Positions 1 to 64,000 of a stretch of DNA of 64,000 nucleotides are shown here, in pieces; within the stretch, counting starts at the first letter, position 1, and every line of letters starts with the position of its first letter. The translations under genes were made by a program, and so were the position numbers. The notes beneath the pieces were generated by a model. It searched no databases, had not been told where the DNA came from, and saw nothing but the letters and a program-made list of their open reading frames with translations. Origin of the DNA: Onthophagus taurus (lineage: Eukaryota; Arthropoda; Insecta; Coleoptera; Scarabaeidae); contig NC_091967.1 of assembly GCF_036711975.1 (NCBI RefSeq), positions 8,432,001 through 8,496,000 of the forward strand, in the 5' to 3' direction.

Positions 1-2119
1 ACAGAAGGATGCTCAGACAGTGTATTCCGATTGTTGGAAGTCAAGACCAAGACTCCACGTGTTCATTTTCAATGACTGCGACATCGGGGAAGAGGAAAAA
101 GATTGAAATGGATGTGTCCGTACAAATTGGACAACATGATACTTCGCTTTCAATAAACGACCTAGTGAAGTTTTCGGGGAACCCCACTGTTTAACCAACT
201 TTAAGAAAGAAGGAGAGCTGTTTCAGTAGTTGCTAATTCAGAGTAACATTGGCAGAAAACTTTAGAGACCACTTATGTTTCTAATTAGGTTAAAACCAGA
301 TTTGAAAATACTTAACATTTCATTTAAAATTTTCGTAATTTCTCGAAGGTGTTAAACTATTTAGCTGTTGGGGTGCTTTGTGCGCGTCACGAGACGTCGA
401 CAACGTCGCCACCGGCTCGACGTTTAGCGTTGTCGTCGTCGTAGGGTACCCGTTAAGCGCTCATAAATCACTCCGAAGTCAAATTTGCGAACGTAATCTC
501 TGCGACCTTTTTAGCCTCCTTCCACCGTTAAACCGTAAATATCGCCACAGCCGCCGCTGCCGCCGTCGCGGAAATTCACGGCAGGAAGGCGAAAAATGGC
601 TAAAATATGGCTCAAAAAGGTTTTCACTTTCAGAAGCTGCTTTTCGAGTTAATTTCCATCCATCTTAACCGAGACTTCCGAAGGCGAAGGGGAAAAGTTA
701 TTGGTTATTTTTAAGCAAATAAGAGGAAAAATTCTTTGTTGGAAAGAAATAAAGATAAAAATGGTATTTTTGTCTTATTTCAAGTAATAAAAATGAATGT
801 ATAAAATATTTTTTGAAAAATAAATTGATTGAAGTTTCTAAATGATCTGATTGAGTGTGTTGGAATAAAAGATTTCTATTAAAAACGTAAATAGAACCAC
901 CTAAATTCTGAGTGGAGTAGGGCCATTTAGGGGTTGAGTTCTTTTTCCGCTTCCGTCGGCGATTCTGCGTCAGCGGCTCTTTCAATTATTTACACGGGGC
1001 GCCCCCTTTTATTTATCAGTCCGTAGCTCGGATCAAGGTCTCATGAATAAAGCAAGACCGGAAGGAATTGAATCGCGCCCGCTCTACCATCTTTTCTAAC
1101 TTCTTCTACAATAAATATCTATCTCCAATTTATCGACAACAATTTTGCTTCCTTTAAAAATACACTATTAATTGACTTTATATCTAATATAAAAAAAATT
1201 TATCTCGAGAAGACATTTTCCAAACCGAAAACTAACATCTGGTGCGAAGACATGCGGTGTCTTGTACAATATATCATGTGCAAATGAACGTGACACCTAC
1301 AGAAGGTTCGTCTCTCTTTGTCGGCATCTGATGCAATCCACACTTGACACCATAACCTAATACAAGCAGACAAGAAAACGAGACAACGAGAGAAGTAGTT
1401 TTAACAAAAAAAAGAAATAAAATGGTTTTAAAAAAACTGTTTTTTGATACTCGATTAATAAAAGCTCTTTCAAGAGATGGATTTTGACCGACATTGGTCG
1501 GATTAAGTTCGGACATTATCCGCAAATAATTGCACTCGAACAAGTAAACCCCTAAAATGGGGTAGATAAGAGGTATCGAGGATAATCGCTTATTGCGTGA
1601 TTATTACCTATCACTTTCCCTTTTCATCTCTATACCCAACCCGAAGGGTCCCTATTCTCCTATACGAACGGGTTTAACATCAGCTTAAGAGCTGTTAAAC
1701 ACCTCTACACCAAAACCAATTTAGATTTTCATTAAAAGCCTCTAAAAATAACTACGTTTAATATTATTTTACAACAAGACAACTGGTTTATTCAAATAAA
1801 GAATAGGATTCAACGAAAGAAAACGGGCGTGTACGGTACGTTTAAAGAAGGCGGTCGATTTAAAAGTCCATCCGACTAATGGAATTTAGGTAAAGGCCAT
1901 CCCGGAAACGTTGAATTAAAGATACGGACGAATGCGCGTTTCTACCATTTTCGGACTTAAATTTATTTATTTCTTAAAGCCCGTTAATCACATTTAACTC
2001 AAAGTCTAAGTTTCTAACGAAGTATAATCTCTACAATGTTATTTGTAACTGACACTAAAACATTTTTTAACATTATAGTGCGAATAGTGCAACAACCTAT
2101 CGCTTAACAACAATTAAAA
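1..2119. other. non-coding sequence, probably intron of the serotonin receptor gene
   Basis: No exon with homology is seen. The receptor exon at 7274 begins in the middle of a conserved region, so its upstream exons must lie to the left; I find none here, so this stretch is probably intron. A locally GC-rich patch (about 370-620) gives a short open frame on the plus strand but has no recognisable protein similarity. Confidence 0.4.
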
Positions 2120-2180
2120 GTAGAGTTAACACTAACACTTGATCTAACACTAGACTTAGAACTAGAATAATTCGGGTTAT
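2120..2180. repeat. half copy of a dispersed palindromic repeat
   Basis: Carries the signature AACACTAG..TTAGAACTAG..ATTCGGGTT found again at about 14478-14542, 27225-27330, 31755-31830 and 31841-31975. Only the left half is present; it runs into a TA-rich stretch. Confidence 0.5.
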
Positions 2181-2209
2181 ATATATATTACATATATATT
2201 AATAAAAAC

Positions 2210-4020
2210 ATATTGAGCAAAAATTAACATTTTTGCATAATCTACGTGTCAAAACAGATGCTAATTCAAAAGTTTCTGGAAGCCGTGTTTACTGAAATTA
2301 AGAAATGAAACTTATTTTAAATTAAAGCTCAATGCTTTCTCTTTAAAATGATGTATAATAATAGTTGGGTTGGATTAGAAAAATATTGAGAAAAAAAATG
2401 TTGAAACAAAACTTACATTTTTGTATAACCTAAAAGTGTCAAAAAAGATGCTAATTTAAAAATTCCTGGAAGCCGTATTTATTGAAATTAAGGAATGAGA
2501 CTTGTTCTAAATTAAAGCTCAATGCTTTCTCTTTAAAATGATGTATAATAATTGTTGGGTTGGATTAGAAAAATATGGAGAAAAAAAATGTTGAAACAAA
2601 ACTTACATTTTCGTATAACCTAAAAGTGTCAAAAAAGATGCTAATTTAAACATTTCTGGAAGCCGTATTTATTGAAATTAAGGAATGAGACTTGTTCTAA
2701 ATTAAAGCTCAAAGCTTTCTCTTTAGAATGATGTATAATAATTGTTGGGTTGGATAAGAAAAATATTGCGAAAAAAAAAATTGAAACAAAACTTACATTT
2801 TCGTATAACCTAAAAGTGTCAAAAAAGATGCTAATTTAAACATTTCTGGAAGCCGTATTTATTGAAATTAAGGAATGAGACTTGTTCTAAATTAAAGCTC
2901 AAAGCTTTCTCTTTAGAATGATGTATAATAATTGTTGGGTTGGATTGGAAAAATATTGAGAAAAAAAATGTTGAAACAAAACTTACATTTTCGTATAACC
3001 TAAAAGTGTCAAAAAAGATGCTAATTTAAAAATTCCTGGAAGTCGTATTTATTGAAATTAAGGAATGAAACTTATTTTAAATTAAAGTTCAAAGCTTTCT
3101 CTTTAAAATGATGTATAATAATTGTTGGGTTGGATTGGAAAAATATTGAGAAAAAAAATGTTGACATAAAACTTACATTTTCGTATAACCTAAAAGTGTC
3201 AAAAAAGATGCTAATTTAAAAATTCCTGGAAGTCGTATTTATTGAAATTAAGGAATTAAACTTATTTTAAATTAAAGTTCAAAGCTTTCTCTTTAAAATG
3301 ATGTATGATAATTGTTGGATTGGATTGGAAAAATTTTGAGAAAAAAAATGTTGAAACAAAACTTACATTTTCGTATAACCTAAAAGTGTCAAAAAAGATG
3401 CTAATTTAAAAATTCCTGGAAGTCGTATTTATTGAAATTAAGGAATGAAACTTATTTTAAATTAAAGTTCAAAGCTTTCTCTTTAAAATGATGTATAATA
3501 ATTGTTGGGTTGGATTGGAAAAATATTGAGAAAAAAAATGTTGACATAAAACTTACATTTTCGTATAACCTAAAAGTGTCAAAAAAGATGCTAATTTAAA
3601 AATTCCTGGAAGTCGTATTTATTGAAATTAAGGAATTAAACTTATTTTAAATTAAAGTTCAAAGCTTTCTCTTTAAAATGATGTATGATAATTGTTGGAT
3701 TGGATTGGAAAAATTTTGAGAAAAAAAATGTTGACATAAAACTTACATTTTCGTATAACCTAAAAATGTCAAAAAATTTCTAATTTAAAAATTCCTGGAA
3801 GCCGTATTTATTGAAATTAAGGAATGAGACTTGTTCTAAATTAAAGCTCAAAGCTTTCTCTTTAGAATGATGTATAATAATTGTTGGGTTGGATTGGAAA
3901 AATATTGAGAAAAAAAATGTCGAAACAAAACTTACATTTTCGTATAACCTAAAAAGTGTCAAAAAAGATGCTAATTTAAAAATTCCTGGAAGCCGTATTT
4001 ATTGAAATTAAGGAAGGAGA
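2210..4020. repeat. 190-bp satellite array, about 9.5 copies
   Basis: The marker CTGGAAG(C/T)CGTATTTATT recurs with its CTGGA ending at 2280, 2470, 2660, 2850, 3040, 3230, 3420, 3610, 3799 and 3990, a period of 190 bp with one 189/191 step. The first copy is the most diverged. Copies at 3041-3420 and 3421-3800 form two nearly identical 380-bp dimers, sharing unit-specific variants (GACATAAA, GTATGATAATTGTTGGAT), so the array has a higher-order level. The array sits inside what looks like a receptor intron. The right edge is abrupt at about 4020. Confidence 0.95.
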
Positions 4021-4400
4021 CTTTCCGAAGTTTTCACATATTTTACTCTTTGCCTCTCTCACTACTTTCTTTTGCTTCGTTCCTGCTATTTATGTAGCTC
4101 TCTTTTCGTCTGAAAATTCCTTTTCAATGACCTTTGTTTTCTTTGGCTTCCTGTTTCACCTCCTCACCACAAAATCATGTTATTTTAAGCCTTAGACTAC
4201 TCTCTTTTTCTCACATAGCTCTGCGGCTACTTTTAGTATTGTATTGTAGTCCATTCTTTCCCTTGTTTTTCCTCCCAATAATTACATGTCTCGATCTCTC
4301 TTTAGCCCTGTCCCATGTTTGTATAAAACGACTCCTTCTGTGTAGTTTCTGCATCCTATATTGGTGCATAGATTTGTATGAGGGTTACCTTCTCCCTCAA
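4020..4400 (-). mobile_element. decayed non-LTR retrotransposon fragment (RTE-like linker region)
   Basis: Read on the minus strand in mixed frames the segment gives peptides such as GEEVKQEAKENK, NEAK and KVVREAKSKICENF. These resemble the linker between endonuclease and reverse transcriptase in RTE-type elements. Stops and frameshifts are present, so it is a relic. It abuts the end of the satellite array. The pyrimidine-rich plus strand to about 4640 may be more of the same element, but I cannot place it. Confidence 0.4.
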
Positions 4401-4640
4401 CACCATATCTAATGAAATTATTCGTGTGTTTATACTTTACCAGTCAGTTATTTGGTAAACTAGCTAATTGCTTATTAGAAAGTTTTACTTTTGTTCCCAG
4501 TGGCGCAGTAAATCAGTTTATATCCTTCGACCTTATATTTATCTTATCATTTCCTCTATCAACTCTACCTCTCTTCCACTCAACCCTCTCGAGTTCTATA
4601 TTTCCACTCTTGTTCGTTGTTCTCGCTTAATAAATTTAAA

Positions 4641-5990
4641 TCTTTTTCCTACTATATCGCTTTTGAGTTATCAAATATAAACATCACAATTATATAACAA
4701 ATATCTAAAGAGAAACTCTATGTTTACACCATATTTAAAATTATTCTGAATTTACCAGTTGAGAGCCTTTCCTAGTTATATTAAACATCTTGTTAGGTAT
4801 GAAGAAGATATTTGGTTAGTTTTGACGTCATAAAAGATAACGAGTGAGGGAGAAAGAGAGGATCGGTTTGAATAAATAGTGATAAATTGGGGTTGGCTGG
4901 TGAAATATTGTAGAGTGGCATGGTTTGCACAAGGATTTCAAGACCGCTCGAGCTCGATCTAATTTCCGGGGGTATTACGTCCTGATAAATTGGCTAGTGT
5001 TTATTCTATAACAGTTTTGCAAATTTATTGTTGGTTCGCTACTATAATTCTCCAGAGATGATTACAGAATCTAATGCAAATTTTGTATTATTTAACATTT
5101 CAAAATTATAACCGAAACATAAAATAAATTGCACAGCTTTTGCTACGTGACTTGTTAAATTCGCGATTTTTCCATTGTAATTTGCAAAACTGTCGTTGAT
5201 CGCTAACGAGACCCAACCCTCTCATTGAAAATACCCCACCGACCCCCACAGTAGGGTTTCCGAATTCATAACCGGATCTCGTTTCAATATTCGCGAACGC
5301 GCGCAAGAGTTACCGAATTACGTTCATGAATAATAATAATAATTCTCAACCCCGTTCGTTTCCGACCACCCTCTTGAGACTTAACAAAAAAGAAACGAAC
5401 CGAACGAAACTTTTCACCCCTACAGTTACGAAAAGTCAAATCACCACCTGCGGCCTCGAAATAATTCGATTTTCAGCTAAACGTCTTCTATTTGAAGTCC
5501 AACCTTCCCCAAAATTTTCTCGCTGTATTTAACGAATCTCCAACCCCCCTCGGAAAAGGGATGGGAAGGAAGAAGTTTGAGGTGAAAGAGAACTGTTTGA
5601 AAAGCTACCGCAATTGTACTCGAGAGGAAAATGGAACCAGAACTCTTAAAGAAGTATAATAATACGATTTTGGCCGCTGGTGTGTTTTCCACCCCTTGTT
5701 TTCTTTGAGAGAAATTCGAAACGAAAACTTTTTAAAAGAAAACAAAAAGGGATTTTGATCTATTTAGATAAAAAAAATTAAAATTAGTTAAGCCGTAAAT
5801 TTTAATAACAACATTTACATTTAAATTACATTTAACGAGAGTTGTTTTATCTAAAACCACCGTCGATTCCCAATTACGTCTGGTTTCGATACGGTTACAC
5901 GAACTGTACAATATGTAAACTCGTTAATTTCAATAATTAAAATGGAAATAATTAAATAATCAACCTAATTTAGCTTACTAATTTTACTCA
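4641..5990. other. non-coding gap
   Basis: No supported exon, RNA gene or repeat. Short open frames on both strands around 5106-5692 overlap each other and have no recognisable protein character. Confidence 0.4.
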
Positions 5991-6115
5991 TACAGTGTGT
6001 TAATTAATTACCGTACCCGACGTCATCATTGCAAGTATGCAACCAATATCGCAAATCGCGTATTGCAACACCAATACTGTGATATTGGTTGCATACTTGC
6101 AATGATGACGTCGTA
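5991..6115. mobile_element. mariner-like MITE, 3' end lost
   Basis: Starts TA-CAGTGTGTTAATTAATTA, the same terminus as the complete copy at 27019-27155. It contains a perfect 33-bp inverted repeat (6018-6050 against 6081-6113; arm begins CGACGTCATCATTGC) with a 30-bp loop. The right terminal repeat is missing, the copy ending at the GACGTCG arm. Confidence 0.75.
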
Positions 6116-6376
6116 GCGTATAAAAAATAAAATTTCTTTAAAACAAATCTAAATACAGAGTTTAATAGAAATTAACTAAAAATTTTTGTTAAACGTCTAT
6201 CATCATAATCTGATTGTAATTTTATATCTGGTTGTTATGACTACAATTACTGTTAAACATTATAAAATGTCACAGTGTCACAGATTTAAGAATTCTTAAA
6301 TAGGGGAGGGGGAAGAAGGTGTGCTGCGAGAGAGGGCGGGAAATAGATTATTGGGGAAATGCATATTTAGAAAAGT

Positions 6377-6610
6377 TTGTGCAAGCAGAAAATAATGTTT
6401 GATGAATTGGTGAGGAGTGTGATAATGTATGGAAATATGGGGGTGAAAGGAACTCAAGATGGTGGAGAAGATCCAGGAGAGATATTGGAGGTGGGTCTTG
6501 AGGTTGAGCAGGGAGACTCCAGGATGTTTAGTAAGAGAGAAATTGAAGCTGGAGAAGAAGAGAAGAGCGATAAAGTAAGAGGATGGGCTAAAGCAGAAAA
6601 GCGAGCTTAA
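6377..6610 (+). mobile_element. retrotransposon relic, C-terminal region
   Basis: Across two frames the plus strand reads FDELVRSVIMYG, then after a frameshift VEKIQERYWRWVLRLSRETP and LVREKL. This is the conserved region downstream of the reverse transcriptase in a family of insect non-LTR elements (usual form YG.EIWGW..R...RYL.WVLGLD..TP.Y.VREE). At least one frameshift near 6440 breaks it. Confidence 0.6.
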
Positions 6611-6613
6611 GAT

Positions 6614-6662
6614 TATGGGTTGGGTTGGGTTGGGTTGTTTTGGGTTGAATTGGGTTCGGTTC
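6614..6662 (+). repeat. short (TTGGG)n run
   Basis: Four to five exact GGGTT units followed by degenerate units (TTTTGGGTTGAATTGGGTT). It lies exactly between two retroelement relics pointing toward it, so it may be the 3' tail of one of them. Confidence 0.7.
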
Positions 6663-6664
6663 GT

Positions 6665-7125
6665 TCTCTGTGCCGTTCGTTCAATTTGTTCAATATTCCA
6701 GCCTGTGATGATTGCCGCCACGTCATCGGCATAAGCAACCAGCTGTGTTTCTTCTGACTTTCTGACAGATTGCAACAGTTCGTCAAAGAAGATATTCCAC
6801 AATAGTGGTCCCAGAATAGACCTCTGTGGCACTCCCTTGGTAATTTCATATATGTTTCCTTCATACTTCACAAATCTTTTACTCAGATTATCCTTTATTA
6901 AGTTAACTAACTGTACCGATATTCCTATCCTTCCCATAGCTTCCACAATTTTACTCCATGGCGCGGATTCAAAGGCGTTACGGACGTCCAACGTGATAAA
7001 CATATTACAGAGTTTTCTCTTTCCTCTTCTAAACTTGTCTATACATTTAACTTCATCCAAAACCCTCTCAATTGCCTGTACCGTAGATCTATGTCGCATG
7101 AAGCCCCATATTGGTCGTCCCAACT
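6665..7125 (-). mobile_element. reverse transcriptase fragment, R1/jockey-type non-LTR element
   Basis: The minus-strand frame contains consecutive reverse-transcriptase motifs: GFMRHRST.QAI, FITLDVRNAFESAPW, GVPQRSILGPLLWN and the catalytic AYADDVAA box. Order and spacing match R1/jockey-clade polymerases (usual GVPQGSVLGPLLWN; here the glycine after PQ is Arg). Both ends are missing: there is no endonuclease domain upstream, and the frame passes into the (CCCAA)n run downstream. A dead fragment of about 150 residues. Confidence 0.9.
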
Positions 7126-7273
7126 CAATCCTAACTCAACTCCCATCCTCTTTAAAATGTCAAAATAAGATTACAATAGTAAAAAAGTAAATAAGAATGT
7201 ACAAAAATGACTTTTCAAAATTAAATGATCTTTTTAAGCATTATTAATTGATTAAAAATAATTTTAATTTCAG

Positions 7274-8464
7274 ATAAGTAACAATTGGATTATGGGTCCA
7301 GAATTATGTGATATGTGGACTTCAATAGACGTTCTTTGTTGTACAGCTTCCATTCTCCATCTAGTTGCAATAGCAATGGATAGGTAATTAATTATTAAAT
7401 TAATTTAATGTAAAGTTATCTAATTATTTCGATTTAGATATTGGGCTGTAACAAACGTAGTTTATACAAGAAACGGGACAAGAATAGGTGTGATGATAAT
7501 CATGGTATGGAGTGTGGCGTTGGTGGTATCTTTAGCGCCCCAAGTGCCCCAGTTCGGTTGGAAAGATCCCGATTATTTAGTAAGGATAAATAATAATCAA
7601 TGTATGGTCAGTCAAGATATAGGTTATCAAATATTCGCGACGTCATCAACTTTTTACGTCCCACTTTTAGTGATTTTTGTTTTATATTGGAAAATTTTTC
7701 AAACAGCCCGAAAACGAATACGTAAACGGCGAGAAATGAAAAATCAAAATCTCGAATCGTCTATAAACGTTTCAAATAGTACTACGAATAACAACAGCAA
7801 CAGTAGCGGTGGAAAGATTACGAGAAATTTTTTAACGAAACCGAAATTTTTAAAAACAAAGCGTCGTAAAGAAAAGAAGTCGTCAAAAGCGGCTGAGGCT
7901 TTAGTTGCTTCGTTGGTAATGATGGAGGGTCAATCAACGACGACAACAATGGAAACTGTTGATGAACATGATGAGCAACATCGAATTAACGATCAAACAA
8001 CGGTTGAGGAAGAGACAACAGCTTTTACAATTACGACAAACATAAATAGTAAAGAAAAATTTTCGCCGGAAAGATCGACGAATAACGGTCGAAATATTGA
8101 AAAAGAAATTCCCGTTTGTCCAGCATCTGTAGACAAATTAATACCGTCCACGAGAAAAGAAAAAAAGGAAAGTATCGAAGCGAAACGGGAAAGAAAAGCT
8201 GCGAAAACTTTGGCGATTATAACCGGAGCTTTTGTTATGTGTTGGTTACCATTTTTCGTTTTAGCGTTAGCCTCACCAATGTGCGAGGGTTGTATAAATT
8301 CTTATATAATGAGCTTTTTTTTATGGTTAGGTTATTTTAATTCAACGTTAAATCCGGTTATTTATACAATATTTAATCCAGAATTTAGGCAAGCTTTTAA
8401 AAGAATTTTATGTGGTGGCGGTAGATCTAGGTCAAGAAATTTTAGATCAGGCAAAATAAGATAA
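7274..8464 (+). CDS. 5-HT1: 5-HT1-type serotonin receptor (GPCR), last two exons
   Basis: Exons 7274-7383 and 7438-8464 join in phase to give 378 residues from just before TM3 to the C-terminus; TM1-TM2 lie left of the window. Seen: the TM3 aspartate that contacts amines (SIDVLCC), DRYWAVTN at the TM3 end, SLAPQ and FGWKDPDY in loop 2, CMVSQD, a long hydrophilic third loop of roughly 160 residues rich in Asn/Thr/Lys, [16 protein letters not shown] in TM6 and [13 protein letters not shown] in TM7. The loop-2 run and the EAKRERKAA segment match insect 5-HT1 receptors better than octopamine or 5-HT7 receptors. Receptors of this class couple to Gi and lower cAMP in neurons. The intron between the two exons is only 54 bp, while the upstream intron is at least 7.2 kb. 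Confidence 0.9.
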
Positions 8465-8506
8465 AATTAATTTTCAAAAAATATCATCTTGAATAAAAAT
8501 TAGTAG

Positions 8507-8707
8507 TACAGTAAAACTTCGATATAACAGACAAAATATGCTTAAGTCATTACTATTAATATTACTGGTATAAAAATTGATTATCTTTCTAATTATTGAT
8601 CAAATCAAAATTATTTTCAAATAAAATTTGCTTAAAATTGTGAAGGTAATAACTTTTATTAATGAATTAATTAAAGTTTTGAGCTTCTGTATGGAAGTTT
8701 TACTGTA
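8507..8707. mobile_element. pogo/Tigger-like MITE downstream of the receptor
   Basis: Termini TA-CAGTAAAACTTCGATATAA at the left and TATGGAAGTTTTACTG-TA at the right, giving about 197 bp between TA duplications. The CAGTAAAAC(C/T)TCGATATAAC end recurs near 32035-32059. It lies about 45 bp past the receptor stop codon and so probably within its 3' untranslated region. Confidence 0.65.
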
Positions 8708-8837
8708 TTTAAATAAATAAAATTAAATACAAGGATATTCAAGGTGATTATAAATGATAATAAACTAATTCCATTAAAAAAAAGTGTAAATACATTTTGT
8801 AATTATTGTATTAATTCGAAATTATTTTTTTATGATA

Positions 8838-8922
8838 TACAGTGCGCGTCAAATGTACCTCCCCATATCTAATTTGGAAATGTTTTCAAATTAGATGGTG
8901 ATTAAATTTGGCGCACGCTGTA
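8838..8922. mobile_element. 85-bp mariner-like MITE
   Basis: Imperfect 17-bp terminal inverted repeats TACAGTGCGCGTCAAAT / ATTTGGCGCACGCTGTA, flanked by TA. A second inverted pair (ATCTAATTTG / CAAATTAGAT) lies inside, so the whole element can fold on itself. No coding capacity. Confidence 0.7.
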
Positions 8923-10465
8923 TAATTAATAATTTAGTAATATTAATCCGGGTATAAATTGAAAATACCAAAATTTAAAGAGTAATACAACGCTACAAAG
9001 TCTTTCTAATACAAAAAATCGTAGATGAGGTGAATCGTATCGACATAAAAACGATAAGAACCTCATTAGTTATGTATCAAATTATATTTTCTTCTCGTAA
9101 AAACGGAGAGGGGGGTATTAAAGAATGTAAAAATGATTAAACTATTTAATAAAGAGAAATAAAAAATAATCCGCTTCCAATCTACAAAAAACTATTGAAT
9201 ATTGAATCGATGTTTTAAGATTAAAATTAAAGTTTTGTACATTTTGTAAATAAAAACGAAAATAAAAATGTTGTGAAAACTTTTTTGTGTTACGATGAAA
9301 AATAAAAAAAAAACATATCCAATTAAGCGTAACACAAAAAATAATGAACCTAAACACGAAACAAATAGTTATACGTTTGAATATTAAATGAGCCTGGATA
9401 TTCAACGTATAAACTATTGCGTTTTTATAATAATTCCGTAAAATAAAGCGAATCGTAAGGTGCATTACCTTTATAAAGAGATAAGATTGTAATATAGATT
9501 AATTAATTTATTTTTTTTTTTATTAATTAATAATTAAAATTTAAAAAACAAGTATTCCAAAGATTTGTAAATAATTAAATTGTATTAATAAATAAATTAA
9601 ATAGTGTAAAAAGGAAAGCAATGTAATAAAATAAACTGTGTAATTATTTTTAAGAATTAGAATAAGATAATAATCGTTGTTGCTTTTAAAATAATGATCA
9701 AAAAATAAATAAAAACATGAACTCGCGATGTGATAAATGCCCTGAAAAGGTTTTTTCGTTAAACAATAATTTTTGCGAAGGGCGTGTTATAATATATCAA
9801 AAAGAAATGAAAACCAAAAAGTTAATAATAAAAAAAAAAGTGTATTTATATGTAAAAAATAATTAATTAAATAAACAAATAGGTTAAGTGTACATAAAAT
9901 TATAAATAAAATAAATTTTTGCTCGTTATCTCCATAAAATTTAACCAAAAAAGAATGTATGCCCAAGATAAAAATAAAAGTACCTCTTATAACTTAAAAA
10001 TAAGTTTTATGAAAAATTAAAAATAAGAAATTTATAAATATCTCGATTATTGTGTAAAAAACATTATATTTAAGTCGATTTAACCCATTAACGCATAAAA
10101 TTTCATTAATTAAATCAAAAATTGATCAAAAATTTTAATGCGTTAAGTGGGGAAACGAAAAAAGAATCTTACTCGTTAAATCTACTAAGTACTAAGGAAA
10201 TAAAAAATTGTACACTTACTACTACTGTTCATCATCGGGTAATTAAATAATAAGTGACTTAAATAAATTATTATGTAACGAAAACGTGTATTATGAAACA
10301 TCAATATATCGTGATTATTAATATCAGGAAAAATACCCATGATGTGACTTTCTTGGTAAAACCTCAACGTGTGTGTTTGTTATAGTCCCCGCATTTTTTA
10401 GTCCTAATTGTGTATTTCATTGTTATTGCGGTTGTATGTGGTATTTAAACACATTACAATCAGCA
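8923..10465. other. AT-rich intergenic gap
   Basis: Very AT-rich with many AATAAA strings; the left part is probably receptor 3' untranslated region. No exon with protein character is seen on either strand. Confidence 0.4.
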
Positions 10466-10694
10466 ATGAAAAAATTGTTTACATTCTTTAGTGTTTTTTT
10501 TATAGTAGTCAGTAAATTGACATCACAGAATCACGTTAAGTAAAAGAAAATTTGCCATGAGAACATTATTAAAATAGAATTATTAGAAGATGTTTTAAAA
10601 GGTCAACAAAAACTCCAAAAATTGGAAACAATGCTTTTTCAATTTGGCTCAAAAAGTTATCCAAAAAGTGTACAATTCTTCAGCGTTATAATAG
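10466..10694 (+). pseudogene. secreted-protein first exon broken by an in-frame stop
   Basis: From ATG 10466 the frame reads a signal-peptide-like start (MKKLFTFFSVFFIVVSK), reaches TAA at 10541-10543, then continues in the same frame as KKICHENIIKIELLEDVLKG and a coiled stretch QQKLQKLETMLFQFG up to a good donor (ATAATAG|GTAAGC at 10695). Signal peptide followed by a short amphipathic helix is typical of the first exon of fibrinogen-related or similar secreted proteins, but the family is not certain. No matching downstream exon is seen before the transporter. One stop in an otherwise open 76-codon frame suggests a recent pseudogene or a null allele. Confidence 0.45.
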
Positions 10695-10695
10695 G

Positions 10696-11524
10696 TAAGC
10701 ATTAATATATATTTTATTTGATAATTATGGTAACACATAACAGTGAAGTGTTTAAAAGTATTCAGTGAATTCACTTTAAACGCCATTTTTGTGCTTTTAA
10801 ATAATAAGTTGGGGCTTTACTGATATTTATAAAAAATTTCCTTTGAACTTATATAATTATTATAACTTTAAGCAGCTTCTCACTGTCACCCTACGTCTCC
10901 ATCAATCTCCTTCCCTCCGCCCTCTCCCTCAGCACCTGTTTCCAATCCATCTCCTCTTCCCTCAACTCACTACACTCCACCAGCTTCTCACCACCAGACT
11001 TGCTTCTAGAGTCTCTTGTGTATGAGACTTGTGTGTCTTTAATGGTACTACTTCCTCTAAGGACGAAACGGTGGGGTTGGTTTCAGATTCACTGAAGTCA
11101 GAAGATGAGTCTTTTTTGTTTGAAGTAGTAAACGCTGAAAACTGTGCCTCATTTGTTGAGGGGCGAACCGATAGATCCCAGCAATGTATATAATTTATTA
11201 TCAAAGTTCTCACCCTATTGAAAACTTCTCTTAAATCACTTGTCCTTAAGTTGCTAATTTTGTACTAATCATAGAATAACAAATTTTTTTCATCCCAAAA
11301 GATTTCAAATAGTTATATATCAATATAACGTGATGTTTATCTATATTAGTAATGTTTAAATCCACGCTGATTTTTTTATATAAGTATAGGTGGAAATGCA
11401 GTACCAATACCATTACACCGCATATCACAATTGCTGCACTTTCTGCACGTTCAGGTGCAACTAGATGAACTCTTTTTGCATCTCTCCTTGCTAGAACAGC
11501 TTGTTGATGATAAACTACAATAAC
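10696..11524. other. intergenic gap with possible retroelement scrap
   Basis: 10875-11010 is strongly pyrimidine-rich on the plus strand; its complement reads ECSELREEEMDWKQVLRE, like the purine-rich relics at 4020 and 6377. The rest shows nothing I can name. A possible acceptor (TTTATTTTCAG at 11543-11553) lies just inside the transporter frame, so an unseen upstream exon cannot be excluded. Confidence 0.3.
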
Positions 11525-12922
11525 ATGTTTCTAAATAATACTTTATTTTCAGCATGTTTTGGCGGGATAGCACTTGGAATGCATTATGGTTGGACATCAC
11601 CCGTAACTCCAATATTAAAAAACCTTTACACAGATCTCTCCGATTATCAAATAACAATAATCGAAACACTCTACATGATCGGTGGATTATTAGCACTTCC
11701 TCTAACTATATTCATTTGTGATCGACTTGGAAGAAAGAAAGCAATTTTAATCTCAGCTATATTTAATTTAACATCATGGATAATGATCGCGTTGTCAAAA
11801 TCATTAACAACGATTTATATCGCAAGATTTCTTTGTGGAATTGCCGGTGATATTGGATTTGTAGCTGGGCCGATGTATATAGCAGAAATATCATCGAAAT
11901 CAATTCGAGGATTATTAACGGGATGTTTTTTTATCGCTTGGTTGACAGGAATTGTTATAATTTATTCGGTAGCTCCTTTTGTTAATTTAACAACTTCTTC
12001 GAGTGTTGGCGCCGGAATTGTTTTAATACAATTAACGACATTAATTTTTTTGCCGGAATCGCCTTATTATCTTTTATTGAAGAAAAATGAAAAGAAATCG
12101 AAACAATCTTTAATGTTTTTTCGAAACACACATAATATTGAATTGGAATTAAATGAAATAAGTGAAGCTGTTGAACGCCAAGAGAAAGAAAAAGGACGTT
12201 TAATTGATTTATTTAAAGATAAGGGAAATCGGAAAGCTTTATTTATTATGACAATTTTGAATGCTTCGCAACATATGGCGTCAATTAGTGTTATGTTGAT
12301 GAATTTACACACAATTTTAAAAGACGCCGAAGGAATTATTCCACCTGAATCTTCAGCAATAACATTTTCGGTTGTTATGTTACTTTCAGCAACTATCACC
12401 ATCTCAACGGTAGATAAATTCGGACGTAAAAATTTAATGATTTACTCCAGCACCTTGACATGCATTTCATTATTAATTTTAGCCACTTACTTTGCTTATA
12501 AAGAACATGATGGTGATATAACAAACATTAAATGGATTCCTGTTGTTGCGGTTATTCTTTTCGCGATCGTTTTTAAAGGTGGAATGGGCATGGTACCGAT
12601 TGTGATGAGTGGTGAAGTATTTCCAACGAGTGTTAAATCGATGGGAATGACGATTGCTGATGCAATTTATGTGATTTTTGGCGCGGTTTCCATTTATATT
12701 TATCAGGGATTAGTGATAGTTGTCGGAATTTACTGTCCGTTTTATTTATTTGCGTTGTGCTCTTTTGGAACATTGTTGTTTTCGATCTTTTGTATTCCAG
12801 AGACGAGGGGAAAAACGTTGGAGGAGATTCAAATGATTTTAAAAGGTGTAAAAAATGAACCGTGTCAAAACGGTGAGGTTAAGAAAGAGGTTATTCGAAT
12901 AAAATCGTTTGAGAATTTATAA
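11525..12922 (+). CDS. MFS sugar transporter, facilitated trehalose transporter Tret1-like
   Basis: A single open frame of 465 residues from ATG 11525. It has twelve predicted membrane segments and the sugar-porter hallmarks in order: DRLGRKKA after TM2, RFLCGIAGD..PMYIAEIS (signature 2 region) after TM4, PESPYYLL after TM6, DKFGRK between TM8 and TM9, and PETRGKTLEEI after TM12. Insect proteins of this group carry trehalose or other sugars across the plasma membrane; the substrate here is not determined. The start is uncertain: ATG 11507 is also in frame, and a splice acceptor ending at 11553 would replace the first ten residues with another exon. N-terminal tail and C-terminal tail are short. 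A poly(A) signal overlaps the stop region. Confidence 0.88.
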   Translation: MFLNNTLFSACFGGIALGMHYGWTSPVTPILKNLYTDLSDYQITIIETLYMIGGLLALPLTIFICDRLGRKKAILISAIFNLTSWIMIALSKSLTTIYIARFLCGIAGDIGFVAGPMYIAEISSKSIRGLLTGCFFIAWLTGIVIIYSVAPFVNLTTSSSVGAGIVLIQLTTLIFLPESPYYLLLKKNEKKSKQSLMFFRNTHNIELELNEISEAVERQEKEKGRLIDLFKDKGNRKALFIMTILNASQHMASISVMLMNLHTILKDAEGIIPPESSAITFSVVMLLSATITISTVDKFGRKNLMIYSSTLTCISLLILATYFAYKEHDGDITNIKWIPVVAVILFAIVFKGGMGMVPIVMSGEVFPTSVKSMGMTIADAIYVIFGAVSIYIYQGLVIVVGIYCPFYLFALCSFGTLLFSIFCIPETRGKTLEEIQMILKGVKNEPCQNGEVKKEVIRIKSFENL

Positions 12923-14197
12923 TAAAATCTGTATTTTATTTTAATTTTTAATTTAGTGATTTTAAAATTATTTTTTTACTTTAAAATTCAAAATAAAATT
13001 TCTTATTATAATTCTTTTTTGCAACTTTTTTGACACACGTGATTGTTAGGTTGCCTATATTTATAACTTAATTAAATTTATTTTTAAGATTATGAAATCA
13101 TTTCTTTTTAGAACTGAATACGGGTTCTGAACCAGATAGTAACTCGTTTTTGATTAAATGAAAAAGTGTAAGGTGTTTTGGGATACTCAGCTTTACCTGA
13201 TACGCAATAAACCGCTAATATTAATAAATTTATCGATGCTGTTGCTGTGATATATATCATTTAAAGATTATCTCAAACCTAATAACAATGTTTTACTTGT
13301 ATACAACAGTTATGGGTAGAGGAACAATTTACATATGTATGTAGTATAGTTGTGAGTGGTTGTAAGGTAGCTCATGATGGGACTTGTCCTATCGCTACCT
13401 CCATGTATAAAGAAATAAAACAACTACATTCCAGAATGTATACTTTATCTCAATTATTTTATACGACAAACTCGTTAAGAAAGTCTTTTTAAACAGTTTT
13501 TCGTTTCATTATTTTTTTAACTAGAAGAAACCATTATTTGACGTTTGACAACTGTCAACTTATTCAAGCTAACTTCACAGTTATTAATATAATTTTTAAT
13601 TTTCCTCCATAGATGCTGTTGCAAATGCAAAAACATCAAACCAGTTATTTTATCTATTTCAACATGTTTTGCATTATATTAATACAATATACATACCACA
13701 ACCAACACAACAAAAAAAGCTTTTAATAAGAAGCTATTGACAATTTGTGTAAACAATACTCAATAATAAATGTTGTAAACATGTTCATCCTTGGTTACAT
13801 CAAATTAATTTAGATTTGGATTAAATCTTATCAGCTAATTTAACTTACCCATTGAATTGGACGAAATGAGCAAGCATCCAGAATAAGAATTTGAAATCAT
13901 CCAAATTAACCACTATCCAAATCTAAAGATATCGAAACCATCCAAACTAAGCAATTTTGCTACTTCATTGTTTTGATTCATTTTCGTTTCAGAATTCTTC
14001 ATAATAGACCACAAATTAATTAAAACACTTAAAATAAAAACGTGTGTTCCTCTTAAATTTAGTTTTAACAACAATGTTTTGATTCATTGTCAAAATGCTT
14101 CTGTTGTTTTAAATTTTGAACGTCAGCGACATCTAACAAGATTTTCTAGTAGTAACTTGTAGTATTGTGGAAAATGTTTAATCGTTTGATTTGAAAT

Positions 14198-14210
14198 CAC
14201 TAGATGGCGC
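14198..14210 (+). promoter_or_regulatory. CTCF-like motif
   Basis: TCACTAGATGGCGC closely matches the animal CTCF core CCACTAGATGGCGC. It sits in the gap between two convergent genes. Similar AGATGGCGCT words are at 22814, 34809 and 61860, also in gaps. Binding is inferred from the motif only. Confidence 0.45.
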
Positions 14211-14289
14211 GACTAATTTATATAATTAATATGAAAGATTTTAGAATTAGTGGCAAAACTAAGGAAAATATATATATAATAATATTATG

Positions 14290-14545
14290 AGAATATATAA
14301 GAGTTTAATAAGACCAAGACCAGTATGGATGCAAGTTCGAAAGAAGGACATTGAGAAGGTACTTGGTCCAGTAGAAGAATAAGAAGAAGAGTGGAAGACG
14401 ATAGAAATGCAAAAATCCTTACAGAATGGAAACCACCAGAGAAAAGACCTGAGGAAGACTTCATGTTAGTGCAAAATTAGAATTAACACTAGACCTAGAA
14501 CTAGAAACATTCGAGTTTAGTCGTCTTAAGAGACGTGTGGAACGT
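14290..14545 (+). mobile_element. retroelement 3' scrap plus half palindromic repeat
   Basis: 14345-14465 can be read as SRRIRRRVEDDRNAKILTEW, resembling the basic C-terminal tail (RR..GRPR.RW.DD) of RTE/CR1-type polymerases. It is followed at 14478-14542 by a half copy of the CCTAGAACTAGAAACATTCG repeat family. Confidence 0.35.
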
Positions 14546-14957
14546 AAGAGACAAAGAGTTATTTCATTTTATTGAATAATTATTTTTATTTTTACATAAA
14601 AAACGTAAATACATACAAAAAAATTATCTAAAACTTGTAAAATTTGCAGGTACATTACTAAAAAAAAATTCTTAAAAGTTTATCAGAGATTAAATATCAT
14701 TTTCTACGGTGATTATCTACATACAATATGCTAATAAGTATTAAAAATTATTAAATATCATTAGAATTAGATTTGGAGTGTAAATTTAATAATAATACTA
14801 ATAAAAAAGGAAAAAAATTCTAACAATATAAATGAGATCACTATTTTTGACTAGGAAATGATAATTTTTTTTATTTAATATTTTATAATTTTTACATTCT
14901 ACTCAAGAAGATTTATTTTTAAAATTGTGTATTTATTATTATAGTATAAAATTTGTT

Positions 14958-17900
14958 TTAAGCTTTATTGGCATTTTCTAAGACCATCGAGCACAATTGC
15001 AAACAAAATTTGGTTGAAAATTGTTTTAAAAATCCGGCCGATTTAAATTTATCCTTACATTCTTCCCCAAGATTATTATTAAAATTTTTACAAAACAATA
15101 AAATCGCTAACGGATAAAAATATTTATCGACGTTTTTCAATAAAACTTTCTCCAAAATTGGAACCGGCAAATTCGAAGATAACCAAAATTCAATACATTT
15201 CAATAAAATGTTTTGCATTAAAATGTGATTCTCAGAAACGTAAGTTTTTTTAATGTAGAATTCGATTAACTCGGATGCCATCAAAATTATATTTTTAGTC
15301 GATTTATCTTTAACTTCAAACTCCTCCGATTTTAATTTTACACTTTTATTAAAATCATTCCCCGAAATTAAATTTGAAACGCTCGTTATCGGTGGTGATT
15401 CATTTTTTAACGATTGAACATATTGCGAAACGGAATTTCGAATTTCAAATTCACCCAAATCACATGGACTTTCACATCCACCTTGATGCTCCAAATCATC
15501 CCATTGTCGAATACTATCCAATGATGAACTAGTACTTAACATATTTTGTTGAATATGACCTGGTGAATTCATTAAATTCAATTCAAATTTTGATTTATTC
15601 GAATCTAAATGATTAATTTTTTTATCTTCATTAAACTCTTCTTTTTTCTCAAAATTTTCTTGTTCCTTTTTTATAATCGTTAAATCTAAAGGATTCTTTT
15701 CCATAAACTTTTTAAACGCGTTTAATTGGAAACCTAAACTATCACTAAATCTTCCATCTAAAAATGCTATTTTACTCGCAGCTTGATAACTTTCAAACGA
15801 TAAACATTTTGTTAAAACAGCTTCTGAGTCATAATAACCATAATAATTCTCTAAAATATAATGCAAAGTTTTCGAACCCAACTTAAAATTTGGTGTATAT
15901 TTTAAATAATCAAAATTTAATGAATTTCTAAACTTATTTTTTAAACAAAAATCTTTTTCGGGGTAAAAATCATTATTTTCAATATTAAAGATACGATAAA
16001 AAGGTAATTTTTGATTTAATAATAAATTATGATCCGTTGGATTATAAGTAATCGCCATTGTTGGTAAATTTGGTACTTCTATTGGATATGCTTCCGTATT
16101 TTGTTGTTGATTTTGAGGTACTTTAAGTATACGCTTTGTGTTTCGAAGAAGCAACATTTTTCCATCTTGAAAATCTTCGTAAGCTCGACCCAGTAAAGTC
16201 TAAAAACGAAGAAAAAGAATTATAGTATATAGGACTACTATTGAAATTGATTCCATAAATTTAAATAAAGTTTAAACGTCAATGTGACACAAATTCAATG
16301 TTACCAACTGTAACCAACTTCACAGCAATTTGTCAAAATTAAATGTCAATTTTATGAAACGTCATAATTTTTTACGAAAATTAATTAATTTATGCTTAAA
16401 TCATACGAAAATAGTTATTTTTGATACAATATAGCGACATGACGTCGAAATGCAAAAGAATTTCGCTGTCGTGTATCAAACAAATTTTTTTCGAAAACTG
16501 CGTGTTCTAAATTTTATAAATTAATAAAACGACCAAATTCAATATAATAACATTTCGACTTCATGAAATGTTATGTTAATACTGAAATAAATTAATTTTA
16601 CCTGAGCCATTGTGTTGTTACCCCACGCTAAAACTTTTCCGTTAGTATCCAACGCCATTACGTAATCTAAACCGCAAGAAACATGCAAAAATCGTTGCCC
16701 TAAAGTTGCCGTTAAAGCACTATCTTCATCTCGCAATTTCGGAGAGGACATTTCACCTTCTTTAACTTTATTCCAAACTAATTTTCCATTATGTAAAATA
16801 ACCGAATGTCGAAATCCTGTTGCAACTTGCTCTATTGGTTTATTAATTGAACTTGTGTAAACGTTGCAACTTCCTCTCCATGGCTCGTAAGGCTTTCCAT
16901 TTGTACCAAACTTTTTTTGGCTGTATTTGGTCATTGATATTCGCACTTCTTGAGGATTCGCACCCCATGTATAAACAACTTGATTTGAATGTACGCAAAT
17001 CTTAAATAAAGAAATAAATTAATAATAATATTAATTGTTTAATTTAATTTAACCACTTTAAAATTTACTCACGTTATGAAAATACGATGTAGCTATTCTT
17101 TCAACTGGAACATACATATCTGGCATAACAACAATCCAAACAGGTTTATTTGATTTATTAATAGCCCCCTCAACATTATTACATTCCAGTTGGCCAAAAA
17201 CGTTTGAACCAAACCCAAAAATCTTTCCAGTTTCGGTTAAAATTAAACTATGAGCGTGACCACCAGTTATTTGCACCACAATCTCATCAAATTCAAGTAA
17301 CTTGGGATAATATTCATTATTACAAGACCCATGTCCTAATTGTCCGTGAATACCCCAACCCCAACTGTAAACTTTTCCCGTCGATGTTAACGCTAATGTG
17401 TGATATTGTCCCGATGCTATATCAATGATACAAATTCCAGTTAAAGCAGTTATTACTTGAGGATAAGGAGTGTCTCTTACAAAGGGACCTAAACCGAGTT
17501 GCCCATGAGAATTAGAACCCCAAGCGTAAATCTGAAATTAAAAAAATTTAATATATGTTAGCACAAATTAAATATGTTATTATTTACCCCAAAATCAGTT
17601 AAAGCAACTGTATGTTTTCTTCCACAACTAACACTTAAAACTCTAATTCTCAAGTCGGCTAACATTTGAACTAGCCTAGGTGGGCTACTTTGACTTAAAA
17701 TTGGTCCTAAACCTAAACATCCAGATGTTGTCACCCCCATTGTGAAAACACAATTATTTCTGACGACAGCAGCGTGTTCATAACCACACGATAACGGTTT
17801 AAAATCGGGTAATTTTTTAATAATACTTTCCGAATTTTCCCCAATATTCTCTTCATCGATGTTATCTAATAAATCGATGTCGTATTCATTATTATCAGTT

Positions 17901-20900
17901 TTAGCCACCAACCCGATAACAACAAAAATAAACGTTTCAATGAATTCTCGAACAATAACAGCAGCTTGCGGCGAAGTTTCCAAATCTAACGAATCCACCG
18001 TTGATTCTAAACTGGATAAAGTTCTTGAGGATTTATTAAATAATTTCGAGACTAAAGAGAGTGCACCCGGTTGGCTAGGATCCAATTGCATTGAAAATCT
18101 TTGTAAAATATTTATAGGAAACGTTTGAAGGTTGGTTTTAATAAATTTAAAGATCACGTGACTTCCTGGCCCGTTCGTTAAGAGACTTTGTGTTAAACAC
18201 GGCTCGGAAAGTGCTAATAAGAATTCATAATCTTCGTTTAATTGGAGTTTTGAAGATTGAATCGTTAGGCTTAGAGCGTCCACTACTTCAGGTTGAAGAC
18301 CACGGGATTTTGCCAATAATGCTACGATACTCCAATGAGCTGCTCGACAAGCTACATTTACTGCCAAGATTTGATCGTAATATTCTTCGTAATATAAAAA
18401 ATTCCTAAAAATAAGTTAACAAAGGAAATTTTTTGATTAAATTAATTAATATTATATACAGGGGGTGACTGATACATAAACGTATTTATTGAAATGCATT
18501 ATTATAGAGCTCATTTGTAATTGATTAAGCCAAATATGTCTTATACAAAGTCAATTTTTTGGTTTTTGTACATTTTCTGTCCTACAAATATTGGAATTTA
18601 GAGTTTAATAATAGTTTCTTTGACTTCTCTGCATAGACTACACTTTAATACACATTTTAAGTTGAAAAATATTTTTGTCCATGACTACCTTATAAAATAT
18701 ATACCTCATAAATGAGTTTTCTAAAACAAAAGGGTAGTCATTTTTGATAGAAGTCAATATGATGTCAAAGCAACCTCTAAATTCCAATGCTGAAAAATGT
18801 AAAAACCAAAAAAATTAATTAATTCCTAAACTATTCAACTATATAAGGCATATTTAGCTCTATAATAATACATTTTAATAAATACGTTTATGTGCCAGTC
18901 ACCCTATATAATACTAACATAAATTCTTTATTATTTGCCACTCTCATATGACCTCCATGTCTTAAAACCAATTCTGTGTAAGCCATAACGGCTAAATTTC
19001 CAATATGGATTTTTGTAGCCATCGACATATCAATTTTGCTAGCACTCAAACATAAATTAACAAACTTTAATAGAGCTGTACAATCCGAAGTTACAGCAAC
19101 TTTTAAAACACGCTTCAAAAGATGTACTTTAGCTTGTTTGTAAAGAATTAAACCTTGATGGAAAGCACCATTTGATATAAGAAGATCTCCACAACATTCC
19201 AAAAGATGTTGCATATTTAAACTGAAAATAACCGCTAAATATTCGGCTAAATCAACGTTCCATTCTTCGTTAATTAGTTTAATAAATTTATACGAAGGTT
19301 GACAACTAAAAAAAAAATTAATCAACTTAATAAATAAATAATTAATTATTACTTACTTTAATATTAATTTATAAACGGAATTTGTTGTAACTATAACACA
19401 AGTATCAATTTTAGTTTTTCGTAGATTTAAATCATCCAACGTTTTTGGTAAGGAATAAGTTTTATTATCTTTTTTCTCATCTTTTCTGGAACCTTTTATG
19501 ATTGTTACATCCGTTAACTTGTACATATCGAGGATTTTCTCATCATTTTGTACTTTGAATTGTGCCAATAAAGCATGTTGATTAAAGAGCTTAAAAACAA
19601 TTTTTAACTTAAAAAAAACTTAAAACAAAAACCTTACCGATTCTCCTTCTAAATTACACTCCGACAATTGAAAACTAACCACAGATATGGTCGTTAAATC
19701 ATCGTGAACTGTAAAAATTAACCGATCCGTTAAAAGTAATTGTTTAGTTTGCAGAGGTAGACGATGAATATACAAAGGTGCTGATTCTATATCCGAAGCA
19801 TGTACCTAAAATTATTATTAATAAATCAAATTTATTAAAAAATTCTATACAGGTGTTTAGAAATTGGCGGATAATGTATCTATTAGTGTCAAAATGTTGT
19901 TCTACTTGTTGTGTTTTTCATGAAGATATGATAATGAAAAGATGTTAAAAACGAACTTTAAAGCTAAAGTTAAAAAGTGCTATGAAAATATGTTAAGGGA
20001 AACTCCTAAAAGAATATTAATTAAAAATTCAGGGACACAATTAAGCACAACAACTCATTGTAAACCACAAATAAAGGTCTTTACAGTACAGAACGATTCT
20101 ATTAGCAAAACTGAAGATCAAATAGACTCGCAAACAGTTTCACCGAATCTAAAAGGATGTACCGACTACGAAAAGGCAACCGAAAGTTGGTTAGTTGAAC
20201 TAGAATCTAACCAAAGCAATGATTTAGAAGCATTACAGCTCAATAAAAAGGTAACATTTAGACGTAATATAAGAAAATGGACAGCTCAACATCGTATACC
20301 TCACTCAGCACTAAGACCTCTTTCAAATGGTAAATGAAAAATTTCCAATTGTACTTCTTCAAGATCCCAGAACTTTGGTAAAAACTGTTACGATGATAAA
20401 AGCTGCGAAAAAAGTTAAAATACAAATGTTTTAGTGTTTCTTAAAATCTATTACAATAAAGACAAATTAAGTATACAGAGTCAGTCAAAAAGTTACGACG
20501 AAACAAAATTACGTTTTGTTTAATGGAACAGCCTGTATATTACTCCATATTTCAGTTCATCTCGAAATTTTAAACAAAATTCATGTAACACATCATAGAC
20601 CTTAACTTAACCGTTTTCCAAATATCGAGCTTTTAAAAATTTACGAATTTATCTAATAAGTAATTTATCTTTGGGCGTAAATTATTTAAACTATTTTTGT
20701 ATTTTTGACATGAGTTATGCCACTACGTTGCTATGGAGATGAGAAGATTGATGAATTATGAACACAACTGACAAATATATTTTTGTGTAATTTATAAGAG
20801 TGATTTTCAAAATGAAAAATCTCGAAAACGGTTAAGTTTACAATTTCTATATGAATTTTGTTTAGAATTTGGAGATGAACCGATATAGAATAATATACAG

Positions 20901-22459
20901 GTGTTCCATTAAAGAAAATACAACTTGGTTTCGTCATAACTTTTTGACTGACCCTGTATACTTAATTGTCTTTATTGGAATAGATTTAAAAAAACACTCA
21001 AACTTTTGTATTGTACTTTAGGACATAACCGACCGTTTCCATACATATCAGCGACCCTGTATAACTATTTTATAGTAGATCAAGACACAACTATAAAATA
21101 ATTGAAGAAGAATATATTATATAAATTGTGCCTATTTTGGTGCTATAGTTGCTTTATAAACATTTTTATTACGTTGCTGAGACTGAATATATTATATAAA
21201 ATTATCATGAAAACGTTTTTACAGCTTTAATAAAATAAGAAATTGCTAGTTGGGGTAAATATATGATTATTTATGGACATATTATCCGACCTTTGAGAAC
21301 CTCATGTTTCGTTGTTTTTTACATTTTAAAATTAAGATTTTCGCTTTAGAATTAAAACGAAGATGTGTACATTATCCGCCAATTTCTAAACACCCTGTAT
21401 ATTTTGGTTTTATTACCGTTAAAAGTGCTGTGGGTTTATAAAAGGCCGAAAACAAATATCGATTTTTAGCATATTGCGAGGCGAAATACGTATCACAAAG
21501 TCTCGGTAATAATTCTGGTACTGAAGCTGTTGATGAATGCTCCGAATGTGATGACTCACTTGTTGTATCACTAGCTTGGCTGTCTCTTCGGGGTCCTCGG
21601 CCTCCATCGACTATACGTTGTTTAAAAGAGAAAAATTTATCAACCCCCAATTGGCGTAAATTGTATAACCGGGATCGCGTTGAATCTTCATTTAAATTAT
21701 AAGCTTCAGGTGGCCATAAATAACCGACGGAAGGCTGCTCCAAAAGTAACCGATATTGCTGCCCACTGTTAGCGTTAATCTAAAAATTAATAAAAACATT
21801 AATTTAAATAAAAAAAAAAATTTTTTTAATCATACTAATAAAGCTACAGTATCTTGGCTATTATCTTGGCAAATAATTAATTGAATAACGGGTTCGCTTA
21901 TAGTACAATATCCTAAACATCGCCCATCCGTTAAACTTATTAATCCAATTGAACCGTTTTCATAACCTATTAAAGCGTTTTGGTTACATTCTAAAGTTTG
22001 CCACCAAATGGCGCAAAGGGGTTTTGAATCAGGTGCTAAAGGATGTTTTGGAAAATGTGTTAAATCAGTTACCGACCATTTACAATCAATTTTTTGTTTC
22101 TTATCTACCAAACTTAAAGCTGGAATTATGTACAAGGAATTATCCGAACCTAAAATCAATTAATTTATTACATTAATTAATCACTTTATTAATTAAACCC
22201 TCTTACATGTTACTAACAACCATGTCGCCGATGGATCAAAACAAATTGCTTGAATCGTTTTATTACTTTCGCTAAACCATGGTATTCGTTTAACTATCGC
22301 TGGTAATTCACCATAAGTATAATGAACGATTATATCCCCTTCATTAGTGATTAGAGCTAATAATTGTTTAATACCACTTTCAATTCTACAGTTTAGTCGA
22401 ATATCGATATCTTTTAAAATTGCTTTCAAGTCAAAGATGTCTTGGAGTAACTGCGACAT
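14958..22459 (-). CDS. large RCC1-repeat protein, claret-like candidate
   Basis: Ten exons (22207-22459, 21836-22149, 21417-21779, 19638-19805, 19367-19589, 18919-19315, 17588-18404, 17073-17531, 16602-17000, 14958-16199) join in phase to 1544 residues. Residues 1-310 look like a WD/beta-propeller-type N-terminus (for example AICFDPSATWLLVTC), 367-750 are helical, and about 775-1130 hold RCC1 repeats (SCGYEHAAVV, SCGRKHTVAL, YAWGSNSHGQLG, ITGGHAHSLIL, VSCGLDYVMAL, VLAWGNN). The tail, about 1132-1544, is low in similarity to anything I know. RCC1-repeat propellers often act as guanine-nucleotide exchange factors. Length and repeat position suggest Drosophila claret, the putative Rab32 exchange factor for pigment granules, but I could not align it, so the name is tentative. 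Two introns are enlarged by transposons (18459-18905, 19850-21398). Confidence 0.8.
16226..16420. repeat. dispersed repeat, copy 1 (intron 9 of the RCC1-repeat gene)
   Basis: About 190 bp (ATTGATTCCATAAATTTAAA ... ATGCTTAAATCATACGAAAA) shared with 48434-48650 in the MICAL-like intron, with the same internal words CGTCAATGTGACACAAAT and AACTGTAACCAACTTCAC. No coding capacity. Confidence 0.75.
18459..18905. mobile_element. 447-bp TIR element in intron 6 of the RCC1-repeat gene
   Basis: About 55-bp inverted ends: left CAGGGGGTGACTGATACATA AACG..., right the complement of AGGGTGACTGGCACATAAAC G..., both continuing into TATTTATT(G/A)AAATG.ATTATTATAGAGCT. No open frame. It ends 13 bp from the 5' splice site of exon 6; without it the intron would be about 67 bp. 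Confidence 0.8.
19942..20434 (+). pseudogene. N-terminal relic of a transposon-encoded protein
   Basis: ATG 19942 opens 131 codons ending at 20337; a single frameshift just after residue 130 continues it as KFPIVLLQDPRTLVKT to a stop at about 20434. The core KVTFRRNIRKWTAQHRIPHS followed by L..DPRTL.KT resembles the N-terminus of insect 'transposase domain-containing' proteins (usual pattern LR.WA....I.H.AL..LL.......LP.DPRTLLKT). The catalytic part is absent, replaced by the foldback element. So the gene is decayed, and the transposon is non-autonomous. Confidence 0.55.
20424..21012. repeat. nested foldback element with very long inverted arms
   Basis: 20476-20956 begins CAGAGTCAGTCAAAAAGTTA and ends in its complement TAACTTTTTGACTGACCCTG between TA dinucleotides; the complementary arms run about 180 bp inward. 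Inversion also continues about 50 bp outward (AAATCTATTACAATAAAGAC against GTCTTTATTGGAATAGATTT), so the full palindrome is close to 590 bp. Confidence 0.8.
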
Positions 22460-23174
22460 TTTCTACCTTTTATTAACTTCCATACATATTAATTTATTAA
22501 TTCAATCGCCGTCTTCCTATATGAATACTTCATCGCCTAATATTAATTAACTTTTCTTTTAAAAATTACAAAAAATAATCAAGTTTATAAGCACCCGCAC
22601 TCAGCTGACAGTTGACAATTTTGGGTGGTTGACATTTCATAATCAGCTGATTTCATTCAATAAATTAGAAAGATTTATTTTTAAATTTAAATAATATTTT
22701 TAAATTAATTCGTTATGAGATTATTATTATTTGTAAGTTTTATTATAAATAAAGGAGATAACAAAAAATTAAAATTATCTTTAATACCAATCATAATTAA
22801 TTTAAACAGCAAGAGATGGCGCTTATCGTTTTGATAATTGAAAATTGAAAGAAATTATAAGAAATTAAATAATTTTAACTTTAATTACCGTATATCACGC
22901 GTTTTATGCCACAAAAATCTATTTATAATTTGCATCGATTCATAAAAAACTAATTATTTTAATTATTTAACATTTGTAAATTTTATTTGCGTCATTTTCC
23001 ACTTAATTTTTTTTGATGAGTTATGGGTTAATGATATTCTTTCTAATCGTTTGAACAAAGTACGACACTTATTCATTAACATGTCATTATATAAATAGGA
23101 TAATAAATGCAATTATAAACCAGGTATAACTACTAATGTAAATTGACTTTTTTAATAACTTTTTATGCTTCAAG
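22460..23174. other. intergenic region between divergent genes, with CTCF-like site
   Basis: Separates the RCC1-repeat gene (-) from the first dehydrogenase (+) and must contain both promoters. AGATGGCGCT at 22814-22823 matches a CTCF core. TCAGCTGA-type words occur at about 22600-22650. No further gene. Confidence 0.45.
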
Positions 23175-24248
23175 ATGGTTTTTTGCTTCTTCGCATGTAT
23201 TTTAATTTTGATATTAAGTTTAATAAAATTATACGTAGAATTAACAAAAGGAAAAGTAAGAAGTTCAACTTGTTTAATTGGAAAAACCGTTCTGATAACC
23301 GGAGGAAATTCAGGTTTGATTTTTTAACCTCACTTTTAAGAAATGTCAAATTGACGTTTAATAATCGGTTCTTTTTAGGGTTAGGTTATCAAACTGCGTT
23401 AGCTTTAGCCGGTCGAGGAGCAAAAGTAATAATAGCTGACTGTAATGATTCAACGGAATCGCGACGTAAAATAATCGAAAAAACCGGAAATCCAAATGTA
23501 ATATCAAAAAAATTTGATCTTCTTTCATTGGAATCGATTCGTTCGTTTGCAAAAGAAATAAACGCCGAAGAAAGTCGTTTAGATATTTTGATAAATAACG
23601 CAGGAACCGCGCAAACTTTGGGTTTTTCAAAAGATGGATTGGCGGGCCATATGCAAGTTAATAATTTTGGTGGTTTTCTTTTAACCCATTTGTTAATAGA
23701 TTTATTAAAAAAGTCGGCACCGAGCCGAATTATTTTTATCAGCTCCGCTTTAGCATTTTTCAACAATTTAACCATAAAAAATCTAAATGAAACCATTTCA
23801 AATGATTATTTTTCATATGGAAACACGAAACTTTGTAATATTATTATTTCGAATGGATTCGCACAAAAACTTTTAGGAAGTGGAGTTACATCGAATGCTG
23901 TTCATCCTGGTGCAGTGAAAACACCCATTTTCGATGTGTTCTTAACCCAATTTAATTTCTTTTTCGGTTGGATTTGGACATTAATAATGAGATTTGTTGG
24001 AAAAGTAATTAATAATGGAATAATAAGATTAATGTATTGAAATTTATTATTTTTAGGATGCATTTGAAGGTGCACAATGTCAAATACACTGTGCTTTATC
24101 AAAACGTTTAGAAAACGTTACTGGAAAATATTTTATCGATTGCAGAGAATTTTTTCAACCTTTTGGAATCGGAAATAAAGCTTTTTGCAATGAGATTTGG
24201 AATAAATGCGAAGAATTGGTTAAATTAAAACCAGAAGAAAAACTTTAG
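23175..24248 (+). CDS. short-chain dehydrogenase/reductase, retinol dehydrogenase 11/13-like (copy 1)
   Basis: Exons 23175-23313, 23379-24004 and 24057-24248 join in phase to 318 residues. The ATG at 23175 gives a hydrophobic membrane anchor (MVFCFFACILILILS) followed by KTVLITGGNSGLG, the NAD(P)-binding glycine motif, split by intron 1. Then ADCNDS, LINNAG, the catalytic serine in FISSA, the active-site YGNTK (YxxxK), and HPGAVKTPI. Such enzymes reduce or oxidise retinoids, steroids or lipid aldehydes at the ER membrane; the substrate is unknown. A longer open frame starting at 23165 is in the wrong frame for the anchor and reads through intron 1. The sister gene starts 222 bp downstream. 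Confidence 0.92.
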
Positions 24249-24469
24249 ACAGTTAGGCAACCAATCACTCTTTTTAATTGCTAAAATAATTACTTGGTAA
24301 TTATTCGTGTACAACTTGTTACAATGTTACAACTTTTAACTTTTTAATGGATTGTTGTTATTTCCTGATCCCCACACGTTTAACTTTCACTTTCGTTTCT
24401 AACAAAGTGGAAGCAAGGTACTTGGCAAGATAATATTTCGAAACTTCGATCTGTACGCTCGATTAAACA

Positions 24470-25605
24470 ATGATAAATTTGAATATATTTTGTATTGTTT
24501 TATATTTTATTGTATTTTTTGTCGTTTTATTTAAATTATTCCTAGAATTAACAAAAGGATGTATGAAAAGTAATTGTTTAATGTTGGGGAAAACTGTTTT
24601 AATAACTGGTGGAAATTCCGGTAAGTATTTATTAACCACTAAACAAATTAACGATATTTATGAAATCTATCAACAATAACATTTTAATAAATAATGCTTA
24701 AAAAAGGCTAAAACAAATATTTTTTTAGGTTTAGGATATCAAACTGCATTAATTTTAGCTGGAAGAGGTGCGAAAATAATTATAGCAGACAAAAATGATT
24801 CAACACAATCAAAAAATAGAATAATCCAAGAAACAAAAAATCCAAACGTAAAATCAAAAATGCTTGATTTAAGTTCGTTTGAGTCCATCCGAATATTCGC
24901 TAAAGAAATTATCGAGGAAGAAGACACCTTAGATGTTCTTATTAATAACGCTGGATTAGGTTATTCAGGATTAAAAACCATTGATAATTTGCCAGAACTC
25001 ATGCAAGTGAATCATTTGGGTTCCTTTTTATTGACACATCTTTTATTGGATCTTTTAAAGAAATCAGCTCCTAGTAGAATTATTTTTGTATCCTCTCTAA
25101 TGGCTTTTATAAACAATCTAACCATTAAAAATATCGACAAAGTGTTATCTCCACTTTCTCTCTCATATGGAAATTCAAAACTTTGCAATATAATCACAGC
25201 AAATGTTTTTGCTGAAAAATTAAAAGGAACCGGTGTTACATCGAATTCAGTTCATCCAGGATTAGTTAATACCCCAATTTTTAGAAATGCTCATCAAGAT
25301 CTACCCAAATCCAGCTTAGATGCTTTTTATGTTTTTCTTAAATTATTTGGGAAAGTAAAATCTTCAAGATATTCATTTTATTTAATTTAGTAAGTAAAAT
25401 ATTTTCTTTTTAGAGTGTTTTTGAAGGTGCACAAACTAATATTCATTGCGCTATATCCAAAAGCTTAGAAAAAGTGTCTGGAAAGTTTTTTGTTGATTGC
25501 ACACCGTTTTTTTTACCGTTTAAAGCAAAAAATAAACTATTTGTTCAAGAGATTTGGAGAAAAAGTGAGGAACTGGTGGGCTTAAAAGATGAGGAGAAGT
25601 TATAA
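24470..25605 (+). CDS. short-chain dehydrogenase/reductase, retinol dehydrogenase 11/13-like (copy 2)
   Basis: Exons 24470-24620, 24729-25354 and 25414-25605 join in phase to 322 residues. It has an N-terminal anchor (MINLNIFCIVLYFIVFF), TGGNSG|LGYQTA across intron 1, LINNAGLG, FVSSLMAF, the YGNSK active site and HPGLVNTPIF. Exon 2 (626 nt) and exon 3 (192 nt) are exactly the same length as in copy 1 and introns fall at the same codons and phases, so this is a tandem duplicate. The central region is conserved; the anchor and C-terminal loop have diverged. Confidence 0.92.
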
Positions 25606-25784
25606 ATTTAATTAAATAAAATTTTTTTACCTAACCTAACATTTTTTTTAAATAATTACACCAATGTGTCATTAATGACATATTAGTACAGAAATCTGTA
25701 ATTTTATGACAACATAACCTATAAGATTAAATAAATAACTAATAAATCAATAAGTTCATAAAATTATCAAAATAAACGTGATAA

Positions 25785-28700
25785 ATGGAAGAAAAGAAGT
25801 CGAATTCTTTAGATATAGATGGCCAAAATTTCAATCCTAATTTATACCTCGAAAAATTATTTAAAGTAAGTTATTAAAAAAAACCCAACCTAAAAAAAAA
25901 ATTATTAATTTTAAAGGAATGTTCCCTTCGGCAAGTAATGGATCACGAAGCAGAAGTAGTCAAAGACACCCAAACTTTACATTCAGATATGCAAACTTTA
26001 GTCTATGAAAACTACAATAAATTTATATCAGCAACAGATACAATAAAAAAAATGAAAACGGATTTTAAAAAAATGGAAACTGAAATGGATCTTTTAGCTT
26101 CAAATATGGATTCGATAACATCGTTTTCTGATCAAATTTCGACCACTCTACAAGGAACTAGACAGCAAATAAGTAAATTATCCGGTGTTCATACCCTTTT
26201 AAAGCGATTACAATTTCTTTTCAAACTTCCTTCAACTCTAAAAAATCGTGTTGAAGAAAAAAATTATGCACAAGCTGTTCAAGATTACTTACATGCACAA
26301 AGAGTGTTAACACAGTATGGAAATATGGCTTCATTTAAAGGAATACAAAGTGATTGCGAAGTGATTTTAAAGGAATTAAAAATTAAATTGAGAGGAAAAT
26401 TTTCCAATGCAGATGCAACGGCTAAAGAATTGGCCGAATCTGTTGATTTATTATTACAACTTGATGAACCAGCTAGAGAATTGTGTATGGAATTTTTGTG
26501 TTGCGCTGAAAAACGTCTCGGCGAACAATTAGTTTTATTAAGGGACCAATCTGAACAAAGAGATATTACAGAATTTGTTGATTTGGGTTGTACAGGTTTT
26601 TTAAGTGATTTATGTTTGGTTGTTGCATCATTTCATGATATGTTTATTAATCGAATGAATGAAAATGATGATGATGTCGAAAATAGGTAACAAAAAATTA
26701 ACCAAAAAAAGTTTTGAAAAAATTTAAAAATCATCATGTTGCTTAAAAATCGACGATTTTTGTTTTAATCAACGTGAAATGACCCAAAAAACACGTTAAA
26801 AATAAAAAGAAAGTGCAGAAAAGTACATACTGAAAAATCACATTAAAGTTTTGATGTGACGTCATATTTTGTGACGTCACAAGCAATGTTAATCATGCAG
26901 TTTCGTATTAAACCGGTCAATACCTAACCTAAACATTGTTTATTTTATAGCCACGCATAAAATCAATCTGATAAACTTAAAAGTAAAGTTATTTTCACTA
27001 AACTAGATGATTACAACGTACAGTGTGTTAATTAATTATTGTATTGTGTGAATATATCTGAATACGCAAATCGCGTATTGCAATACCAGTACTGTGATAT
27101 TGGTTGCATACTTGCAATGATGACGTCGGGTTCGATAATTAATTAACACACTGTATATTTTCGAATGAAACACCCTTGTTTTTCTTAGGCTTTCGATGCA
27201 TAGTGATTGACAACCTGTCGTTAGAAAGACTGTGTTAATACTAGAACACTAGATTGAAAAATAGAAAAATTCTGATTTAATCGCACGTCTCTCAAAACGA
27301 CTAAACCCGAATGATTCTAATTCTAGGCAGGGTTGATGAACTGGTTCAATTAACTATCTAGTCTTCTCCAAGCAGATTGTAATCCTTTCCACCAATATCT
27401 AGCATTTTGGAAGCTAGATATAAGCAAAACTCTCTCTTTTTTATAAGTAGTTATTAGTCTTTTCCAGCAGTATCTAACATTCTGGAAGAAGTGGTAGGTA
27501 GCTTTTTGGAAACCACATCTCTTTTCCAAACATCTATTAATGTCTTTGAAAGTAATAAGTGGTCTTGGAAGCAGTATTCCGCCTGTCGAAGTAGGCTAAT
27601 TGCAGTGTTTAGCGTTGTGGAAGCAATAGGTATTATTTTAAAAACAGTATCTACTCTTTTCCAAGTAAGTTGTGGTCATTTTCTGCGGTATCTACCATTT
27701 TACAAGCAGTAGGTAACTTTTTGAAATAGAATTTCCTCTTTCCAAGCAGTTTTTAGTCTTTTACTAGCAGTATTTAAATTTCTGATAGCAATAATTAGTG
27801 TTTTGCCAACAGTATCTAGCATTCAGCCGAAACTTTAAAGTGATGTTTGGGTAAGTTTTACACTTTACCGCACTTTTTTTTTATTTGTCGATTTTTAAGC
27901 GATATGATGATTCCAAAAAGGAAGTATTTTTTAATTAATGTCGATTTTTTTAGCGAAATTTTTGAAAATTTTGCTGCAAAAGAATTAAATTCATTTATTT
28001 TACAAAATATGAAAAAGTATTTTGATCTAGTTAAAAATAAAGTTGATTCCGAACAAGACAACGGAGACACCGTAGTTTTGGTGAACGCTTTAGACCGATT
28101 TTTTCGACGATTACAAGCCATGAACACGTTATGCAGAAACGTAGATTTTTCAGAGTATGTTAAACTGATTATGAAGATAATTTTATTTTAAAATCACATT
28201 CTTTTGTAGGAAAGGTATTGAAATTATCATAAACGCAGGTAAAAGACAGTGTAAAATGCATCTTAACCTGTTAAAAATGCATTTTGCTGAATCAATGACG
28301 AAAGTTCGTCAATCTTTAAACACGACGAAATTAATTACGCAAGATAAAGATGATAAAAACTTGAATGAGCTTTTAGTTTCGTTGATGATGACGATCGTTG
28401 AAAAGATTAAAGGAGTTTTACAAGATCTTGTGGTGAATTTATTTGTGCCATAAAAATTCGTGATCTAAGTTTATTTTTTAGGCTTTTATTCAACCGGATG
28501 TGACGTTCGCTCAAAAGGCTCAATTTCGAGATAGTTTTTGTGTTGATAATGTTCGAGAGGGGCTCATTGTATGTTTTATTCACCACTTAACAGCAACTGC
28601 TAGAAGTTTTTGTTCCAATAATACAATGGATATTAAGAATCCACCCACCTTAATGTTATTATTATCCAAATTTTGTATTGATTTCCAAACTGGAAATATT

Positions 28701-29604
28701 CATTATTTGGTAGGAGCTAAATTAGGTTTTGTAAGCAAATTTAAAATAATTATTTTTTGTTTAGTTATCTAAAACTGATGAATTATTCGGAATTAATTCA
28801 AAAGGAACAATTGCTTTAACTAAAGAATCTGAAATTAACACGACAATGCAAGAATCCGCTCAAGAACTGTTAAATTATTATGTTCGTATACAAGGTTTAA
28901 ACGTTTCACAAGTAAATTTTATAATAAATCAAAAATTCTTCATTAATAACTTGCATTATTACAGATGTTACGTAAAAGTGTTGAAACTCGAGATTGGTTA
29001 CACACAATTGAGCCAAGAACTGTTCGTGCTGTTATGAAACGTGTTGTTGAAGATATAGCTGCAATTGATTCAACTGTAGCTTTGTTATATGAAGATCAAG
29101 GGAATAATACTGAACATAGCAGCGATTCAAGTCGAAAAACACACAGTATTTCTGTTTCACGTCATCAATATAAATCAAATTGGTCAACCTATACACCAAA
29201 CCACTTAGATTCAACTCTAGTATCGAACATGCATAAATTGTTTAGTGAAAGGATTGAAATTTTTTCAACGGTCGAATTTAATAAAGTTTCTATTTTAACT
29301 GGGATCATAAAAATTAGTTTAAAAACGTTTATGGAATGCGTCCGATTAAAAACTTACAGTAAATATGGATTACAACAAATTCAAGTTGACACTCATTATT
29401 TACAATTGTATTTGTGGAGATTTGTTGCTGACGAAAAGTAATTATTATTTTATTATTGGATAATAAAATTGTTTTGATTTTTTTTTAAATTTCAGTTTGG
29501 TTCATTTCTTGTTGGACGAAATTTTGGGCTCTGCTGTTCATCGTTGTTTAGAACCGGTTTTAATGGAACCAAGTGTTGTTGATATTATATGTGAAAGGGG
29601 ATAA
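25785..29604 (+). CDS. Vps51: Vps51, subunit of the GARP/EARP tethering complexes
   Basis: Eight exons (25785-25865, 25917-26686, 27954-28154, 28210-28432, 28482-28730, 28765-28911, 28965-29437, 29496-29604) join in phase to 750 residues, near the usual size for the family. Residues 20-110 form the conserved N-terminal helical domain shared by Vps51, Exo84 and COG1 ([20 protein letters not shown], then [19 protein letters not shown]). Later blocks include [12 protein letters not shown] and LELRDWL-type [15 protein letters not shown] near the C-terminus. Vps51 tethers endosome-derived vesicles at the trans-Golgi with Vps52/53/54 (GARP) or Vps50 (EARP); the fly gene is fat-free. Intron 2 (26687-27953) is large and full of repeats. 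An alternative acceptor at about 27898 would add 18 residues to exon 3 in frame. Confidence 0.92.
27019..27155. mobile_element. complete mariner-like MITE in Vps51 intron 2
   Basis: Perfect inverted ends CAGTGTGTTAATTAATTA with TA on both sides, 137 bp including the TA pair. The right half (GATATTGGTTGCATACTTGC AATGATGACGTC) matches the copy at 5991-6115; the left half has diverged so the long hairpin of that copy is lost here. Confidence 0.85.
27225..27330. repeat. copy of the dispersed palindromic repeat
   Basis: Contains CGCACGTCTCTCAAAACGAC and TAAACCCGAATGATTCTAA, the centre and right arm of the palindrome best seen at 31841-31975. Confidence 0.6.
27345..27830. repeat. degenerate minisatellite in Vps51 intron 2
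   Basis: Words of the type CTTTTCCA(A/G)GCAGTATCTA and GCATTTTGGAAGCAGTAGGT recur at least ten times with irregular spacing of roughly 25-60 bp. The units are diverged, so the array is old. Open frames across it are by-products. Confidence 0.6.
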
Positions 29605-29816
29605 AACACTTAAAATCAATAATTTAACAAATTTTATTATTAATAAATGCTTAATTTACGAATATATTCATTCCCATTTATAACAGCACCATCTAAATGA
29701 TTTTTCTTAGAACCTAGATTCAATTTTTTGTTATTTTCTATTAAATTGTTAATTTAAAATCAAAACTAGAAAAATAAAATGAAAATTAAACTTTGATGAT
29801 TGTGTCAATTTAAAAC

Positions 29817-29861
29817 AATTAGAGTTACCAACTTAAACAACCTAAGTTGGTAGCTCTAATT
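29817..29861. repeat. 45-bp hairpin
   Basis: AATTAGAGTTACCAACTTA and its near-perfect complement TAAGTTGGTAGCTCTAATT are separated by 7 bp. It lies about 210 bp past the Vps51 stop codon and could be within or just past its 3' end. Confidence 0.65.
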
Positions 29862-31754
29862 CCCCTAAACTGACATTAAGATCCAGTACTTCCCATATAA
29901 TTTGAAGAAAATTGTATCGAATGAAATAAAATTGTTGATAAAGAAAAGGTAGTTTTGTATTCGGTAGATAAAAAGTAGTAATACCGTACGTTTAATAAGT
30001 GAAAACACATACGGCATAACTACTTATTATCTGCTGAACATTCCAAACAAGAACTTGAAGAGTTTTCCAAAGAAAAAAGAATCATCTTCTGAACTAATAG
30101 TGTTTAAAAAATATAATTAAAAATATTACTTACTTACGATTTTATTTCAATTAGTGATTTGAAAATTAATGATTAGAAAATGGAGAAAATTATTAAAAGA
30201 TGTTGTACAAACGACTGACGATTTTGTAATAAACCTCAGCTGATGGTGTTACGGTTTTACCTTGGGTAGACCGAATCAGCAGAAAAATATTGTGGCAGCA
30301 AAGAAGTGTGTGTGTGTATGTGTAATTGATACCGTGGTATAATTACATAAACAGTAACAGTCGATCTGGATACAAAAAAAAATAGATTGAGACTTGAGAT
30401 TTTCACTCGACTCAAAATCATGGCAGCATGACGAACTATCAAGGAGACAGATTTCAATCAAGCAAAGGAATAGTTTAAAAATAGTAATGAAGATTGTAAA
30501 TGTTTATAAAATGTAATAAAAAAATATAGAGTAAGAAAAATGTTATTTGGGTTGCCTATATTGTATCAAAAAAATAGTAAAATTAATAGATAAATAACTG
30601 TTGGACTATTAGCAGTATGTCAAAATACTATATAATAAATGCATTAATGTTTAAACGAAAAAAGAAATGATAATTGTTTCAAATAAGTAAAGAAAGGAAA
30701 ATGGAATGTTGCCAATGATTATTTGAACTGTAAGGTTAAACGTCAACCAAATTTTTAAGGTTATGTTTACTTGTCAAATACTAAATCATAACTAAATTTT
30801 AATGTATCGTAATGCATTATGTGATATAAATTGTATCTTTTTGGAATTTCGTCGCACGATGAGTATATCAACTAATATCGTAAATTTACTATAAAATATT
30901 TATAAAAAGATTAATTCAATAAAAATATTATTTTTGTTTATATAAGGTTGGTATTAAGAAAAATGGCATAACGTAGATTTGATTTCGCGACTGCCAAACA
31001 ATAAACTAGCGTCGTTAAAGCTGTTAAAGTCCTAAAAAAGTTTAACTAAACTTTTATTTACGTAAATAATTTACGTATTTGACTAATACATAGAGTACAA
31101 GACTTATTTAAGAGTAATTTTGACAAGATGAGTAATTACAAATCTAACCTAACCTCAAAAAGTTAAACGTCAAATTATAACATCTTTATAAACGAAGCAA
31201 ACTTTATTAGAAATAATTTACGACATTTGTTATTAGATTTGTACGTAAAATAGGTTATAAATGATTGGAAATTTATTTTATATCGCTTATATCAATAGAT
31301 TTGCTTGCATTATTTGACACGTACAAATGGAGTTTTCAGTTTGAAACCATTCAGAAACGGTTTGACAGGTTTGTGCGAACAAGTCTATTATATTATAAAC
31401 CCAACTCTTTTATAACTCCAGTATGCAAAATCCGTATTCGAACACATTCCGAAATATTAGGAAATCACGAATTACTCAAGATTGGTACACCTTACAACCA
31501 TTGTTGAACGCTCTGTAGTAGAAATTTCAAATATGTTGGATGATTTATTTCACTTAGAAGAGTAAAAGCAAAAGTACGTGGTTACCTCTGCAGTTTGCAG
31601 TTGACAGCAGAAACAGTATTCGAACAGTACAAACTTTAACAATAACTAAGAAAATTGTACATATGGAATAACACTAATACTTTGCTGAATGTCTGTTGGC
31701 TTAACAATAATTAGCACTTATAATTAGACACCTTGAAAAATCCCTTTATAATAA

Positions 31755-31975
31755 CTAAACATTTGGGTTTAGCAGTACGTCTCTTAAGACGGCGAAACCT
31801 GAATTAATCTAGTACTTGGTCTGGCGCTGTAAAACAATTAAAATTAGAAGTAACACTAGACCTAAAACTAGAAACATTCGGGTTTAGCCGCACGTCTTTC
31901 AAGACGGCTAAACCCGAATGATTCTAGTTCTAGGTCTTGTGTTAGTTCTAGTGTTAGTCTAGTTTAATTTGTTAT
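31755..31975. repeat. two copies of a dispersed palindromic repeat
   Basis: 31841-31975 is nearly a full palindrome: AACACTAGACCTAAAACTAG ... ATTCGGGTTTAGCCGCACGT CTT / AAGACGGCTAAACCCGAATG ... CTAGTTCTAGGTCTTGTGTT AG. A more decayed copy precedes it at 31755-31830. Arms are about 50 bp each. Confidence 0.75.
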
Positions 31976-31989
31976 TCAGCACTAGATTG

Positions 31990-32059
31990 TATATTTTTAT
32001 TTAGCTATAACGGACACTGCGTTCCACGCATTGATCCGTTATATCGAGGTTTTACTGTA
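31990..32059. mobile_element. right end of a pogo/Tigger-like element
   Basis: Ends GTTATATCGAGGTTTTACTG-TA, the complement of the CAGTAAAACCTCGATATAAC terminus typical of this group and like the copy at 8507. An internal palindrome (AACGGACACTGCGTTCCACG region) is present. The left end is not found nearby. Confidence 0.5.
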
Positions 32060-32844
32060 ATGTCAAATTATATTGAGAAACTAATTGTAAGTAGGTACGC
32101 CCTGATTTCTATGGAAATATATTTTAGTATAGTGCATCTTAAATGAAATTCACTGTATACAGTACTATGCAAAATTTAAATCATGTGTAAATGAAACGTT
32201 TCCTGTCAGTTACATTTAAAAAAGTAATTATTACTGAATTTCGTTGGACCGGAAATTTCATTACGCAATGTTAAAAAAAGGAACCGCGTTAAGCTAGGTC
32301 CCGCATCGTCCGGTCACCCCTTTTTCTTGTATCATAAACGTGCTCTTTCAATTCAACATCAACTCCACCTCGCACTCTCTTTTTAAATGATTCATGTATT
32401 CATTGCGATAATTCAATTTACCAATTGACCGAAACGCCGACGGTGTCAAATGGTTTCAAACCGGTAACCAGTATATTTTTTTTCATTCTTTTACTCAACC
32501 AATGATTCTATTTTTATAAATTGACGTAATAGACTTTTATAAAACAATTTCCTACTTGTTATAATAATTCGTTTAACACGTGGAATTCTTTTTATTTTCG
32601 ATTTTGTCTGTACAAGTCAATTTTTAATTAATTTAGTTAATTTTAAATTTATTTAATTAATCGTACGGAACGTATGAATATTTATAACCACCACCATAAA
32701 GCGTTCTTTTAGATTTAGTTTTTAGATATTTTTTAAGTTACTTGACGCATCAACAATGGGGCTGACCACAATAGAATAATAACGTGCACAAAAGGAAATA
32801 ATCTCTTAATTTAACTTAAATTACACTTGGGATGTGGGTTCACA

Positions 32845-32884
32845 TATATACCCAATTGGTGCTTATTAAGAGGGCCCCAGTCAT
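32845..32884 (+). promoter_or_regulatory. candidate TATA plus initiator core promoter
   Basis: TATATA at 32845-32850 is followed by CCAGTCATC with its A at 32879, about 30 bp downstream, the normal spacing for an arthropod TATA-Inr pair (consensus TCAGTY). A short exon could follow to the donor AAAAC|GTAAAT at 32961. No protein is identified for it. Confidence 0.4.
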
Positions 32885-32984
32885 CATTTACTCGTCGTTA
32901 GTCGTGTTACGTGAATGTTGTTTTTGAAGGAAACATGGTTTCAACACACATATTTAAAACGTAAATATTACTTTTATTATTATT

Positions 32985-33743
32985 CGAAACGTTCTTGTTT
33001 TTTATTAATTTTATATACCTATAAATTTATTAAAATTTGTAGGTTATAAAAAAATCCTTTAAAACAATTTCATACATAATATTTAGGTTTATAACAAAGT
33101 TAGTGTAATTGTTTAAGAAAAAAATATTTTTTTTATAAATATTATGCAACCCAAATAGCGCATAATGTATTAAAATATTTTTTTTAATGAATTCTTTAAA
33201 CGATTTCTAATTTATCCTTTTTCTTTATTTTCAGTTACGTATAATGTAAAATAGCAATAATTTAATTTTTTAATAATTAAAAATATAAAAACTTAATTAA
33301 GTCTCCATCTATTGGGTTTATTTCCAAGTAAGAATTCAAATAATCAATTTTATATTAACTTTTCTTGTATTCTTTTATTAATTCTTCTTATTAAATATTT
33401 AACCTCAATTGAACACTATTTTATGTCGTGTTTAATTTGTTTAAAAATAATAAATAACTCCTAATAATTAATACATTACATTTGCTTCCATCTATTGGAC
33501 TAATGTTTAACTAAAAATTTAAATAACTGTCATTGCATCAAATAACAAAAACATTTTCATGTCTCCATCTATTGGATTTAGAATCACAACTAAAGTAAAA
33601 ATAAAATGTAAAATTATTATTGGTACCGCTGTTTTAGTTGAAAATAGCATTTAGAATCCCGAGTATAGAAAATGAAAAATAATCGCGTTTATGAATATGG
33701 ATAGACGATAACCCCGTGACACATCGAAGATTGCGTTGACCCT
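32985..33743. other. non-coding gap with a thrice-repeated word
   Basis: CTCCATCTATTGG(G/A) appears at 33303, CTTCCATCTATTGGA at 33485 and CTCCATCTATTGGA at 33563, each in otherwise unrelated AT-rich flanks. Nothing else is recognisable. Confidence 0.4.
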
Positions 33744-34323
33744 ATGAACAATCGAGTCGCCTTTGAAATAAACACGGCCATTTGTTGTTCGATCGTCGCT
33801 TGTTTCCTACCGATAATCGGTAAGTTTAATTTTTTTTCTTTAACATTAATTTTTTTTTTAAATTTGTTTCAAAAAGTATTGATGAAAAGTATCAACATAG
33901 ACATCTCGGTGGGTATAACCTCAAATTAACCTTCATTCTTTTTAATAATTAATTATTTTAAAGCAAAAAATCCCCACGATATATTTTTCTTTATTTCTTC
34001 CTCTCTATCTTTCTTTATTCCATCTATTTTTGAGGTTAAGTGATATGACCCCGGTTTGTGAATGATCTGTCTCGTTACCCAATTAAGTCTGAGCTTTTTT
34101 TCTAAACTCTTTTCGTACTTCTCCAACCAAGCGCAAAAAAGAACAAGGTACCAACTCAATTTTCTTTAGGTTGGTAATAAATTTAAAAAATAATTCTGTG
34201 ACTTGTTTCTAAGTACTAGTGCCGCAGGAGAGTTATTCGTTGCTCCTGCTGCTCAAGTGCTTATCAATAAGAAAGCAGGAGACGCCCAAGAAGTTTTACA
34301 ACATCGCCATTGATGTGGTTTAA
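33744..34323 (+). CDS. unrecognised short two-exon gene (candidate)
   Basis: Exon 33744-33819 encodes MNNRVAFEINTAICCSIVAC FLPII, hydrophobic and able to be a signal peptide or membrane segment, and ends at a consensus donor (ATCG|GTAAGT). A possible second exon, 34220-34323 after an AG at 34219, closes in phase and ends at TAA, making 59 residues with the tail CLSIRKQETPKKFYN. The acceptor tract is weak, and another frame of the second exon (AAGELFVAPAAQVLINKKAG) is equally open. A TATA-Inr pair 865 bp upstream fits a small secreted-peptide gene with a 5' untranslated first exon. No family is recognised. Confidence 0.25.
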
Positions 34324-35569
34324 ATTTTAATAAACAACATCCTACTGTAAACGTTTCTTTACGAGGAGTTCATTGGCCAATCGACACTATCTTCGTCATT
34401 TCCTGTTTTTTTTTTTTTCAAAAGGGGCTATTAAGTAGGTTGTAAAGTAATTTTTCAATTTATTTCTCCTCTCTCGGCAACGTCCGTTTTATTTCCTTTT
34501 TTTATTTAATCTACTTTTAGAATTAGTTTAAATTAATTTTTATTTTAGGTTATATACATCTTATTCTCATCGCGTGTCGTTTGGGTTGCATACATTTTTT
34601 AAATAATATACATGTGTCAAAATTAATTAAATTTATGCAAAATATGTACTTTTTATTGTTAAATTATTACTTTTATTAGCATTTATCAACCCAAATAATA
34701 ACTTTTTAAGATATTTCTAAAGGAGATTATGTAAATAATTATCTAACAGATAAAATTGGAAAGCACACCTAACTTCATAGAAGTTAAATAGTTAATCAGT
34801 AAAATTTTAGATGGCGCTTATAAATTAGACAGATACTTGGGTTGTCAAAATAAAAATTGAAAATTAAAATAAAAATTTAAATTTAATTATGTAGTAATTA
34901 ATAATTAACGTAATACGATAACAGAAAATTAGTAGCATCACATTTCAAATGTCAATTTCTCGTCGGTTAAAATGGCTGGTCTCCTGGTTTTCTTCTTGTT
35001 AGCACAACTGATCCACATTCATGGAAACGGGCAATTAATCTCGTTATTGTTGAGTTATTGGGTACTCCAACATCTAAATATTTCGCACGAAATTACTATT
35101 AAACATACATTTAATTTGATGTGGGCGACTTTTCGATCTCTCTGTACTTTTTATGCTTTTATAGTATTTTAGGAAACCAAGATCATAACAAAATGTTATT
35201 TGGGTTGCCTATCTGAATTAAAAAAAAGAAAATAAATTCCAAACCAGGTGAACCAAAGTAAAAGTTAACCCAGGTAGAATTCTCTCTCTCGTCCTTGTCC
35301 GTTGCTTTCTCGACAAAACCCGACCCAAACCGTTTCTTCCACGCCGTCATCCTCGTTCCGGTACGGACAACAAAACCGTCTGGTTCTCAATACCTAACTC
35401 GGTTCGTGTTCTTATCTTAACTTTAAAAAAAAGTGGAAAAGAACGCAAAAGAAATCATGTGAAACCAAAAAAAAACTTCAAAGACTTTTTAAAAAGTTTA
35501 AAGTGTAAATATTTTTAAAATGTGTTACTTCTTCGTTTGGACGATTATCGATGATCGATTGTATTGGAG
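34324..35569. other. gap upstream of clarin with MITE and CTCF-like word
   Basis: Contains a short TIR element (34574-34701), AGATGGCGCT at 34809-34818, and a GTTATTTGGGTTGCCTAT motif at 35195. 35280-35400 is a more GC-rich tract (CGTCCTTGTCCGTTGC, CCACGCCGTCATCC) that is probably the clarin promoter or 5' untranslated region. Confidence 0.4.
34574..34701. mobile_element. small MITE with TTTGGGTTG ends
   Basis: GTCGTTTGGGTTGCATA at the left faces TTATCAACCCAAATAATAAC at the right, about 128 bp apart, with AT-rich DNA between. Single ends of the same type are dispersed elsewhere in the window (13044, 30542, 33143, 35195, 37255, 38606). Confidence 0.45.
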
Positions 35570-37081
35570 ATGACCATGTTTAAGAGGGCTATGATTTTCG
35601 TGACCTTCTTCGGATCCTGCTTTGCCATAGCTTTGCTGGTGGCCAGCCTGGGGACCAAACAGTGGGTCAATGCGGTTGCTAAACGAACAATAAACCCCGA
35701 AGAAAGTCAAGGGAGGATTAATTTTGGTTTATTCGATGGTAAAAAGGATTTAAACGTTGCGTATGGATGGAGAACTTACCCTATTGATGGTATGAGAAAG
35801 AATAAAAAAAGCTTTTTTTTTTCATTGAGTTTGTTTAAAATTCTCATGAGGATCCTTTGAAATCATTAATATTTATAGGATTTAACATACCGTTTGAAGA
35901 AAAGTAAAGGTGTGTTTGAGAAAAAACTTAATAAATTACCATAATAAAGACATATGAATAACTATAAAAATGTTACCAACATATTTCTTTTTAATTATTA
36001 AACTCTTTAATTCTTTCAAGGTCACACTGTCAAACCTTTATTGAACTAGAAAATTAACACATTCCTACTAAAGGAGTTATTTTTAGGTTGATTTTAATTG
36101 ATTTTATTAAAGTGAGACAACTAAAGACTTGTTAAAAAAATATACACCTACCTTTACAATGTGTCACTCAGGAACCTGTTATAACTTGTTTTTGGTCAAC
36201 CCAATTCCTTGCGTTATTTTCTATGGAGAAAGAACAAGAAAATTTGCCTCAGGCTTTAAACGCGTTTACATAACAGTTATAAATACCTTGAAAATGGGAT
36301 TCTTTACTACAAATGTAATAAAATTAAAATGTAAATAAAACTTGCTCATAAATAAACGTATTCATAACAACATTTTAACGTTTGTCAAAATAAAATTTTT
36401 GACAGTTTGAATTTTAGTATTACCAACATAAAAATATAATAAAATTCAAATTTTGTATTAAAATGTTAAAATTTATTATTATAAGTATTATTTTTTATTT
36501 TTAGTGGTACATTTATTAAAATATGAACCAGAATTTTTAAATTACTGGTTATGGTTGGGAACGATAACATGCGTTTGTGCCGGACTCCTTCTTTCAGCGT
36601 TAAGTGGTGTTTTCGCTGCTATTAACGCAGGAACAAGTAGCTCCAATTGTCTTTTAACATCAAAACGTCTCTATTTATGGAATTTCTTAGCAAGTAAGCC
36701 TCTATTTGTTTAACACCACTGAAGAATCTTAATGATTGTTTATTTTTAGTGCTCTCAAATCTGGGAGCAATCGGATTTTGGTTATTACAATATTATTTTA
36801 AGCTCCAATCGAACGTTTTATCGAGAGAAGAGTTGGAGAATATGTGGACATCGGAAAATATGGCTGATTTAGGATATTCATTTTGGTAATTTTCGTTAAT
36901 CATCTACATCTTGCTCCAAACTGAGTTTTTGATTTTAATTTTATTTAGGTTTGTGGTAGGAGCAGCAGCCGCAAATTTTATTAATATAATCATTCTTCTG
37001 ATAGCAAACAGTGATGGAAATAAAGAAACCGTTATACCAATGCTTGAAGAAAAAACCAATGGGGCCATTATGCTATATTAG
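35570..37081 (+). CDS. clarin family four-transmembrane protein
   Basis: Exons 35570-35789, 36505-36693, 36750-36885 and 36949-37081 join in phase to 225 residues, close to vertebrate clarins (about 230). TM1 is MIFVTFFGSCFAIALLVASL followed by GTKQWV; the first extracellular loop carries GRINFGLFDGKK. TM2 and TM3 are in WLWLGTITCVCAGLLLSALS and RLYLWNFLAM..LGAIGFWLL, TM4 in GYSFWFVVGAAAANFINIII. The C-terminus ends in MLY, as human clarin-1 ends in DLMY. Vertebrate clarin-1 acts in hair-cell and photoreceptor synapses (Usher syndrome 3A); the insect role is not established. An AATAAA lies at 37184. ATG 35576 is an alternative start. Confidence 0.88.
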
Positions 37082-37268
37082 TTCTTTTTATTATTGTTTT
37101 CTTAAATAACAATCTTGTAATTTTAGGTTAAACTTCTTTTTCGTTGTACATAAATATTTATAATTACCACTATACATAATATGCAATAAAAAAACTTAAT
37201 TTTTATTATTTGATTAATCTTAAAATTTTGTTCTGTAACTTCATGTTGTAGAATGTTATTTGGGTTGC

Positions 37269-38605
37269 TGATGACCTGGTAATCACAATTCAAGGTAAAT
37301 TTGACACAATCATTACCATAGATAATACTGTACTACTTACTAGCTCTTGATGCAGAAGCATTAATCCAAACAAAGTCAAAATAGGGACTATTCACCATTG
37401 CAGGCAGAACATTAACTTCAAAATAGAAGTCAAATACCTAGGGGTAATACTAGCCAGTAAATTAAGCTGGAACTTCCACACAGTTAGGTGAGAAAAAAGG
37501 CCATCATTGCTAATTAGATCTGCCACAGTCTCCTTGGAAGAAATTGGAGTTTTAAATCACAAATAGTCGCCTATGCCTCACTGGTTTGGTGGCCAAAAAT
37601 AAAACAAGACAGCACAAATCCTGCAGTTAGCATGTTTTAATATAACAGAGGCAATAAGATCTTGTCCAACCGTTGCTCTTGAAGTTCTGCTCATACCACT
37701 TCATTTATACATACAAAAGGAGAAAAAAAAAACGTGCTCTTCAGTCATTGATGCAGAATAACCTCAGAGGACATGTCGAAATATTCAAGAAACTACGTCT
37801 AAACCACTTGATTGAAATTAAAACGGACCTTATACTGATAGAATAGAATTTCGACCCGCCGTATAAGGTCATTTTTGTAATTTATTTTTATCCCTTAAAA
37901 GTGGCTATAACGCTTCTACTCCAACGCAATGTAATCGGTGATTAGTTTATTTTGAGGAAACTTTACATCAATTGGTCTGGATGAACGATAAGAACTGACA
38001 AAACGATAAGCAACCTGAGAAAAGTCGCTAGGGGCAGTGATGTTATTCTATGGTGAGTTCCAGGTCACAAAGACATTGAGGGCAATGAAAAGACGCACAA
38101 ATTAGAAAAAGAGGCAGCGAAAACGGCCTTTATTGGACCCAAATCCGGCTGTGGATTACAAAAAAGGACATTTAAAACAGGAAAGAACTTCCAGGTCACA
38201 GTGAGACAAGTGTATGATAAATGTGTCGCAAAATAAAACCAAAGAGGTTTTATACCTCAGCAAAGGGGATTTAAAGTCGCTCTAAGACTTCCTGGCCGGT
38301 CATGCGCGCCTAATATATTCCATATTGGACAAGTTGAGGATAAAATTTGTCGATTTTGCAAGGACTAGTCGGAAACTGCTGAACATAAGCTGTGTGAATG
38401 CGTCGCTAGAGGCCGCTTAAGACACAAAATCTTCGGTAAAATTCGGCTGACAATTACTGACATAAAGGAACAAGACTTTGGAGCAATACTAAGGTTCATC
38501 AAGGATCTACATTTGTCCTAAACCTTTGGAGGGTTTAAGTTACAATAGATCTTATAGGTCGTGGCGACGAGGGGCCGCTCCCCTCAGCAATAATAATAAC
38601 AATAA
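37269..38605 (+). mobile_element. decayed jockey-type retrotransposon (polymerase C-terminus and RNase H)
   Basis: In shifting frames the plus strand shows VKYLGVILASKLSWNFH, MPHWFGG, LQLACFNITEAIRSCPTVAL, EVLLIPLHLYIQKE, then VPGHKDIEGNEK (RNase H end) and the zinc-knuckle-like ICRFCKD and TAEHKLCEC. Order matches the last third of jockey/R1-group ORF2. Stops, frameshifts and an unrelated block at about 37845-37960 show that it is dead. The 3' end is an AAT microsatellite. A 14-bp direct repeat flanks it (37255-37268, 38606-38619). Confidence 0.8.
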
Positions 38606-38619
38606 GTTATTTGGGTTGC

Positions 38620-38933
38620 ATAACTACAAAATGTAATTAATATAATTTTTGCATAATTTTCATATAAATAAAATAAAATCACAATTTATTGAACCTCACC
38701 AAATTTTATTGCGTAGCATTACAATCCTAATAAATATATAAATCGTAAACCTGTTATTATAACTTTGAAGGGCGAGAAAAAGTAAGAACAGAGGAAATTA
38801 AATCAAACTGGTAAAATATATTCTTAATAAAGCAATGAAATCCCGTAAAATAATAATTAAAATCGGATTCTTAATTTTAATGGTTAACCCGCAATTTTAA
38901 TAAATCGAGGCGCTGATGTGCGTTGTACCTTTT
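38620..38933. other. non-coding, eIF3a 3' region
   Basis: AT-rich sequence between the retroelement relic and the eIF3a stop codon. It probably includes the eIF3a 3' untranslated region; nothing else is seen. Confidence 0.4.
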
Positions 38934-41900
38934 TTAACGACGCTTGGATACTTGGGACCATCCGTCTTCAGATTCGGGCATTGGCTCATGTTCTATATAA
39001 TTTATCACGAATAAACACAACAAAAAAGATTAATTAAAAAAAAAATAACAAAATTATTATTATTATGGTTATACAGTTAAGTAATTGTAAACGTATTCAA
39101 GAAAAAAAATTACTTACGTTTATTATCACTATTACGAGTCGGTCCTGATTTTCGATCTCTATCTCTATCACGATCTCCTCCTCTCGTGGCTTTATCATCC
39201 TTTCTTAAATCTTTACCACCTCCACTTCTCCAATCATTACCACCTCTAGAAGAACGATCACGATCGCGATCACCACCCGGCGCAGGACGTCTAGAATCAT
39301 CATCAGCTTTAGATCTCCATGATGAGCCTCTATCATCACGGCGATCACGATCATCCCTTCTATCTCTATCATCACGGCGATCATCTCTTCTATCTCGGTC
39401 ACGATCATCGCGACGATCTCGATCATCTCTTCTATTATCCCTATCTCTGTCATCGCGGCGATCTCGATCATCCCTTCTATCATCACGGCGATCGCGATCA
39501 TCTCTTCTATCATCACGGCGATCTCGATCATCTCTTCTATCATCCCGACGGTCTCGATCATCCCTCCTGTCATCGCGCCGATCGCGATCATCTCTCCTAT
39601 CATCACGATCTCTATCGTCTCTTCTCTCATAGCCACCGCGATCGTCACCACGACGACGATCGTCATAACGATCATCTCCGCGACGGTCCATTTCTCGGGA
39701 ATCTCCGGAACGAGGAGCCGAACGCCAACCACCACCTCCACCACCACCGGCAGATGGTTCTGATGGTCGATGATCTGATGATGATGATTCTAATGGTTTT
39801 GAATCAGATGAACGTTCAGCTTCACGCACGCGAGCTAAAAATTAAACGTTTGTATTATTGACAACATTTTAAATGAAAAAACTTACAAGATCTCCACGCA
39901 GTAGGTTTTTTAACCTCCTCCGTTCTTTCCCCACGTTCTCCTCCACGTCTCCAAGGATCGTCTCCCCCAAATTTCTTATCTCTTTCTCCACCACCACTAC
40001 CTCCTCCTCTTCTCCAAATTTGAGATCCTCCATCTTCATTCGATTTCATGCTTGCTTCCTTTTCCTCTTGCAACTTCCTTTCAATCTCCTCCTCTCTCTG
40101 CCTTTTTTTAGCGGCCGATCGTTCCAACATTTCTTCTTTTTCCCTCATCGCCCTTTCTTTCTCCTCCCGGTCTATACGTTCCTTTTCTTCGCGTTCCTTT
40201 CTCGCGATTTCTTCCAACCTAGCTTTTTCCTCTTCTTCTTTCCGCCGTTGTTCCGCTCGTTTACGTTCCTCTTCCTCCTCCTTTTCTTTTAGATATTTCG
40301 CGCGACGTTCTTGTTTGCGTTGTTCCTTGCGTTGATCGAGACGTTTTTTACGTTCATCGGCTAAGATTCGTTCGAAATCTTTTAATTTATCCTCGTAAAC
40401 GACGTTTCGTTCTTTCATTAATTTCTCGAGGAAAGCTGCTTTGTCGGCTTTCATGCGACCGAGACGTTCTTGGGTGGTTTCGGCAAGTTTTCTTTCTTCA
40501 ATTTCAGCGTTGATTCGTTCCTCTTCTTGTTGCTCCCAAAACGCTTGGTCTTGTAATTGACGCTCTTTCATGTTTGCTTGTAGTAGTGGGATTTCTTCTA
40601 AGCGTTTCGCGCGTTCGAAGTAATCAACTTTCTTTTCTTGTGATTTAAGTTTTGCTTGTAGTTCGCGACGTTCTTTTTGTAATTCTTCGGCTTCACGAGC
40701 TGCGATTTGGTCGGCGTCCATTTTTTTGATATCATCCTCGTCGAGTTTTTTTAAAATCTTTTGACCGTGACTCGTTTGCGAGATTTGTTGCATTTTCTCT
40801 TTTAAATGTCGATCTTTGATTTGTTGGATTTCGTTTAAGGCTCGTTTACGTTCGCGTTCTTCGCGCTCTTGTTCCAAACGTTTCTGTTCGGCCAAAGCCT
40901 GTTGGCGAGCCATTTCTTCGAGGCGACGTTGTTCTTCTTCTTCACGAACGGTGTTTAATCGCTCAATATATTCTTTGCGATCTTCGATGATCCGGCGACG
41001 TTGCAATATTCTTTGATGTTCTCGGACTTTAGTTTCGTGATAATTCGCGACCATTGCGGCTCGCATCTTTTCGCGCTCGCTCTTCTTTTTATTCGGATTG
41101 ATTACATTAACGGCTCGATGGAGAACAGTTGCCATACTGACTAGTTGATTGCGAATTTGCTCGCTGGGCATACTTTGCAAAGTTGGCCCTTCGGGGTTGT
41201 CTTCCCTTTGACTTTCCGATAAATCGATTCCGAAATGAACGCAATATTTCTTGTGGTCAATACGGATTTGCATATCATTATGGCGGACGCAATCAACTAA
41301 TAAACGCTCCATATGAAACGGAGTCGTAAATTGGGCGAGTTCGATTAATCGGGAGAACTCGATGGTTTGATAAACCTGGGCTATTTGCCTGATTAATCTT
41401 ACCAAGGTTACATCTTGTAAAGCAGGCACGTATTGTGCTAATGGTGAATTTTCTTCTTTTTGTTGTAATATTTCAATGACGGATTTAACGCGGAAACACA
41501 AACATAATGGATGGAACTCAACTTCAAGCCAATTATACAGATCTTGAAGTTGGGGGGTGGCTAAATTCACAACATTAGCTTTTACAATATCTTTTAAAAG
41601 AGAGGCTCGGGTTGGTGGTTGGAATAAACCTAATAAAACAGCGAGTCTTTGTGCTTTCTCCAACGGAGATTTATCGGTTTCAATGAAACGATCAAATTCT
41701 GGGTGAGCTGACGGAAGCGGAATTGCTAAAGTTGCAATTAAAACGGTACACGCCATTCTAAAATTAAAAAAAATAAATAAAATTAATAAATTCTTTAAAC
41801 TTAATTAACCCTCTGTTAGGCGCGCATATATCTTTACAATACTAAAGTCCCTAGATTATCAAAGTACGAAATATCGAGCCAAAATGGCGGTTTGACAGCT

Positions 41901-44900
41901 TATAAGTGCATGTTACCACTTATTTCCAAAAATAATGCCGTCTTGTTGCCTTTGGAGTTGCAAAAATAGCAGTAAGATGGGCTTTCGACTCTTCGGAGTA
42001 CCACGAGAAAAAAAAAGAAAGGAAATTTACCGTAATTTTATCAACAGAACGACGTAGTTTTAAATTTCCCGCTTGACTTTCGAGCCAAAATGGCGGCAAA
42101 CAGCGGTACTTTGATAATCTAGGGACTTTATACAATACGTATGTACAGGGTGGTTCAAATTCGATGTCCAAATAGGCTAACTCGGAAACTATAAGACTTA
42201 GAAAAAAAGTTTACATGTCATGATCTCGTTTCTCGAGAAACTGCTAATGCCGAAAACCTGAAACTGCTATCGTCTTTTGTCTTTCCCCTAAAGGCCAAAA
42301 TCTTATTATAGTTATTATTATAGGTGGAGTATTATAACTAAGACATTATATGGACACTTTTTTTACAGAGAATTTCATGACGTAGTCAAAAAAAATGTTT
42401 AGAGTTTAGATTTTGAGATATCATATAGATATCATAACAAAATTACGGCTTGGCGTGTGCCACACAAACAGTAATTGTATCCATACCACTTGATGCTGCG
42501 TGTTTAAAAAAAAATTTTTATTGATGACCATTAATTTGAGTTATTGCTTTACTTACGATTAATTTCGACAGATGATGCGACAGTATTTCGTGGACGAGGT
42601 TATATCTTTTTGTGAATAACTCTAAAACGATGCGTCTAATCAAAAATTTCCAAGAGTGAAAATAATTTTAAAATGAAATAGGCTTTTAGAATCAGTTGGA
42701 ATTTTAAGGGCTGACGACATAATAAAAAAGTTTTAAGGAAATAACCTTTGTGGACACCTGTATAGCATTGATCCCATGGTTGCATACTTTCAAAAGTGAT
42801 CTCAAACGATTTCTCATCATAACATTGCATTGTTTGCCAAATTTTATCTTTCTAAGACAAACCATATTGAAAATAAAGAATTATATTCGAAACTAGCTTT
42901 TAATATTTAGAAGAAATAATATAAAAGTTTTTTTGTACTTTAATTAGATAATAAACCTGAGTTTTACTAGTTTCAGCTACAAGCCATCTTCAGAGACTAG
43001 TTTTTGAACACAATTATAGATTAAAATATCAAATATAAATTTTTTAAATTTAAAGCGTTCTCTAAAAAACTAGTCTTTGAAGATGGCTTGTAGCCGAAAC
43101 TTGTAAGACTCAGGTTTATTATCTAATTAAAGACCAGTTTAAAAGTACAAAAAAAACTTTTATGTTATTTCTCCTACATATTGAAAATATTTAAGAAAAT
43201 GTTTTAACTTTGGAGGTCCATATCTTAAGTATTTGTGGGTTTAGACCAAAAATTTTTTCACAAATTGTCATTATTTTAACTCTAGTAATTGTGATTAAAA
43301 TTATACCACAACTTACAGAAACACCCTGTATAAAATTAATTTATTGACAAATATTTATTACCTTGATATAAATCTTAAGCATACAAATATAATTTGTTTA
43401 CAAGATTTTTTTTGTTTTTGCAGAATTATTATTACAATATTGCAATAATGACAATCATCTTTTACCTGTCTGTTTTTAGAATTGTTTTTATTCATAAATT
43501 TGTCTGATCTTGTTAGGTTGAGTGTGACCTCAAGAACAGGTCAACTCCTATTCTTTATATTTACAAACATTTTATTCAGTACCAAGAATTTCTGTTTTTA
43601 AATAAATCCCAAATATACCTCTAATTGTGCCAGACATCCCAATTTGCGCCAAACTTGTTTTCATAAAATATAAACAAAGTTTCTCACTCTTTTGTAATTA
43701 TTTGGAGAGATATAAATTTGGCAAGGACAAATATAGTCCTTAGTATTGTTAAGAAAATCTTGAAAACAAATTATATTTGTATGTTTAAGATTTACATCAA
43801 GGTAAAAAAATATGTATCTATATTAATCTCTTAATCTTTATCCATTATAAATCTCTTAAACGCGCCTAACAGAGGGTTAATGAATATAATAGAATTACCG
43901 TTGTAATTCTTCTTGTGTAATATTTTTCTTCATTTCTTTCGACAATTGGAATAACTTAAACAATGCAGCTGCATGGAATAAATAATTCCCAGCTTTCCAG
44001 AAAACCATTGCTAATTTTTGATAATAATTAGCCATCGTTTTTGGCACAGGCATCTTCTTGGACATGTTCATTAACCCATGAATATCTTCAATAGCTTTAT
44101 AAGCTTCCTAAATTAAAATAAATATTAATCTCATTTCGTTAATTCCAATTTAATTATTTACCTGCCACAGTTCCATTTGAATTGCAGATTCTAATTGATA
44201 AAGTCTCGTTTCTAAATTAAGTTGTTGCGTTTCTGGTTTAGACATAGAAACGTTAGCAACTTGAGCAGGAAGCTTGCAGATGTCTTCGAGGTGCTTGCGA
44301 AGCTTGTCGCATAATTTACGAAATTCTGTTTTACGATTATATTTGAGGCAAAATTGGAAGGCCATGCGGGCTATGTCGTGATATAAAGTTTCAACATGGG
44401 CGTTTGTACGTAACAATTCCAGGCACTGACAGTAAGATTCCCATAAAAATTTTACCCAAGGTGTTAAGATTGTACGATCTGAACGATCTTGAGCATCCTC
44501 CCCAGACACAGCACTCAATAATATACTTTCCGGAGTAGCTACATTATCTAAATCATCTATATCAACCACCGCTTGGGCAGATTGCTCACGGGCATTTTCA
44601 GTTTTTTCCTCAGCCATCCTCAAATATCCTCTGATTACATTTTCTAAAGATCCAACATTCACAGATTGAAACATATTTCTGTATTGAAACAGCCCCTCCT
44701 TTGCAATATGGGATTTTTTGAGTTCGACACACAAATCCAAGTACTTGAACATGATGGGTTCCAAAACAGATTCCGACCAATTGTAAGCCCATTTTTTATT
44801 CCGGAAAACTTCCTGGAGCGTATCAAGGGCCCGGGTTGGTTTCCCAACTTCGATGAATTCTACACGAATCGGTAAAAAGGACGAGCGTAAATGAAAACGT

Positions 44901-44984
44901 GGTTTGGCATATGCTGAGAGTGAGGTTAGACTTACCATTGGCCCTTTTAAGAGCGTTTTCTGGTCGCTGACCGTATCTAGCCAT
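38934..44984 (-). CDS. eIF3a: translation initiation factor eIF3 subunit A
   Basis: Six exons (44936-44984, 44162-44859, 43899-44107, 39887-41757, 39118-39834, 38934-38992) join in phase to 1200 residues. Start [32 protein letters not shown] is the conserved N-terminus; an upstream in-frame-looking ATG at 45101 belongs to another frame and reads through the intron-1 donor. Residues 1-500 carry the helical repeats and PCI domain ([38 protein letters not shown]), 530-930 a long charged coiled coil, 990-1115 an Arg/Asp repeat (DRRDDR units), and a short last exon ends in [11 protein letters not shown]. eIF3a is the scaffold of eIF3, which binds the 40S subunit and recruits mRNA. The last exon is easily missed because CGT AAG TAA follows in frame at the exon 5 donor. 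Intron 3 holds nested transposons. Confidence 0.95.
41843..42130. mobile_element. P-type short element with 8-bp target duplication
   Basis: 288 bp, flanked by the exact 8-bp direct repeat TACAATAC (41835-41842 and 42131-42138). Perfect 25-bp inverted ends begin TAAAGTCCCTAGATTATC. Two subterminal direct repeats CGAGCCAAAATGGCGG (about 41876 and 42081). An 8-bp duplication is the P-superfamily signature, and the interior encodes a THAP-like start. Confidence 0.9.
41935..42057 (+). CDS. truncated THAP zinc-finger reading frame inside the P-type element
   Basis: ATG 41935 gives 40 codons starting MPSCCLWSC, then [14 protein letters not shown] and YRNFI, ending at TAG 42055. The spacing of M-P-x-C..C, the FRLF..P block and basic residues matches the first half of a THAP domain, the DNA-binding module of P transposases (usual C-x2-4-C ... 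F..FP). The second zinc pair and the AVPTIF-type end are missing, so it is probably not a working finger; it identifies the parent transposon. Confidence 0.6.
   Translation: MPSCCLWSCKNSSKMGFRLFGVPREKKRKEIYRNFINRTT
42925..43165. repeat. foldback with about 100-bp arms
   Basis: TTTGTACTTTAATTAGATAA TAAACCTGAG...CTACAAGCCATCTTC is followed by the complement GAAGATGGCTTGTAG...CTCAGGTTTATTATC TAATTAAA...AAGTACAAA. Part of the nested material in eIF3a intron 3. Confidence 0.8.
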
Positions 44985-45675
44985 AATCGGGAATCACCAC
45001 GGGGCCACTTTTCACATTTAACGGTCGTAAATATTGGGATTTCTTCGAGTATTCGCCTTAGAAACTGCGAATGACACTCGGAAGCAGAAAATAATTGCGG
45101 CAAAATGGCGGATGCAATTGATTAACATAAAATAATAAAAATCCCTGTTATTTACTTCTAAATTAATCAAAATTTTAATTTAAATTCGTTATTAAATTTA
45201 CCAATTTAATTTTGTTAATAGTATGGGATATTACTTAAATGTTTTTAAATAACACTATTCAAAATTAAACCCAATAATCCATGAGTACGTAGTGCCATCT
45301 CTTATTGAATAGATGAACTAAAAATCATTTAAACAATTTACCTGTCAAATGAGTTTAAATTATTTTTTAATTAATATATTATTATTTTAATTAGTATATT
45401 TTCTGTAATAACTTAATAATTATAAAAAGGTAAATAAAAAAGTTGTATCTTTTAAATGAATATTTATTTAAATTTTGAAAGTATATAAAAAAAATCATGA
45501 TTCATTAACCCTCCTTATAAAACTTCCTAATAAAAAATAAGCACAGCTTTTTATAAAGAATTACTAGGTAAGTATTATTTTTCAACAAAATTAAATTCTG
45601 GACAATAATAATAAAAAAAATATACAAAATAACAAATCTACATTACAAAAATACTTCTCTACAATCTTAAAAAAT
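44985..45675. other. eIF3a promoter region and spacer
   Basis: AAAATGGCGG at 45102-45111, about 120 bp upstream of the eIF3a start, is a YY1/Pho-type word common in housekeeping promoters. The rest, down to the 3' end of the MICAL-like gene, is AT-rich; the word AGTGCCATCT at 45291 is a weak relative of the CTCF core. No gene. Confidence 0.45.
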
Positions 45676-48600
45676 CTAGAACAAAGCAAATTTTTTCTTT
45701 TTCTTTTCCTTATTCGAGGTTGATTCACTTTCGTCGACATCTTTATCGAGATCAGTCTTTTTAGAAAAATTGATTTTAAGTTTTTTCTTCTTCTTTTTCT
45801 CCTTTTTATCAACATTTTCAATAACGTTTAATCCCTCATCTCTTTTCGCGGCGTAATCATTCATTGAATTAGTAATACTATTATCTTCATCATTCTCTCT
45901 TAATCGATCGATTTCTAAACATTCAACAATTTCATTTCTACGTTCAACAATTTCAACTATTCGAGCAATTAATTCTTCTTCCCTTGCTTTATCACTATCG
46001 GTTTTAGTAGCTTCAGGTTCCATCATCAAACAACGTAATTGATATTCAACGTCAGCGTGTTCTTCTTCTAAACGATGTTGACGTCTTAAATACATTAATT
46101 CCGCTTGTCTTCGACACAATTCATTTTTTTCATTAACGACTTCGAATAATTGTAACATTAAATCATCTACTTCTATTGGATCGATTTCGTTTGGATCTAA
46201 TAAAGGTCCTTCACATCGTTCGCGTATTATTTGTTCTAATCTAACACCTTGTTTTTCTAAACCTTGTTGTTGTAATTCAATCAAATCCAATTCTTTTTTA
46301 ATCTCTTTAACCGGTAATTGTTTAACGTTGCGTTTTTGTGGAATTGGACGAGATGGAGCAGGACCCTTTTTCTTTTTCCATTTGCCATATGTACTTTTAT
46401 TTGGAATGTATGAAGGTCTTTGTGGATGATGATCGGAATCGTCGGAAATACTTTGACGTTTTTGATTTTCAACGTTTTTATTTTCCTTTTCTTCTTCCCA
46501 CGATGATTCCCGAATCATATTTTCACGTTCTATAAATGTTAGATCATTTTTTACTTCGAAAAGATTTCTTTGGTGAGTGGGTGGCGGTGGGGCTCTCTTT
46601 GTTTTACGATTTTTCGACGATGATAATCTCGGGGAATGTTGCTGTAAATAAAAAAATTTTTTATAAAATTTTGTAAATTAATTTAACGGATGTACTTACA
46701 GCACTCGTGCTTGGGCTTGAAGTTAATGAACTTTGAGTTGATTCAGGACTTAAAATGGGCGGCCGTGGCGCCGGTTTTTTCTTTCTCACCGATTGCCCGC
46801 CGGAAGTCGCGCTTGATAACGAAGAATTCGAGCCGTAAATTGCAGGAAGATGTTGATCCCGTAATTTTCTTTCTGGCGTTTCCTGATTGTTTCTGCAAAC
46901 ACGATGTTTTAACATATTAATTTTAAAATAAAACGACCTCTTTGTATTAAAGTGTTTTAACGAATGAAATTATAAAAAGAAAAAGTCTTTTTGGTTTTCT
47001 GTGTCAGGAAATAATCAAATAAAAAAGTTATGGAGGTAGACAGTTATGTTGCGTAGTGGTGTGAATATTAAATAGATTTCAGCAACCAAAATAATTTGAT
47101 TATAATAACAATTCGGTAATTACAATAACGATCATTTTATTTGTGTGGTATGATATATTTCGCATAACAGGTTACAGATCTAATTATATTTGACCTTACT
47201 CTAGAAAACTGTTATTGACCTTCTTGGCCAGAGTGTACCAGAAACACTGAAATTTAACACAGTTATATGCTGCTGCAAATTTAAATCAACTAATCCCACT
47301 ATTCATTAAATTAGTGAAAGATTATCAACAACTGAGATCTAAAGGACTTTAGTGTCAGACTAATTATTATTCAAAGTAATTATTATTCTGTGCTACAAGT
47401 TTGTGATTCCTAATTCTACCCACAAAGCCCTTTAAAAACCTATAAAGAACATGAATAACATTAAAATGTTATTTTGAGATAAAAGTGGAGTTAGGCCGTT
47501 TGTATCTAAGCCGACCATATGCGTCTTACTACGATATGTGAAACGTAAAGTTACTTGGAAATAGAAGAGGAATATAGTCCTTACCACGAGAAACGTGAAT
47601 GACTCATTGCTATTAAAGAATTTTTAAGGGATAGGCAACCAAATACACGTTGCGTATATATGTGTTGCCTAACCGAAAAATATATTGTAAGAAAGAGACT
47701 ATTTTAATTGCAAAATTACATATTATTTCTTCAATGGCATCATCTTCGTCGTCTTCATCACTGTTGCCCTCTTGTATTCTTATTATAACAGGTTCTTGTA
47801 CAAGAATAAATCCTTTGTTCTTCTGTCATCCAAAAATTTCGCCCGCAAGCAACCTCGGCTTAATAGCGACATCGTACATTTCAGTGTATTAAGCCGAGCC
47901 GGTTCGTTGTTTGACACTAGTGCTGTGGTGATACGGTATTAATTGTAGCGCCTCGGAAGCAGGCAACCTCAGCTTAATACAGTGACATTGTCTATTCTAT
48001 TAAGCCGAGGTCGTTTGCGGCCTAGGTGGTACGTTGTTAGACACCAGTCTTCTGTTAATACGATATTAACAGTAGCGCCTCGCCCGTAAGCAACCTTAGC
48101 AGTGACATTCTATATTGTAGTGTATTAAGCCGGACCAAGGCGATACCTTGGTTGACACCAGCCTTGTGTTGATATGGTATTAACTGTGGCGGCTCGCCCG
48201 CAAGCGACCTCTGTTAAATACAGTGACATTGTATGTTCTATAGTCTGTTTTTAAACCAGAAGAAGCATTTTAAATTTCTCACCAGATTGACCTTGCACGT
48301 GATTGGTTGAATTGGCAATTTTGAATTTGACGGTTAGGTTATTGATCATTCGACAGTTTCGTGTCATTATTGTCATTAATATTTTTTAATTTTTTTTTTC
48401 CGCCGGAAATGTATTGACTATACTTTGTCCACGACTATTAAAATTGATTCCATAAATTTAAATAAATTTTTGAATAAAGTTTAAACGTCAATGTGACACA
48501 AATCCAGTGTTACTAACTGTAACCAACTTCACAACAATTTGTCAAAATTAAATGTCAATTTTATAAGACGTCGTTTTCTTTACGAAAATTCAATTTTTTA

Positions 48601-51600
48601 GGAGTTTCTAAAGACATTAAAAATCCTTTTTTCGTATGATTTAAGCATAAATTAAAGTATTTACGCAATAGCAATTACTAAACTAATATAATATACTAAT
48701 ATTGAAAAAAAAAAACAACTAACCTTATTTTCCTTGGTGTAGGAACTGGATATTTTAAATTATCATCATCATCATCGCAATCATCGTGATCCGTCCAAAG
48801 CGAATTTAAAGTAAGCCGGGGAGCGGCAACAACTTTCTTTTTAACATTGATTTGTTTATATTGACCAACAACACTAGGACTTAAACTAATTCTTTTCACA
48901 TAAATCGAATCTTGTAAATCTTGATTTAATTCAAGAACAGGAGCAGCAATCACCTTTTTGACGGGCGGTTTAATTTCATTCTCGATCATTTTTTTATCAT
49001 CTTCAACATTTTCGTCATCCTCATCATCACTATCGAAAGGATTTAAACTGACTTCTTTCTTAACGTGTTCTCTTTTCGAATCGGGAATATTTTTTCTCGT
49101 TAATGGAATGGGTTTTTGAGGAACATCTTGACTTTTCTTGGGAATATCTTCAATTTCTTCATCATCGTCATCTTCATCGAAAGGATTTAAAGATTTTTGA
49201 TGGTTTACCAAAGATGAAATAGTTTCAATTTTTTCTTGTTTTAGACATTCTTCTTCATCTACTTCACCAAATGGATTTAGATCTTCAGGATAAGCTAATT
49301 TCTCATGAGAAATTTCAATAATATCTTGACTTAATTGATCATCACTTGATATTTCAATTATAATATTATCTTGAGTATTTTGGTAATCTTGAGAATTATT
49401 AATATCGTCACTATCATCGATGATAATAACATCATCGCTCGTAAATTCATCACACAACGATTTAGTAACGCTCGATTCATTTCTCTTTAAATCTCCATCT
49501 CCAGATATTTTACCAATTTCGTCTTTCGAATCGTTTTCCTCCAGGAATTTCTCTGAAACATCATCATCAACATGATTTTCAACATTTGTATCAACAATTT
49601 CTAATGAAGCTACAACATCAACAGCGGGTGCAGTATCTAAAACACCACTCACATCTACTATTTTAGCTTCTATTAAACTTACATCTCGAATTTCTTCAAT
49701 ATCCGATTTTTTATGGAAGATAATATCATCTTTTGGAGTTAAATCTTGATTTATTTTAACTTCAGGTGATTTTTGTGGTAAATGAGGTGGTTTTTCTTGC
49801 AATTTTGATAATACATTAACATTTTCTTGAGTTAAATCTTGATTTCTTTCTGATGATAAAACTTTAGTTATTCCCAAATCACTATTTATTGATGGAGATG
49901 TAAGTGATTTTTTTAACAATTGTTTTTCTAAAAGTATATTTAGTTTTGATGGTGATGGTGATGATGGTAATGATGATGACTCAGTTAATTTTGATGTTTC
50001 AGCGTTTATAGGTGACAAACTAATTCTATTAATTTTGTTTGTTGTAGCATCATTTAAGGGTGAAGACGTATCAATATCGTCATATTTGATAATTTTTGTT
50101 GTGTTCTTTTTCTCAGAAGTTGCCATTGGAACTTCACTAATAGGTGTTTCAAATAATTTCATTCGATCCCGAACGGATGTCGGTTTTGTTAAATTGGAAT
50201 CGTTCAAAACATCTTTGGTAACAACGTTTTTCATGTCTTTATTATCATTATTATTTTTATTATCACTATTTTTTAATAAATTTTTATTTACACTATCAAT
50301 ACTTTCTTCCGGTTGAGTACTTTGTGTCTTTTTTAAATCGGGGGGATTTGTTTTTGGCAATTCGGGAGGTTTTTCTTCTTCATCAACTTGCATTGTTAGA
50401 AACTTTGACCTTGCCGTAACGAATTCATTACTAATCGATGTTAAATCACTATTTTTTGTTGAATTTAACGATAAATTCGCACTTTCTAAAGCAGTCTCAA
50501 AATTACAACTATAAGAATCACTATGGTTATTGTTATTACAACTAATGTTTGGTTTATTTGATTTATTGTTGTTAGATTTTTCTTCGTCGCTGAGTGAGCG
50601 CGTGATTGTTGTTATTGGTGATGGTGTTTCTTCGTCGGGACACGTTTCGCAACAAAATTGATTTGAATCCGTTTCGTAATAGTTTGCTAATGAAAGTTGA
50701 GAGTTGCAACGTGCGCATCTAAAGCATGTACGATGAAAAAGGCTACCTTTGCCTACGTTTAAACGCTCAGCTATGAAAACCGGAAGACCGCATTTTGTAC
50801 AAGGATCGCGTCGAGGTATACCAACTTTATGAATTATCTAGAAAAAAGAAAAAAACGTCACAAAAAATGATAACTTAAAGCATTTCTTTGAAATTAAAAA
50901 AAAAATTTACCTTCTAGCAGAATATTTCTGGTTTGTACTGCCCAATAATGTCCAAGCTTTCTTCCTATATAACACAAAAACAAACAGTGTGGGGGGAAAA
51001 GTTTATTTTGACAACAATTTAATGTGCAATGTGCCGAACTTGAAGAAATATTTCTATCTTTTCATTAACAGTATTAAATCGACAATGTAGGAAAACGTTT
51101 CGTTCAACCAATAAAATAGTAGTGGTGGAAAGTCACACGTAGGTGGAAAGTACAGTTTTGCATGCGGCAAAATGGAAGAAGAAAGGCGTTTTCATCGACA
51201 CTTATACGGTAGTAGTAAATAGTAGCATTGTTTCGTTTTGAAAGTTTTTTTTAAGTGGATGCATAACGGACGATAATCTGTTTTAACTCACACGAACGAA
51301 TCGAGTCGTTTGAACTCGATAAAAGTTAAGTTACCCAAGTAGAGAAAGACAAAGGATAAAATGGAACTAAAAGAGGGGACACCGACATTAGTCACGTACG
51401 ATTTGCAATCTCATGAATAAATTCCTCGACGAAAAAATATTTCCCCAGTTTTTTTTTAAGACTCACAAGGTTAAATGTTTTTTATTTTCTCATACAACAT
51501 TTTTAGGCTGTTTTTGGTTATGTTACAAGATTATTCTAGATTGCATAAAGAAAGATAAAACGAAATAATTAAATTATTGTGTTTCGTTAATGTTATGTTG

Positions 51601-54600
51601 TAAGGAGTGATGAGTAATAATTTTATACAAAAATTGATCGTGTAACATATACAGGGTGAGTCATTAAGTTACTCGAAATGACACCCAACCCGATCAATAA
51701 TCTTATCAAATTATTATTAATATAAAACATTAAATACCCAATATCATTTTGAGGCTATGATAGATTTTTCGTAAAAATGATTCTAACCAATTAGGAACTC
51801 GTTTTATACAGTGAAGGTCAAAAGTCTACGTACAGCATTGAATAGAAATTAGTATAAAAAAATGCAATGCTACTTTATGCAACTCCTACTTGATTTCTTT
51901 AACTCAAGTGCGTTGTGTAGTATGTAGAAGTAGACGTTTGTCGTGTTAGTTTTTGCATTATTTGTTGAATTTTTATTATATAGCTATTCAGCGATTTGTT
52001 TTTTGTTTCTTTTGTGAATAAGTAAGTATCTCTAATCACTGTAATACTAATTTTCTGTTATTACGTTGTTCAAAAACCTCATAATTCAATGCTGAATGTA
52101 GACTTTTGTCAGCCACTGTACAGTTCGAGCTTGAAACCTGTCAAAAACAGTCTTGACACATTCGTGCGAACAAGCACAAAATAAAAATAAGGCAAAATAA
52201 CTTTAAAATATGTAACAAACGTCACGTAACTTGCTCGAAATGATACCCACAACACTTGACTTTTCCGCCATCTTGACTTTTAAGAAATGTAAGGTTATGT
52301 CGTAAAATATTAAAAAAAAAATTAAGGGTTATAATAACTTTTGTTGCACCCTATATTTTTTATAGTAATCGACATTTTCGAGTTATAACTAATGAATTAT
52401 AACTAATTCTTTAAATATAATTCTACTACTCACCCCGTATATACAATTATAGATACATTATACATTATCAATAGAAAAATTAATCAATTTTAAGTGATCC
52501 TTTATCCCACACTGTTTGCGTTTGTGTACAATAATTATTTACAAAAGTGCAATAACCACAAAAAATACGTTAAGAAACAACTACGTGTTTTAAAAACCGT
52601 TAAATTTTAAAAGTCATTGTTTGAAATTGAAAGAGAGGTTATGTTGTTGTTCGTTTTTGAGGACGAGAAATCAACGCACCCAAAAAGCAAAGAACAATGA
52701 ACTTTAAATATTCACGATTTTAAAACGAGTGTTAACAAAACAGACTAAGTTGGAAAAAGAAAACGATAGGTTTATTTTTTATATACAGGTGTCTCACGTA
52801 ACTGATTCGTTACAACTTTTTTAGGTTCCACCAGAAGTAAATCACAACTTCGTTATTTTAAATGGAACGCAATAAATTACAATTTATTTGATATCAAATG
52901 AAAGAGTAATCGTGCCAATTTAAACGTTGACTGAGAAATGGGGTTTGAAAAAGCATGATGAAATTTGTAAAAAAAAAACATAAAATCAAAATAACTCTGA
53001 AAGGAAAAACGATAGGTATCAATAACTTTTATCATACTTTTTCGCATATAATTGAAACGTGTAATAAAAACTACAGCATTCCATTTAAAATAACGAAGTT
53101 GTGGTCTACTTCCGGTAGACTTATGGCTTAGGTAGTTTAACCCCTACTACCCAATTTCAAAGCTGTACGAATAGTGGAACCTAAAAAAGTTCTAACAAAC
53201 CAATTCCGTGAAACACCTGTGTATGAACAGGTGATTCAGTTAAAAGATTTTTTGTCTCACTAAATCGTCATAGCAACCATTAATCGTTTGCGTTTCTGAA
53301 CGCAGCCCTTAATTACTTAATTTAACTGAATCACCATGTATATCTTATAACCTTTATAACGAGTCCTTTTTAAATCCTTTCTTGCAAATTTAAATTATTT
53401 AAAAAAGCAACTAACTTCATGACAAAATTAACAAAAAACCTTTATCTTCGCTCTCCCAAATTATTAATATTTCGTAACCATAGAAACAAGAAGCCAACAC
53501 AAACATGCAAACTATCACAAATAAAAACGATGAAAATTGGAATATAAAAGATAGGAAGAGGAAAAGGTTATTTTGTGTTTCTAAAAATGTGTTAAAATTG
53601 ATGATTAGTTTTGATGTATTCATAAAGATTGAACGGCACATTGCACAAACATTAACAAAACGATTCAAATAAATAAAGCTTAATATAAACAGAATTTGTA
53701 TTTACTTTTGTTGGTGGACTCGTTGAAGCTGGAGATACAATTCCTCTTTCAGATGCCGTGGCAGTTCTTTTAGGAACCATTCGTGACGGAGATGAAGCTA
53801 AAATCAAACAATGTTTATTAATAAAAATGTTGTTGTAATTCTATTTTATTTCAATTTTATACTAATAGATGCCTCTACTTGAATCATTATATGATCTGTC
53901 AGTAATCCAACAAGATTTCAAATCAAATTAACTTAATTATACTTAATTAAATTAAAAATTAATTTTTAAGCCAACTAGTTCAATTCTCCTTGGATTTTAA
54001 ATAAGAAAATTACAAGTTTTTCGTTTCTTGTGACCTTCTACCACCGATAACCTGTTCGAAAGCGAAAGTGGTTTCGATTTTTCTTAACTCGTCCTTTTTT
54101 TCTTAATCATGTTGTTCGTTTTTTTAAGCCGTTGTTAATTTTTTTATCCGTCGCGACGCCCAACCAACTTCGCCAGACTGCTCGGTGTCGTTAACTTTAC
54201 CTCCCTCTTCCATCCCGACCGACTTCTTGGCTTTCTCTTCGCCGATCGAAGAAGAAGACGACGAACACCCATTTTCGATCGTTCCCTTCTGATAAAAGCC
54301 GCAATTCGTCGACGACTTGTTGCGTAATTATTACGCCAGAAGATTGATGCTCAACGGCTTCTCTTTTGCGCAATCGAAACGAGACGATCAAAAGAAGAAA
54401 TCCAACAACTACTGGTTTGTTTTCTAGCCGTACAATTACATTTTGATTTCTAATAATTTAATTTTAAAATTCAACAGATATTTTAAACTGCTAAATTAGG
54501 TTATAATTACCAAACAATAACAACACGAAGTTAGTCATAAAAAGAAGTCATAGAAGAATAAAACTATATTATTAAACCATATAAATATTTATATAATATG

Positions 54601-57600
54601 AATAATTATTTGGTATAAGTTAAAAATGCATTAATCTATAACATTTAGATTAAATTCAAAATTTAATTGTTTAAACATGTTTTGTACCGTATAATAAAGT
54701 TAGGAACATAACATTTTGGAATCGAATGGTTATTTATTATTTAATTCCACAATTTGTTTTAAACACTAATTTACTTTTGTTAATTTAGGAAATATAAAAT
54801 TAAACCGCAATTCAAAACTTAATTTATCATAAACGATAATTGCGACCACAATATTAATGAAGTTGGTCACTAAAAACAGTGAGGTTATGTTAATGTCATT
54901 TGTAAATTAATTTAAGATTTATACAGTTTTAACTATATTTTTACTATTTTTAGAAGTGGTAATCGTAATTTAATTGTCTGGTAAATCTTCTTAAATTCAA
55001 TGGAAATCGTACACCGGAAAATAACATTTAACAACCAATCACCGAGGAAATAGGAAGAGCAAAAAAAAACACAAAGACTTTCTACTCTTTCTACAATTAA
55101 AACTGTCGTAAAACTGCTCTCTCGCCGATAAAAGAAAGCACTTTTACCATCAACATCTATGGGGACTATAAACTATCGACAAATCAATCATTGGGAAAGC
55201 TACTACAAAAACGGAAGAAATTTAACATTTCCGATTTCGTTGGTGATTTCTAATAGAGAATAAACATGGACGTGTACACACCCTAAAATATTAAAATGTC
55301 GAAACAAGTCTTATCTATATCCTAGTATAGAAACGTTGTTAACCCATTAAAAGATTGCCGCGCTTCGAGCACAGCTGTGTAAAAGCAACAAGAAGCAAAA
55401 CGGTCACCCGTCGTCGTCCTTGGAGTCCGCTATTTGTTTTAAAACCGTACGATGATCACCGCCGGCTGTTGTAAAACGCTTCTATTTAGCTGTAACGACA
55501 ACTATTCAGACTACTTACCTACATTTCAAAATAACATAAAAACAATCTAATAAATCAGATTATTAAACGATTAATGAAATAGAATTTAAAGCAAGGCCGT
55601 TGAAGGTCTTTGAAAATAAATCACTCCGGGGCCCCGGCGTCGACAATAGGTATGCTAATTGTGAAACAAACGGTCTCCGGGTTCGTGTTGTTTATCTATT
55701 GGATAGGATCGCAATACACAACTCTTGAAACCGAAACGGCAGCAGCCCCTCAATCTTAAGAAGTTACATAATTCTATGGTATGTCACTTAAACCGGGTAC
55801 AACAACGCATACGTTTCAAAAGATTGATACGCGGACGGTGTTTCTTAATTAACTCCCCTCGCGTGCAACGGAGAGTCGAGGGGAACTTTTAGTTGTTTAG
55901 TTGTTACGAGGTCGAATCGTGTTCGGCCGAGCCCCTTTTCAATTCTTCTAGGTTATGCAAGAAGTCTCTTTAATAAAAGATAAATTCTTTTGAACCTTAA
56001 TAAGCACCTAATAGAAAAATACATTTCTAATCAGTATTATCATGGAAATATTGGCATCATTACCATTAATATTATATAATTACGAAAAGTGGTATCATAA
56101 GAGTTAAGGAAGTTATTTTGAAGGAGACAATATTGATGAGGTATCACTCTTAGAACGATGTCAGTTAGTAATCCGTTGACGTCCTCCTAAAACGCCCCCT
56201 GACTGCCTCGCAGAATCATAAGAAACTAAAGCTCAACTTAAAGAAATTAATGAAAGAGTACCAAGACAACGAAATGATTACTACAATACTATCTTTATTA
56301 TAAATTTAAGTGATTTAAGAGATAAAGAAGAAATGAAATATTGTAATAGATGTTGAATGCAAATTATACCTTACAATATCTTAATAAAATACACAATCGA
56401 GATAACTTCCTGTATCCGGCAAACAATAACGTCAATAAATAAAATAAAAAGAAAGAACTAAAACGGTTTTCTTCCAGTCACAGACGCCGGCTGCAACACT
56501 CCTTTCTAACGGCCGCGGTCAGCGCGGATGTAAAAGTGCCCCCTCACACACAATTGCGAGGCACACACCAGGCGCAGCAGCATCTCTCGCCTTTTCCCGA
56601 ATGCATAAACACTATAATTAAATTTACGGTGTATGACAGCGGCGTAGTGGCAGTCGTTGACCCAAAGTTCTTACAATCACGTTCTCGATAATAAGGCCAA
56701 TAACACCAACAATTAAAACTAGAAACTAAATAACTAGATAAAAGAAAAAAATTTCTTACCTTGAGATGAGGCGAAAGTTCTATAAAACTGCGCGACGTAT
56801 GTGAGTATTGATAATCGATCAGGAACATCGTATTCGACCATATCTTCGGGATCTAAAAGGGCTGGAATCCCTAAGTGTTTTTCGGCCACTGTGAATGCAA
56901 GTTCGTTGTTGTCGTAGATGTTGTCCTTGTTGAGTTTGGCGAAATCACTGTGGAAAGAGAGTGGTCTCGGTTAGAGGCGCGATTAACAGTTCTTCGGGTC
57001 GTCTTAACGAAAAAAAAAAACGAGCAGTCGCGGTCTTGGATACCGCTCTTTCCCAACAGAAAATAACAACTTGAACGAATAACAACAACAAAAAAAACTG
57101 AAGACCGCTTCTTCTTCTTCTACGGCGTTAACCTTTCTAGGAGATGATCGCGGCGCGTGGACTCATCCTTTAAAAGGTTACCTAAGATGACCAAGAAGAA
57201 GAAGGTATTTCCTTCCTACTCTCAAACATAATACAAACTTCATGTTGGTGTTCTTAAAGAAATTTGCTATAGACTAATTTAATTGATAAAAAATTGTAAA
57301 TGAAATAACGATTAGGAAAAGGTGATGATGTAGCTTAAAGTTAACTGTAAATAAACGTCATTAGGATCAACAATAATCGTCATAGAGGTTCCATAATTGA
57401 ATTTTCAATTACCGTCTTGTCCCCAATCGACTCTTATTCACTTTATGACGTGCGAGAGGGATATGTTTTTTTTCGTTGGTTAATAAAAAATTTATTTAAT
57501 TCCATTTTAACATCGTTCTTCGGTGGAGAACAACCTTTCTCATCGACTTCAAAGTGACCCCTTTTCCTCAAGGATGCGCCGTGCCGCCTCGAGAACGACT

Positions 57601-57890
57601 CACGACTTAAATATAAATATAGCCGTTACGTAGCCGACAATCAATTCAAAATTATTACAACAGCTGTACATCCTCTATTATTTCTTAAGCAATAATGTTG
57701 TATTCTTTAACTTTTTAACAATTACATTAATTTCTTACATTAATTCAGGATGAAAATGATGAATAATGGCGCAAAAAGCGAGTCCGTCGCGCCACGATGT
57801 AGTCATGTTGTCAATTTTGACCCCCGGATAACCTTCGACCATCCGCCTACACCAAAGTTCAAGCGCTTTCGTGCCCCTTCGTTCTGCCAT
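45676..57890 (-). CDS. MICAL-like protein (CH, LIM, bMERB)
   Basis: Six exons (57739-57890, 56760-56947, 53706-53797, 48724-50837, 46700-46892, 45676-46641) join in phase to 1234 residues. Residues 5-110 are a calponin-homology domain ([68 protein letters not shown]). Residues 155-210 are a LIM domain (CTKC..H..CFRCARC..CCETC). Three NPF motifs ([24 protein letters not shown]) in an acidic disordered stretch are EH-domain ligands. About 1020-1160 is the coiled bMERB domain that binds Rab8/10/13-type GTPases, followed by a Lys-rich tail. There is no monooxygenase domain, so it is MICAL-like rather than MICAL. Family role: linking Rabs and EHD proteins on recycling endosomes with actin. It is the fly Mical-like orthologue by domain order. 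Confidence 0.93.
47830..48250. repeat. tandem repeat of about 120 bp, 3.5 units, in the MICAL-like intron 4
   Basis: GCAACCTCGGCTTAAT (47848), GCAACCTCAGCTTAATA (about 47965), GCAACCTTAGC (about 48089) and GCGACCTCTGTTAAATA (about 48205) start successive units. Each also has GTGACATTGTAT, TATTAAGCCGAG and GACACCAGTCTTGTGTTGAT. The head GCAACCTCGGCTTAATA and the middle TATTAAGCCGAGGTCGTTTGC are complementary, so every unit can form a stem. Confidence 0.75.
48434..48650. repeat. dispersed repeat, copy 2
   Basis: Matches 16226-16420 over most of its length (TTGATTCCATAAATTTAAAT; CAATGTGACACAAAT; TAACCAACTTCACA; ATGATTTAAGCATAAATTAA in part inverted). It has a small internal duplication (AATAAATTTTTGAATAAAGT) absent from copy 1. 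Confidence 0.7.
50911..50964 (-). other. candidate 54-nt exon with in-frame stop (MICAL-like)
   Basis: Bounded by TATATAG| on the 5' side and AAG|GTAAAT on the 3' side. Inserted between exons 3 and 4 in phase 0 it reads [16 protein letters not shown], then TAG, then one codon. It is a multiple of three in length. If spliced in, translation would stop after the CH domain. No transcript evidence is available here. Confidence 0.35.
51651..52438. mobile_element. TIR element with ACAGGGTGAGT ends
   Basis: ACAGGGTGAGTCATTAAGTT at the left and AGTAGAATTAT...CTACTCACCCCGTAT at the right; the words TTACTCGAAATGACACCC and CTTGCTCGAAATGATACCC repeat inside. A second element (51809-52118) is inserted in it. 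Ends are imperfect, so boundaries are approximate. Confidence 0.5.
51809..52118. mobile_element. mariner-like MITE nested in the previous element
   Basis: TA-CAGTGAAGGTCAAAAGTCTAC...GCATTGAAT and ATTCAATGCTGAATGTAGAC TTTTG..AGCCACTG-TA: about 35-bp inverted ends with TA target sites, 310 bp. Confidence 0.8.
52786..53219. mobile_element. 434-bp TIR element with long arms
   Basis: CAGGTGTCTCACGTAACTGA TTCGTTACAACTTTTTTAGG TTCCAC at the left is complementary to GTGGAACCTAAAAAAGTTCT AACAAACCAATTCCGTGAAA CACCTG at the right. The arms resume further in as AACTTCGTTATTTTAAATGG against CCATTTAAAATAACGAAGTT. No coding capacity. Confidence 0.8.
53228..53340. mobile_element. 113-bp MITE beside the previous element
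   Basis: CAGGTGATTCAGTTAA and its complement TTAACTGAATCACCATG bound it. It starts 9 bp after the preceding element. Confidence 0.7.
53798..56759. other. large MICAL-like intron 3 with GC-rich tracts
   Basis: 54080-54420, 55340-56000 and 56140-56540 are clearly richer in G+C and CpG than the surrounding AT-rich DNA (for example CCGTCGCGACGCCC, GGGGCCCCGGCGTCGAC, AACGGCCGCGGTCAGCGC). They have no convincing coding potential. They could be enhancers or alternative first exons for a LIM/bMERB isoform. Confidence 0.35.
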
Positions 57891-58539
57891 TATTTCGACC
57901 CGGGGCAGGTAGTAACCGAGAACAGCACGTTAAAACGATCGGGAGGAAGACGGGGATCTGTAACAACATAAAAAAAAATCAGTTGAAAAAATAAATAACA
58001 AAGACCTGTGAGAAACGTGAGAATAAAAAATCGTACAATAAGAGACCGGCGGCTGCGTTCCCACCCGTTGTTGGAATAGGGGGGCGTCGGACAATGACAT
58101 CTTTTCGGATATTTTGTTTGTAAAAATATTAAATTAAAATTTTTAATCTCAACGTCAAATACGTATTTTGTTCAAAATTGAAGTTTAAACATGATACATG
58201 ATTTTTTGGTTAATTACGATAATGGTAAAATAGAAATATTTAGCCATGAATACCAGTAATTTTGTGTTTTTTAGGTTCGTTCTATGGCTGACTTCACTGT
58301 TTCAAAAACATAAGTAAACTATTGCAAAATCTATAAGACTTGATCTTGGATTTGGGTTGGACGGAACCGTACTTCATAAGCTTGATAGGTTTTATGGACT
58401 GTAACGAAAATTGAGCCTTCAATTCACCATGTTCACCATATTCAATCACTATGCTATCTCTAAGGAAACTAATTTAGTTCAATATCAACAACAATTGATT
58501 CTGGGTTTTGATTGCTTAATCAGAGGAGCTGAAAAAGGA

Positions 58540-58910
58540 GAGAAAAATCGTCCAATTTTGACATTTTGTCTTTTATGCTATATCAATAGAAACTGGTGAT
58601 AGATAAATATGAAATAAGTATGGATTATGATTCCTTGATGCAATAGAAATATTTTTTATTCATAAAGTCTTTCTCCATCAGTTTTGGTATTTTTGTTATA
58701 GTTGATTTTATTAAGAAAAATCGTCCAATTTTGACATTTTGTGATTTATACTGCATCACTAGAAAATAGTGAAAGATAAATATGAAATAATTATGGATTG
58801 TGATTCCTTGATGCAATACGAATATTTTTTATTCACAAAGTCTTTCTTCATCAGTTTTAGTACTTCAGCTATATTTAATTTTATTAAGAAAAAATATCCA
58901 ATTTTCACAT
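58540..58910. repeat. 173-bp tandem duplication, 2.1 copies
   Basis: AAAAATCGTCCAATTTTGAC occurs at about 58544 and 58717, and a weaker third start at about 58891. Each unit also has GATTCCTTGATGCAATA, TATTTTTTATTCA and AAGTCTTTCT(C/T)CATCAG. Confidence 0.8.
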
Positions 58911-61544
58911 TTTAGAACTTTATCACTAGGAACAGAGGAACAGTTCTAACAGGTTTTTGGAACTATTACTTTTTAGGAACAGGAACATATTGTACTACTT
59001 AGATTTGATGTATCTGCACGTTTTTCTTAGACACTTTAAATTAAGTCAAATTAACCAAACGTCATCAATATGATTTCATTTATTTGAACTTATTTGCACT
59101 TATTTGGTTTATAAGTCAAATAATGTGCTATTTAACACAAATAATTTTTTCTGTTTACATAAAAAAGATAATAACGTGTTATTTTTATCAATTTTGTTGA
59201 ACAAAATTTTAAAACAAAAAAAATATAATTGAAATTATAGGGTTTCCATAGATTGTGAAAATGATTGATGCCCACGCGTTAATGATGAAGAAACAAAAAG
59301 TCATGCTATCAAGGACACCCTACAAACCGGGATGATTAAAAACTTGATTGGGATTTAAGTGGGATGTCTCATGTATTTGCATACGCTTCGATCACTTAAG
59401 CGGTTGTGTTGCTTTTTCGTTCGCTTCGTGACACAGGAAAACCTACTAAGTAATCCTTACAAATTATGTCTTCGAATTCGTTATGCATAAGGAGGATTGC
59501 TTTATCTTTTTCGCACTCGCGATCAAAAATAATAATTAAGGGACACGCATTAACACTTATTTGTTTATTTAAATTTCTTTTATTACCGATTTAAACCTGA
59601 TTTTGTTCAAAAACTATTGGTGAACTAGTGAGAGAAGATTGATTGTAAACACTTGTTCACGACTATTTCTATCGTCATCATAAAGGAGCGTAGTGAAAGC
59701 CGCTTATCCTCGCAGGTGGCCTCTCGTCGTCGGCTTTTCTTGTCTATATCTAAGAGATTATCTAAGATGCTGCCGGCCGAAGCATAAATATAATCCAACC
59801 GAACCCGTGTGGGAACGGCTTTTATATCCAACTCGCGGACAAACATCACGACTAACTAATTGTTTATTAAGAAACATCTTAATCAATCATAAAAATCGAA
59901 AAATTTATTTAAACAAAAACGATTTAAGTTTTGATTTTTAATTTAATATTGACATCAATTTAAATTAACCGCCTTAATTATTTTTTACTAGCGCCCTCTA
60001 TATTCACCACGATCACTCACGCTGTTTTTACCATCCCAATTGTTTTTTAGCCACCATTTTAACAAAGTGGATGTTTATCATAAAAATTATTACTTTTGTA
60101 AGAAATATCGTTGTATAATCCATAAAAGAAAGTCTGCAAATATCTACTTTACTTTAATTAATAATATGTATAAGTTTTTTAAAAAATGTTTAAATGAACT
60201 TAAACGTTCAAAAACATAACCACACTTAAGCACAAAGGAAATTTAAATTTTTTTTAAAAGGTACGATATCTAACTCTTTATTATTTATATTTTCTCTCTA
60301 AGATTATTTTCTTTGAGTCAAAATTGCTTTCTTTATAAACATTTTTCTTAACAACACTTTCTATAAAAATGGGATTTTTAAACATTCTTAAAATGTGCGG
60401 TCATAATAAAGTGATTTAAAAGTAAGCGGTTTTCTTGTAAAGACCAGTTCGTGTATGCATAAGTTAAAAGGAGTGGCTCTGGTTGATTCTTAAGTTGGAT
60501 CTACTACAGGGTGTTTACAAAAATATGTCAAACGAAATTTAGAGCCCCTTATTTTAAACTAAACAATTTTTTAAGAAAATTCAAATTCTATCTAAATTAA
60601 TTAAAAATCAACTAAATATTTGTTCTTAAAGTTTTTCTTTCTTTAAATTTCCATACACTCTGTGTGAAAACGTAGCAAAGAAGCGTGGTGAGTAAGAAAC
60701 GGTTGAGTGCCATTGGCCCTAAGGAGGTTGCGGAGACTTCTTCGTTTCAGACACGCTCAACGTGTCTATCCGGTTAAATAGGGAATAATTATAAACATTA
60801 CAATCACGTGTTCCGCTTTATAGCGAATAAGTTTCTATGAAGGTTGCAAAACGAAAGAGATTTCCAGAAAAAAGGAAATTGTAATTCAACAAACAAAAAA
60901 ATGAATCATTTGATTTGACTACCAACAGCATGAAGAATGACCTTTTAAATGAATAGTGATCATAAAAAAATAATTTAAATTTTAAAATTGTTCATCCGAT
61001 CGATTGAAAAACTAGATTTAATAAGGTTTTACCATATCTGGTAAGTTTCTATTAACGTGGCCTTTGAGGACACTTGAATTTGCTATAAAACGGTGTTTAC
61101 GATCGGAGCCTGATCTTGAAATCGATGAAACCTACAATTTTTGACCTTCTTAAAACCGGATATCTCTCAATTTTTCTTTATTTTGATTTAATAGTTATTA
61201 AAATTTATTAAATTACGTTGCAATAAACATTTATCTTTATACTTTTTTTTGTTGAACTTTTCAGAGATTTTAACGAGTCCAAAGTTAACGGTTATGATTT
61301 TTTTCTTTGCAGTAGTAGACGAGAAGAAGAAGACGAAGGCGTTCGTGGTAACTAAGACATGAAAAACGTGAAAAAAGAATCGAAGACTGGCGCTGTGATG
61401 CGTGCGGTCATCAACTACAAAAAAAAACGGTTTTGATTGAAGGCGCCACACTTCCTGTTCACTCATTTTATTCATTAAAAAAGATATCTTCGAGATTTCA
61501 TCAACAACAAAAAAATCCTGTTGGTGGAAATATGCCAGAACATT

Positions 61545-62130
61545 TTTAAGTTGGGATTCACAAGATAGAAATGGTTAGCAGTTTCGTATACCTGGAATCC
61601 CTGATGAATAATAAAAAGTCGGTTATCGAGGAAATAAAGAAGAGAATACTCCAAGCCAACAGGATTGGATTATGCCCTTATTGCAGAAACACCAAGAGGA
61701 GACATTAAGGAGACTGGAGATTGTTTAGAAAAGTATATTTTTATTTTATTTATAGATAAATACAGAGCGGGATAAACCCAATTATACTGTATCTCTATTT
61801 TAAACAAAACTTAAAACTAAGCTCAATCTTAAATTTATAGGTAGACGAATATTTTAACAAGATGGCGCTCGACGAGGACTAGGAACCGTATGCTAAAAGA
61901 TGTCAACTGTAAGGCGATCAGCTGACCTTGCCAAAAACATAAATCAAAACGAAAAATCTCGGTGGCACGTACATACCAAATAACCTAACTAATTTGGCAC
62001 AGTCATATTTATTGTTAATCATCCCAGGACCTAAGAAGACTGTAGGTCAGGTTGGAGACAGGCGTGGGATGAAGATGATTGAAAGGAAATGTTAAGGCAG
62101 GCCAAGGTTTACAATGAGCTGTAAAAAAAC
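61545..62130 (+). mobile_element. decayed RTE/CR1-type retrotransposon tail
   Basis: The plus strand reads MVSSFVYLESLMNNKKSVIE EIKKRILQAN, matching the F.YLGS.I......EI..RI..A. block that follows the polymerase in these elements. After an unrelated insertion, 62030-62126 reads KKTVG and LRQAKVYNEL*, like the terminal RQAKA...L stop. Broken by stops. Confidence 0.55.
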
Positions 62131-64000
62131 CATATGAACGCAATCGTATAGTTTTGGGCTGATATTGTAATACTTTTTATTTTGCGTATATATACGATCT
62201 TGCTCCTAAAGGGTAAATTGCAGCTTATTATTGTTCATAGAAACGTTATTCCAATTACACTCAGTTTATTTCAAAATTTCTGGCAAATATATAATAACTC
62301 CAATAAAACTGGAATTAAGATAAGAGAGTTACTAAGAGAGTTAGTATTTCCCAGACACGTTGACAAGATTAGATAGATCTTGTGGCACGTCTGTGTGATT
62401 CTGTTTTTGGGAACAAATGATCTAAATACGAAAAAGGACCTCCAAAATAATTTAAGAAACGATTTGAGTTCAGTAACCACGCTAACCGAAATGCAAATTG
62501 GAAAAAAATATCTGAAGCTAACTTGGTCAGTCTTTAGAAGTTCAAAAACAAGTCTGGGATTAACATGACCACGCAGAAATTTTCAAGAAAATATCAGGAA
62601 TTACACATGACTAATTGAAGAAGATTTTTATTGCACTCCAGACATTAATAAAAGACCACACACTGTAAAACATTCATCGGGAGACGATAAAACCATGAAT
62701 CATATTGATAAGTTTATCAAAGTGACACCCAAAAAATGCGTTTGGAGATTTTGATGATTTTTGAGGATTAATTTTACAAATGAGTTCATCAGAAATTCTT
62801 AATAAACATCCAAGCACAAAATTAATATACCAATGTTAAATCAAGAATTTTATTAATTTTTTTATCGATTTTTTCCGCTCTTATAAATATTCATAAGCGA
62901 TACAGGAAACTTTCTACGATCTTGGAAATAACAAAAAAAAATGACCCATATATTCCTAGGAAATAATAAAAAGGAAACAGAAAGAGTACAAAAAACTCAT
63001 TATATCTCTTTCAACGTTTCTAAAGTCGGGTTCTTTTTTGCTTTGACGATTAAAACCGCAAATTCAAGGTCTTTCTATGGATGGAGAAAGCTATGAAGCA
63101 AAAACTAACACGAATAGAGAAAGAAAATGGTGATGTTTAAAAAAAAACTCTAGAAAGCTAGTTTTTGAGGATTAAGTTGGTATTTTGAAATTTGACATAT
63201 TGAGATTTTTTAAGGTTAAAATCGGGTCGAAAATAAAATGGTAATGGTGATTTTTTTTAGCGTGATCTTATTTTTATTACACTAAATAGAAGATATATAA
63301 CGAAATCTTTGGCAAAAGATTGGTTTAAACGCGCCAAAAATTTGGAAAATGTTCGAAATTCTAACTCTTTTAAACGTTAAAAGTTTAAAACAACCTAATA
63401 ATATCCGCAACAAACAGTTACACAACTTATTACCGCATCGTTTCAAACGAAACGTTAAATAACTTTCGTTTTTATTTAATTTTTTTGTTTCGTCTTCTCT
63501 CAAACTCATAAACAATTTAATTAATTTTTTATTATGGGCTAATTGAAATTTTATAATAACAATAAACTAAGATAACCTTACTTCTATATTCATAGTAATT
63601 TAATACCAACTGTAAGTTGTCAAATTCATTTTTGTATGTTCGCCACTTATTTCACTGAATGTTTGTTCTCATTTTAAAATATTATAAGTAAACAATGTAA
63701 ATTATTTATAATTTTTATCTTGACATACCCACTTTAAACATTACATCATTTGCACAAGTAGATAAAATTTAAATCCCAAAGACACAGAATTTTGATCTTA
63801 CACGCTTTAACATGTTCTTCTTTTTAGCTTATAAAATAAAATGTCGTCTTACCTGTTTCAAGATCGGGAAAAGAATACAGTCAAAACCACGTAAAGAAAA
63901 TCAAACAAACACTGAGTTAAAATATGAAAAAAATGAAGTCCACTTTATTAAAGCAAGTCTGCCAGAAAGTTTCGGTTGTGTATTTTTTTAACAATTTCAG

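Follow-up and report, generated by a model that had tools for sequence, protein, structure and literature searches.

A short, probably P-type MITE family in Onthophagus taurus that retains the start of a THAP domain

The window, by which we mean the whole 64,000-nucleotide stretch analysed (C2:8432001-8496000 of a 290.8-Mb assembly in 33 contigs), contains a 288-bp element at 41843-42130 that is very probably a non-autonomous MITE of the P superfamily. No master copy was found among the listed ends and matches, and the assignment rests on the THAP-domain start that the element carries, on its 8-bp target duplication and on the anatomy of its ends. The frame for the THAP start has the look of a passenger.

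Results

The element in the window

The element lies between two reverse-strand frames that read as exons of eIF3a (39855-41756 and 44150-45103), a placement suggesting that it sits in an intron of this gene. The features of the locus, in window coordinates, are:

39855-41756, reverse strand: frame read as the downstream eIF3a exon (Pfam PCI, E 2.5e-10; predicted exon limits)
41835-41842, no strand: left target-site duplication TACAATAC, identical to 42131-42138
41843-41867, forward strand: left terminal inverted repeat, 25 bp remaining of the family's usual 32
41876-41890, forward strand: left copy of the subterminal 15-bp repeat GAGCCAAAATGGCGG, 34-48 bp from the left end
41935-42057, forward strand: 40-codon frame plus stop, probable relic of the N-terminal half of a THAP zinc finger (profile positions 1-40 of 87)
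42082-42096, forward strand: right copy of the 15-bp repeat, in the same orientation as the left one, 35-49 bp from the right end
42106-42130, reverse strand: right terminal inverted repeat, 25 bp, perfect
42131-42138, no strand: right target-site duplication TACAATAC, identical to 41835-41842
44150-45103, reverse strand: frame read as the upstream eIF3a exon (eIF3a_PCI_TPR-like, E 3.1e-83; predicted exon limits)

The first-pass annotation of this DNA had described, within 288 bp, a 40-codon frame together with an exact 8-bp duplication and inverted ends perfect over 25 bp, and each of these was borne out. The two copies of the duplication are identical, the inverted ends agree at every position over 25 bp with no match beyond, and the frame occupies 41935-42054, beginning 93 bp inside the left end and closing with a stop codon at 42055-42057. 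The length of the ends is peculiar to this copy, the usual repeat of the family being 32 bp. Alignment with copies such as L003 revealed that 25 bp are missing just inside the left end of the window copy, and a pattern spanning the deletion junction (up to three mismatches) found a single match in the genome, the window copy itself. The deletion is private to this copy; it shifted the left subterminal repeat and cut the usual 32 bp, leaving inverted ends of 25 bp.

A family of short copies with P-like ends

Searching the genome with the ends and with the element itself, as the first-pass annotation had proposed, yielded many copies. The 25-bp end pattern (up to three mismatches) gave 225 + 227 = 452 matches genome-wide, and the same pattern read backwards gave none in the 290.8 Mb. 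A query with the whole element returned at least 81 matching stretches, some consisting of ends only (best 40 of 305 candidates scored). A 37-base left-end pattern had 181 matches, and a 51-base right-end pattern had 144 in one sequence variant and 93 in the other, the two lists overlapping. Pairing 100 of the 181 left ends with the 135 listed right ends produced 54 pairs, 48 of which span 158-304 bp. Short, present in many copies with both ends and lacking an intact transposase, the family has the attributes of a MITE. The annotation had called the state of the element unusual; that it is rare and isolated is not supported by these data, short forms being what was found of the family. Searches of the literature by end sequence and by topic, with partial coverage, found no paper that names it.

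The 5′-type and 3′-type ends have 32 bp in common, TAAAGTCCCTAGATTTACAAAGTACCGCGGTT, which form the usual inverted repeat, in line with the approximately 31 bp expected in the P superfamily. In 19 isolated copies with both ends, flank lengths of 5 to 11 bp were compared. Ten copies have an exact duplication, in each case of 8 bp only; three have an 8-bp duplication with one mismatch, and in six no target duplication is recognisable. The 8-bp length is that of the P superfamily.

Internal to the inverted repeats, 37 of 39 distinct oriented units carry the 15-bp repeat GAGCCAAAATGGCGG (up to three mismatches) close to each end. The right-hand copy lies 34/35-49 bp from the right end. The distance of the left-hand copy from the left end is 49-63 bp in 24 of the 39 units, whereas the window copy has it displaced to 34-48 bp. 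By position, these repeats are candidate transposase-binding sites. The available text of two papers gives the P element 31-bp repeats (PMC7776569) and places its THAP-bound sites 53-63 bp from one end and 41-51 bp from the other (PMC3688188), the two sources reporting its 5′ and 3′ spacings in opposite order. The layouts are alike in that, in the P element, the site recognised by THAP is set back from the terminus by tens of bases, at unequal spacing, the 15-mer of the present family being a candidate only. As far as the same two papers' available text goes (PMC7776569, PMC3688188), Galileo also has its THAP recognition site tens of bases into the terminal repeat but differs from the family in the great length of its inverted repeats.

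The frame corresponds to the first half of a THAP domain

The peptide of the window copy matches the Pfam THAP profile with 17.1 bits (E 0.0098) and that of a second copy with 16.8 bits. Of the family peptides, all eight whose frame is intact match THAP with E values up to 1, the best at 2.4e-4, and their majority peptide reaches 23.2 bits (E 1.2e-4), aligned to profile positions 1-40 of 87. Against the Pfam cut-off of 23.9 bits, which is set for the whole domain, the majority peptide falls just below and most single peptides fall below, as expected of half a domain only. The reverse and six shuffles of the majority peptide gave no THAP match, a single shuffle matching NifQ at E 0.16; PDB searches returned nothing useful. 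Since the peptides match THAP and the reversed and shuffled controls do not, the frame is read, by profile similarity, as the first half of a THAP domain, which upholds the THAP-domain start recognised in the annotation.

The half-THAP frame looks like a relic

Codon analysis covered the 67 copies that span the frame, out of 75 distinct copies. The start codon is ATG in 30 of the 67 and TTG in 35; in the column majority of all 75 copies, the frame starts 108 bp from the left end, with TTG. Relative to the column majority, the 67 copies carry 426 non-synonymous and 125 synonymous changes (ratio 1.11, p 0.30), counted without a tree so that shared changes enter more than once. The non-synonymous share is 77.3%, for a neutral expectation of 75.4%, and stops make up 6.5% of the changes, with 5.5% expected. 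The substitutions fit neutrality, and the frame looks like a passenger, the relic of a coding sequence.

The annotation had ventured that the half finger could act as a small peptide. One might think of a maintained product, for instance a small protein that, much as KP does, represses P transposition, and the retention of ATG and at least 38 codons in 8 of the 67 copies, the window copy among them, would be in keeping with this. However, the neutral substitution pattern and the near-neutral rate of stops speak against it, as do the replacement of ATG by TTG in about half of the copies, the shift of the frame relative to that of the window copy in 33 of the 67, and the presence of only half a zinc finger. 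A maintained peptide is thus extremely improbable, and for the family overall this reading is largely refuted.

Search for a transposase-bearing copy

P-type transposases abound in this genome: their RNase H domain has at least 150 matches (150 of 341 candidates scored), open frames reach 855 codons, and between some copies 3.4 kb of sequence is identical. At 30 loci around P RNase H matches (1.5 kb on each side), the family end was absent at up to five mismatches. Of the 181 left ends, 100 were listed, and none of these has any of the 150 listed transposase matches within 10 kb; two of the 135 listed right ends have one, at 0.7 and 7.3 kb, and each points away from it. Matches to the family peptide (150 of 322 candidates scored) in no case proceed past residue 43 without a stop codon.

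Six end pairs are longer than 340 bp. Three correspond to arrays (L039, L048 and L049; see below) and one to a composite (L050). The other two are long candidates: the pair at C3:3103568-3105309 (1,742 bp) includes, towards its right end, a match to the family peptide, and that at C3:29778248-29782388 (4,141 bp) encloses no P RNase H, THAP or P transposase among the matches listed. Longer end pairs at L041 and L048 were set aside, their inserts showing copia-like frames in the former and reverse-transcriptase-like and mariner-like frames in the latter (names taken from the frames and not from a family search). Also rejected as master was a divergent P-type transposase at C7:3486207, neighbour of copy L082: this copy has both of its own ends and faces the other way. 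No target duplication flanks the L082 copy. Overall, among the listed ends and matches, no copy was found to join the family ends to a P-type catalytic domain (RNase H with GTP-binding insertion), and the longer copy with a complete THAP transposase that the annotation had anticipated was not found among them.

A separate THAP search of the genome listed at least 133 matches. Two THAP exons of one kind (profile positions 24-87) are located just beyond family ends, at distances of approximately 0.2 and 0.5 kb. As many pairs within 1 kb were reached in 2 of 500 random shifts (133 listed THAP matches, 164 hand-thinned end places); the pairs were noticed post hoc.

Head-to-tail arrays

At several loci, copies are arranged head to tail, in up to nine units. 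At the loci examined, the right end of one unit is separated from the left end of the next by exactly 8 bp in 16 of 17 distinct junctions, and the junction 8-mer is the local target: ATTTATCC in L039, GGTTGAGA (with few variants) in L048 and ATGCTCTT in L049. L048 and L049 each have one junction that is the reverse complement of the others, the units flanking it having the same orientation. The four L039 units resemble one another at 95-98%, and the seven inner L049 units do so at 96-100%; the first and last units of L049 are 89-94% like the others and 92% and 87-88% like the L039 units, values scarcely below those within the array. Seven of the nine L048 units were compared and are 84-95% alike. 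Arrays occupy, among other places, C7:1652057-1654808 and C10:10907622-10910328. An additional array, seen by coordinates only, lies at C7:40050515-40052370 (seven right ends at 300-301 bp spacing).

Near-identity of some units (L039, inner L049) and divergence of others (outer L049, L048) lead us to think that repeated insertion into the duplicated target and local duplication both seem to have acted. The arrays might instead have formed purely by unequal crossing-over or rolling-circle amplification. The resemblance among the L039 units and among the inner L049 units implies that local amplification did occur; however, the outer L049 units are scarcely closer to their array mates than to the L039 units, and the L048 units compared are as diverged as given above. 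Moreover, the junction 8-mer differs among arrays and equals the local duplication, and one inverted 8-mer stands between units of the same orientation in both L048 and L049. Taken together, these features make pure amplification rather unlikely as the whole explanation.

Discussion

The proposal that the element is of P type stands on its THAP start, its 8-bp duplications, the many copies and the wealth of P-type transposases in the genome; it falls short in that, among the listed ends and matches, no copy was found joining the ends to a transposase. Some points weigh against it. THAP domains are not confined to the P superfamily, being present in Kolobok too, and hAT and other elements likewise make 8-bp duplications. 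In addition, the terminal bases of the family, TAAAGTCC, are unlike CAGGGGAGTGAAACTAG, the end deduced for one P family of this genome. The family might accordingly be a MITE of another superfamily that duplicates 8 bp, such as hAT, which shares these duplications, with a piece of a THAP gene captured by chance; the dissimilar terminal bases and the lack, among the listed matches, of a transposase-bearing copy tying the ends to P would suit this alternative. Three features speak against it: the THAP frame is in sense orientation and opens 93 bp (window copy) or 108 bp (majority) inside the left end, a position at which the start of a P transposase could lie; 32-bp ends and unequally spaced subterminal repeats reproduce the P layout; and P-type transposases are abundant in the genome. 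hAT transposases have a BED finger, and the THAP match is the sole point against a hAT transposase between the ends. We regard an origin in another superfamily as improbable and favor the P assignment.

Under the P assignment, an ancestral P-type transposon would have undergone an internal deletion that kept both ends (32-bp inverted repeats and subterminal repeats) and also spared the first 40 THAP codons. We propose that these codons were retained because the transposase start codon was close to the left end, at a distance of about 100 bp. A P-type transposase would then have spread the short form in trans, duplicating 8 bp at each insertion, and the half-THAP frame, carried along within the retained left end, would have decayed neutrally. 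The window copy would derive from an insertion into the eIF3a intron, and it carries its private 25-bp deletion. Further copies may have inserted into the duplicated 8-bp target of existing ones, generating head-to-tail arrays, some of which would subsequently have expanded by local duplication.

Comparable elements have been described. According to the available text of PMC1562414, the P-MITEs of Anopheles gambiae measure 205-2450 bp, number 5 to 310 copies and make 8-bp duplications. Like the present family, they are short with 5′ and 3′ P ends; their masters have 27-31-bp inverted repeats. In the same text, their central regions are unrelated to P and their masters identified, whereas here 40 THAP codons are retained at the left and the master was not found. 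Har-P of Drosophila melanogaster, in the portion of PMC6917496 available, is likewise an internally deleted P element that keeps both ends and is mobilised in trans. It is approximately 630 bp long (5′ end, about 130 bp; 3′ end, 500 bp) and its master is known, whereas the copies of the present family are approximately 300 bp long and mutually diverged, with no master found. As for arrays, McGurk and Barbash 2018, as described in the available part of PMC12628747, attributed tandem copies to multiple insertion into one duplicated target, with hobo reaching 16 copies. The arrays reported here likewise share a target; they differ in being made of a P-type MITE and in having one inverted 8-mer in each of two arrays. 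P-MITEs and tandem copies from double insertion being already described, the family is probably a further example of both. As a transposon it is ordinary; the retained THAP start and the array junctions are mildly interesting.

The family nonetheless offers a short repeat that can be tied to the P superfamily through its own sequence, and a half-THAP frame indicated to be a passenger and not a gene. The arrays, with locus-specific 8-bp junctions, one of them inverted in each of two arrays, provide a well-marked case in which to ask how tandem arrays develop from a DNA transposon. Tentatively, and with more doubt than confidence, one could imagine that in this lineage P-type transposase returns to the 8-bp duplication next to its own short copies, frequently enough for satellite-like arrays to grow one unit at a time, and that it moves neighbouring units as blocks, flipping the 8-mer between them. 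If this were true, the junction 8-mers would record the order and orientation of each event.

Derivatives and arrays of the MITE family

Relatives of the 288-bp P-type element include two tandem arrays, a shorter derivative and a composite (numbered loci, same assembly):

L049 (G000:C7:1650000-1657000) 2058-4809, head-to-tail array
L048 (G000:C10:10901600-10911500) 6270-8729, head-to-tail array
L047 6958-7139, shorter derivative, 182 bp
L040 157-2290, composite bounded by family ends, 2.1 kb

In both arrays, neighbouring units share a single 8-bp target site at the joins, and each array contains one inverted 8-mer, flanked by units in the same orientation. The 182-bp derivative lacks the THAP frame and has an exact 8-bp duplication (CATCGATA). 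The composite, whose duplication is GGTTGCTC, contains no match to the THAP frame; its inner repeats are also found in L050.

THAP exons and P-type transposases

Two THAP exons (profile 24-87, 92-codon frame) lie beyond family ends:

G000:C3:3105485-3105670, about 0.2 kb beyond
G000:C1:33805783-33805968, about 0.5 kb beyond

These are possibly leftovers of the family's master, the hypothetical transposase-bearing copy, or neighbours. P-type transposases were found at:

L052-L055 (C1:1903804, C2:7756764, C2:29982650, C10:1925196), four copies
L059 (C15:1833922) and L060 (C15:1830101), a pair

Three further loci, L062, L063 and L071, represent one P family, and two of them, L062 and L063, carry an open frame of 855 codons; judging from the point where copies cease to match, the family's terminal sequence appears to be CAGGGGAGTGAAACTAG. 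The L059-L060 pair, arranged inverted, is identical over 3,405 bp. The L052-L055 copies are 98.9-100% identical across 3.4 kb, a likeness suggesting that this P-type transposase was recently active, or recently duplicated.
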